From a virus: a DNA stretch of 40,404 bases. The translations under genes and the position numbers were made by a program. How positions within the stretch are numbered: the first letter of the stretch is position 1; every line of letters starts with the position of its first letter. The DNA is taken from positions 1 through 40,404 of IMG/VR virus record IMGVR_UViG_3300025326_000100, one strand, 5' to 3'. Of this stretch, positions 1 through 40,404 are shown one piece after another. The notes under the pieces are model-generated. The model was not told the origin of the DNA and searched no databases. It saw only the letters and a program-made list of their open reading frames with translations.

Positions 1-126
1 AGCTGGTCCGGCATGACTCGCAGACCAGCAAATGCGTCAACGACTTTCTTGGTTGCTGCCTGTGGATCTTCAGCATGCTTATTGAGTTTGGTCTTTGCGA
101 TTGCGTCTTCGCATTCGTCGGCGATA
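1..126. repeat. Terminal overlap, left copy
   Basis: Bases 1-126 are identical to 40272-40397. The copies lie inside one minus-strand gene whose reading frame continues across the joined ends, so this is best read as the overlap of a circular assembly rather than a biological terminal repeat. Joining here gives a circle of about 40271 bp. Confidence 0.95.
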
Positions 127-743
127 TCTCCCGGAAGCATCCGAAGTACCGCGTTTCGGATAGCCTTACTAACCAGACTATTGTGCTTCATTGCGATCTC
201 GTCGTCAGTCGATGGCAGGATGTAGATTGTGTCCCCGTACGAATTCGTACGGGTTGAAAGCGGCTTCTCATTGCGCTTGAGCTTCTTGCGTTCGATGCGC
301 TTCGGAACGTTTACCGAGGTCTCGATCGATGTGTTGGCTTCGAAATCTCGCACGGTAACCAGCACCATTTGCTTGTCATCGTCTTCGTAAATGACTTCCG
401 AAGACGCGGACATGTTGGTCAGGTATCGCAACGCAGCTTCGGCAAATCGAATACTGAACCCGTTGATGAACGTGGTCGTTGATTCGCGCTTATCCGGATC
501 CCAGGACTTGCGCGGAAGCGCGTATCGAGCGGCATCACAGAATCCTGGACGCTTGCATTCGTCAAGCAACCGAGCGCGCACGTTGAGCCAGTTGCGAGGG
601 TGGCGCTCCGCCATCACGCAGGCTGCCTCGATGTTGGCGCGCACCTTGGCGGCCATGGTTATGGCCGCCGTTTCCGCGTTGCGTCTCGTTTCGACGAGCG
701 CGAACCCTTCGGACTTTACAAGTTGAGTCTCGTTCTCAGACAT
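1..743 (-). CDS. Putative ssDNA-annealing or recombination partner protein, N-terminal part
   Basis: The gene starts at ATG 741-743 and runs off the left end, continuing at 40271 down to 39719, for 431 residues in total. A good ribosome site (AAGGAG) lies 8 bases or so upstream. The first 250 residues form a compact conserved-looking domain with the landmarks RPGFCDAARY, SIRFAEAALR and LVSKAIRNAVLRMLPGD. I recognise this pattern from an uncharacterised family common in phages and usually found beside a RecB-like exonuclease. Here the exonuclease gene ends 5 bases upstream of this start. The pairing suggests a Red/RecT-like role in single-strand annealing during replication or recombination. 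That role is inferred from context; I see no diagnostic RecT, Erf or Rad52 motif. Confidence 0.75.
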   Translation of the reverse strand, partial: MSENETQLVKSEGFALVETRRNAETAAITMAAKVRANIEAACVMAERHPRNWLNVRARLLDECKRPGFCDAARYALPRKSWDPDKRESTTTFINGFSIRFAEAALRYLTNMSASSEVIYEDDDKQMVLVTVRDFEANTSIETSVNVPKRIERKKLKRNEKPLSTRTNSYGDTIYILPSTDDEIAMKHNSLVSKAIRNAVLRMLPGDIADECEDAIAKTKLNKHAEDPQAATKKVVDAFAGLRVMPDQ

Positions 744-747
744 ACTT

Positions 748-1890
748 CTAGCTCCTTCTCTCTACCAGTTTGGTGAATGGTTTCTCGTGGACAGCGTCCG
801 CCAATTCAAGCTTCTTTCGTAGCGCTTCCTTCGCTTTCGCGCCATTGCCGCGACCTGCATTTTGCCCGACGATTTTATCGACTTTCGAGAGAGACACGGT
901 CGTGCAATCGGCGAGTTCCGAGTCGGTCAACACCTCCTGCAGGATAGGCCAAGCGCGCTCGGTATCGCACTTTCTGCGGGACTCTTCGGAGAGTTCGACA
1001 ATCTTACCGTCCCATTCGAATGGTCCCTCGTCAGCAACACGTGTCTTGATTGCTGCGAGCGCCTTTTCGCAGACCTTACCGACGAAATTGGCTTGCGCGT
1101 AGACAGCATGCAGTTGCTGAGGATGCATGAGCGCAACCATTCCGGCGACGTCGCCTAGATTGATGCCAGCCATCGTCGCCACGTACGACCGCGCAAGCGC
1201 ATTGGCCGCGCTGCATTCGATGTGCCGTTTGCAGTACTGGCAATGGTCACCAGGGTGATAGATGCCATCCCAGTTGACAACCTCGTCAACGAGCCGTTGG
1301 CGCCATCTGCGCGCGTCGTCTTGGGTCATTGTGTAGTTTTCAATCTGCTGCTCGCGGACCCAAATCACTGTGAACGTTCCGCCCGTGAGTTGCGGATGGG
1401 CAAGCAGGATGGCCGCCAGATATCCTCGCACCTGGTTCGCGTAGTTGCCGTCCTTCCATCCTGTCTTCCAGTCGGCGCCACGTACCTGGTAGCCAGAGAT
1501 TGTGACGATATCAGCGGTTCCGGTGGCAACCAGTCCCGGTACCGCAACGTCAATCTCGACGCCGATTTCAGGCATTGCATTCGGAAAGTACTGCTTGACC
1601 TTCGGCCAGATGCGTTGCGCTTGCGAGCAGAGGTAGCGGACCTCTTGCGAGTCGGCGCTGAAGTCATCGCAGATGCTGTCGACGGAATCCCAATCGATCG
1701 CGTCGTTCTTGATTAGACCCTCGAAACACTTGTGCCCCGCGCTTCCGTTGCGCGCTGGCTCGCTTGTCTCGTTGTATGGTACGGATACTCCTCGAATTGA
1801 ACCAGCGCACAGGAACGCCAGCGGGAGGGATGATGCGCGGAGGGATACAATCTTGTCTGTAATCACCGGCAGTCGTTTCGCGTCGGTCAT
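748..1890 (-). CDS. PD-(D/E)XK exonuclease, Cas4/RecB-like with Fe-S cysteines
   Basis: 380 residues. The N-terminus LRASSLPLAFLCAGS and a following GSAGH resemble the start of DUF2800 and RecB-family phage nucleases. The nuclease core reads GTADIV (Asp127), GADWKTG (Asp140, Lys142) and YANQVRGY (Gln153), which is the expected D...(D/E)xK...Q order. One cysteine near the start (Cys28) and three near residue 220 (CQYCKRHIEC; Cys217, 220, 226) match the 4Fe-4S arrangement of Cas4/AddB-type nucleases. It probably resects DNA ends for the annealing-type protein encoded directly downstream. The chosen ATG at 1890 overlaps the upstream stop as ATGA; an in-frame ATG at 1956 would overlap the upstream gene by 70 bases and lacks this support. 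Confidence 0.85.
   Translation of the reverse strand: MTDAKRLPVITDKIVSLRASSLPLAFLCAGSIRGVSVPYNETSEPARNGSAGHKCFEGLIKNDAIDWDSVDSICDDFSADSQEVRYLCSQAQRIWPKVKQYFPNAMPEIGVEIDVAVPGLVATGTADIVTISGYQVRGADWKTGWKDGNYANQVRGYLAAILLAHPQLTGGTFTVIWVREQQIENYTMTQDDARRWRQRLVDEVVNWDGIYHPGDHCQYCKRHIECSAANALARSYVATMAGINLGDVAGMVALMHPQQLHAVYAQANFVGKVCEKALAAIKTRVADEGPFEWDGKIVELSEESRRKCDTERAWPILQEVLTDSELADCTTVSLSKVDKIVGQNAGRGNGAKAKEALRKKLELADAVHEKPFTKLVERRS
1872..1890. repeat. 19-bp direct repeat, copy 1 (shared gene 5' end)
   Basis: The 19 bases ending in the start codon of the exonuclease gene are identical to 2366-2384 at the start of the gene before it. Both proteins therefore begin MTDAKR. The flanking sequence differs, so the identity is confined to the first codons. 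Confidence 0.9.
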
Positions 1891-2384
1891 GCGAATTTCC
1901 TCGGTCGGTATACGGGTTGCGGCGCTCGGCGAGACTTGAGGTCGGCAAGAATCCACTCATCAACTGTTACGATGTGCGGCGTGGTTCCGATTCCGAATGA
2001 CTTCACATTTTCCGCAGCCAGTTCGTTGATTGCGGTCCATTTGTCAGCGTACATCTCATGCATTGGGTTCGCTGGGTGATCCCAGTTGCGCTCGACGAAG
2101 GCAATCCGTTGCACCGTAGCATGGTCGATACTGAGATTAATGAAGATGCGATCGCTAATCTTCGGCACGTGGTACGGCGCAAACTTGTCATCTTGCCATC
2201 TGACATGTGTGCCTTCGCTACCGTCGAGCATCGTGATTCCGAATGGCGTAACGGCGTCACGAGAGTTCCAAATCACTTCAGAAACCCCCGTGGTCTTGCT
2301 CTCATACTGCATGAGGCAAAACGCCTCGCAGTATTCACAGCCGAATCGCTGTGCGCCTCTCAGTGGTCGTTTCGCGTCGGTCAT
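1887..2384 (-). CDS. Hypothetical early protein, 165 residues
   Basis: Not recognised. The protein is soluble in appearance and rich in aromatic residues, with a CEYCEAFC cluster at residues 16-23 that could bind metal. Its first six residues, MTDAKR, and the DNA beneath them are repeated at the start of the next gene. Both ends overlap neighbours by ATGA (2381-2384 and 1887-1890), so it is translationally coupled upstream to a 55-residue gene and downstream to the exonuclease. It may be an accessory to the recombination pair, but nothing in the sequence proves it. Confidence 0.75.
   Translation of the reverse strand: MTDAKRPLRGAQRFGCEYCEAFCLMQYESKTTGVSEVIWNSRDAVTPFGITMLDGSEGTHVRWQDDKFAPYHVPKISDRIFINLSIDHATVQRIAFVERNWDHPANPMHEMYADKWTAINELAAENVKSFGIGTTPHIVTVDEWILADLKSRRAPQPVYRPRKFA
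2366..2384. repeat. 19-bp direct repeat, copy 2
   Basis: Identical to 1872-1890. It covers the first six codons of the 165-residue gene on the minus strand. Confidence 0.9.
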
Positions 2385-2548
2385 GACCTAATGCTCCACG
2401 CTCGCGCCTGCAAATCGCAGTCGCGCGACGATTCCGAGAGCTCACCGAATGCCGCTTGTGGCAGCACAATCAGGCGATTGTTGGCGGCTGCAATCTTCAC
2501 GACTTCGATCCATCGCTCGCCGTCGGTAACTTCAATGCTTGTTTTCAT
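2381..2548 (-). CDS. Small hypothetical protein, 55 residues
   Basis: Starts MKTSIEVTDGERWIEV. An ATGA overlap at each end (2545-2548 and 2381-2384) fixes both start and stop. It is a short soluble protein with no recognised motif. An in-frame ATG at 2632 would overlap the upstream gene by 88 bases and gives an arginine-rich lead that looks non-coding, so I reject it. Confidence 0.65.
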   Translation of the reverse strand: MKTSIEVTDGERWIEVVKIAAANNRLIVLPQAAFGELSESSRDCDLQARAWSIRS

Positions 2549-2796
2549 GGTATTGCTCCACAGTGCTCGCAAGCCACTCCGCCCGCCGTGCCTTCGATTT
2601 TGACGATCCATGCGCCGTGCCCAAGTTGCCAAGGTGCGCTTCGGATGGCCACGTCGCGCGGTTCGATGCCGCTAACCGGTGGTAGAATCGGATAATACCG
2701 CACCATGTCTCCGATGCGCAGTTCAGACGGCCGCCGCGCCCCTATCTTGTGCGGGTCAGGCGTTTTTTCAGCGTCGAATGGTTTTCGCTTGGACAT
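2545..2796 (-). CDS. Small hypothetical protein, 83 residues, C-terminal CxxC
   Basis: Starts MSKRKPFDAEK at 2796, overlapping the upstream stop as TAATG. The middle (ELRIGDMVRYYPILPP) reads like a small beta-barrel and the protein ends ACEHCGAIP, so a single CxxC is present. No family is recognised. It is tightly coupled within the minus-strand operon. Confidence 0.65.
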   Translation of the reverse strand: MSKRKPFDAEKTPDPHKIGARRPSELRIGDMVRYYPILPPVSGIEPRDVAIRSAPWQLGHGAWIVKIEGTAGGVACEHCGAIP

Positions 2797-2981
2797 TACT
2801 TCCCCTTCGCTGCCAACGTAGCTCGTTGAATGATGCGACGCTGTTCCTTGCGCCATTGGGTTGCAGCTCTCGCAACGGAAAGCAGTCTGTCAGCTAGCTC
2901 CGTCGCCTGATTCGGCGTCATTGAGTCACCGTCGACATGCACGTCCCCATGCTTGTGCTCGATATTTGCGTCAACCTTCAT
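2796..2981 (-). CDS. Small hypothetical protein, 61 residues
   Basis: Starts MKVDANIEHKHGDVHVDGDS, a histidine- and aspartate-rich beta-like segment, followed by a basic amphipathic helix (TELADRLLSVARAATQWRKEQRR). It overlaps the upstream gene by 11 bases and the downstream start by one (TAATG). No recognised family. Confidence 0.6.
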   Translation of the reverse strand: MKVDANIEHKHGDVHVDGDSMTPNQATELADRLLSVARAATQWRKEQRRIIQRATLAAKGK

Positions 2982-3411
2982 GGCTTGTCCAGTGCTTGCT
3001 CGCTACGTCTAGCTGTTCTTCCGCGGCCGCAAGAGAAGCATTGACATTTTCCTTCGACCAAATACGATTCATCGCTTCGGAACGTGTTTCGGTAGTGTTG
3101 GGCTCTCGCCAATTGATTCTTCCGCCTGATGCGATGCAGTCCAGGCACTCAGCGGAAGTTCCGGGGGCGTCAACACACCCGCTGCATGATGACCGATGGA
3201 TCGGGCCTGGACTCGCCATTGCGTCGGTTACATCGGCGCCGCCAAGTGTTGGTGGTGCTGGTTCCGTCTCGTCGAATCGCTTCGGCTGCTGACAGTGCGA
3301 GCACGGTTTGATCGTCAATGAGATCTGCGAACCGAGCAGATTGCTCTCGATGATCTCGAGTGGCCATCGACACTCGGCGCAGCATGCGTGTTGGTTGATT
3401 TCGAGTTTCAT
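2971..3411 (-). CDS. Zinc-ribbon-like hypothetical protein, 146 residues
   Basis: The N-terminus has CAEC (residues 11-14) and CSHC about 23 residues later, typical of a four-cysteine zinc ribbon. A second cysteine group (SCSGCVDAPG, then ECLDC) lies near the middle, and the last 30 residues look like a helix. Metal-binding is inferred from the cysteine spacing; the target is unknown. The start at 3411 overlaps the upstream stop as ATGA. Confidence 0.7.
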   Translation of the reverse strand: MKLEINQHACCAECRWPLEIIESNLLGSQISLTIKPCSHCQQPKRFDETEPAPPTLGGADVTDAMASPGPIHRSSCSGCVDAPGTSAECLDCIASGGRINWREPNTTETRSEAMNRIWSKENVNASLAAAEEQLDVASKHWTSHEG

Positions 3412-3680
3412 TCGGAAACCTCGAACAGATGGAACACTAATTCGCCGCCGCGCATCTGGATGCTGCCAACGTGGCCGATTGCTTTCAGTCCACTACATGA
3501 ATGGCCCGTGCCGCGCCAAGCGAAGTGACGCTTTTCTGTCGGCGAGCCCGATTCGACGATTGCCCAAATGTATGGTGTTTCATGCTGCGTCTGCACGCAA
3601 AGCGGCTGGGCCTCATGTGGCATTTCGATCGAGAACGCGTCGGTGATTGGGGCAGCAAACTTCCAGATTGTTTTCATCAT
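3408..3680 (-). CDS. DUF7352-like small conserved phage protein
   Basis: 90 residues, starting MMKTIWKFAAPITDAFSIEMP and containing SVQTQ-like text followed by PYIWAIVESGSPTEKRHFAWRGTGH and a final GSIQMRGGELVFHLFE. This matches my memory of a short conserved beta protein found in many phages and plasmids (KTIWKFPL..., TEKRTF, GTGH, GGALVFHVFE), which I associate with DUF7352. Its function is unknown. Either of the first two ATGs could be used; AAAGGAAC lies just upstream. Confidence 0.7.
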   Translation of the reverse strand: MMKTIWKFAAPITDAFSIEMPHEAQPLCVQTQHETPYIWAIVESGSPTEKRHFAWRGTGHSCSGLKAIGHVGSIQMRGGELVFHLFEVSE

Positions 3681-3701
3681 TGTTCCTTTCGCGAAAATTT
3701 G

Positions 3702-3744
3702 GCAACGCTAGGCAATTTCAGAGGGGGCATTGCGCTAGCGTTGC
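3702..3744 (-). other. Long hairpin after the tRNA-like element
   Basis: Bases 3702-3716 pair with 3729-3744, giving a 15-bp stem with one bulged base and a 12-base loop. Read on the minus strand it lies 6 bases after the tRNA-like element and is followed by AAATTTTC and then the 90-residue gene. It could be a terminator, a processing site or part of a larger RNA. Confidence 0.65.
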
Positions 3745-3750
3745 TCCGGT

Positions 3751-3831
3751 GGGGTCGGCAGATATCGAGGCTGCACCTGCGGATATAGTTGGAATTCACT
3801 CCGATGCTCTACCATTTTGAGCTACGACCCC
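3751..3831 (-). tRNA. tRNA-like element with an aberrant anticodon arm
   Basis: Read on the minus strand this is 81 nt. It has a perfect 7-bp acceptor stem (GGGGTCG with CGACCCC), TA at positions 8-9, a 4-bp D stem (GCTC/GAGC) with loop AAAATGGTA, and a T arm with 4 good pairs (GCAG/CTGC) and loop CTCGATA. The base after the acceptor is A and CCA is not encoded (ACCG follows). The anticodon arm is abnormal: CGGA pairs with TCCG around a 16-base loop containing TTCCAAC, about 8 bases longer than normal. If CCA is the anticodon, it would be tryptophan-like. It may be a decayed tRNA, one needing processing, or a mimic. It is co-oriented with the early operon. Confidence 0.55.
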
Positions 3832-3836
3832 AGAAC

Positions 3837-3940
3837 TCCGGACCCCATACACGCGGTACCGAGGAGATGTCCGGAGGGGCTTGCGGTATTGCTCGCCCCG
3901 TGACGCCGCCAGCGCTGCAAGGCAGACCGTTGGCGACGTC
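3837..3940 (-). ncRNA. Non-coding stretch with several possible stems
   Basis: The stretch 3681-3963 holds no convincing gene. Upstream of the tRNA-like element on the minus strand I find a 10-bp stem with one GU pair (3902-3911 with 3931-3940), a 5-bp GC stem (3876-3880 with 3895-3899) and two TCCGGA palindromes (3837-3842, 3870-3875). Together with the tRNA-like element and the hairpin at 3702-3744 this suggests a structured transcript. Function unknown. Confidence 0.35.
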
Positions 3941-3963
3941 GCGATGCGAGCAAACCGTGGGCA

Positions 3964-4200
3964 TTACGTTCCTTGGTGTCTCGAAATGTTCGGGTTGAAG
4001 CCGATCTTTTTGATGTCGTCACGGACACGCCCGAGGTTGTCCGTGATTTGGTAAAATGTTGCGATGTTCTCGGGGCGGAGTTGCGCCGACTCTCGCGCTC
4101 CTCGCGCGTACACTGTTCCTTCTTTCGGCAGGTCTGTTCCGTCGAAGAATATGTAGATCCTCGGCTGGTCTTTGGTCGTTGTCACTGCGTAGTTTCGCAT
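3964..4200 (-). CDS. Small hypothetical protein, 78 residues
   Basis: Starts MRNYAVTTTKDQPRIYIFFDGTDLP; an aromatic beta-rich first half precedes a helical, basic second half (GRVRDDIKKIGFNPNISRHQGT). No family is recognised. It begins 8 bases after the stop of a 25-residue membrane peptide and is the last gene before the non-coding, tRNA-bearing stretch. Confidence 0.6.
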   Translation of the reverse strand: MRNYAVTTTKDQPRIYIFFDGTDLPKEGTVYARGARESAQLRPENIATFYQITDNLGRVRDDIKKIGFNPNISRHQGT

Positions 4201-4208
4201 TGTGTGTC

Positions 4209-4286
4209 CTATGTGTTGCTGAGGAATCGAGAGAAGAACCAGGCAGCGAGAATTCCGCCGAGAATCGCGAGCAGGAACCAGGTCAT
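4209..4286 (-). CDS. 25-residue single-pass membrane peptide
   Basis: The reading frame MTWFLLAILGGILAAWFF, followed by SRFLSNT, is one hydrophobic helix with a GG pair and a short basic-polar tail. The ATG overlaps the upstream stop as ATGA (4283-4286), and the next gene starts 8 bases after its stop, so it fits the operon exactly. Its size and topology resemble small phage membrane peptides that act on host membranes or proteases, but I cannot assign a target. Confidence 0.6.
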   Translation of the reverse strand: MTWFLLAILGGILAAWFFSRFLSNT

Positions 4287-4501
4287 CCTGCGAATCTCCA
4301 TCGATCGATGAGTCGCTTTGGTACGTCGGTTGACGTGGTGACGGTTGCCGGCTTTCCGTAGTATGCGCGAGCGGAGGCGAATTTCTCCGCCGCAGGCAGC
4401 TTACGGAAGCGAGCTATGAAGCTGCCGTCGCCGAATGCCCCGCCGTATTGATTGTGCTCGTCGTGATAGACGACCTCGTGCACTGTGTAGGTTTTTGCCA
4501 T
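4283..4501 (-). CDS. Small hypothetical protein, 72 residues
   Basis: Starts MAKTYTVHEVVYHDEHNQYGG and ends PATVTTSTDVPKRLIDRWRFAG. The C-terminal pattern (aromatic, TVT, DVPxRLxxRW) resembles small proteins seen in other phage early regions, but no function is known. The start overlaps the upstream stop by one base (TAATG) and the end overlaps the membrane peptide by ATGA. Confidence 0.65.
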   Translation of the reverse strand: MAKTYTVHEVVYHDEHNQYGGAFGDGSFIARFRKLPAAEKFASARAYYGKPATVTTSTDVPKRLIDRWRFAG

Positions 4502-4686
4502 TACACGGCACCGACAGCAACTAGGATTTGCTGCGCAAGGTAGTCAGCACGCCGAGCGTGTTGCAGTGCCTGACGTTCGTGTCGACGACTATCGTCGCGA
4601 CGCGCGATAACGAGGCTTCTCTCGCGATAATCTATCGCAGCCCTTCGAGCCGCAGCGAGATATTCGACGCGTTTTTGATTTTGCAT
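4501..4686 (-). CDS. Small basic helical protein, 61 residues
   Basis: Starts MQNQKRVEYLAAARRAAIDYRERS. It is almost wholly alpha-helical by composition and rich in Arg and Ala, which would fit nucleic-acid binding, though this is inference. It has the repeated leader form CGAGGAGCAAATTATG, and its upstream sequence ACCGGGCGACTGAGC is shared with the leader of the gene at 4705-5013. Confidence 0.65.
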   Translation of the reverse strand: MQNQKRVEYLAAARRAAIDYRERSLVIARRDDSRRHERQALQHARRADYLAQQILVAVGAV

Positions 4687-4704
4687 AATTTGCTCCTCGT
4701 AGGC

Positions 4705-5013
4705 TCAGTCGCCCGGTACCGCGTTACCTGGACGCGTTGGCTGCGCGCACATTGCGTAGCCCATTTGGTGACCACGCTGCTCCAGTTTCGTTCCACGCGA
4801 CTCAAGCTGCCGAATGTAGAGCCGAGCATTGTCACGATCCTGGCGAGCCTGAAGGACGTGGTCGATCGCGCTCTCCCTTGCGATTATGTTGCCGTGTCCA
4901 AAAATGGACCGTGTTGAAAGAAATAGGGATCGGCGAATCTCATATTCGCGCTGGCACTGTCGCGCCAGACTCTTGGCTTTGCGATATGCGTTTGGCGTGA
5001 CGGGTCTTTTCAT
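4705..5013 (-). CDS. Small basic coiled-coil-like protein, 102 residues
   Basis: Starts MKRPVTPNAYRKAKSLARQC and is mostly helical (RESAIDHVLQARQDRDNARLYIRQLESRG). The leader is CGAGGAGAAAAATCATG. The protein ends GNAVPGD just before the next leader; the same codons, as DAAPGD, appear in frame after the stop of the preceding gene, so these gene ends look duplicated. No function recognised. Confidence 0.65.
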   Translation of the reverse strand: MKRPVTPNAYRKAKSLARQCQREYEIRRSLFLSTRSIFGHGNIIARESAIDHVLQARQDRDNARLYIRQLESRGTKLEQRGHQMGYAMCAQPTRPGNAVPGD

Positions 5014-5084
5014 GATTTTTCTCCTCGTGCTCAGTCACCCGGTGCCGCGTCCCACGTTCGAGGCGCGGCGCCGGAGGGCGGAGG

Positions 5085-5252
5085 TCAGCGCGCCGACAAT
5101 CCGGCGTGCTCAACGGCGTCCTCAGCGTCTTGCCGGGACGATCCCGTGGCCAACGCCGCGGAATAAATGCGATCGGCTAATGCCTGTCGGTCGTCGACGT
5201 CACTCTGGGCGTCGGTCGACAGTACGCGGACTGGTAGCGAATCCTGTTTCAT
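5085..5252 (-). CDS. Small hypothetical protein, 55 residues, with an in-frame tail after its stop
   Basis: Starts MKQDSLPVRVLSTDAQSDVDD after the leader CGAGGAGAAAATTATG and ends EHAGLSAR at TGA (5085-5087). Reading on in the same frame gives 17 more codons, PPPSGAAPRTWDAAPGD, before the next TGA at 5031-5033. That tail resembles the C-terminus of the next protein. It may be a decayed extension, a duplicated leader or a readthrough product. The main ORF is helical and acidic with no recognised family. Confidence 0.6.
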   Translation of the reverse strand: MKQDSLPVRVLSTDAQSDVDDRQALADRIYSAALATGSSRQDAEDAVEHAGLSAR

Positions 5253-5257
5253 AATTT

Positions 5258-5318
5258 TCTCCTCGTTGCTGACACCCCTCGAGCCCGCCCCAACTGAAGG
5301 GTACGGGCGGGAGGGGAA
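5258..5318 (-). repeat. Leader repeat A with a GC hairpin and ribosome site
   Basis: A 61-base element before the gene at 5085-5252, matching 5551-5610 except for one inserted base. Read on the minus strand it holds the stem CCCGCCC/GGGCGGG (5305-5311 with 5284-5290), a 14-base loop, an outer CCCCT/AGGGG extension and, 3' of the hairpin, the ribosome site GAGGAGA. This looks like a cis-acting RNA element that could control translation, processing or partial termination. Confidence 0.85.
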
Positions 5319-5331
5319 TGGGGGGCGGAGG

Positions 5332-5544
5332 CTAGGCGTACGACAGCAGCGAGCGATTGAGTTCCCGCTCGCACGGAGCGGGTAGCGTCCAGACGTATTT
5401 GCCGGCGGCGCCGGACCAGACCCATGTCCCGCTGAGATTGTCGAGTGTGCGTCGAGCCTCCTTGGCCCCAATGGCGTCGCCTCGGAGCTCGGCGTTGCGG
5501 ATGCTGGTTGCTAGCTCGATGGCGGTGATTTCGGATTTGGTCAT
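5332..5544 (-). CDS. Small hypothetical protein, 70 residues
   Basis: Starts MTKSEITAIELATSIRNAEL after CGAGGAGAAAAATCATG, and ends with KYVWTLPAPCERELNRSLLSYA. An N-terminal helical half is followed by an aromatic segment. It is flanked by the two copies of the leader repeat. It shares the MTK start with the gene before it. No function recognised. Confidence 0.65.
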   Translation of the reverse strand: MTKSEITAIELATSIRNAELRGDAIGAKEARRTLDNLSGTWVWSGAAGKYVWTLPAPCERELNRSLLSYA

Positions 5545-5550
5545 GATTTT

Positions 5551-5610
5551 TCTCCTCGTGCTGACACCCCTCGAGCCCGCCCCAACTGAAGGGTACGGGC
5601 GGGAGGGGAA
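5551..5610 (-). repeat. Leader repeat B with a GC hairpin and ribosome site
   Basis: A 60-base element that matches 5258-5318 except for a one-base gap. It lies directly upstream of the start of the 70-residue gene and carries the same 7-bp CCCGCCC/GGGCGGG stem with its outer extension and the same GAGGAGA ribosome site. The duplication suggests these small genes spread as leader-plus-gene units. Confidence 0.85.
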
Positions 5611-5615
5611 GGGGG

Positions 5616-5855
5616 TCAGCGATACGAGATGGTCACGACGGGCTCATTATCCGAGTGCGGAGCCCCGAGCGGAACAAACCCGAAGCACACATCCTGCATA
5701 GGCTCGTCACCGTCCGGATCCGCGACAGGATATTGTCGCAGCCCGCGCAGTGACGCGGCGCCACACGCTTCGGCGGCTGCGCGACGCGCAGCACGCTCAG
5801 AAGGCCCCTCGTATACACACACGGAGTCGGTGTCGCGTACGATGATTTTGGTCAT
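5616..5855 (-). CDS. First gene of the minus-strand early operon, 79 residues
   Basis: Starts MTKIIVRDTDSVCVYEG at 5855 behind CGAGGAGACAAATCATG. The protein has a beta strand start, an Ala/Arg-rich helix (ERAARRAAAEACGAA) and a beta-like end (VCFGFVPLGAPHSDNEPVVTISYR). No family is recognised. As the promoter-proximal gene of the early operon it is a reasonable candidate for a host-takeover or counter-defence factor, but this is position-based inference only. Confidence 0.65.
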   Translation of the reverse strand: MTKIIVRDTDSVCVYEGPSERAARRAAAEACGAASLRGLRQYPVADPDGDEPMQDVCFGFVPLGAPHSDNEPVVTISYR

Positions 5856-6037
5856 GATTTGTCTCCTCGGGTTGGTCGCTGTCGACAATCAGACCCTATC
5901 ACGGTTTTCGGACGATCCAAGATGCCCCCTATATTTGGTATTTGGATCGGCCTTTTTTGGCTCGAAAATAATCCGCTCCGGAGCGGATTTCCGTCCGCTC
6001 CTTGACGGATTTGCTGACACGGGATAGCAGTGGCCCA
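5856..6037. promoter_or_regulatory. Divergent control region with operator-like palindromes
   Basis: This gap separates the minus-strand early operon from the plus-strand regulator gene. It contains a perfect 20-bp palindrome at 5970-5989 (AATCCGCTCCGGAGCGGATT), an 8-bp inverted repeat CGATCCAA/TTGGATCG (5913-5920 with 5942-5949), and TCCGTC/GACGGA (5990-5995 with 6004-6009). The last overlaps a possible -35 box TTGACG at 6002-6007, though the -10 match at 6024-6029 (ATAGCA) is weak. The layout resembles a phage genetic switch read by the adjacent HTH protein. Confidence 0.6.
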
Positions 6038-6280
6038 ATGGCCAAGACCAAAAAACCTACCTCTACTAGTAGAGGGGCACGTCTGCTGGCTGCTCGGGTG
6101 CGCAGTGCCGGCACTCTCCGGGCAGTCGCAGTGCTCGCGGGAGAAAACGAAAACCAACTCGGTCACTATCTGAGAGGCCGTTGCCCGTCTGTCAATGTGC
6201 GGCTGCGGCTCGAACATAGTCTATCGATACCGTTTTTTGCATGGGATCACACAAGAAAGAGCAAGCATGTCCAAAAGTAA
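6038..6280 (+). CDS. Cro/CI-like HTH regulator, 80 residues
   Basis: Starts MAKTKKPTSTSRGARLLAARV. Residues about 14-60 follow the pattern of a lambda-repressor-type helix-turn-helix: GARLLAARVRSAGTLRAVAVL, then GENENQLGHYLRGRCPSVNVRLRLE and a closing IPFFAWD. It faces the palindromic control region and overlaps the next gene by 14 bases. It probably binds the operators at 5913-6009 to set the balance of the two divergent operons. No integrase is seen, so lysogeny is not implied. Confidence 0.7.
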   Translation: MAKTKKPTSTSRGARLLAARVRSAGTLRAVAVLAGENENQLGHYLRGRCPSVNVRLRLEHSLSIPFFAWDHTRKSKHVQK

Positions 6281-7235
6281 GAAGACCACCAAACCAGTCA
6301 ACAAGGCGAAGAAACTTGGAGCCACCAAAAGCAAAGGCGCTCAACGACCCGCAGAGCAAGCGGGAGCACAGCGAAGCGATCGTCCTCGCGAAGCAGACGC
6401 GAAAGCGAAAGCGGGAACGCCTGCGAAAGTCGGGAAGGCGGACCAGAAGGGAGCGCCTACGAAACCGGTGAGGGTCGAGAGAGAAACGCAACATCTCGCG
6501 GTGCAGTTGACCGATTCTGAGATTGACGATCGGCGACATCTAGTCAATCGCCTGCTGCTCGATATCGCGAAAACCAAGGCGCAGGCATCGTCGTTCGCCG
6601 CAACCTCGAAGGCGAACATTGCAACCCTCGAGGGGCAGCTATCCAATGCGGCGCGCGAGCTCGATAGCGGGCAGGTGTTTGCAGACGTGCCGTGCAATCG
6701 CATTTGGGACTACCAGAAAAAGCAGATTCGAGTCGAACGAACTGACACGAAAGAGGTCATCTCGTGCGTCGCGATGTCGAAAGACGATTTGCAGATGACA
6801 ATTCCTGGAGTCGACCCGACGAAGCCGAAAGGACCGAGTAAGGACAAATTACCGCGCGCGGTAACAAAGAGCGCGACGGAGAAGCTCAACAGCGAAGCGG
6901 ACCAGTCCGCGAGCGAACTGAAAGCACGCGCCACGAAGACCAAGCCAGATGTGAGCGACGACCCTTACGGTCGCAATAGTTGGAATTCTGATGAGACTGA
7001 CGAGGACGATCCGGTAACGGAAGCTCCAGATTCCTGCGGAACATGCGGCCATCCCTACGTGCTTGGCTATGACAAGCAGCTCAGGCAGGATGTTCGCATT
7101 CCTGGCTGCCAGTGCGAGGCCAACCGAATGGCGGTCACCGCTCGCGAACTGGACGAGACGGATCCGATCGATAGGGACGACGACGATGAAGATGATTCGG
7201 AAGATGTTGATGACGACTACGACATCGAAGACTAG
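6267..7235 (+). CDS. Conserved early phage protein with a basic N-tail, zinc cluster and acidic C-tail
   Basis: 322 residues. Residues 1-70 are Lys/Ala-rich and disordered. The core (LAVQLTDSEIDDRR..., GQVFADVPCNRIWD, RVERTDTKEVISCVAMS) resembles a phage family with the signature VxCxxxxD...RxDTGEVVxxxPMTxxE, of unknown function. A CGTCGH...GCQC group could bind zinc, and the tail is a run of Asp/Glu. A DNA-associated or DNA-mimic role is possible but unproven. The start at 6267 is preferred over a ring of upstream in-frame codons because it gives the least overlap with the regulator gene. Confidence 0.7.
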   Translation: MSKSKKTTKPVNKAKKLGATKSKGAQRPAEQAGAQRSDRPREADAKAKAGTPAKVGKADQKGAPTKPVRVERETQHLAVQLTDSEIDDRRHLVNRLLLDIAKTKAQASSFAATSKANIATLEGQLSNAARELDSGQVFADVPCNRIWDYQKKQIRVERTDTKEVISCVAMSKDDLQMTIPGVDPTKPKGPSKDKLPRAVTKSATEKLNSEADQSASELKARATKTKPDVSDDPYGRNSWNSDETDEDDPVTEAPDSCGTCGHPYVLGYDKQLRQDVRIPGCQCEANRMAVTARELDETDPIDRDDDDEDDSEDVDDDYDIED

Positions 7236-7767
7236 TTTCTCGCCCGGAGAAGCGCTTTGCCTGGCGGACGAGGTTCTTTCTCGCCCGCCAGCAAAGCCTT
7301 TCATTCGCCGCCCAGAGCTCCTTCCCACGAGGGTGTTCCGGGCGGCTCTGCCGTCCGAATTGTGTCTCGCGTCCAACGCATGGGCGCGTTCGAATCGCTT
7401 CGCAGACGGCGCAATCAAGGACAAGCTCTGGTCGTGGATCGAGCCGCAGGCGTTCGTGTGGCGCGGGAAGCTTGGATATCTTTGGCCGTTCCGCCACGAC
7501 GAAATGTGGCAGCGCCCGCAAGTTATCGCGATCAAGTTCTCCGCGCGCGGTCGTCCTGACAGCGGAGCGAACTTCGCGAAGATGCCGATCGATATGCTGA
7601 CGCAAGCTAAGCGACGTAAGAACAAATTCGGGGTTCCAGTGCTACAGAAACATCGGCTTGGGATCATCGTCGACGATAACGAAACCCACGCGGAGCAAGT
7701 ACCTCCATGGTGGGAACCAATATCCGCTAGCGCTCACTCATTTGTTGTATTGGAGATCAGGGTATGA
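7210..7767 (+). CDS. RusA-like Holliday junction resolvase
   Basis: 185 residues. The C-terminal half has RGRPDSGANFAKMPIDML followed by LGIIVDDNETHAEQVPPWWEP and a closing strand FVVLEIRV. This matches the RusA pattern of PD-x-DN-x-x-K, a following D, then DD near the end. RusA enzymes cut four-way DNA junctions, which suits the recombination genes of this phage. The start at 7210 has CGGAAG upstream and overlaps the previous gene by 26 bases. The stop overlaps the next start as ATGA, and its last ten codons are echoed at the end of the next gene. Confidence 0.65.
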   Translation: MTTTTSKTSFSPGEALCLADEVLSRPPAKPFIRRPELLPTRVFRAALPSELCLASNAWARSNRFADGAIKDKLWSWIEPQAFVWRGKLGYLWPFRHDEMWQRPQVIAIKFSARGRPDSGANFAKMPIDMLTQAKRRKNKFGVPVLQKHRLGIIVDDNETHAEQVPPWWEPISASAHSFVVLEIRV

Positions 7768-8264
7768 TCCGTATTCCTCTGGGAAATAACGCTTATTGCG
7801 TTGCTGACAAGCGGGATGAGCTCCTGCTTTCCGCCTATCGGTGGAGACTGAATACCTATCGGGTCGATGCGCCGCAGTATGCCATCAGCAACAAGAGGAT
7901 TCTCATGCATCGCCTGCTGATGGAGCCTCCAGGATCCATGGTGGTTGATCACGTCAACCACGATACTCTAGACAACAGACGGCGCAATTTGCGCGTATGC
8001 ACGAGAAAACAGAATCAGCATAACATGTCGCTGCGACGAGACTCGAAGAGTGGATTCAAGGGAGTGAGTTTTTACGGTGGCCCTCACCCTTGGCGCGCTA
8101 GCATCCAAACTTGCGGAAAGACAAGGTGGTTAGGCAGATTCTGTTCGGCCATCGACGCGGCTGTTGCTTACGATGTGGCCGCATCTGAGCTGTTCGGTAG
8201 CTTCGCGTGTTTGAATTTTCCAGCGAAGCATCACGCGTTCGTGATTTTGGAGGTGAGGGCATGA
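7764..8264 (+). CDS. HNH homing-type endonuclease with AP2 domain
   Basis: 166 residues. An HNH core lies at about 48-88 (MHRLLMEPPGSMVVDHVNHD, then TLDNRRRNLRVCTRKQNQHN) with the key His and Asn residues present. An AP2-type DNA-binding domain follows at about 97-152 (SGFKGVSFYGGPHPWRASIQ, later LGRFCSAIDAAVAYDVAA and FACLNFP). This two-domain form is typical of free-standing homing endonucleases in phages. The final residues HAFVILEVRA copy HSFVVLEIRV at the end of the preceding gene, and both ends carry a ribosome site and an ATGA junction, which suggests an insertion that repaired its own boundary. Confidence 0.85.
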   Translation: MIRIPLGNNAYCVADKRDELLLSAYRWRLNTYRVDAPQYAISNKRILMHRLLMEPPGSMVVDHVNHDTLDNRRRNLRVCTRKQNQHNMSLRRDSKSGFKGVSFYGGPHPWRASIQTCGKTRWLGRFCSAIDAAVAYDVAASELFGSFACLNFPAKHHAFVILEVRA

Positions 8265-8518
8265 GCCGATTGACTAACGCACTCGGGTGCCTGCGCGAGT
8301 TGAATCTAGCTCAGATAGAGCTGTCACGGTTCCCAGAACCTGCAGTCGCCGATGCGATCGAAGCTCTCGAACTCGAACTCATCGATATCGATCGCTGTGG
8401 CGGATACGAGCATGCCCCGAACCTATCCCCACCACTGCATCACGGCGAGTATCACGCGGGAAGCCCAAACAACCCCGTCACGCAGTTGCGGAATATGAGG
8501 GCGAAATGCAAAGCGTAG
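8261..8518 (+). CDS. Small hypothetical protein, 85 residues
   Basis: Starts MSRLTNALGCLRELNLAQIE. It is helical and acidic in its first half, with a proline- and asparagine-rich end. The start overlaps the HNH gene as ATGA with GGAGGTGAGG just upstream. It is probably the gene that followed the resolvase directly before the endonuclease arrived. No function recognised. Confidence 0.65.
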   Translation: MSRLTNALGCLRELNLAQIELSRFPEPAVADAIEALELELIDIDRCGGYEHAPNLSPPLHHGEYHAGSPNNPVTQLRNMRAKCKA

Positions 8519-9138
8519 CTGCGCTATTCGTTGACCCGAAAGGCCCATACTGGTCGGACCCGCGGTGCGACTGTTGGGACGAGAATCGGGACGCGCGCGA
8601 GTATCGCGGACCGTTGCCAGTTATTGCGCATCCACCGTGCGCGGCCTGGTGCAAGATGGCGTCACTACGGGAGCTTCGCTACGGGATGCCAGTCGGCATC
8701 GATGCCGGATGTTTCGCGTCGGCGCTACAATCTGTTGCAAGATGGGGCGGCGTGCTGGAGCATCCAGCGGGATCGCTAGCCTGGAGCGAATACGGACTGA
8801 CGACGCCAGTGCATGGAGATTGGATGCCAGCGCGTGACATTACTGGACGTATCAATTGGGTGACCGAGGTTTGGCAGGTCGACTACGGGCACAGAGCACG
8901 CAAGGCAACGTGGCTACTATACGTGGGATCCGCTCGACCAGCTCCGATGCGCTTCGAAAAGCGTGACCATTCTGCCTGCGTTAGCGGCTCAACAAACCGC
9001 ACCAAACGATCAACTGGCGGCGGCAATCGCGTTTGGTCTGCCGAGGCCAAGCGCACACCGCTGGCATTCGCCGACGCGCTGATTGAATTGGCCGCGAACT
9101 GCTGGGCGAAACCCGTAGGAGGAAATCCTACGGGTTGA
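8506..9138 (+). CDS. Dcm-like protein with a PPC motif, 210 residues
   Basis: Starts MQSVAALFVDPKGPYW at 8506 behind GAGG. It contains VIAHPPCAAWCKM, WGGVLEHPAGSLAWSEYGL and a later YGHRARKATWLLYVG. This set matches a phage family related in form to cytosine-5 DNA methyltransferases, in which the Pro-Cys pair would be the catalytic motif. At 210 residues it is shorter than classical Dcm enzymes, and I cannot see a clear target-recognition domain, so activity on DNA, or on a modified nucleotide, is uncertain. The stop codon is next to a strong hairpin. Confidence 0.6.
   Translation: MQSVAALFVDPKGPYWSDPRCDCWDENRDAREYRGPLPVIAHPPCAAWCKMASLRELRYGMPVGIDAGCFASALQSVARWGGVLEHPAGSLAWSEYGLTTPVHGDWMPARDITGRINWVTEVWQVDYGHRARKATWLLYVGSARPAPMRFEKRDHSACVSGSTNRTKRSTGGGNRVWSAEAKRTPLAFADALIELAANCWAKPVGGNPTG
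9110..9136. terminator. Hairpin at the end of the Dcm-like gene
   Basis: An 11-bp perfect stem (9110-9120 with 9126-9136) around the loop GGAAA, formed from AACCCGTAGGA. It lies in the last codons of the gene and is followed by GATTTC, only a weak T tract, so it may slow or stop transcription, or be the first of the hairpins described at 9139-9450. Confidence 0.6.
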
Positions 9139-9450
9139 TTTCACTCGAAACTCATTCCCGTTGACCGAATGCGTTTTGTCTCCGCGTCATGTTTCGCCAA
9201 ATGTGACGAGGAAGCATGATTCGTGCTGTTTCGTGACTCGCGTTTCGAAAACGTGGCACAAATGCCGACCAGTAAACTCGGACACGGCTGTCCGAGTTTA
9301 CTCACCGATGAAAATGCCCAAGTCAAGTGGGGCAGTTTCTTGCCCCCACCAGATTTGGGAATAACGTGGACGTTTGGCCCACGCTATTCCGGTGGGCGAA
9401 TTCGAAGGGGACTTGACTTCGGCTCGCATCTGGAACAATCATTCAGAACC
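9139..9450. other. Hairpin-rich non-coding region, origin or operator candidate
   Basis: A 312-base stretch without a convincing gene. It contains a perfect 13-bp stem (9271-9283 with 9290-9302), an 8-bp stem with one bulge (9327-9334 with 9341-9349), a 12-bp stem with one mismatch (9358-9369 with 9379-9390), and a 9-bp inverted repeat bracketing the last two (9320-9328 with 9411-9419). It precedes the small HTH gene and the replication genes, so it could be an operator, a replication start region, or a primer RNA source. Confidence 0.5.
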
Positions 9451-9672
9451 ATGTCCGTAATAGTTCTCAACCCTCGACAAGTCGCGCAAGTAGCCGGCGA
9501 AACCGGTGTTTGCACGAAGACCGTTCGCAAATGGTCGCTCGGTGGGAGGTGCCACGCGGCTACAGACACTGTGCTTTCGCGCGCAGTGGTCGTACTTGGG
9601 TTGAGCCCTGACAATTCTCGTCCAGTTCCCTCGAGGGAAAACTCTCACGAAACAGCGGAGATTTCCCAGTGA
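9451..9672 (+). CDS. Small helix-turn-helix protein, 73 residues
   Basis: Starts MSVIVLNPRQVAQVAGETGV. Residues 8-45 (RQVAQVAGETGVCTKTVRKW, then TDTVLSRAVVVLGL) fit a short HTH of the Cro/MerR type, with a disordered Ser/Pro tail. It lies just after the hairpin cluster and overlaps the replication gene start as GTGA. It may autoregulate the replication operon. An upstream in-frame ATG at 9223 would use the hairpin region as coding sequence and looks unlikely. Confidence 0.6.
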   Translation: MSVIVLNPRQVAQVAGETGVCTKTVRKWSLGGRCHAATDTVLSRAVVVLGLSPDNSRPVPSRENSHETAEISQ

Positions 9673-10496
9673 GTAAGATCGAACTGGACGATCAGATCTT
9701 GAATCACCCGAAATTCGTCCTTCTGATCCGCCAGCATGGGCCCGGTGCGTTTCTGTTTTGGATGGGGCTTCGAGCCTACTGCTCACAACACCTGACCGAT
9801 GGGCTAATTCCTACCGAGATGCTGTCGGAGGTACGCGGTGCGTGCGCTCGCGGTGCGTCGCTGCGACGTCGCGTGGACGCACTGGTGACGCACAGGCTGC
9901 TGCACCGCGTCGACGCCGGCGTCGTGCTGCACGACTATCTCGATCATGCGCAGTCGCGCGCACAGGTGCTTGCTTGGCGTGCAGCAAATGCCGCTAGAAA
10001 GGCGAAAAGCAGGGAGGTGTCACGGCGTGACTCACAGCGTGACCTAACAACGTGTCACGGCGTGACTCACAGCGTGACGGACGCCGTGACTCCGCGAGGA
10101 GTCCCTGCGCCTTCTGCCTCTGCCTCTGCCTCTGCCTTAAGATCTCCTTCGGAGATCCCCCCTAAGCCCCCCCAGGGGGGCAAACCAAAGCCCCCCCGGA
10201 CACGGCAGCCACCGAGAGCCCTGACCGAGCCGCCCGACGCGCTAGACCCGACGCCAGCCACCCTGGCGGTGGCATCCCGAGCCGGTCGAGACTGGCAGGC
10301 AGACTGGGCACGGTGTCGCGACTGGGCGCGCAGCAAGGGCGAGCGGAGAGCAGATTGGCAAGCCACGCTGCGGAACTGGATGACCTCGCCGATCAACGGC
10401 AACGGATCGAATACGAGCAAACCGATCCAATCAGCGCCAACCAACCGAATAGTTTTCAGACTCGGAGATGTGGAAAATGAAGCCACCAATTTGTGA
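9669..10496 (+). CDS. O-like replication initiator protein, 275 residues
   Basis: GTG start overlapping the previous stop as GTGA. Residues 1-100 (IELDDQILNHPKFVLLIRQH, TDGLIPTEML, HDYLDHAQSR) resemble the winged-helix N-domain of phage replication proteins. Residues 110-190 are a low-complexity Ser/Ala/Pro linker, and the end (DWQADWARCRDWARSKGERR) is a helical domain of the kind that loads helicase. The DnaB-type helicase gene follows with a 20-base overlap. The DNA beneath the linker carries out-of-frame iterons, as in the lambda O gene, so the origin probably lies within this gene. Confidence 0.65.
   Translation: MSKIELDDQILNHPKFVLLIRQHGPGAFLFWMGLRAYCSQHLTDGLIPTEMLSEVRGACARGASLRRRVDALVTHRLLHRVDAGVVLHDYLDHAQSRAQVLAWRAANAARKAKSREVSRRDSQRDLTTCHGVTHSVTDAVTPRGVPAPSASASASALRSPSEIPPKPPQGGKPKPPRTRQPPRALTEPPDALDPTPATLAVASRAGRDWQADWARCRDWARSKGERRADWQATLRNWMTSPINGNGSNTSKPIQSAPTNRIVFRLGDVENEATNL
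10017..10157. other. Iterons and hairpin inside the replication gene: origin candidate
   Basis: A perfect 27-bp direct repeat occurs at 10017-10043 and 10052-10078, a 35-base period. Each copy holds the palindrome GTCACGGCGTGAC and a related TCACAGCGTGAC, and a fifth half (GACGCCGTGAC) follows at 10080-10090. A CTCTGC-type pyrimidine run (10110-10137) and a 7-bp hairpin GATCTCC/GGAGATC (10141-10157) come next. Because 35 is not a multiple of three, the repeats encode different peptides, so selection acted on DNA. Confidence 0.65.
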
Positions 10497-11847
10497 CATA
10501 GCGAGCGAGAACGCAATCATCTGCGCAATCTACGATGCGCACGACCGAAGCCCGGACGCTGCTCGTGAGTGTTGTCCTGTAGATTTCTACGACCCGATCA
10601 ATCGCGCAATTTACGAAATCATGGTCGAGCTCAGCGGATCCGATTGGGATCCCAATACACTCATTCGGCGCATGCTTGCTACGCACGGCAAAGACCTCGC
10701 GAGCAAGGCCATGCTGCGTATTCTCGAGCTCCAAGCGCATCCTTTCGTTTTCGATCTTCGCGGAGCGGCGCAATCGATCGCGGACGCGTCCAGGAAACGC
10801 CACATAGTGAACGCAATACGCGAAGCGTCCGCCCTCGCTGAAGAGCATGAGGTTGATCGGGCTCTCGAGCTACTTCAGAAATTGTCAGACGAGCCGATGT
10901 CGAATCGACAGCCGCGTCAATTGCAGGAGTTGCTTTTAGCATCGTACAACGTGGCGCGAACGAAACGTTCGGTAACCGCATTAACGTCGGTTCATTGCGC
11001 GATCGATAGCTTGACTGGCGGCATGCAGCCTGGCGACTGTTGGGTCGTTGGCGGCGGGACGAGTGAGGGGAAATCGAGCTACGTAATTGCAGTCGCAGAC
11101 GAGAATCTAAAACACGGAAAGCGCGTGCTCATCGTGTCGATCGAAGATAGACCGGAGAAATACGGCAATCGTATTTTGAGCAGACGATCCGGTGTCGATG
11201 CTAAACGCATCCGCGATCACAACCTGGATCCATCGGACCACTCGAAGATCGCGACAGTGATAGAATCTGCACCTCCGTCTCCAGTTTTGCTTCACGGTCA
11301 GGGTGAGAAGTGGGAGCGATTATCGCAACGTATTGACGCAACAGTAACGCTCGAGCGTATTGACCTGGTTGTGCTGGACTACGTGCAGGAATGCGAAACG
11401 GAAGAGCGTTTCGGATCTCGCATGCTCGAGTTGCAATCGATCGCTAGGTCATTCCGCGCGATGGTTCGCCGACGGGGTTGCTGTGGAATCATCTGCAGTC
11501 AACTCACCGGTTGCGAGCCTGGTCAAATACCCAGCAAGCAGATGGCGCGTGAATGCAAGGATATCGTCAACGGAGCCGAGGTGGTACTGCTGCTTTACTC
11601 CGTCGACGAAGGTCCAACAACCGCGAGAATACGCAAGCGCTATTGCAACGTCGACAAGTCGAAGGACGGCAATTGCGGAATCGTGGAACTCGATTGGGAC
11701 GACGTGACCGCTAGCTACAAGCGCGTCGCTTCGCGTGACGATTGGGTTGACGATCGGTACGAAACCGAACTGCGAGACATCGACGATGCTATCGGAGCAA
11801 CGTCAATCAACGCCGCGCCACGCGTGGAGCAAGGGATCTTGTTTTGA
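10477..11847 (+). CDS. dnaB: DnaB-type replicative helicase
   Basis: 456 residues, the usual length for phage DnaB proteins. An N-terminal helical domain (about 1-140, SENAIICAIYDAHDR..., FYDPINRAIYEIM) is followed by the RecA-like core with Walker A GGGTSEGKSS (Lys about 199) and Walker B RIDLVVLDYVQ (Asp about 301), then GIICSQL and a KRYCNVDKSKDG segment corresponding to the C-terminal helicase motifs. It unwinds DNA at the fork with the O-like protein as loader. I chose ATG 10477 because GGAG lies 9 bases upstream; ATG 10468 is an alternative adding three residues. Confidence 0.9.
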   Translation: MKPPICDIASENAIICAIYDAHDRSPDAARECCPVDFYDPINRAIYEIMVELSGSDWDPNTLIRRMLATHGKDLASKAMLRILELQAHPFVFDLRGAAQSIADASRKRHIVNAIREASALAEEHEVDRALELLQKLSDEPMSNRQPRQLQELLLASYNVARTKRSVTALTSVHCAIDSLTGGMQPGDCWVVGGGTSEGKSSYVIAVADENLKHGKRVLIVSIEDRPEKYGNRILSRRSGVDAKRIRDHNLDPSDHSKIATVIESAPPSPVLLHGQGEKWERLSQRIDATVTLERIDLVVLDYVQECETEERFGSRMLELQSIARSFRAMVRRRGCCGIICSQLTGCEPGQIPSKQMARECKDIVNGAEVVLLLYSVDEGPTTARIRKRYCNVDKSKDGNCGIVELDWDDVTASYKRVASRDDWVDDRYETELRDIDDAIGATSINAAPRVEQGILF

Positions 11848-12422
11848 CATACGGATATCAGCAACCGGACTACCCAAGCGACAATGCAGCGAAAGAACCC
11901 GAGCCTGCGGGGCGGGATGAATCGAGGGATGTTTGGGTAGGTTGGCTCACACTTGAGACATTGTTTGAGCGAGCCGCTACTAATCCACGAGGAGCAGCAA
12001 CGACAGCGCGAGGAATAGTTGCAACTATTGCGTTGGGGGAAACCGGCGAGGATGCAATGGCCATGCGCTACTCACCGACCTCGCAACTCGAGCGGGTGCA
12101 AACCGAACGCGATTCATGGCGTCGAGTGTCCGAGAGATTGCAAGAGGAGAAAAACCAGATTGCCGACGAACGAGAGCGACACGCTGCGCTACAATCGCGA
12201 TGCTACGAGGGATTTGCTAGCGCCAGCGACGGGATATTCGATGCACTTCGCGAGACGGACCGAGAGCTCGACCAGACCCGGAAGGCGCTGGGGGAGTTGG
12301 TGAAGAAATTCGACGCATGGAAGGATTCCTGCACTGCAGGTAAGCCGGTTCGAGCGCAGTCGAATCTTGAAGAGCTTGAATTGCAGTTTTACTCCGCTCG
12401 CGCCCTACTGGGGAAGCCATGA
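11844..12422 (+). CDS. Coiled-coil hypothetical protein, 192 residues
   Basis: A TTG start overlapping the helicase stop as TTGA gives 192 residues; an internal ATG at 12057 is an alternative. The C-terminal half is a long coiled coil (TSQLERVQTERDSWRRVSER, later REKN-like and DALRETDRELDQTRKALGEL). The N-terminal part is Pro/Gly/Ala-rich. It ends with an ATGA overlap to the next gene. It could be a replisome or structural accessory; no family recognised. Confidence 0.55.
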   Translation: MTYGYQQPDYPSDNAAKEPEPAGRDESRDVWVGWLTLETLFERAATNPRGAATTARGIVATIALGETGEDAMAMRYSPTSQLERVQTERDSWRRVSERLQEEKNQIADERERHAALQSRCYEGFASASDGIFDALRETDRELDQTRKALGELVKKFDAWKDSCTAGKPVRAQSNLEELELQFYSARALLGKP

Positions 12423-12964
12423 TCGAGGCGATACTCGCTGTACTGCTCTCGTTCGCTGTCTCGACACGAGACCAAATTCCGGAGACGCAAGCGGAGCGAA
12501 CGGAACGACTGCGAGTCGTGGCAACTGCAATCGCATGGGCAGCAGACAGAGCAACGTGCTACGAACAGTCGTCACCGTGTCGAGCTGTTCTCGGTGACCG
12601 TGAGCTTGCGGCAGCAGTGTTGATTGTCCAGGCTCGTCGAGAGTCGTCATTGCGTCGTGACGTGCAGATTGGACAATGCCGTCCGCACGAATGCGACAGG
12701 GGCAGAGCAAAGGGTCCCTGGCAAACGCACCACGCGCCGTGGATTGAGTCTCGCGAACAGTGGCAGTCCTATGCCAGTCTCGAGCAAAGCCACGTCCAGC
12801 GGGCAGCATGGCGAACCCTGACCCTATGGGCTGGAGCATCGAGCAAAGGCCTGCATTGCGGATTCGCTCGCCTTGCGGGCTGGGGCGTTTGTTGGGGTGA
12901 TTACGGTCACGACAGGGCCGCGGAAACGCTGCGCGTTGCAGCAAGATTGAGAGGCGTGAAGTGA
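12419..12964 (+). CDS. Exported lytic-transglycosylase-like lysis candidate
   Basis: 181 residues. The N-terminus MIEAILAVLLSFAVSTRDQ is a signal-peptide-like hydrophobic stretch. The core reads VLIVQARRESSLRRDVQIG and GRAKGPWQTHHAPW, fitting SLT/goose-lysozyme-like enzymes, in which the Glu of RES (about residue 75) is catalytic and GxWQ lines the active site. Several cysteine pairs (CYEQSSPC, CRPHEC, CGF...VCWG) suggest disulfides outside the cytoplasm. It would cut glycan strands during lysis. It is encoded in the replication operon, far from the late enzymes, and no clear holin is next to it. The start overlaps the upstream stop as ATGA. Confidence 0.6.
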   Translation: MIEAILAVLLSFAVSTRDQIPETQAERTERLRVVATAIAWAADRATCYEQSSPCRAVLGDRELAAAVLIVQARRESSLRRDVQIGQCRPHECDRGRAKGPWQTHHAPWIESREQWQSYASLEQSHVQRAAWRTLTLWAGASSKGLHCGFARLAGWGVCWGDYGHDRAAETLRVAARLRGVK

Positions 12965-13140
12965 AAGCCAAGGAACTGAAAGCGATGATCGTGGACGTCG
13001 ACGACGAAGTTGATTGCATGGTGTCGGTGTGTTTCGCTGACAATAGTCGGTTCTGCGGAGTAATCCGGGAGTCCAGGATACTCACCAACCCCCACGTCTA
13101 CGACTGCGGAAACGGCAAGCCGGTGCTTGTCTTGGAGTAA
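12961..13140 (+). CDS. Small hypothetical protein, 59 residues
   Basis: A GTG start overlaps the upstream stop as GTGA. The protein begins MKAKELKAMIVDVDDEVD, carries CFADNSRFCGVIRES in the middle and ends KPVLVLE. It has alternating beta-like strands and three cysteines. Coupling to the transglycosylase-like gene suggests co-expression. No family recognised. Confidence 0.55.
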   Translation: MKAKELKAMIVDVDDEVDCMVSVCFADNSRFCGVIRESRILTNPHVYDCGNGKPVLVLE

Positions 13141-13164
13141 GTCGCGCGCGGATCTAATTTGCAA

Positions 13165-13764
13165 ATGGCAAGGCAATCCAAACGAGAAATCAACGAGAGT
13201 CCAGCGACGCGAACTAAGCGCGTACAGCGTATCGTTGAGCTGAAAACGAGCGGATTGTTTCGGCGCTCAACGACGGTTGACGATCTCGCTCGATCGTGGA
13301 GGCTACCCCGAATCTACGTGGCATTGCTCGCTCGCGAAGCGTCCGTGTTGGTCACCAATGCGATCGACGCGGGTGAGATAGCTCGCACGCTTGACGAGGC
13401 CCTGGACTGCCTAGCGCGTTGCGCGCACAAGTGCGAGACTCGAGGGGACTACCGTGAGGCGATCGTCGCAGCGGACCGTCTAGCGAATCACTGTGCGTCA
13501 ATTCTCGGGGACTCGGTGTCAACCAACAACGGCGGCAAGATTTCTGGGGGTGACGCCTATCGCGCTCTAGTCAACGCTGGGTGGCAACCGCCTAACACGC
13601 TCCCCGGTCTGCCTGCGCCCAACGTCATGGATCCTGAGTTGGTCTCGTTCCCACGCTCGGACCGCGTCGTTGATGTCGCGGGCAGTGTCGTAGATGGACC
13701 AGTAGACGAGCGTTGCGGCAAGCAGAACGAACAGCACGATAGCAGCGAGGATGATCATGCCTGA
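13165..13764 (+). CDS. HTH protein, possible small terminase subunit
   Basis: 199 residues. Residues 15-60 (ATRTKRVQRIVELKTSGLF, then TTVDDLARSWRLPRIYVALL) form an HTH with a Trp-containing first helix, followed by a helical bundle (LDEALDCLARCAHKCETRGD). A DNA-binding N-domain plus helical oligomerisation region, encoded between replication genes and the large terminase, fits a small terminase. No sequence motif proves it. The final 50 residues are hydrophilic and have poor codon bias, and they lie opposite an antisense membrane ORF. Confidence 0.45.
   Translation: MARQSKREINESPATRTKRVQRIVELKTSGLFRRSTTVDDLARSWRLPRIYVALLAREASVLVTNAIDAGEIARTLDEALDCLARCAHKCETRGDYREAIVAADRLANHCASILGDSVSTNNGGKISGGDAYRALVNAGWQPPNTLPGLPAPNVMDPELVSFPRSDRVVDVAGSVVDGPVDERCGKQNEQHDSSEDDHA
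13567..13758 (-). CDS. Antisense ORF encoding a small membrane protein
   Basis: 63 residues: one strong transmembrane helix (MIILAAIVLFVLLAATLVYW) then an amphipathic helix (YDTARDINDAVRAWERDQ). In the first 40 codons most third positions are G or C, unlike the overlapping plus-strand frame, which is less biased and encodes an unstructured tail. It has only a weak ribosome site (CAGG close to the ATG). It could be a real holin- or spanin-like gene on the same strand as the terminase, or a chance ORF. Confidence 0.35.
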   Translation of the reverse strand: MIILAAIVLFVLLAATLVYWSIYDTARDINDAVRAWERDQLRIHDVGRRQTGERVRRLPPSVD

Positions 13765-13966
13765 CAGGATGTATTATCTATCGGCGCACGCAAGGGAGTT
13801 TATGTTTCCGACTCCAGAGGAGCGTGAAGGACAGCGCCGGAAAAGAGAGCAGGCTGACATGCAATTCCAAATGTCGCTTCGCGAGTTCGAACTGTCAATG
13901 CTCAATGGTAGCTTCAATCGCTGCGTTTGCAGATGGGCGAGTAAGCATCCAATAGGCAAAACATGA
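13757..13966 (+). CDS. Small helical protein, 69 residues
   Basis: Starts MPDRMYYLSAHAREFMFPTP at 13757, with GAGG 6 bases upstream; the ATG at 13751 is less well placed. The middle (EEREGQRRKREQADMQFQMS) is a charged helix of coiled-coil character. It overlaps the previous gene by 8 bases. No function recognised. Confidence 0.55.
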   Translation: MPDRMYYLSAHAREFMFPTPEEREGQRRKREQADMQFQMSLREFELSMLNGSFNRCVCRWASKHPIGKT

Positions 13967-14009
13967 AACGGCTCACCGTAAACCATGACCGATTGTGCCG
14001 ACTATACTG

Positions 14010-14029
14010 GCTTCGCTTGTTCGCGAAGC
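14010..14029. other. Hairpin before the C2H2 protein gene
   Basis: GCTTCGC (14010-14016) pairs with GCGAAGC (14023-14029) around a 6-base loop, in the 82-base gap between genes. A TATACT box lies just upstream at 14003-14008, but no good -35 sequence is at the right distance. The ribosome site AGGAG follows at 14033-14037. The gap could hold a start or an RNA control element. Confidence 0.45.
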
Positions 14030-14048
14030 TGATAGGAGTGATTCCGAA

Positions 14049-14414
14049 ATGATCCAAACTTACAAGGCTTCCGAGGTACGTCTTATCGACCCGTTGCCTG
14101 GCGAGACCAGCCGCACTGTGCGAGCGTGCGACGTGGAGAGCCTGAAGGTGCATCCCGAGTCGCGACAGGCATTCGTGGTCACCAAGGCAGGGGTCGAGCG
14201 AACTGCGGTCTACGCGCAAGCCACGTGGGCTGCTGGCGAATTCGATCGAGCCATGCAGCGACATGAATGCGAGGTGTGCGGGCAGGTATTCGAGACCGCG
14301 CAAGGCCTCGGGATGCACCGAACGCGACATGTCGCAAAAGAGAGCAAACCACAGCCTGTAGCGACACAATCACCGCAAGCGCAATCCATGGTCAGGCAAG
14401 GGGGCAAGCGATGA
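14049..14414 (+). CDS. Protein with a classic C2H2 zinc finger, 121 residues
   Basis: Starts MIQTYKASEVRLIDPLPGET. The first 65 residues form a beta-rich domain (ESLKVHPESRQAFVVTKAGV), followed by CEVCGQVFETAQGLGMHRTRH, whose first residue is Cys74: Cys74, Cys77, His90 and His94 give the exact C-x2-C-x12-H-x3-H spacing of a eukaryote-type finger with conserved Phe and Leu. It probably binds DNA or a protein. The tail is disordered and Gln/Pro-rich. It ends in an ATGA overlap with a small membrane gene. Confidence 0.7.
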   Translation: MIQTYKASEVRLIDPLPGETSRTVRACDVESLKVHPESRQAFVVTKAGVERTAVYAQATWAAGEFDRAMQRHECEVCGQVFETAQGLGMHRTRHVAKESKPQPVATQSPQAQSMVRQGGKR

Positions 14415-14506
14415 GTGACGCGGCCATTCAACTGATATCTTTGACGTCATTTGTTTTGACACTACTGGGTTTTATGGTGCTAACCGAATGGGGAAACAGA
14501 CAATGA
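14411..14506 (+). CDS. 31-residue single-pass membrane peptide
   Basis: Reads MSDAAIQLISLTSFVLTLLG, then FMVLTEWGNRQ. One hydrophobic helix of about 20 residues has short polar ends. It is coupled at both ends by ATGA (14411-14414 and 14503-14506), which supports that it is translated. It could be a pinholin-like or membrane-interference peptide; nothing more can be said. Confidence 0.6.
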   Translation: MSDAAIQLISLTSFVLTLLGFMVLTEWGNRQ

Positions 14507-14748
14507 GCTCCGCGTACAACACGATATCAGGGCAAGGCTTCGCGGAACCGCAAACCCTTCATGGGCAGCTACTGAAGGAAATGCACCGCGTGCAGAACGA
14601 AGTCGTGCCGCGCCTCGGTGAACTCGGAGCGGTCGGCAACGAGTCGTTCCGTCGCATCCAGCGCATCTGCAACAAGGCTGCGCTCTTCATCGAGAACAAC
14701 AACCGCATCGGGATGCAGAAGTGTCTAGGGATGCTTGGGGAGTATTGA
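14503..14748 (+). CDS. Small helical protein, 81 residues
   Basis: Starts MSSAYNTISGQGFAEPQTLH; the rest is two or three helices (LLKEMHRVQNEVVPRLGELG, ESFRRIQRICNKAALFIENN). The general size is like small phage anti-defence proteins, but the hallmark sequence of Acb2-type sponges is not visible. It starts in an ATGA overlap. Function unknown. Confidence 0.6.
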   Translation: MSSAYNTISGQGFAEPQTLHGQLLKEMHRVQNEVVPRLGELGAVGNESFRRIQRICNKAALFIENNNRIGMQKCLGMLGEY

Positions 14749-14750
14749 AC

Positions 14751-14966
14751 ATGGAAGAAAGCAAAGTGGTTATTCGTGCACTTGAGTCCCTGCTGCCTGC
14801 GCTGCAAGGGGCATCAGACCTGTCAAAGCTCGAAGCAGTAATCGCTGGAGCGGGTATGTTGAAATTCCTAAGGGACGGCGGCGTAGCTCTGTGCTTCGTG
14901 TCGGACGCAACCGACAACACCGCGCAGCAAGAGACAATCGATCGTTACTTGTCGCTAGGGATCTGA
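14751..14966 (+). CDS. Small hypothetical protein, 71 residues
   Basis: Starts MEESKVVIRALESLLPALQG two bases after the previous stop. It is helical with a Gly/Ala turn (EAVIAGAGMLKFLRDGGVAL), ending DRYLSLGI. It probably forms a small helical bundle. No function recognised. Confidence 0.6.
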   Translation: MEESKVVIRALESLLPALQGASDLSKLEAVIAGAGMLKFLRDGGVALCFVSDATDNTAQQETIDRYLSLGI

Positions 14967-14968
14967 TT

Positions 14969-15574
14969 ATGCCAAGCACTGCGTCCGCCATTCAGAGACT
15001 GATGGATATTCGCTACATGGTTGGCATGGGGCTTCTGAGTGTCAACGACCTGCAGGAGCTACTGGGACTACCCCCAGAATACGCGCAACGAGCTTTCGAG
15101 CGGATGAAAGGGCAATTGTTCGAAGACCTTGATAAGGAAGAGGAAGAGGAAGAGGAAGAGGAACAAGCGATGGAAGAAACAACGATCGAAGAGCTTCGTG
15201 CGGAGCTAGAGGCCATGGCACAAGAGGTCGCAAGAGCGCGAGCAGCCGAGCGTATTGCGCTAGCAGACGCGAGGCGATGTCACGATGTTTTAGACCCGAC
15301 AAATCGAGAACTGCAAGGCTTGCGTCAGCAATTGGCAGACAATGACTTTGCCATCAAAGGCCTGCATGAGCATGTCGCTAGGGCAGACAGGGTGCTCGCT
15401 ATCGCTTCAGAGAGCTTTCAACGCGACGGTCTAGGTAAGGCAGCGGCGCAGCTGTCGGCAATGTCAGAACGACTACGGGACATGGCTACTGTGTTGCAAC
15501 TGGCGTCTATCGATACCCCTTCGGAAACGTCATCCCATACTTCCGAGCCGTCCGCTGTTCCGCCTCACGACTAG
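14969..15574 (+). CDS. Coiled-coil protein with a poly-Glu run, 201 residues
   Basis: Starts MPSTASAIQRLMDIRYMVGM. An N-terminal helical domain (SVNDLQELLGLPPEYAQRAF) is followed by nine Glu residues in a row and then two long coiled coils (ELRAELEAMAQEVARARAAE; LQGLRQQLADNDFAIKGLHE). It is the last gene of the plus-strand replication operon and overlaps the 3' end of the convergent large terminase gene by 68 bases. A scaffold or packaging accessory role is possible but unsupported. Confidence 0.65.
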   Translation: MPSTASAIQRLMDIRYMVGMGLLSVNDLQELLGLPPEYAQRAFERMKGQLFEDLDKEEEEEEEEEQAMEETTIEELRAELEAMAQEVARARAAERIALADARRCHDVLDPTNRELQGLRQQLADNDFAIKGLHEHVARADRVLAIASESFQRDGLGKAAAQLSAMSERLRDMATVLQLASIDTPSETSSHTSEPSAVPPHD

Positions 15575-16979
15575 CAAGGATGCGTAGCTCGAGAGCCTGC
15601 CCCTCGTCGGCAGGCTCTTCCTTGCGCGGGGTGTGGCTGTAGTGCTGAACTTTGCGCCACCCGTAGAGCCCAGCGTCGCAGCAATGGTTTGCTTGTCCTG
15701 GCGTCTCTTCGATCTTTCCTGGCTTTCGTTCGTCTTTCTCATCCTTCCAGAGTAACTCGGATGCCTCCTCAACGAACGGGTCGCACTGTCCGTCAAGCAG
15801 CACGATCATTCCGTTCGCCATGGCTCCGTCGAATAGCTCAATGTAACCGCGCTTGTCGTTCTTCTCGGCGTTGACGATTGGAAGTCCGTGCCACTTGCGC
15901 ATCTCGTTTACGTAGCCCTTACCGAGGGCGCCATGGTCTGCCGTCATGAATTCGAAGTTCCATGCCTCGTTTGCGATGCGCACAGCGTCAGCTACGTCAG
16001 TTGGGGTGTTGATGTTCTCGGGCTTCTTGGCGCTCACCATGTACGACTCAGGAAGGTCATCGCACCACGCCCAATGTACGAGAGCGGTGTTGTTCGTTGC
16101 GCCAATATCGAGCCCTAGTCCATGACTCCAGGTGTGACCATCGGGCAAGTGCGGCATTGTGCGCACAACTTGAATCGACGGGTAGCAGAGCCCGCTCGTG
16201 TCTTGGATCCATACGCCGTCACGTAGTTGCTTGAGCCTCGTAGGTGGTAGCATTGACAGAGTGCGCTCGTATTCTTTCCAGTCGGTGCCTGGGTTGTCCT
16301 CGGCAGTCGCGGGGAAGAAAACTTGCGCCTCGCCGAACTCGTCTCGCGCAACCTTCGGTTTGCATCCGTGAGGAAATCGGTCGACCTCGGAGATCCCGAA
16401 CAGCTTGCACAAGAACTTGTGCGATGGCCCACCGGGGTTCGTGAACAGGCGAACGCGCAACGGGATGCTCTGCTGGAAGTCGAGAGTACGACGCAATCGC
16501 GCGAACATATGACGGAGTTGCTTCTCTGTGAACTGCGTTGCCTCGTCGATTCCAATGAAATGGAATTCTGCTGACTGGTATCGGTCGAGATCCGCGTCGC
16601 TGTCGAGGTAACCGAACGCGATCTTGGCTCCGCTCGGGAAGCGAAACCACATGTTGTTTGCTTCCCACTTCGCTGGCGATTTGTCCCACCACTTGTGCGC
16701 TCGATCGAGCAACGCGCCTGGAAGCATGAGGTCCTTGTAGGTGCGCCGCAGGAGGATCGCGGAGTAGTCCGGAGAGGCAATCCCCTGCAGGGCTGCCATG
16801 AGTGCCACGTCCGATTTGCCGCAGTTGGCGCGGCCGCCGTACATGGCCAGTCGCATCCCGAGTGAAAGAAATTCCGCCTGCCTCTCGCTCGGGATATGCG
16901 GACAATACAGGCTTAGGTCGTGATTCGAGGCGGTAGTTGCGGCAGCTGAGCTGGTGCTGAGCATTGCGGTATTGGGCAT
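15507..16979 (-). CDS. terL: Terminase large subunit (packaging ATPase and nuclease)
   Basis: 490 residues. The ATPase has Walker A GGRANCGKS (Lys about 55), Walker B FIGIDEATQ (Asp145, Glu146) and a coupling motif LFTNPGG. The nuclease half has LGLDIGATN (Asp291), FMTADHGA (Asp348) and NHCCDAGLYGW (Asp435), the three metal-binding acids of the RNase H-like fold. It pumps DNA into the capsid through the portal. The start at 16979 (MPNTAM) is likely; 16964 or 17000 are options, and an in-frame lead to 17237 is low in complexity. It is encoded opposite to the portal gene, an unusual orientation. Confidence 0.9.
   Translation of the reverse strand: MPNTAMLSTSSAAATTASNHDLSLYCPHIPSERQAEFLSLGMRLAMYGGRANCGKSDVALMAALQGIASPDYSAILLRRTYKDLMLPGALLDRAHKWWDKSPAKWEANNMWFRFPSGAKIAFGYLDSDADLDRYQSAEFHFIGIDEATQFTEKQLRHMFARLRRTLDFQQSIPLRVRLFTNPGGPSHKFLCKLFGISEVDRFPHGCKPKVARDEFGEAQVFFPATAEDNPGTDWKEYERTLSMLPPTRLKQLRDGVWIQDTSGLCYPSIQVVRTMPHLPDGHTWSHGLGLDIGATNNTALVHWAWCDDLPESYMVSAKKPENINTPTDVADAVRIANEAWNFEFMTADHGALGKGYVNEMRKWHGLPIVNAEKNDKRGYIELFDGAMANGMIVLLDGQCDPFVEEASELLWKDEKDERKPGKIEETPGQANHCCDAGLYGWRKVQHYSHTPRKEEPADEGQALELRILASREAEQRTARKYGMTFPKGYR
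15592..15618 (+). terminator. Terminator-like hairpin for the replication operon
   Basis: AGAGCCTGCC (15592-15601) pairs perfectly with 15609-15618 around a 7-base loop and is followed by TCCTT. It starts 17 bases after the last plus-strand gene, within the antisense 3' coding end of terL. It probably limits plus-strand readthrough into the terminase region. Confidence 0.6.
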
Positions 16980-16998
16980 GCGATGGCCTGTTGGTACC

Positions 16999-17298
16999 AT
17001 GAGCTTGGCCCCAGATGCGCCCGAGAGTCCAGTCCCCGACGATGGGGGCAACCTTGCTCCGGGCGCTCTAGCGACGGTCCTGCAGGTGCTACACGAGTGC
17101 GGGCAGCTCGGTTGCGTCACCCGAGTCGATGTCGGTCCGGCTGGGGTGCGGGTTGATTTCGGGCTGCGCGGGACGCCAGCGCAGCCGCAGGAACCAGTCA
17201 CAAGCGACGGCAACACCAAGCCCCCGCCTGCGCTCACTCGAGCCCAGCAAGCTCGTCAAGCTTTTCCCACGGCCCTATTCCCGCGGGGCACCAAATGA
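16999..17298 (+). CDS. First late-operon gene, hypothetical, 99 residues
   Basis: Starts MSLAPDAPESPVPDDGGNLA. The middle (ATVLQVLHECGQLGCVTRVD) and GVRVDFGLR look folded, with a Pro/Gln-rich tail. It is divergent from terL, with starts about 20 bases apart, and it ends in an ATGA overlap with the portal gene. The start is uncertain because no strong ribosome site is visible. Its place before the portal might suit a packaging or head gene. Confidence 0.55.
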   Translation: MSLAPDAPESPVPDDGGNLAPGALATVLQVLHECGQLGCVTRVDVGPAGVRVDFGLRGTPAQPQEPVTSDGNTKPPPALTRAQQARQAFPTALFPRGTK

Positions 17299-19205
17299 GG
17301 AACGTCGAATCCGTGTGGATGGACGAGAATGGCAAAATCGAGCCCGACTCGTTCTTCAGGACGTTCGATGAGATCAAAGCGAAGTCTCGATTCCGGATCG
17401 AGACAGATCGATTCCACTGCTCGCTGTACTACGACCGCGCCTATCAAGGATTCACTGACGGGCGTTCGCTCGACGCGTTGTTCGATCCCGACTCGTTTTT
17501 CGAAGGCCGACTGAACGAGAACGTCATTCTTCGAATCCTGTCGATGGCAAGTGCGAAGTTTGCTCGCCAGAAGACTGCCCCGGGCGTGTTGACTGATTTG
17601 GGTGATTGGGGATTGCAGCAACGCGCCGACCTCTACAAGCGTCTACTGCAGGGCGCATTTCACGAGTGCCGAGTGTACGACGAGCAACGCCGCTCCGATC
17701 TGCATATGGAGATAACGGGGACCGGCGGGCTCTACGGTTACTCGAGCAACGGCAAGTTGAAGGTCTGCGCAATCCCACCGTGGCAGCTGTTTGTTGAGAC
17801 CGCAGATGGACGCGACGGAAAGCCTCAGGTGCTGTATTGGCGCAGAGCAATCCCGCGACGCAACTTGCTCCGGACTTATCCGAAGCTCGAACGCAAAATT
17901 GAAGAGCTTCCGGGACTCGACGCAAGCGAAGCGTTCGATCTGACTGGTTCGCGCGACGCGGACCTGGTCGAGGTCGTCACTGCATGGTCGTTGCCGTCCG
18001 ATCCGGATGCTGACAGCGAAGACACGGACGGTCGTGTTGTTGTGATGGCGCGCGGACAAGCGCTTGCGCAAGGGCCATGGGCAAGGCCTCGATTCCCGAT
18101 TGCGTTCTCTCGCTACATGCTCGCGCCTGATGGGTTTTTCGGCATTGGTCTCATTGCTCAGCTCGTGGGGATGCAGGCCGAATACAACCGCACGCTAGCT
18201 ACTCGCCAGGTTGCTCTCCAGAACTGCTCGGCGTCGTTCTGGGCTATCGAAAAGGGTTCGGAGATTGTCGAATCGCACATCACCGATGGGATCGGTCACC
18301 TCGTGTATTACCGGGGAACCAAGCCGAGCCTCGAGACCCCGACAACGATCAACCCCGAGCAGTTCAACCACGGCGATCGTGTCAAGTCGGCGATGTTCCA
18401 GAACGCTGGTATGTCCGAGCTTGCAGCGTCTTCGATGAAGCCTGCGGGCATCAACTCGGGCGTTGCTCTTCGCACTTACGCGGACATGATGGACGACGCT
18501 TTCCATGATGCGATGCTGCGTCGCGATGACCAAATCTTGCAACTCTCCGAAATCTTGCTCGATGAGATCGAAGCCATTGCGGAAGAGAGAGGCGACTACA
18601 AGACTCGCTACCACGGTCCATTTGGTTTCGAGCGAGTGAAGTACTCCGAAGTCAAGATGGATCGCGATGACGTGGTCCTGCAGGTGGTTTCGAGTAGCTC
18701 ACTTGCAACAACGCTAAGCGGTCGAATCGAAGATGTCGCTGGCATGCAAGATCTCGGGATAGCGCTCACTCCGGACGAGAAGGAAACGCTCATCAACATT
18801 CCGGACTTGTCGACGTCACGCGCTCGTCGCAACTCGATGTCGAACCTGCTGCGTGAGCTCTGCGAAGTGCGAATGCTTGGCAAGGGCAAATACATTCCAC
18901 CGGAGCCGCGTTGGGATCTTGAGCTCGCATTGACGATCGTTTCAGAGACGATTCTGCAAGCCCAGATCCGCAATGCACCAACGAATCGAATTGAGATCCT
19001 GCGCAAGTTCGAGCTCGAATGTATGGCGCTCGACGCTGCAAACAAGGCAGCCCAACTAACTCCGGCAGAAGCACCGTTGCCGATGCCAGCGGGAAGCCCC
19101 GCGATTGATCCGACCGTAATCGACCCGAATCTACAACCAGTTCCGGGAGAGATCCCGAGCCCCATCGCAGGCGGGGAAATGCCGGCAGGCGGAATACCGC
19201 AATGA
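17295..19205 (+). CDS. Portal protein
   Basis: 636 residues, consistent with large podovirus portals. The order of features is typical: a conserved N-domain (RFHCSLYYDRAYQGF..., NVILRILSMASAKFARQKTA), a clip/stem region (PFPIAF-like, YMLAPDGFFGIGLIAQLVGM) and a long helical C-half with AGMSELAASSMKPAGINSGVA and a Pro/Ala-rich tail. Twelve copies would form the DNA entry ring docked by the terminase. The start overlaps the previous stop as ATGA, and the stop overlaps the scaffold start likewise. Confidence 0.8.
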   Translation: MRNVESVWMDENGKIEPDSFFRTFDEIKAKSRFRIETDRFHCSLYYDRAYQGFTDGRSLDALFDPDSFFEGRLNENVILRILSMASAKFARQKTAPGVLTDLGDWGLQQRADLYKRLLQGAFHECRVYDEQRRSDLHMEITGTGGLYGYSSNGKLKVCAIPPWQLFVETADGRDGKPQVLYWRRAIPRRNLLRTYPKLERKIEELPGLDASEAFDLTGSRDADLVEVVTAWSLPSDPDADSEDTDGRVVVMARGQALAQGPWARPRFPIAFSRYMLAPDGFFGIGLIAQLVGMQAEYNRTLATRQVALQNCSASFWAIEKGSEIVESHITDGIGHLVYYRGTKPSLETPTTINPEQFNHGDRVKSAMFQNAGMSELAASSMKPAGINSGVALRTYADMMDDAFHDAMLRRDDQILQLSEILLDEIEAIAEERGDYKTRYHGPFGFERVKYSEVKMDRDDVVLQVVSSSSLATTLSGRIEDVAGMQDLGIALTPDEKETLINIPDLSTSRARRNSMSNLLRELCEVRMLGKGKYIPPEPRWDLELALTIVSETILQAQIRNAPTNRIEILRKFELECMALDAANKAAQLTPAEAPLPMPAGSPAIDPTVIDPNLQPVPGEIPSPIAGGEMPAGGIPQ

Positions 19206-20170
19206 CCATGTCAGGTGACAATGCAGCGCTCCAGTTTCTCGAGAGTCAACCAGCAGACGAGCCAGAGTCGAGTCATAACGATTCTGGTTCCGAAGACCAA
19301 GGTTCAAGCGTCGACGCAAAGGCAAAGCCGCAAGCCACTGCGGCCAAGCCCAAGCCAGACGCGAAGCCACCGGTTGATCCCGATGAGTTGGACAGGCGAA
19401 CGATCGAGCTCTCCGAACGTCAACGCAAGATTGACCAACAGGTGCAAGTTGAGCGACGTCGCAAGGAAGCAACCGATCGACAAGAAGCTGCTGTTCTTGC
19501 CAAACAGAAGGTCCTCGATGCTCGCGAAAAGGAGCTCGACGAAGCCGAACGCGACATCACTGCCGACTGGGAACGCCGTGCCAAGAAACGCGGCGTGCCC
19601 ATCGAGACCATCCATACTGAGATGGTAGAGATCATTAAGAATGGTGGCAAACCGAGCCGCGAGCTGTTGAATAGTCGCGAACTCGAGGCGCTCAAGCAAA
19701 ATGAAGCTAAGCGCGAACGATTGGCAAAGGAACAGGCGGAGCTTGACCAGCAACGAACCTCACAAGCTACATGTGAGCAATGGGGTGAGGAACTTGGTGG
19801 AAAGCTTGGCTTCGCTTCAGATGCAACGCCGGAGACTCTTGCATTCTCCGACGCGGCAAAGACGACTTGGCCCAAGCTGACGGCACAAGCCCCAATGCTT
19901 GTGCGACGGGAGATTATCTCCCTAACGAACGAATACCTGCAAGAAACCGGACAACTACCGGACCAGGCGAAACTGCTCGAATACCTCGAGAGTCAGCTAC
20001 CTGCGTTGCCCGAGGCGCAAGCGGCAAAGCCGCCCGCAGCAAAACAACCACGCCCCGTTGTGCCGTCCCCTGGTGACGAAAACTCAACTGCGGGCAAGCG
20101 CACCAAACCAATGACACAGCAGGAGCGGGACAAGGCGGCCCTAGACTTTCTGGACTCCCTGCCCGACTAG
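19202..20170 (+). CDS. Capsid scaffolding protein
   Basis: 322 residues between portal and capsid genes. Highly charged, with a long coiled coil at about 60-190 (RRTIELSERQRKIDQQVQVE, ELDEAERDITADWERRAKKR) and a low-complexity Pro/Ala linker, the typical make-up of scaffolding proteins. The N-terminal NAALQFLESQPAD (residues 7-19) and C-terminal KAALDFLDSLPD (last 12) are near copies, which could be two coat- or portal-binding motifs. It would guide capsid assembly and then leave the procapsid. Confidence 0.8.
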   Translation: MTMSGDNAALQFLESQPADEPESSHNDSGSEDQGSSVDAKAKPQATAAKPKPDAKPPVDPDELDRRTIELSERQRKIDQQVQVERRRKEATDRQEAAVLAKQKVLDAREKELDEAERDITADWERRAKKRGVPIETIHTEMVEIIKNGGKPSRELLNSRELEALKQNEAKRERLAKEQAELDQQRTSQATCEQWGEELGGKLGFASDATPETLAFSDAAKTTWPKLTAQAPMLVRREIISLTNEYLQETGQLPDQAKLLEYLESQLPALPEAQAAKPPAAKQPRPVVPSPGDENSTAGKRTKPMTQQERDKAALDFLDSLPD

Positions 20171-20173
20171 CAA

Positions 20174-21439
20174 ATGGCAAGACTTGATACGACCGTAGTT
20201 GCTGGACTCTTCAATGCCCTCTACCCCGATGGCATCGAGGAACTCATCATGGGCGAGAGCCCCATCCTTGGCATGATTGGCAAGGAGATTGACGTTTGGG
20301 ACGGCCTAGGAGGCCTCTCAAAAGACCTTCTGTGGGACGTTGCCCTTGGCACGGGGGCAAGCGGAAGCTACGCCGTAGCCTACGCAAACCCTGGCAACAA
20401 CACCTATGCACGACCCCACGTCACTCGAGGCCGTCTCTTCGCAGTGCGGCAGATTGACCATGAGTCATGGCGCGCATCGAAGGGCAACAATCGAGCGTAT
20501 CGCGACCTGGTGAAAGAAGCTTCCAAGGGCGCAATCCGTGAACTCAAGAAGCGGGTCAGTTCGTTGCTGCCCGGCAATGCGGGCGGTGTTATTGGTCGCA
20601 TTTCGGCAGGGTCTAACGTTGGAACCGCAACTATTACCCTGTCAGACATTTCGCAGATCATCAACTTTGGCCCCAGCATGCGCGTGCAGGCCGTCGACCC
20701 TGCTACGATGACACTGCGCAGTGCCGGAGCGGTTGCAACGCTGACCGCTACTGGAATCAACTTCGACACCGGAGAGCTCACATTCACCGGAAACCTCACG
20801 GCCGCCATTGCTGCCGCAGTAGCGAGCGACTACCTCGTTCCTGAGGGCGATTTGGGCAACGTGCCGACGAACATGGAGGCATGGAACCCGCGTACATTGA
20901 TCGCGGTTGGCGCTGGCGATTCGTTCTTCGGAATCGATCGCGGCGGAAACTCGCTCATGCAAGGATTCCGTTGGACAGCCACGACCGGCACGATCGATGA
21001 GATTGCGGTCGAAGCGGCGGCGCGCCATCAGAGCATGGGTGGCGAGCACGACACGCTGCTTATCAACCCGCGCGACATGGCGACGCTGAACCTGAATCTG
21101 TTCAAGGCCATCACGGTCAACGCGCAATCGAGTCGAGGCAAGGAACTCGCTACCGTTGCCTACGACGGGATCATTATCAAGACCGGAAAGGGCGACATCA
21201 AGGCGTTCTCCGATCCGTTCCAGCCTCGTGGGCGCATGCGCTTGACGCGTATGGGTTCGTGGAAGATCTGGAGCCTCGGGGAAATGTTCGGGCTCATGGA
21301 TGAAGGCATGGGCAAGGACGGAATGCTTCGCATTGCTGGCGCAGACGCCTCGTACATGGTGTTTGGTGGCGCATGGCAGATGGTCAACGAGTGCCCGCGC
21401 GACTCGTTCAACATTGGGCTCCCTGGAGCACCAGCATAA
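20174..21439 (+). CDS. Major capsid protein
   Basis: 421 residues, starting MARLDTTVVAGLFNALYPDG. It directly follows the scaffold gene and ends with FNIGLPGAPA. The body has TVVAGLFNALYPDGIEELIM, WDVALGTGASGSYAVAYANP and DTLLINPRDMATLNLNLFKA, which I read as an HK97-fold coat of the podovirus type. No propeptide is obvious, in line with a separate scaffold. Its length fits typical coats. Confidence 0.75.
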   Translation: MARLDTTVVAGLFNALYPDGIEELIMGESPILGMIGKEIDVWDGLGGLSKDLLWDVALGTGASGSYAVAYANPGNNTYARPHVTRGRLFAVRQIDHESWRASKGNNRAYRDLVKEASKGAIRELKKRVSSLLPGNAGGVIGRISAGSNVGTATITLSDISQIINFGPSMRVQAVDPATMTLRSAGAVATLTATGINFDTGELTFTGNLTAAIAAAVASDYLVPEGDLGNVPTNMEAWNPRTLIAVGAGDSFFGIDRGGNSLMQGFRWTATTGTIDEIAVEAAARHQSMGGEHDTLLINPRDMATLNLNLFKAITVNAQSSRGKELATVAYDGIIIKTGKGDIKAFSDPFQPRGRMRLTRMGSWKIWSLGEMFGLMDEGMGKDGMLRIAGADASYMVFGGAWQMVNECPRDSFNIGLPGAPA

Positions 21440-21478
21440 TCCTGACCTGAACTAGACCAACCAACGACAACAACTCGA

Positions 21479-21499
21479 GGGGCCTGCTTGCGGGGCCCC
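21479..21499 (+). terminator. GC hairpin after the capsid gene
   Basis: GGGGCC (21479-21484) pairs with GGCCCC (21494-21499) in the 75-base gap after the capsid gene, just before an AGGAAAG ribosome site. With no T run, it is more likely an attenuator or an mRNA-stability element, keeping capsid mRNA levels above those of the downstream genes. Confidence 0.5.
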
Positions 21500-21514
21500 A
21501 GTTCAGGAAAGAAA

Positions 21515-21865
21515 ATGATCCAACCACTGCAAACGACTCTCCGAAAGAGAGTATTTCTTGCCGGCTCCTTCGAGACCGACGCAGCCAACGCTCCGCCGAA
21601 TCAGCTTGGTGATGGTGTGGTCACGCACAGCGCTACGGGCGTGTGGCTCATCACTCTCAATCGCAACTACGGAGTCATGGAAAGCGGAACGCTGTCCGTT
21701 GACTCGCTCACCGGGGACCAGGTCGTGCGCGGACTGAAGTACTCCAATTCATCCGGTGTCACGGTCTTGACGGCGGAAGTGATTGACGTGTCCGGCGCTG
21801 CCCTCGCCGACATCGATGGCCCTCGCATCAACTGGCAAGCCGTGTTCTCCGGACGGGCGACGTAA
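21515..21865 (+). CDS. Beta-rich head-associated protein, 116 residues
   Basis: Starts MIQPLQTTLRKRVFLAGSFE behind AGGAAAG. It is rich in Thr, Val and Gly (GDGVVTHSATGVWLITLNRN; SVDSLTGDQVVRGLKYSNSS), consistent with a small beta-sandwich. Its position directly after the capsid gene fits a capsid decoration or head-completion protein. No family is recognised. Confidence 0.6.
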   Translation: MIQPLQTTLRKRVFLAGSFETDAANAPPNQLGDGVVTHSATGVWLITLNRNYGVMESGTLSVDSLTGDQVVRGLKYSNSSGVTVLTAEVIDVSGAALADIDGPRINWQAVFSGRAT

Positions 21866-22071
21866 TGGCTCGCTCGCTCGACACCCACGTCAGGGCCATG
21901 GAAGCGGCCATGGGCGTGAAATTCAAGGACCGCGCAGGTGTAGCAACTGCGATGCGCGGCATGGTCGACAGTTGCACAGGAGACGATGATGGCGAAGAAA
22001 ACGAAGACCAAGGGAAAGGGAAAGGGCTGCCGTCAATTGGCCTGATCCTAAGCAAGAGCCGAGGCAAGTAG
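21865..22071 (+). CDS. Small late protein, 68 residues
   Basis: Starts MARSLDTHVRAMEAAMGVKF, overlapping the previous stop by one base. A short helical N-half precedes an acidic run (DDDGEENEDQGKGKG) and ends in a basic tail. It may be a minor head protein. No family recognised. Confidence 0.5.
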   Translation: MARSLDTHVRAMEAAMGVKFKDRAGVATAMRGMVDSCTGDDDGEENEDQGKGKGLPSIGLILSKSRGK

Positions 22072-22072
22072 C

Positions 22073-23029
22073 ATGAACCGCGCAGATCTCCGGAACCAGA
22101 TTCGTCAACGGGCAGACATGGTCGGGTCACTGTTCATCAGTGACACGCTCGAGCTCAACCCATGGATCGATGACGCGACCGGAGATCTGTACGACTTCCT
22201 CGCGCGAAGCTACGGCGACACGAAGTACGCAAAGTCGGAATGGATCAACGTCGGGCCACTCGAGAACAACGTCGAGGGCTCGACGGATCCTGCAGTTGCA
22301 TGGCCCAAGCTCGGGACAGCTCTCACAGCCACATCCTACGGTGGTTACGTTCTGAGCGCTCAACTCACGGCAGACCAAGGTGTCGTTTCGAAGTACACGC
22401 TACCCGACGACTTTCAGCGCTTGGTACGTGTTCACTTCGTACCTGGATATGTCGAGAAGACATCCGCGGTCAACACACCTTCGGGAATGCAGTACGGCCC
22501 AGAATGGCGCCTCGTGGCGAGCCAATCGGAGTTCTTCCCACTCGAACCAATGGACTTGACGGGTCGCGTCGTTGACATGCGTCCGGTGAATTGGCTGCAA
22601 ACCACCGTCAACTACCGCCTGCATTGCGGGCCACATCGTATCGTATTCGGAGCGCTTGACCAGAACGGGGATCCTGTTGGCTCCGACTCGAGATGGATCC
22701 CAAACGCAGCGATTGACTTCCTGCCGGTTCCGCAGGAACGCTACGCGGTGCAGGTCTTCTATGTCCCGAAACCGCACCTGCTTTCGAACGACACCGAGCT
22801 GTTCGCGTACGAGCATGACGAATGGGTGATCTGCGAATGCGCCGCTCGATGTCTCGAGAAGCAACGTTCACCTGAAGCGGCGACGGCTCGCCAAAGCATC
22901 GAGCGAGTGAAGGAACGGATCCGCAACTGGTCTCAAACTAAGGACGCATCCAACCCGCCCATGATGTCGCTGCATGGCGGTGCCGGCAGCACGAACCCTG
23001 GTAGACGTAGGGGGCGCCAATGGCCGTAG
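22073..23029 (+). CDS. Head-tail adaptor protein
   Basis: 318 residues. It starts MNRADLRNQIRQRADMVGSL, and WIDDATGDLYDFLARSYGDT plus SKYTLPDDFQRLVRVHF follow. This matches a podovirus adaptor-type pattern (RxRADM..S.F, IN.S..ELYD.L, LP.DF.KL), as in proteins that sit below the portal. It begins one base after the previous stop and overlaps the next gene by 10 bases. The basic C-terminus (NPGRRRGRQWP) may touch DNA or the portal. Confidence 0.65.
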   Translation: MNRADLRNQIRQRADMVGSLFISDTLELNPWIDDATGDLYDFLARSYGDTKYAKSEWINVGPLENNVEGSTDPAVAWPKLGTALTATSYGGYVLSAQLTADQGVVSKYTLPDDFQRLVRVHFVPGYVEKTSAVNTPSGMQYGPEWRLVASQSEFFPLEPMDLTGRVVDMRPVNWLQTTVNYRLHCGPHRIVFGALDQNGDPVGSDSRWIPNAAIDFLPVPQERYAVQVFYVPKPHLLSNDTELFAYEHDEWVICECAARCLEKQRSPEAATARQSIERVKERIRNWSQTKDASNPPMMSLHGGAGSTNPGRRRGRQWP

Positions 23030-23349
23030 CTCGACGCGCCGTCCAGTCTGCAGCCCCGAAGCCCGTGCATTCGAGTGCTGATGGGGTCGAAGAACTATCC
23101 GCCCAGGTGCGCGACCTGCAGGCTGTCCCTAGCCCGTGGAGCAAAGGGGCCGTGCTCACGTTCGACGTTTCGGGAGCAGGCGACCAGACCGCGAAACACA
23201 AGCTCGGGCGCGTCCCTTCGGGTTGGATCATCACTCGACTCACAGCATCCGGAACCGACTCACCGGTAGTGTCTGAGCGCTCCGCTACCGATGTTTCTAT
23301 TACCCTCTACTTCTCGGTCGCGTGCCGGGCGACGGTACTGGTGTACTGA
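23020..23349 (+). CDS. Small conserved neck/tail protein, 109 residues
   Basis: An N-terminal helix precedes a beta domain (GAVLTFDVSGAGDQTAKHKL, then GRVPSGWIITRLTAS and ITLYFSVACRATVLVY). The HxLGRxPxGW...V segment recalls a small protein encoded between adaptor and nozzle genes in many podoviruses. Role unknown; possibly a tail plug or stopper. It shares TGATG with the next gene start. Confidence 0.55.
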   Translation: MAVARRAVQSAAPKPVHSSADGVEELSAQVRDLQAVPSPWSKGAVLTFDVSGAGDQTAKHKLGRVPSGWIITRLTASGTDSPVVSERSATDVSITLYFSVACRATVLVY

Positions 23350-26300
23350 TGCCCCTGGTTCCTCAAAGGACGTCGTTTCCGGTCACGGGTGGCCAGGAAC
23401 AAGGGGTAGCCCCGGAACTCATCGAGGCGCCATCCTTGGCGCTTGCGCACAACTGCAACTACCTCCGACCGGGGGAGCTCACGAAGCGTCGAGGGTGGCG
23501 AACTAACCCGGAACTACACGCCCTACCGCAGCCCCAGAAGCTCGATGTTCGCGACAACGAAGTGATCTGGATCGGGGAGCAACGGACCACTACTTGCCGC
23601 GATAGGGTCGTACTTGGAATCGATGCGCATGTTCCGGCGGAAGCCACTGAGCTCACCCCGGGGCCAACGTGGCTAGAAAAGGGGTACCTTCCCCGCTTCA
23701 ACACCCGGCGCATTCTCGACCTGGCGCACAACGTGGCTGGGGCGCAAGTCACTGACTTCGATTGCGCATTTGCGGGCAACACCCAGGACAGAACGCTTCA
23801 ACGTGGCGTTGTGCTCGTCGCCTGGCGCTACTCGTCAGTCGTGTCTGGACGCATTGACTACGCCGTGGTCGATGTTGCGTCCGGTGCCATCGTCACTCAT
23901 CAGACGCTTGTCACCGATGCCGCTGCATACGGTCCAATTCGGGTCGTTTCGTGCTTGCACCCATACGGAACGTCGTTCCGTTGGTACTTCCACATTTTCT
24001 TCGGAAGCGGCGGGTGGGAGAACACTTCAGACGACGAAACGGGAGACGTTCACTGGATCTCAATCCTCGCAGCCACGCCAAGCGTGCTTGGTGAGGAGAG
24101 TGTGGTCACCAGTAACGTGACGGGGTTCGATGTCGCGTCAACCGATCCGAGCCCAGGCGGAGGCTATGAGCAACGCGTCTACTTCGTGAGTTCACGCGTT
24201 GACACGCCAAACCTCTATCTTGGTCTTTACACCCCAGCCGTTGATGGAAATTTCGTTCTGCAGACATCGACTCCGACAGCTCTAGCGGTGACCACTGGCT
24301 TCCGTTCGGTGACGTTCCAGGTCAAGCTCGACTGTTCTCCTGATGGGCGCGAAATTGCGGCACATTGGGTGACATCAAACGGAACGATCGAATCGGGCGG
24401 ACTGGTCGGGACTTGGGCCAATCGATTCGCAACATGGACCGCGGGACCAGCATCAAACAGAACTCTCGTTTGCAACGGCGACACATCTCCTACGATAAAT
24501 TGCACGGCCAGCAGTTGGTACGGACTAAGCGTTGGGTGGTCGGGAACCAGTGTCTATCAGTCGACGACCCGATACGACAATTGGGTTATCACCGCAGAGC
24601 CACACTCGGGAGCAACTTCTGGAATGCAGCACGGTTGGGTTATGCGCACCGGAACCCCTCCGGTAGCAATCACATCCGGGCGCCAGCATGCTTTCCAGAC
24701 CTACTCACGCCATTGGAATTACCGTGGAGTTAGCTACGTTGCAGCGATACGCGGAAACGCTTCAGATGTCGTTGTTCTGGAAGTGGTGGCTCTTGAGATT
24801 CCACCTAGTGGCGGGGAGGGAGATCCGCCGCCGATATCCCCGTATCGTGCCGGAAGAGCGTTGCCGGGTGAGCTGGCTCAGCTTGGAGGAACGATCATCG
24901 AAGGCGGTCGCTCATACCCACTGAGTCGAGCTCGCAACTCCGTCGTCAAGTCGCACTACGATGATGGGCGGTTCTTCGCAGCGTTCCCAATCGTTACGGT
25001 CGACGGAATCGAAAGTCGCATTTGCCTACTCGAGTTCACTGCGGTTGACCCGCAGCAATACAACTCCGCCGATCTCGGCGGGGGACTCTACATGGCTGCC
25101 GGGATCCCTTGGTGTTACGACGGAGGCAACGGGCATGAGATCGGCTTCTCGCATCGCCCGCAGCTGTCGGCGCAACTAGGTTCAGTCTACGACTTTACCG
25201 CGGTCACCGTGGAGGTTGGGCCCGGAACTCCATCGGCAGTTGCGGAAGGGGACTACTATCTTGCCTTGGTTTGGGAATCGACCGACGCAATGGGGCGGCG
25301 CGCGCAATCTGCCCCGTCGTACTTCCCTCCACCAACAGCGAGCCCGCTGCATGTCGACGGAACCGCCCCCGGTCAATTCGTTCGCATCCAGTTCCAGACA
25401 CTTGGCCCCACGTCGCGCTCCAATGTTCGTGCGGTATTCTACACGTCGAGTGACGGTGGACTGAACTACTATCGTAGTAGTGCGATTATCCCTTACCAAG
25501 TGATGCCCAGTACGCACATCACTCACGATATGGGGTACGGCGAGTTCTCTCATGTCAACGCGCCCAAGCTCTACACGTCAATGTCGATCGTGGAGAACTC
25601 TCCACTCCCGCCGATGCGCTTCGCTTGCGCGTGGCAAAATCGACTTTGGTTCGCGAATGACTACGATATTTGGTTCTCTCGCGAAGTGCTCGACGGCGAG
25701 GAGCCTGCATTCAGTGACACCGCATTCACAATGAAGCTTCCTGTCAAGTGCAGCGGAATGGCTTCGCTTGACGATAGGCTGGCGCTGTTCGGCGAGGATT
25801 CGATTTACTACACCGCAGGAGATGGCCCGACAGATACCGGTGCCGGAGGGGCATTTTTGCTCCCGCAACGGCTACCATCCGACTTCGGTTGCATTGATGC
25901 TAGAAGCATCTGCAGAACCGAAAAGGGTATCGTGTTCCAGTCGCGTCGAGGAATTGAATTGCTTGATCGTGGGCTCCAGACGAATCTCATCAGCGGCGGG
26001 GTTGATCGTTACATGAGGGAACTCGGGTGGAGCGAGATTCTGTCCGCTTCGCTCGATCCGCAGACTCAGATTGTTCGTTTCGTTGTGCATGCGCCAGGAA
26101 CCGAAGAGACAATGATCTTCTGCTGGCACGCTGAACTGAATGCATGGACTACCGCCTCAGTTCCTCGAGTCTCGAACAGTTCGGGGCGTGACGTTGCCGC
26201 GGGAATCGTTCGAGCCTTCAACGCGAACTGGATGGCCATCGGCGACCGAAACGTCAACATCGCGAACCCGACGTGCTCACTCATGCGTGAGATGTCCAGC

Positions 26301-26771
26301 GGCAAAACCGACGGCTTCACGACGTCCCCGCAGTGGTACGGAGTATCCGGAGAAACCGCGAATATCAAGCTCGATGGTCTGCTTGGTTTTGCGCGAGTGT
26401 GGCGCGCTTACTTCCTGGTGAAGAACCGCGGTACCGGTACCCATGAGACCGGTTTCGTTGTTGGGTACGACATCGACTACAAGACGGCCGATGTATATTT
26501 CAACGTGTCGACTCCGGGTGCTCGTGTGTGGTCAACCGCAGAAGATTTAGCCGGGTGCGCCACGGAGTCACCGAACCATTGGCGCTTCCAAGTCCATATC
26601 GACAAGCAGCAATGCTCTGCGATTCGACTGAAGTTCGCGGACTGCGTGCAGACTTCGGACGCACAGGGCTTCGTTGCGCCGGTGGATACCGACTTCACTA
26701 TCGTTGGGTTCGGGCTCGAATGGGGCCAGGAACCAGGCACTGGCCGCGGTCACTACAGGAGCAAGAAATAG
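23349..26771 (+). CDS. Large tail nozzle-like protein
   Basis: 1140 residues, starting MPLVPQRTSFPVTGG at the TGATG overlap; an upstream ATG at 23322 adds nine residues and lacks the coupling. It is beta-rich throughout. A C-terminal segment (FACAWQNRLWFANDYDIWFS; CSGMASLDDRLALFGEDSIY; TEKGIVFQSRRGIELLDRGL) has the propeller-like repeats seen in P22 gp10-like tail-nozzle proteins. Its place after the adaptor supports this. It would form the tail channel and hold the spikes. Confidence 0.6.
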   Translation: MPLVPQRTSFPVTGGQEQGVAPELIEAPSLALAHNCNYLRPGELTKRRGWRTNPELHALPQPQKLDVRDNEVIWIGEQRTTTCRDRVVLGIDAHVPAEATELTPGPTWLEKGYLPRFNTRRILDLAHNVAGAQVTDFDCAFAGNTQDRTLQRGVVLVAWRYSSVVSGRIDYAVVDVASGAIVTHQTLVTDAAAYGPIRVVSCLHPYGTSFRWYFHIFFGSGGWENTSDDETGDVHWISILAATPSVLGEESVVTSNVTGFDVASTDPSPGGGYEQRVYFVSSRVDTPNLYLGLYTPAVDGNFVLQTSTPTALAVTTGFRSVTFQVKLDCSPDGREIAAHWVTSNGTIESGGLVGTWANRFATWTAGPASNRTLVCNGDTSPTINCTASSWYGLSVGWSGTSVYQSTTRYDNWVITAEPHSGATSGMQHGWVMRTGTPPVAITSGRQHAFQTYSRHWNYRGVSYVAAIRGNASDVVVLEVVALEIPPSGGEGDPPPISPYRAGRALPGELAQLGGTIIEGGRSYPLSRARNSVVKSHYDDGRFFAAFPIVTVDGIESRICLLEFTAVDPQQYNSADLGGGLYMAAGIPWCYDGGNGHEIGFSHRPQLSAQLGSVYDFTAVTVEVGPGTPSAVAEGDYYLALVWESTDAMGRRAQSAPSYFPPPTASPLHVDGTAPGQFVRIQFQTLGPTSRSNVRAVFYTSSDGGLNYYRSSAIIPYQVMPSTHITHDMGYGEFSHVNAPKLYTSMSIVENSPLPPMRFACAWQNRLWFANDYDIWFSREVLDGEEPAFSDTAFTMKLPVKCSGMASLDDRLALFGEDSIYYTAGDGPTDTGAGGAFLLPQRLPSDFGCIDARSICRTEKGIVFQSRRGIELLDRGLQTNLISGGVDRYMRELGWSEILSASLDPQTQIVRFVVHAPGTEETMIFCWHAELNAWTTASVPRVSNSSGRDVAAGIVRAFNANWMAIGDRNVNIANPTCSLMREMSSGKTDGFTTSPQWYGVSGETANIKLDGLLGFARVWRAYFLVKNRGTGTHETGFVVGYDIDYKTADVYFNVSTPGARVWSTAEDLAGCATESPNHWRFQVHIDKQQCSAIRLKFADCVQTSDAQGFVAPVDTDFTIVGFGLEWGQEPGTGRGHYRSKK

Positions 26772-26772
26772 A

Positions 26773-28347
26773 ATGGCACAGCCAACTGTCACATACACAG
26801 CAGACCCAACGACAGGATCGCTCGATTTTACTAGCTGGGCAGCGAAAGGTTTGGGACTGGGCACTGCCGGAAATGCTCCCAAGGCAGACATGAGCGGAAA
26901 GTTTGAGCCACTCAGTCAAGAGGAATGGCAGAAGCGAAAAGCCTACTGGGATAGGCAAGGCGCGTCAAAGGGACTCGAGAACTGGCAGCCAGGAGATCCA
27001 TTGAGCGGAACACCAGATAGTCCATTCAGTGGAGTTACCGATGGCATAATGGGGAAAAATAGCTTCGATCCGAGAGCATACCGAATCAACGAGGCAGCAT
27101 CCGAACGCGATCGGCTGCTTGCGCTGAATGGCCGCACCATGCAGGGGAACCTTGGTGCGCAACTGAACGCGACAATGCTCGGACAGGGACCTACGGTTGC
27201 CGGTCTGCAGATGCAACAAGGAACCGCTCGCGCATTGAGCGACATTGGATCGCAAGCGGCTTCTGCTCGTGGAATGTCACGCGGGGCAGCCATGCGAACC
27301 GCCACGCTTGGCGGAATGGCCAATGCCCAGCAAGCCAATCGCGACGCCGCTTTGGTGCGCGCTCAGGAACAGCTTGCCGCTCGCGGACAGTATGCACAAG
27401 TAGCCGAACAGCAACGAGCACAAGATCTGGCAACCCGTGAGCAAGACATCGGGATCGAAAAGGGCAACCAGCAAGCCTATGGTCAAGCGCTGGGATACCA
27501 GACTACGATTTCCGAGGGGAATGCCGGGCGCAAACAGAAGGGCACCGGAGCCATACTTAGCGCCGGAGGTGCGGCATTGAAGGCTATTCCGATCGTGTCG
27601 GATATCCGGGCGAAGGACGACGTTCACCCTATCAAGACCGATCAACAGTTCTTCGAAAAACTCAAATCCGTTTCCCTTGCTCCCTCTCCGCAGAATTTCA
27701 GGCGACAAGATTCGGCGCAAGCGCGAGCCGACTCGGCTAACGCTGGTTATGGGGCATATAACGCAGAGCAACAACGCCAAGCGGCAGCAGCCAGAGGTGA
27801 CTCGTTCGACCCCAGGGGTTCAACCTATACCGGTGTCGTTGGAACATCCATGCAAGCCATGGGCAGCGGTCTCATGAGTGACGGTCCGATCTATGATGAT
27901 AGTGCGGCAAGCGCGAATGCTTTCCCGAGCGACCGTAAGTCGAAGGAACGGATCCGCCAACTCGAAATGGAGCTCGATGGGCGGGAGCCTCGACAGCTCG
28001 ACCAGCAGAACCCCTACGCCGATGCCCCAGGTTCGGAGCCGCAAGAGAACCGCGAAGGCCTCGGTCCGCTCAAGCCCTACTCGTTTCGATATAAGCCCGA
28101 GATGGCATTGCGTATGTCGCACATTGCCGCCCCTGGCAGTCGCGAGCGAAGCATCGCCATTGCGGACGCGTATCGACCGCGAGCCGGAATCATGGCGCAG
28201 GACCTTGAGAAATCGCCCGCTGGACGCGCAGTAGTCGAGCATACGCCTATTGGTCTGCAGCTCGACGCCAAGCGCGCCATTGGGTTCGCCTTGGCTCACG
28301 AAGCAGGCCTGGACAAGCGGGTTCGCAAGCTGGAGGCGCGAAAGTAA
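26773..28347 (+). CDS. Virion protein with a C-terminal peptidase S74-like chaperone domain
   Basis: 524 residues, starting MAQPTVTYTADPTTGSLDF. The middle is helical and Gln/Ala-rich. The end has LGPLKPYSFRYKPEMALRMS, RAGIMAQDLEKSPAGRAVVE and a closing helix LAHEAGLDKRVRKLEARK, matching the intramolecular chaperone fold of endosialidase-type proteins. Two cleavage-type motifs are seen, SDIRAKDD near 276 and SDRKSKER near 386, where one is usual. The gene lies between nozzle and ejection genes, so it is probably trimeric in the tail or core. Confidence 0.6.
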   Translation: MAQPTVTYTADPTTGSLDFTSWAAKGLGLGTAGNAPKADMSGKFEPLSQEEWQKRKAYWDRQGASKGLENWQPGDPLSGTPDSPFSGVTDGIMGKNSFDPRAYRINEAASERDRLLALNGRTMQGNLGAQLNATMLGQGPTVAGLQMQQGTARALSDIGSQAASARGMSRGAAMRTATLGGMANAQQANRDAALVRAQEQLAARGQYAQVAEQQRAQDLATREQDIGIEKGNQQAYGQALGYQTTISEGNAGRKQKGTGAILSAGGAALKAIPIVSDIRAKDDVHPIKTDQQFFEKLKSVSLAPSPQNFRRQDSAQARADSANAGYGAYNAEQQRQAAAARGDSFDPRGSTYTGVVGTSMQAMGSGLMSDGPIYDDSAASANAFPSDRKSKERIRQLEMELDGREPRQLDQQNPYADAPGSEPQENREGLGPLKPYSFRYKPEMALRMSHIAAPGSRERSIAIADAYRPRAGIMAQDLEKSPAGRAVVEHTPIGLQLDAKRAIGFALAHEAGLDKRVRKLEARK

Positions 28348-30443
28348 TGGCAACGCCAGCCGAGCTAGCGGAGCAGCAGTATTACTTCGAGCGCCCAGGG
28401 ATTCCAGAGGCTGTCTATAATGCGGCAACGGGAGAGTACGACGCTGGAGCGCCACCAGCCCAGCAAATCCCCCCCCAGGTCATGGCGGCCGCCAGTGGTC
28501 TCAACTACACCCCCGACGGTGGAAGCTCCGAACTGAACTACACCCCGGCGCAGCAACCGCGCGACCCGACGCAGTTCTATCCGGTTGGTCCGGCGCAACC
28601 CGCACAGCAAGCATCAGAGCAGGTGCCACCCGAGGCACAGCAAGCACCGCCGCCTGAGCCTAACACTCCGATGGCGAACTACCTTCTCGGGGCCATGCGG
28701 AACACCCAGAGCGTCGTCCCTGGCGGGCAGCGTCGCATCCAGCGCGACATCGTGCAGGAGATCCCGACGGCGATGCCTGGTACGGATGACGTGCCAACGG
28801 TGCCGGGTCGAATCACGACGGGAAACTACCCGGTCGATCCAGCTGTGCTTGCTTCGCTGAACGCTCCGCGTGGTCAGGAACTAGACGCCTCGGTTGTTCA
28901 GCAGCCAATTCCCGACGGAATCAATCCGCAGGCTTGGGCTGAGATGTCACCCGAAGAGCAACGCAAATTCTCTGAGTATCTAGGGGAACCGATTTCGATC
29001 GCACAGCGGCCCTATGTTGACCAGGTGAAGGACTACTCGCGCCGACTGGACGCTTCCCCGCCTCCGCAGAGCTTCTCCCCTACCGGCGAACCGCTTCGTC
29101 CCGAAACGGAATACGCTCGCCGCGTTCGTGAATTCAACGAGCAGGCGGACGCTACTCGAGCAGGGCAAGAAGGCATCGCTGGGCAGGAACTCCACGATCG
29201 GCAGATGGAGTTACAGCGACTAGTAATCCAGAATCGCAAGCTAGGAATTCGAGAAGCGGAAATTGCTGACGAACAGGAACGCCGCCGATTGTTCATGGCC
29301 GAGAATTTACCAAAGCTCGAACGTCTGATGGACTCGCGGGTCAAGATCGAGTCGAAGAACCCGGCGAAAGACTACTGGGGCAGCATGGGGACCGGAGAGC
29401 GCATCGTTACCGCGATCGCGCTTGCGATGTCGACGCTCGGAAGTGGCCTAACTGGTGCGCCCAACGTCGTCATGGACATGATCAATCAAGAGATCAATGG
29501 TGAGGTGCTCAAGCAACGCCAAACGACAGAAACGCTCGGACTCAAGTACATGCAAGGGCGACAGCTGTACGCTGACATGCTGAGCCAGTTCCGCACTCCG
29601 GAGTCGGCTGAGAACGCTGTGCGGTACATCGAGCTTTCACGAGCCGAGAACCTGCTTCGCCAGGAGGGGGCAAAGCAATCCGGGCGCGAAGCACAAGCCA
29701 AATACAACGCACTGGCTGACCAGGCTGCGCAGCAAGCCGTAGCAGCCAAACGAGCGTCACTCGAGGGCGTCATGCGCACGGGTTACCAGGATGTTCCAGC
29801 GAAAGTCGTTGGTTCCCCCGGTGGGGTGCGTGGTCTTGTTCAGCAGCTCATCAAGGACGGCGTGCCGCGAAAGGACGCACTTCCAATCGCGCAGAAGCTT
29901 GTCGACGAAAGCCCGAACGCTGCAGCGCGCTCACTCGGCCAGAAGGAGATGACTCGGCCGCAGATTGAAGCCCTCAAGCACGAGCAAGGGGCAAGGATAG
30001 TTCTGCCCGATATGATCGCTGCCCGATACGGGACCAAAGAGGTTTGGGCTACCGATGCGGAACAGAAAAAAGAAGCGCAGAAGGGGCTTCGCGGAGCGAA
30101 TGCCACACTGGCAAGCATTGCCCAGCTGCGCCAGATTGCCGTGACAGGCAATCGGCTATCACCTACCGATAGGGCGATCGTTGACCAGATTTCGGCACGA
30201 AGCATTGGGGCTTGGCGCGTTGAACTCGGACTAGGCGTAATGTCCGATAGTGACAAGGAGCTTGTAAAGCCGTTGACCGGCGCATTCGTCAAGGAGGTGT
30301 CAGTTCGCGACAGGATCCGCATGCTGGACAACGTCGAGTCAATGGTCAACCGTACCATTGGGGAGTTCATGGGCGAGGTTTACAAGGACCCGCAGAAGAC
30401 ACAATTCGCCCAAACCCCGACGCGCGAAAGGGCTGTCAAGTAA
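28347..30443 (+). CDS. Ejection or internal virion protein candidate, 698 residues
   Basis: Starts MATPAELAEQQYYFERPGIP at a TAATG overlap. The first 270 residues are Pro/Gln-rich and disordered, with a repeated LNYTP motif. The rest is long helical segments (EQADATRAGQEGIAGQELHD; QAKYNALADQAAQQAVAAKR). This make-up, and the place between nozzle and spike, fit a podovirus ejection protein that leaves the capsid with the DNA. No sequence family is recognised. Confidence 0.5.
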   Translation: MATPAELAEQQYYFERPGIPEAVYNAATGEYDAGAPPAQQIPPQVMAAASGLNYTPDGGSSELNYTPAQQPRDPTQFYPVGPAQPAQQASEQVPPEAQQAPPPEPNTPMANYLLGAMRNTQSVVPGGQRRIQRDIVQEIPTAMPGTDDVPTVPGRITTGNYPVDPAVLASLNAPRGQELDASVVQQPIPDGINPQAWAEMSPEEQRKFSEYLGEPISIAQRPYVDQVKDYSRRLDASPPPQSFSPTGEPLRPETEYARRVREFNEQADATRAGQEGIAGQELHDRQMELQRLVIQNRKLGIREAEIADEQERRRLFMAENLPKLERLMDSRVKIESKNPAKDYWGSMGTGERIVTAIALAMSTLGSGLTGAPNVVMDMINQEINGEVLKQRQTTETLGLKYMQGRQLYADMLSQFRTPESAENAVRYIELSRAENLLRQEGAKQSGREAQAKYNALADQAAQQAVAAKRASLEGVMRTGYQDVPAKVVGSPGGVRGLVQQLIKDGVPRKDALPIAQKLVDESPNAAARSLGQKEMTRPQIEALKHEQGARIVLPDMIAARYGTKEVWATDAEQKKEAQKGLRGANATLASIAQLRQIAVTGNRLSPTDRAIVDQISARSIGAWRVELGLGVMSDSDKELVKPLTGAFVKEVSVRDRIRMLDNVESMVNRTIGEFMGEVYKDPQKTQFAQTPTRERAVK

Positions 30444-33133
30444 TGGCCGGGCCCACCAAAGAGTGGGTCAAGGTCGTCTCGCCTTCGGGCGTTGTGACGG
30501 AAGTCCATCCCGACGACGTCGCATCGAAACTGGCACTATCCGAAGGTTCGCACATTGAAACCCCTCACGAGAAGGAGGTGCGCGAATACCTCGCCGGCAA
30601 GGGGCAGAGCATTGGTCAGCAAGCACTAGGCGTTGTCGAGGAGGCAGGCAGCCAGCTATCATTCGGTGGCCTTGACTACCTCGGGCGCAAGCTAGGCGGC
30701 GAGCAATGGGTTGACGATCGGAACCTACGACGGGAGATTCCTGGAGTGGTTCCTGCGGGTATCGCCGCGTCGCTCGTGGTTCCGGTCGGCGCCGAACTGG
30801 CAGCGGCATCGGCAGCCAAAAAAGGCATAGCGGTTGGCAAGCTCGGCAAGGCTGCCGCGGTCGCTGGCGGGCCCATCAACGCTGTTTCACATGGAGCGGC
30901 TCGCCTGGGAAGCATGAGCGAGAAACTCGTTGCGGGGGCCGCTCCCGGGGCATTGCGGCGGGTCGGAGCAAAGGCAGCCGGCGGGGTTATCGCCGGCACG
31001 GTCGAGGGGGCAGCTATCGGCGCTGGCATGGCACTCAGCGAAGCCAGCCTGCAGAACAAGGACCTGTCGGCGGAATTACTGCTTGCTCGCATGGGCGAGA
31101 CTGGAGCGGTAGGCGGAGTGCTTGGTGGTGCTATCGGCACCGTCGGTGGACTATTCGGGATCGGCAAAGCCGGAGCCAAAGCGGCGGTTCGCCACGTTCC
31201 AGGAATCGGCGAGGTTGTTGGTCAAGACGCCAATCAACTTGTTGGGCGTCGCTCACTGAGGTCACTTGGTTTCCAGCGCTCTGACTTCAATCGAGTAATC
31301 AAGAAAATTGGTCCCGAGGCAGTCGACGAAATCGGCGACACTGCAGCCGGGATCCTCAAGGTACGCGAACCAGGCGCGTTCGGTCGTGCCGTCAAGTACC
31401 AGATGGAGGACGGCGCAGAACTCGTTGCGGCTCGCAAAGGCGAACTGAATAACGAGCTTCGCGGCGTCTATGCTGATATCGGCGAGGATACGCAAGCGCT
31501 TTCGTCCATTGCTCGACGCGCCGACAACGAAGTGATTGCACCGCTGCGCAACTCTCTGTCAGGTGGCGACCGAGCTGGAATTGCAGCCATCGAACGTGAG
31601 ATACGTCCGATTCGGCGAGCGCTACAAGAGGCCGAGGGCTTCGCTGGTGCTGCCCGTTCCATCCCTGCCCTTGAGACTCGCCTTGGTGAGCTCGGCACAC
31701 TTGCGGCGCAAGGCGAATACGACGCGCTGCGACTGGCAACCAAGTCATTCCGTCGGGAACTGGCAGACGTGTCCGAGCACTACTCATCGCTTGGGATGAG
31801 CAACTCTGCAAACCAAGCGAAGCGACTTGGCGTCTCGTTACAACGTGCCGCCGACTCGAACGGGCGCGGCATCTACGATTTGATGGGTCAGGTTCGAGAA
31901 CGCTTCGATTTGCTATCGGATTCTGTCGGTCGGCATGTTACTGAGCGCGGTTCACCAAGAATCACGGCTGCCGAGATCTGGGAACTCGCCAAGAAGACCA
32001 AGGAGAAATTCGAGGGCTTCAAGTTCACACGAGACCCTAAGGAGCACGTCTACCGTCAGTACTGGCAAATCCTGAAGGACGAACTCCAGACCATCGCTGA
32101 ACGCCATGGGTTGGGTGAGCAACTGCAACGCGTCAACCGCGACCTTCGCAACGTCATTGCCATTGACGAGGTGGCACAGAAGGCCGCCGGGTTCTCGGGC
32201 AATCGCGGCGTGAGCCTGACTGACACGCTGGCGGCTGGATCCATGGGCGGAGCTGGAGCGATCGTTGGCGGTGGGTTCGGCGGAGCCATCGGAGCAGCCG
32301 CAGGAGCGACCCTGAATCGTTTCATTCGTTCGGCTGCTGGCGACCAGCTAATGGCGGTCACCGCGAACAAGTACGCGACGCTTCGCAAGACGGTTGACGC
32401 GGTGGACCGTGAGGCAGCCGCGCTGTCACGTGAGGTGCGTGAAGCCATCCCCGTCAAGCAACGAGCCATCTCGGTTGGAGCCCGAGGGGCAAGCGAATTC
32501 GACCGCGAGCATGACGCGCTTGTTGCTCGCCAGACCGATCAGCAACGAATGCTTGACGAACTGACGTCGCGTATGACAGAGGCCACCGAAGTGGCGCCCG
32601 AGCTATCAGCGGCGCTCGTTACGGCCGGCGCGCGCGGTCAGGCATATCTTGCGAGCCAACTCCCCGCGGCCATCGAGATTGGAGATCTCCGCGATCGAGC
32701 AGGCAAACCGAGCATCCCCGAGAGTGAACGAGCGGCATGGCTCCGGAAGCTTACCGTGGTCAAGGATCCTAAATCAGTGATCCGAGCGATGGCCAACGGC
32801 GAATTGACGTCACTCGAGGTAGATGCCTTGCGGGCATCGAGTCCCGAGCTCTACGCATGGGCGCAACGTGAACTGCTGCACGAACTCGAAACCGCCGCAA
32901 TCGACGGCAGACTTCCGACGTACGAGCAACGAGCACAAGCCTCGACGTTCACCGGGATGCCGCTCGATGCGTCGTTCAAGCCCGAGAACATTGCTCGGTT
33001 CCAGGCGCGCTACGCGCAACTACGTGACAAGCCCGGAGAATCGCCAGGCGTCACCGCGGGCACCCGCATCACTTCGGCTTCGAAGAAGCTCGCAGGCAAT
33101 AGGCAGACAGCCACTGAAAGGCGTGAAGCGTAA
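30443..33133 (+). CDS. Large ejection protein with membrane-active segments
   Basis: 896 residues at a TAATG overlap. Residues about 100-250 contain several Ala/Gly-rich hydrophobic stretches (PAGIAASLVVPVGAELAAAS; GAVGGVLGGAIGTVGGLFGI), and another at about 600 (AGSMGGAGAIVGGGFGGAIG). The rest is helical. Such stretches are typical of ejected podovirus proteins that form a channel through the host envelope. No transglycosylase motif is seen. Confidence 0.6.
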   Translation: MAGPTKEWVKVVSPSGVVTEVHPDDVASKLALSEGSHIETPHEKEVREYLAGKGQSIGQQALGVVEEAGSQLSFGGLDYLGRKLGGEQWVDDRNLRREIPGVVPAGIAASLVVPVGAELAAASAAKKGIAVGKLGKAAAVAGGPINAVSHGAARLGSMSEKLVAGAAPGALRRVGAKAAGGVIAGTVEGAAIGAGMALSEASLQNKDLSAELLLARMGETGAVGGVLGGAIGTVGGLFGIGKAGAKAAVRHVPGIGEVVGQDANQLVGRRSLRSLGFQRSDFNRVIKKIGPEAVDEIGDTAAGILKVREPGAFGRAVKYQMEDGAELVAARKGELNNELRGVYADIGEDTQALSSIARRADNEVIAPLRNSLSGGDRAGIAAIEREIRPIRRALQEAEGFAGAARSIPALETRLGELGTLAAQGEYDALRLATKSFRRELADVSEHYSSLGMSNSANQAKRLGVSLQRAADSNGRGIYDLMGQVRERFDLLSDSVGRHVTERGSPRITAAEIWELAKKTKEKFEGFKFTRDPKEHVYRQYWQILKDELQTIAERHGLGEQLQRVNRDLRNVIAIDEVAQKAAGFSGNRGVSLTDTLAAGSMGGAGAIVGGGFGGAIGAAAGATLNRFIRSAAGDQLMAVTANKYATLRKTVDAVDREAAALSREVREAIPVKQRAISVGARGASEFDREHDALVARQTDQQRMLDELTSRMTEATEVAPELSAALVTAGARGQAYLASQLPAAIEIGDLRDRAGKPSIPESERAAWLRKLTVVKDPKSVIRAMANGELTSLEVDALRASSPELYAWAQRELLHELETAAIDGRLPTYEQRAQASTFTGMPLDASFKPENIARFQARYAQLRDKPGESPGVTAGTRITSASKKLAGNRQTATERREA

Positions 33134-33405
33134 TGGAACCAACTTCCTACTTTCGATCGTATGCAACTCTCGCGTCGGCCGTCATCATGTCGACGGCTGA
33201 TCCGAAACCGAACCGTAGAAGCACCTGCTGTGGAATCTACTGCGGCGGGGCAGGGACGCTTGTTATTCGCCCAATGGGCGAAACAACCGACGCGAACGAC
33301 CAAACAATCACCGCGATCGCAGGTGGGCCAATCATGCCCGTAGAATGCGACCGCATCGTCTCAGGAACAGCAACACTCGTAACGGTCTTTTGGCCGCGAA
33401 TGTGA
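33133..33405 (+). CDS. Small beta protein like the GTA spike-base family
   Basis: 90 residues, one-base overlap with the previous stop. The text CCGIYCGGAGTLVIRPMGE, then AGGPIMPVECDRIVSGTATL, resembles the short family named after Rhodobacter capsulatus Rcc01079 (C-x-x-IYxGxAGxL, G.xLPV..xRV..TGTTA). In gene-transfer agents that protein is at the base of a head spike. Here it directly precedes the spike genes, so it may be an attachment ring or spike base. It has an unusual run of cysteines. Confidence 0.5.
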   Translation: MEPTSYFRSYATLASAVIMSTADPKPNRRSTCCGIYCGGAGTLVIRPMGETTDANDQTITAIAGGPIMPVECDRIVSGTATLVTVFWPRM

Positions 33406-33411
33406 GGAAAA

Positions 33412-33621
33412 ATGAACAACCGCGTAGGCGTACCAACCGAGCTGACTTACTACCGCGATCCAGGTAACTTCGTCTATGTCGACGACTCCGATGGTAACGG
33501 TCTCGCTGCGCTTTTCACTCCGGTTCCGGCTGCTGCTGACGACGTCGGAGCTATCGGAAACGGAACTGGTGACTTCATTATCTGGACCGATCTGAACGAC
33601 ATCATCGACTTCCCGAGCTGA
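33412..33621 (+). CDS. Small acidic late protein, 69 residues
   Basis: Starts MNNRVGVPTELTYYRDPGNF behind GAGGAA. It is acidic and aromatic (VYVDDSDGNGLAALF; DFIIWTDLNDIIDFPS). It lies 6 bases after the previous gene and 2 before the spike. It may cap or link the spike. No family recognised. Confidence 0.55.
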   Translation: MNNRVGVPTELTYYRDPGNFVYVDDSDGNGLAALFTPVPAAADDVGAIGNGTGDFIIWTDLNDIIDFPS

Positions 33622-33623
33622 CC

Positions 33624-36242
33624 ATGGACAACTTCCGCGGACTACGCACAGCAACGCTCACCACACTCGCAGGCCTCGACGTGCCCGCGGGAACTGTCTA
33701 TTGGGTCACTTCAGAAGGCGCAGCCTACGAAGCTGTTCCTCTATCGGAAACGCACGACATCACCGGAATTATAGGCTGGAACGCAATCAGGGGAACAGTT
33801 GCCATGGATGCACCAATGCAGCAATACGTCGAATGGATCGGAGAGATAGACACGGATGGAGATGATCGTCCAGCATCGGCGCAAACCGCGATCGTGGTCC
33901 CATATGGACTGCCAACGTACTTCCGGATCCGAGTCCCGCAGATGTATTCCGGTGCGTCGCTGTACGACGCGTCGGGTATTCCTTACATGGGTGTTTCGGT
34001 TGGCGGGACACCAGTTGGGAGCATCATTCAGGGTACCGTATCGAGTCCCGGTGTCTTCGACTTCGATATCGGGCAGGTCCATCAGGGATTGGTCGGTGCG
34101 GACGTGACGGCAACGGTTGCGGTATCTGTTCGCACGACACTGAAGAATCGACTGGTTATCGCTCCGACTCGCGTGAAATTCAAGAACTGCGGTTTCCCCG
34201 TCAATGTTCCCCCAACACTGACGATCAATACAGTGCCGGAAACGATGTCGATCGGGCTACTCTCGCTCTCGGGAATAGCATCCGACTTCGAGTCGCAGCT
34301 GACAAGCTCTTCGCTTGCTTGCACGGTTACGGTTGGGGCGACGCCACATGTTGTCCCGGTTACGCTTACGAACGGAGTATGGACAGCGTCACTCGTGATA
34401 ACCGACGTGGCCGAGATTGCGATTTCAGTGACCGCGACCGACTCCTATGGCGGGACCACGACAGTGACAGCCGCGACGGAGACTCTAACTAGCGAGCAGT
34501 CGTGGGATGGTACGTGGGAATTCAGCACAGGATACGCAACGATGACCAGCCCGTCGTCTGGCGCGCAAGTGTTGGCACTATCTGCCACCGGAGCCACGAG
34601 TGGAAACCAACTGCGAGTCACGTTCCCTGCTGGCGTTTCCGATGCGAATATCACGGTTCCATCTGGCTATCGCATGAGCTGGCTGACTCGGATTGTTCCG
34701 GCGCTTGGCAGCGAGCTGAACGGACTCATCCCGTGGTCGTATGGCGGCACGTGGGAGGTCCTGCTCCAAATCGACACGGTCGCACTCGAGATCATAGCCT
34801 CCGCTGCATGGACGTACGTTGCCCCAGCGGACATGGTCTGGTTCGAGCGCTCGGCTGTGGATGTTGCAGGAAATGGAACAGTGATCGACTCGTGGCCAGA
34901 GTCAGTGGATCCGATGGCAGCCTACGGCGTAACGCGCGGAATGGTTCGCCATGGCGGAACTGGTGCATTCGTTATCGATATTTCAGCTACCACCGCGGGC
35001 GTTTCAGTTCTCGGGTGGATGAAAACCCAGGACACATCCGGAGCCCCGTCCGTTGCAGCGTTCGGATCATCGTACGAGCCAGGAAATACAGATCCGGAAC
35101 TCGGCCTTGGTGACTTCGAGATCTCGAGCTCTGGCGATGTCGTTGAAACTTGGGGAGGGCTTCCGCTGCAGTCGATCTATCTGAATGCAGCCAACTCCGC
35201 TTCGTGGCCAGGTGCCTGGGAAAACAACGACACGGCCGATCGAATGTCATTCAGTGGCATCGAGCCAGGGTCAGGCCAAACTCGTTTCCCGTCGCTCCGG
35301 AACCGTTGGGTGAGCCTTTGCGTCACCTACTCCGGCAACAACTACGCGCGGTACTGCAACAGTATGACCGCATGTACGCAAGCGCTAGGCGGGACAACGG
35401 CAACCGGTCCCGACGGAATTGTGATTGGCGCGGAGCGCAACGGAATCTCAGTGGGACGCAACGCTGAAGCGTACTATGGAGATCTAGCGGTTGTCCCTCG
35501 AGCGGTATCCGTCGAGGAAGCCACCGCGTTCTATCGCGAGACTCAGGCGACTCTTGCGAGCACAGCGAACAGCTCAATCAGCTGTTTCGTTCTCGGGTCG
35601 TCCTTCATGACTCTCGAATCCGGGCAGGCGCACCGCATGTCGTATTACCTGCAAGAACAGGGCACAGCGCTCGGTGTAACGATCCAGATCCTCGACGATT
35701 TTGCCGACGGTGCGCAAGGCGTGTCAACTCCGAGCGGAAACGACACGAACCTGCAGGCCCAAGTCAACCGACTCCTCCTTGCTCACACTATGCACCGCAG
35801 CGCGATCGTGTTTGTCGACTGGATGTCGATGGTCAACGAGCAAGTTCTTTACGCAACCAACCGCGGCAATGCCATCGGGATGATTGTCGAGCAGTTGAAC
35901 CGACTTCGTCGCGCTGGTGTAACGATCGTCATGCCAGAGGTTTCGTCATGTCGACTGGGTGGTGTTATCTACGGACCGGAGGCGCGCTCTGACCAATTGA
36001 CAGACTGGATCTCCCAGCATGCGGACACTTGCATCATTTGGATCAACACCGCGCTGCAGGCAGATCCGGCAACGAACTTTTTCGACCAAGGAACGCCCGG
36101 ACTTCCTGAGACCTACGGGCCACACCTCGCCGAACCGGCTGGCGCTGGTATCACTGGCAAACGGCTCGTTGCTCGCGCAGCAGTCGAGGCAATGATCGAC
36201 TTGCATCACAACCGATTGGCGCGGTACACGAGACCAGCATGA
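33624..36242 (+). CDS. Multidomain tail spike with LamG-like and SGNH-hydrolase-like domains
   Basis: 872 residues. Residues 1-190 are beta-rich; about 190-290 form an Ig-like domain (PPTLTINTVPETMSIGLLSL); about 400-640 form a LamG/concanavalin-like domain (WFERSAVDVAGNGTVIDSWP, then SLCVTYSGNNYARYCNS and YYGDLAVVPRAVSVEEA). The last 220 resemble an SGNH hydrolase: FVLGSSFM at 655-662 as block I and GPHLAEPAG at 832 on as block V. The Asp usual three residues before the His is Tyr831, and GDS is GSS, so catalysis is uncertain. It would bind and perhaps deacetylate host polysaccharide. Confidence 0.55.
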   Translation: MDNFRGLRTATLTTLAGLDVPAGTVYWVTSEGAAYEAVPLSETHDITGIIGWNAIRGTVAMDAPMQQYVEWIGEIDTDGDDRPASAQTAIVVPYGLPTYFRIRVPQMYSGASLYDASGIPYMGVSVGGTPVGSIIQGTVSSPGVFDFDIGQVHQGLVGADVTATVAVSVRTTLKNRLVIAPTRVKFKNCGFPVNVPPTLTINTVPETMSIGLLSLSGIASDFESQLTSSSLACTVTVGATPHVVPVTLTNGVWTASLVITDVAEIAISVTATDSYGGTTTVTAATETLTSEQSWDGTWEFSTGYATMTSPSSGAQVLALSATGATSGNQLRVTFPAGVSDANITVPSGYRMSWLTRIVPALGSELNGLIPWSYGGTWEVLLQIDTVALEIIASAAWTYVAPADMVWFERSAVDVAGNGTVIDSWPESVDPMAAYGVTRGMVRHGGTGAFVIDISATTAGVSVLGWMKTQDTSGAPSVAAFGSSYEPGNTDPELGLGDFEISSSGDVVETWGGLPLQSIYLNAANSASWPGAWENNDTADRMSFSGIEPGSGQTRFPSLRNRWVSLCVTYSGNNYARYCNSMTACTQALGGTTATGPDGIVIGAERNGISVGRNAEAYYGDLAVVPRAVSVEEATAFYRETQATLASTANSSISCFVLGSSFMTLESGQAHRMSYYLQEQGTALGVTIQILDDFADGAQGVSTPSGNDTNLQAQVNRLLLAHTMHRSAIVFVDWMSMVNEQVLYATNRGNAIGMIVEQLNRLRRAGVTIVMPEVSSCRLGGVIYGPEARSDQLTDWISQHADTCIIWINTALQADPATNFFDQGTPGLPETYGPHLAEPAGAGITGKRLVARAAVEAMIDLHHNRLARYTRPA

Positions 36243-37339
36243 ACCTGAAATCGATCGCAACCTGGCTTCCGTGGCTACTCGCAAACTGGGCGAAGATTGG
36301 CCGCGTGCTACTTGCGGTAGCGCTCGCGCTCGGAATGGTTTCCGAGCTGCCGATCGCCAATACCGAGCCAACTGCCGAAACCGCTGGCAGCTGTTCGCCA
36401 GCAGACTGCAAGACCGTCATGATCAACGCTGCGAAATACTCAACCACCCCCACCCGGATCCTAACGTGTTGCCTGGCGATCGTCGCCACAGCCTGCCCGA
36501 TCGTTCCGACACCGGCACCGGTGCCGCCGACTCCCCCTGTTGGGCAGGGCGGAATGGTCAGCTACGGCGGCTCACCCGCTACCGGCGGGAGCGTGGCCAC
36601 TGGCGGCGCTGCAGTGACCTTCCCGAAGTGCGATGGGCAGCCTGGGCAAATGCGCGCACCCCGCAAATCGGAGTCGACTCCGCGTAAATTTGGACCACCT
36701 ACGAGGCCACGGGACGCCATGCGGGCGGCACCGCCTATCCCAGTCACTGGCGCGTCGGTCTGGTGGGAGCCCAATGACCCGCTCCCGCTCGACCAGGGCT
36801 CGGTCGGCAGCTGCGTTGGCAACGACGTGGCCCATGTAAGCGCAACCCAGCCCTACACCAGGCACGCGACGCAGGCGGATGCTTTGGCGTGTTACTCGGC
36901 CGCCACTAAGCTCGACAACGGCTGCGCATGGGACGCGAAGTCGTGCCCCGGAAGCTACCCGCCCAACGACGTTGGGAGCTATGCTGAATCGGGGTTCCGT
37001 GCGGCAACGTCAATGGGCTGGTTTCGCGGAACACGCCCGGTGCAGCAAACCCTGCAGGGGTGGCATGACGCGCTGCTAATCGGACCATGCGGGTTCGATC
37101 AAAATTGGTATCAGCACGGTTTCTCCCCAGACCGATGCGGGGAAGTTGCAATCACCGGTGCCCTTGCCGGTGGGCATTCAACGGAGGCTCTCGGCTTCGA
37201 TGTCGATCTCCAACGCATGTGGCTACGCAACAGCTGGGGGGACTGGTCACTGCGTGGCGGGTTCTTCTTTTACCCGATCTCGAGCCTACAGAAACTTTAC
37301 CTTTCTGGCGCCGAAATGGTCTGCCCGAGCGTGCCATGA
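36239..37339 (+). CDS. Papain-like (C1-type) cysteine peptidase with N-terminal membrane segment
   Basis: 366 residues. A hydrophobic helix (about 12-40) and a second one ending at Cys86 come first, then a Pro/Gly linker, then the peptidase at about 165-366. The active-site set is complete: LDQGSVGSCVGN gives Gln186 and Cys192, GGHSTEALGFD gives His313, and WLRNSWGDW gives Asn331. Further cysteines (C218, C229, C236, C284, C300, C362) suggest disulfides, so it likely acts outside the cytoplasm. The gene overlaps the spike and GH10 genes by ATGA. Targets could be host surface proteins or peptide bridges. Confidence 0.75.
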   Translation: MNLKSIATWLPWLLANWAKIGRVLLAVALALGMVSELPIANTEPTAETAGSCSPADCKTVMINAAKYSTTPTRILTCCLAIVATACPIVPTPAPVPPTPPVGQGGMVSYGGSPATGGSVATGGAAVTFPKCDGQPGQMRAPRKSESTPRKFGPPTRPRDAMRAAPPIPVTGASVWWEPNDPLPLDQGSVGSCVGNDVAHVSATQPYTRHATQADALACYSAATKLDNGCAWDAKSCPGSYPPNDVGSYAESGFRAATSMGWFRGTRPVQQTLQGWHDALLIGPCGFDQNWYQHGFSPDRCGEVAITGALAGGHSTEALGFDVDLQRMWLRNSWGDWSLRGGFFFYPISSLQKLYLSGAEMVCPSVP

Positions 37340-38208
37340 AATTCATCGGCAACACCTGCCCATTCGGCAAGCCAGTTCCGGACGGGTTTGCGGATCTATG
37401 GCAGCAATTGTCAATGGACTCCGATTCGAAGTGGGGCCACGTGCAACCAGCTTCGGCTAGTGAGTGGAGTTGGGGACCTGTTGACAGGGCTTACCAGTAC
37501 GCGAAGGCTCACGGGATCCCGTTCAAGCAGCACAATTTCTTTTGCAGGAACCAGCAACCCGCATGGGTAAACGAGCGGAATGTTGCAACGGTTGGCCCGG
37601 CTTGGATCGAAGCATTCGGAAAGCGATATCCCGACACCGCTTTGATCGATGTCGTGAACGAGCCACTGCCAGACCATAACCCCCCGCTCTACACCAAGGG
37701 AATGGGTGGCACCGGCGGCACTGGATACGACTGGATTGTGACCGCGTTCGCATGGGCTCGCCAGTATTGCCCAGGCGCAATTCTGCTGGTCAACGACTAC
37801 AACATCATCGAGCGGGAAGAGGACTGCAACTGGTTCGTTACCATGATGCAACGCTTGCTTGCGACTGGAGCCCAAATAGATGCCATCGGCGCGCAAGGCC
37901 ATGACGTTTACAAGATCGGGACAGCCAAAGCGAAAGTCTACCTGAACCGGATCGCTTCGCTCGGACTTCCGATCTACATCACGGAATTCGAGGTAGACCT
38001 GGAGGATGACAATGAACAGCTTCGTTGCATGCAAGAGGCAATCTCCATGTTCTACGAGCACCCAGCGGTCAAAGGGATCACCTGTTGGGGGTACATCGAA
38101 GGCATGATGTGGAATCAGCGTCCCAATGGCTGGCTGGTTGACTCGCATGGAAAGCGAAGGCCAGCAATGGACTGGCTGCAAGACTTCATCAGAAAGAACA
38201 CACCATGA
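37336..38208 (+). CDS. Glycoside hydrolase family 10 (endo-xylanase-like) enzyme
   Basis: 290 residues, starting MKFIGNTCPFGKPVPDGFAD at an ATGA overlap. The GH10 barrel is evident: DSKWGHVQP (like NEMKWE), PFKQHNFFCRNQQPAW (like HTLVWHSQLPSW), DVVNEPL with acid/base Glu109, IDAIGAQGHD with His189, ITEFEVD with nucleophile Glu217, and GITCWGYIEGMMW. The Trp and His usual after HTLV are Cys70 and Arg71, so sugar preference may differ from true xylanase. No signal peptide is present. It may be a virion depolymerase, a release enzyme or a substitute for a wall-degrading enzyme. Confidence 0.85.
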   Translation: MKFIGNTCPFGKPVPDGFADLWQQLSMDSDSKWGHVQPASASEWSWGPVDRAYQYAKAHGIPFKQHNFFCRNQQPAWVNERNVATVGPAWIEAFGKRYPDTALIDVVNEPLPDHNPPLYTKGMGGTGGTGYDWIVTAFAWARQYCPGAILLVNDYNIIEREEDCNWFVTMMQRLLATGAQIDAIGAQGHDVYKIGTAKAKVYLNRIASLGLPIYITEFEVDLEDDNEQLRCMQEAISMFYEHPAVKGITCWGYIEGMMWNQRPNGWLVDSHGKRRPAMDWLQDFIRKNTP

Positions 38209-38528
38209 GCGACGAATCGGAAGAGCTCGACAGGCTGCGAATTGAAGTTGCCGAGCTTCGCGCGCGTGACACTGAACGCCCCGAAGCAAGCATCCAGACC
38301 GCGCTTATGTCGGATCTGATCTCCGAGGTGCAAGGCTTGAGGCTCGAAACCAGGCAAACACGAGACGACGTCGTGAGTGCCGTCGCTAAACACACCGACG
38401 CGGTCGTGCAGGCAATGACTCGACTGCCGCAGACCGAGCAGAAGATTATTGATCTAGAACGCTGGAAATCTGATCTTGATCGCGGTGGGTGCGGTCATCC
38501 GAACTGCCCGCACCGTCGGGTGGGTTAG
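38205..38528 (+). CDS. Coiled-coil protein, 107 residues
   Basis: Starts MSDESEELDRLRIEVAELRA at an ATGA overlap. Two coiled coils (ELDRLRIEVAELRARDTERP; TEQKIIDLERWKSDLDRG) are followed by CGHPNCPHRR, a possible metal-binding end. It is coupled to the membrane protein gene at its stop (TAGTG). It may be a partner of that protein in lysis or virion attachment. Confidence 0.6.
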   Translation: MSDESEELDRLRIEVAELRARDTERPEASIQTALMSDLISEVQGLRLETRQTRDDVVSAVAKHTDAVVQAMTRLPQTEQKIIDLERWKSDLDRGGCGHPNCPHRRVG

Positions 38529-38890
38529 TGGACCACGCTCGCCAGAAGTCGCTCGCGGACGTAGATGAGCACGCTCGCATTGCTACGTCCGGGGCTGCCG
38601 AGGCCATCATCGAAACGGCCGCGCTTCGAAGGCGCATCGAATCACTCGAGACATGGCGAGACGAGCAAGAGGATAACCAGCGTCCAAGTCGCATTGACTC
38701 GGACTTCGAAGAACGCGTGCTTGCTGCAATCGACAAACGCCGAACGGACCGACCCGATATCGAATTCGCAAACCCGAAGGGGATACGCGTACGCGGTAGC
38801 GGGTGGTCCGTTGCGGTCGTGTCTGTTGCCCTACTGTTGTTCGCTCTGATTTGGCAGGGTCCGGGACTGCTAGCTGCTTTGCGGAAGTAG
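38528..38890 (+). CDS. C-terminally anchored membrane protein, holin or spanin candidate
   Basis: 120 residues from a GTG that overlaps the previous stop (TAGTG); an ATG at 38489 is an alternative. A helical coiled-coil body (AAEAIIETAALRRRIESLET) precedes one transmembrane helix at the end (GSGWSVAVVSVALLLFALIW, then QGPGLLAALRK). Being the last late gene, downstream of two hydrolases, it may release lysis enzymes or link the envelope layers. That is inference from topology and place only. Confidence 0.55.
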   Translation: MDHARQKSLADVDEHARIATSGAAEAIIETAALRRRIESLETWRDEQEDNQRPSRIDSDFEERVLAAIDKRRTDRPDIEFANPKGIRVRGSGWSVAVVSVALLLFALIWQGPGLLAALRK

Positions 38891-39277
38891 TTACGCGCTC
38901 CCCCCTTTCGATGTAACCATCGGTCCGTGGCTTTCCGTCACTGGTAGCGAAATCACGTTGATCTCCAAATCTACCAGGCACAGAACGCGAATGAATGCTG
39001 GGTTCGGTGGCACTTCCCGAAGTGATTTCAGCGCTCGCAGTATGTCCTGGTGTGGGCAGGTTTCGATCAGTGATTCAAGATTTGCTCGATCGAAGGTCAG
39101 GAATTCGAGCGAACCATCAGAAATATCATGCATTACAACCTGGAACACATCAGACGGGTCGAGCCCGTTTTCGCCCAGCGTTGCCAGATACTCTGAGCGG
39201 GCGTTATCGGCAATGGTGTCTCGGAGCATCAAAGTGCCGTTTGGTGTGTGCTTGATGTATGGGAGCGGCTGGGTCAC
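38891..39277 (-). CDS. Hypothetical early protein, 128 residues
   Basis: A GTG start overlapping the previous stop as GTGA gives MTQPLPYIKHTPNGTLMLRD. The middle has GLDPSDVFQVVMHDISDGSL and ESLIETCPHQDILRALKSLR, suggesting an alpha/beta fold. An upstream in-frame ATG (39313) would overlap the previous gene by 40 bases. Its stop is directly next to the stop of the last late gene on the other strand, with no gap. No family recognised. Confidence 0.6.
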   Translation of the reverse strand: MTQPLPYIKHTPNGTLMLRDTIADNARSEYLATLGENGLDPSDVFQVVMHDISDGSLEFLTFDRANLESLIETCPHQDILRALKSLREVPPNPAFIRVLCLVDLEINVISLPVTESHGPMVTSKGGSA

Positions 39278-39486
39278 AGGTTCTTCTTTCTGTGCTCCAA
39301 TGCGTTTGGGCACGTTGCATAATGGCTTTCGTATGTGTCAATGACCTTGCATCGTTGTTGCGCGGACTCACCAGACGGTGGTCCGAGAATAATGCGTTTC
39401 AACGGGATCGGATCGATTGGCATTGAGCGACCAGCAAGAGTAGTTGCCCAAAATATCTCTGCTCCGCAGCTACGGCAGGTTGGCAC
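39274..39486 (-). CDS. Small zinc-ribbon-like protein, 70 residues
   Basis: A GTG start gives MPTCRSCGAEIFWATTLAGR, followed by SMPIDPIPLKR and a later SHYATCPNALEHRK. CxxC plus a late Cys and His fit a small zinc-binding fold of a kind often met in phage early regions (CxxCxAxIxW...GKxMPVD). Function unknown. It overlaps the previous gene by 17 bases and the next one by GTGA. Confidence 0.65.
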   Translation of the reverse strand: MPTCRSCGAEIFWATTLAGRSMPIDPIPLKRIILGPPSGESAQQRCKVIDTYESHYATCPNALEHRKKNL

Positions 39487-39715
39487 GGTTACTCCTGCAA
39501 ACCGGGCACCCGTGATTGACCAGTTGCTTCGTGTTGCCGCGGGTCACTTTCCGCAACCCGCCGCACGTCACGCAAGCGAACCAGAGGTACTCGGAGCGCT
39601 CGGTTGCTCCGAGATAGTTCACGAACGCGTATTCGCCGACGCGCTCGCCGACGGTCCAGCGTCGCAGTCCGCGCGACTGATGTGCCTGGTTCAGTGCTGC
39701 TCTGGTTTCGGTCAT
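39470..39715 (-). CDS. Small zinc-finger-like protein, 81 residues
   Basis: Starts MTETRAALNQAHQSRGLRRW. Residues 30-76 contain YLWFACVTCGGLRKVTRGNT and HGCPVCRSN, so CxxC and CPxC about 20 residues apart, typical of a treble-clef-like or ribbon finger in small phage proteins. It begins 3 bases after the annealing-type gene ends. Function unknown. Confidence 0.65.
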   Translation of the reverse strand: MTETRAALNQAHQSRGLRRWTVGERVGEYAFVNYLGATERSEYLWFACVTCGGLRKVTRGNTKQLVNHGCPVCRSNRANLP

Positions 39716-39718
39716 GGC

Positions 39719-40404
39719 TCACCTCCCGTCGTCGTCAGGGTTCGGCGGTGGGGGAGGTTTGCGTGCGCCGGTAGGGGGGGGTTGTGGCACGCTGCGGGGC
39801 GCAGACTTGGGTTTTGCCGGTGGCATCGCGGCGCCGAGCCGATCGAGCAATGCCCCGATCCGCGACTGGTCCTCTCGAGTCCAGCGGTACTCGGTCCGGA
39901 GTTCCTGGGCAATGGCCTCTACCTCGTCAGTAGGGGCATTCTGGAGGCGGATTAGCGCGTCCTCGACGTCACCCCAAGGGCAGTCGGAAACGGCCTCATG
40001 GGTCGCCGTGGGCGGAGCTAGCGGGGGCTCTGACTTGGAGCGTGGCCTCGCCTCGGTTGGTGCTTCTCCCCGCTTGCCGAGGTTCATACGGCGGCCGTCC
40101 TGCTCGGGTGCTGCTGGGGCGGGGGCGGGCTTGTCCTCGCCAGTGTCAAGTTTCGAATCTAGAGCATCTTGCCACGCAATCTCCCCATCCCGTATGGCGG
40201 TGTAGATACCACGTAGCTCGTCGAGTTCTTTCGGGCTGAGTGTCTCGAGTGAATGCCCGACGTATAGCCCAAGCTGGTCCGGCATGACTCGCAGACCAGC
40301 AAATGCGTCAACGACTTTCTTGGTTGCTGCCTGTGGATCTTCAGCATGCTTATTGAGTTTGGTCTTTGCGATTGCGTCTTCGCATTCGTCGGCGATAAGC
40401 ATGC
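39719..40404 (-). CDS. Putative ssDNA-annealing partner protein, C-terminal part
   Basis: This is the continuation of the gene at 1-743, reading LPGDIADECEDAIAKTKLNK across the junction. Only 39719-40271 is unique; 40272-40397 repeats the left end and the last 7 bases create a false start (MLI). The C-half has VDAFAGLRVMPDQLGLYVGH and ELDELRGIYTAIRDGEIAWQ, a helical motif also seen at the ends of some RecT-family proteins, then a Pro/Ala linker, a helical segment (DVEDALIRLQNAPTDEVEAI) and a Pro-rich tail. The exonuclease-linked role is inferred. Confidence 0.75.
   Translation of the reverse strand, partial: MLIADECEDAIAKTKLNKHAEDPQAATKKVVDAFAGLRVMPDQLGLYVGHSLETLSPKELDELRGIYTAIRDGEIAWQDALDSKLDTGEDKPAPAPAAPEQDGRRMNLGKRGEAPTEARPRSKSEPPLAPPTATHEAVSDCPWGDVEDALIRLQNAPTDEVEAIAQELRTEYRWTREDQSRIGALLDRLGAAMPPAKPKSAPRSVPQPPPTGARKPPPPPNPDDDGR
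40272..40397. repeat. Terminal overlap, right copy
   Basis: Identical to 1-126. The seven bases after it (AGCATGC) break the match; the same string occurs at 72-78 of the left end, so they are probably an assembly or read artefact. Confidence 0.95.

Follow-up and report, generated by a model that had tools for sequence, protein, structure and literature searches.

A free-standing HNH-AP2 endonuclease gene in a viral genome ends in what is probably the displaced tail of its upstream neighbour

In a viral genome (IMG/VR virus record IMGVR_UViG_3300025326_000100, here analysed as one stretch of 40,404 bases that we refer to as the window), we found an HNH-AP2 endonuclease gene whose last ten codons resemble those of the gene directly upstream. 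The evidence favours a reading in which the two tails are diverged alleles of one gene end, the left having come with the HNH gene and the right being the displaced end of the resident. The HNH-AP2 gene probably entered along with a donor's upstream gene, either whole or in its 3′ part, and its right edge would have been joined within the last codons of the resident copy. The original prediction had an endonuclease gene insert at the stop of the upstream gene and keep or rebuild the junction, copying the end of its neighbour; the part that stands is that the HNH insertion retained the tail, the ribosome site and the ATGA, and the part that gives way is the copying, for which diverged alleles are the favoured account.

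The upstream gene lies at positions 7240-7767 on the plus strand, with a start codon that is uncertain (the frame is open from 7063, and conservation begins at about 7276). It is preceded by a gene at 6195-7235 (plus strand), which has no family match and is also its neighbour in the relative described below, and followed by the HNH-AP2 gene (7764-8264, plus strand, 166 amino acids), a gene for 85 amino acids without a family match (8261-8518, plus strand) and a gene with a profile match to phrog_12600 (8506-9138, plus strand). ATGA overlaps couple the HNH gene to the upstream gene at 7764-7767 and the 85-residue gene to the HNH gene at 8261-8264. The phrog_12600 family, which has no known function, is common, with 425 matching stretches in viral contigs, and is also present in Microviridae and Pseudomonas phages. 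Elsewhere in the window we observed a DUF2800/PD-(D/E)XK nuclease (748-1956, minus strand), a terminase large subunit (15507-17000) encoded on the minus strand and flanked by plus-strand gene blocks, and a glycosyl hydrolase family 10 (xylanase-type) protein (37087-38208, plus strand; Pfam E = 8e-47), which in a phage is a candidate for unusual cargo or for a lysis or depolymerase function.

That the inserted gene encodes a homing-type endonuclease of the HNH-AP2 kind, as first proposed, is borne out by its profile matches and by alignment. The product matches phrog_99 (E = 2.4e-38) and Pfam HNH_3 (E = 1.9e-9; 37.4 bits against a cut-off of 24.8), and the catalytic residues of the HNH (HNN) motif, D62, H63, N65, D70, N71, R72, N75, N84 and N87 are invariant in the alignment with HNH-AP2 relatives. 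Residues 96-145 reach 18.9 bits with Pfam AP2, under the cut-off of 33.3, and the alignment with AP2-bearing relatives runs to the LNFP at the end of the domain. No Rfam match was obtained for 6000-10500 on either strand, and the HNH ORF sits between ATGA-coupled ORFs, outside any intron or intein. Judged by these matches, the protein is a free-standing homing-type endonuclease of the phrog_99 class, with cleavage and homing predicted. Relatives of HNH-AP2 proteins are plentiful, often several per genome, in metagenome-assembled genomes of Planctomycetota (Phycisphaerae, Sedimentisphaerales; genome contig matches L182-L261). Past the AP2 end, the window's protein carries a C-terminal extension, HAFVILEVRA, encoded with its stop at 8232-8264 (plus strand). 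Of the seven aligned HNH-AP2 relatives, some terminate with the AP2 domain or close to it and others bear unrelated extensions; none has a tail of this kind. We consider it fairly likely that the extension was once the end of an allele of the upstream gene and that, once displaced, it was fused to the HNH protein in frame.

The extension is encoded within the right copy of a 38-nt ungapped direct repeat of 74% identity (7734-7771 and 8231-8268, both plus strand), which spans the gene tail, the ribosome site and an ATGAnCCG start, and extends beyond the ATG into the following gene. The left copy comprises the tail HSFVVLEIRV, the SD GGAG and ATGATCCG, and the right copy the tail HAFVILEVRA, the SD GGAGGTGA and ATGAGCCG, so providing the ribosome site of the 85-residue gene. 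Both endings and their ATGA were thus found where the original prediction had placed them, and each tail does hold the ribosome site for the next start, the repeat including both SD and ATGA. The similarity runs slightly further than had been noted, whereas the likeness of the tails had been overstated: a recount gives 6 of 10 identical residues instead of 7, the other four being conservative, and the ten codons, said to differ mostly silently, comprise four that are identical, two that differ silently and four conservative replacements.

Part of this likeness arises because the ribosome site, GGAGGTGAGG before the ATGA, encodes E-V-R in this frame, and two unrelated tails with an SD in the same frame before an ATGA might in principle end in chance-similar peptides. 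We regard such convergence as highly improbable. As controls we took, from the viral loci gathered, the tails of 622 further ORFs ending in ATGA, 276 of which have an SD core; these 276 are dissimilar to our pair, and while the pair reaches a BLOSUM score of 39, the best of the 622 scores 14 against the upstream tail and 18 against the HNH tail. For the six residues outside the SD core, an equally good score was obtained in none of 1,000,000 random draws of the phage's residues (P <1e-6). Given these scores, we conclude that the two tails are homologous.

The origin of the HNH tail is illuminated by a distant, syntenic relative, IMGVR_UViG_3300009506_000101, which was found solely by a whole-record search of contigs sharing the gene at 8506-9138 and which encodes a homologue of the upstream gene (35-40% identity, E = 1.7e-15). 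It also shares the preceding gene (30% identity over 113 amino acids, with the order kept) and has a DnaB-like gene related to that of the window. No HNH gene lies at the equivalent place, and the relative differs from the window in its downstream genes. Its upstream-gene homologue carries the motif once, as ...WWEPAPARSGLVFLEVRS (FLEVRS), followed by 18 more residues, so that its LEVR is internal to the protein and away from any start, which again argues against convergence on a ribosome site. For HNH-less relatives, a single copy of the tail and a direct join of the upstream gene to the 85-residue gene had been anticipated; the motif is indeed single in this relative, whose downstream genes differ. 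Because HNH relatives lack the motif and the homologue in the HNH-less relative has it in a single copy, we consider it a feature of the upstream gene that was acquired by the HNH gene. The upstream gene gave no relatives in protein searches against phages, viral contigs or genome contigs, queries with terminase, portal and helicase brought no close relative to light, and no HNH-less empty site with the window's own downstream gene was found.

The upstream gene had also been named a resolvase, a name that no profile search supports. Its protein has no match in Pfam, PHROG or PDB, the RusA profile PF05866 included, and its homologue in the relative has no Pfam match; hhalign against Streptococcus RusA returned a probability of 0.1 with very shallow alignments, and single-sequence AlphaFold gave no usable fold for the protein (pLDDT 31). 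By eye, the RusA pattern PDxDN..K with a downstream DD can be likened to PDSGANFAK...IDML...IIVDD in the window and PDRTSDWSK...IDVL...IIQDD in the relative, with the DxD unconserved, and we note these RusA-like motifs as unconfirmed.

The manner in which the two copies differ bears on how they arose. When substitutions were simulated at the observed number without protein constraint, between 0.05 and 0.09% of the runs left the peptide as well conserved as it is (P about 5e-4 to 9e-4), and because such conservation is so rarely obtained, the copies appear to have diverged as coding sequence of one protein. This weighs against an alternative in which the insertion doubled about 38 bp of the resident junction in place, by a target-site-like duplication or a template switch, and the copies diverged afterwards. 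Such an event would put the copies exactly at both ends of the insert and in the form of a direct repeat, as they are found, but a simple target-site duplication implies flanking repeats that diverge without constraint, whereas those in the window, at 74% identity, carry a constraint at the protein level (P about 5e-4); their 26% divergence has this character even though one copy would have been freed from selection on the upstream gene. A duplication in place also leaves unexplained a shift in composition within the upstream gene, whose GC3 is 0.73 up to about 7603 and 0.50 beyond it (permutation p = 0.024 one-sided, 0.047 two-sided). The drop is as if the 3′ part of the gene (7603-7767, plus strand) had arrived with the HNH gene, and such a joint import is possible, the shift in the window being modest and the GC content of the HNH body only slightly below that of the phage. 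Together with a further case described below, these observations make a duplication in place unlikely in our estimation, and we retain diverged alleles as the favoured reading.

The architecture recurs. In a protein-level survey, we scored how closely the ends of the upstream and HNH genes resemble each other at 81 HNH-AP2 loci that have an adjacent upstream gene, and the top three were L155, the window and L144; in a DNA-level survey of 171 loci, L144 and the window stood out again. In L144, a helicase gene ends in GGKVKAA-ATGAG and 25 nt of this junction (92% identity) are repeated at the HNH end, where the HNH gene reads the copy in another frame; it departs from the left copy at two positions, each of them silent when read in the frame of the helicase, which speaks further against duplication in place. 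In L155, a zinc-ribbon gene ends in W-TV-CPSCR and the HNH gene in W-LH-CPSCR, with silent differences in three codons, the AP2 domain of the HNH protein being shortened where the tail starts and the tail being in frame. As far as can be read from the joints, these two loci have the same architecture as the window, so the scar is present in at least two other viruses. Clear tail duplication is seen in about three of the 81 loci and is not the usual outcome, and because none of twelve more HNH loci, taken from isolated phages, yielded a clear example, we consider a long displaced tail uncommon.

At each of the three loci, the GC3 of the upstream gene declines towards its 3′ end (p = 0.024, 0.020 and <0.0004; combined 2e-5). 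Overall, a drop was found in 13 of 62 genes upstream of HNH genes against 31 of 361 mechanically defined control ORFs (p = 0.006, or 0.045 when the three cases are left out). The three loci also bear on whether the HNH protein has been selected to retain its tail, whatever the origin of the latter, for instance as a β-strand contacting DNA or the product of the upstream gene. In the window and in L155 the tail is read in frame, and its divergence is protein-constrained, as such selection would have it; HNH relatives, though, are without such tails and the HNH gene of L144 reads its copy in another frame, and we rate this explanation as quite unlikely. The displaced end of a resident allele remains our preferred account.

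Some further loci deserve mention. A 29-nt repeat flanks the HNH-AP2 gene of L145 (2438-2466 and 2936-2964) and corresponds, on the opposite strand, to a duplicated C-terminus (VIEQQLKEL and VIQQQLEEL) of a convergent gene, so that this locus may be a mirror-image further case. In Rhizobium phage RHph_N65 (L090), the last ten codons of the integrase gene before the HNH-AP2 gene (end at about 1968-1998) have a GC3 of 0.30 against 0.89 earlier in the gene, and the integrase end is possibly imported. No near relatives were found for an empty-site comparison of L155, L144 or L090. A high repeat score at L254 proved to be an artefact of two tandem HNH genes, and L096, considered as a second resolvase-HNH pair, was rejected because its upstream gene is a tail terminator.

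Phages of Streptococcus thermophilus, which are cultured dairy phages, offer a comparison of empty and filled sites. In CHPC1230 and 73, the gene for SSB is followed by that for RusA (154 codons including the stop) and by a gene beginning MKSKYKDK, while SW4 and CHPC930 have, between SSB and the same MKSKYKDK gene, a different RusA (143 codons, 45-48% amino acid identity) and an HNH-AP2 gene. When SW4 is compared with 73, identity is mostly at least 0.87 over SSB and the opening ~50 nt of rusA, sinks to about 0.5 or lower in RusA and HNH, and climbs back to 0.98-1.0 in an abrupt joint at GGAATGAAAAGC, which comprises the last codon of the resident rusA together with the start of the gene that follows; the final residues of the SW4 HNH protein, NEKQIQR, are encoded by resident sequence in another frame. 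The second RusA allele has relatives in S. pneumoniae phages (H163-H168), and both resolvases scanned, one per allele, reach Pfam PF05866. From this pattern of identity and the difference in alleles, it follows that in SW4 and CHPC930 the HNH gene came with a foreign upstream gene and was joined on its right at the end of the resident one, although the case could also be read as an ordinary module exchange with HNH as a passenger. As in the window, an HNH-AP2 gene directly follows a resolvase gene (putative in the window), and a different resolvase allele accompanies HNH with the right joint at the resident rusA end, as in the event we propose; unlike in the window, only a few resident nucleotides are retained, so that the type of joint is seen and a long displaced tail is absent, and the resolvase is a true RusA (PF05866). 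The two-allele reading of the window therefore draws on the protein-constrained differences, on the GC3 drop in the three cases and on the association of the S. thermophilus HNH gene with a different RusA allele, and the joint import of an upstream 3′ end with HNH, in which the right joint falls where the resident gene ends, may be said to be supported by parallel cases.

From joints that are read from the sequence, we infer a one-sided homing event, including the cut, the direction of transfer and the identity of the resident copy. An HNH-less upstream gene would have been cut in its 3′ region; on the left, the donor would have been invaded by homology within the upstream gene, and the donor's 3′ end of that gene would have been copied into the resident along with the HNH gene; on the right, a non-homologous join would have led into the remaining tail of the resident gene. 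The upstream gene would thereby be complete and end in the donor tail, which bears the ribosome site of the HNH gene, and the resident tail, displaced rightwards, would supply the HNH protein with its last 10 residues while retaining the ribosome site and ATGA overlap of the 85-residue gene.

How free-standing homing endonuclease genes first settle between coupled genes without damage to the neighbours has been little documented beyond T4. The displaced tail of a neighbour is a searchable scar from which one can read the direction and extent of the imported stretch and predict where the cut was made, and displaced tails may account for unusual C-terminal extensions in the HNH proteins of phages and for mosaic 3′ ends in the genes upstream of them. 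We would put forward, with less confidence than the event in the window itself and as a conjecture that may fail, that HNH-AP2 genes in the tightly packed operons of phages often travel in one piece with the 3′ end of the preceding gene and join the last codons of the resident. If true, such genes would have a general way, marked by a readable scar, of invading coupled genes while leaving them unbroken, the target gene receiving a new end and its old end becoming the C-terminus of the endonuclease and keeping the ribosome site of the next gene.

Integrative elements that insert in the 3′ ends of genes rebuild them, the new end coming from the element and the old end being displaced to the far side. 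The outcome in the window would be the same in terms of new and displaced ends; there is, however, no integrase and no perfect att repeat, the repeat being 74% identical with divergence at the protein level. Among phages of Xanthomonas oryzae, the HNN-AP2 genes of Xp10, OP1 and Xop411 are of the same domain type as the window gene and are likewise scattered and present or absent among relatives, with flanks described as being without conserved sequences, and duplicated neighbour tails, as found in the window, are not reported in the parts of that account available to us (PMC2248197). Closer in arrangement are the free-standing endonucleases SegF, SegG and MobE of T4-like phages, which undergo intronless homing with co-conversion of neighbouring sequence (PMC2988022). 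As in the window, a free-standing endonuclease gene there lies between coupled genes, and the flank of the host gene is co-converted, as we propose for the window; the window differs in that its right side is apparently a non-homologous join in the end of the resident neighbour, that the displaced tail would form the C-terminus of the endonuclease, and that cleavage is here predicted. For the right side, the homing of the T4 td intron provides a precedent: if just one of the two sides finds homology, repair of the other proceeds illegitimately, at microhomology (PMC2988022), as in the event proposed here, in which one end would be resolved by homology and the other illegitimately. While td is an intron in an experimental system, the window would hold a natural scar, deduced for a free-standing HNH-AP2 gene, and this scar of one-sided transfer is probably best placed as a variant on known homing themes.
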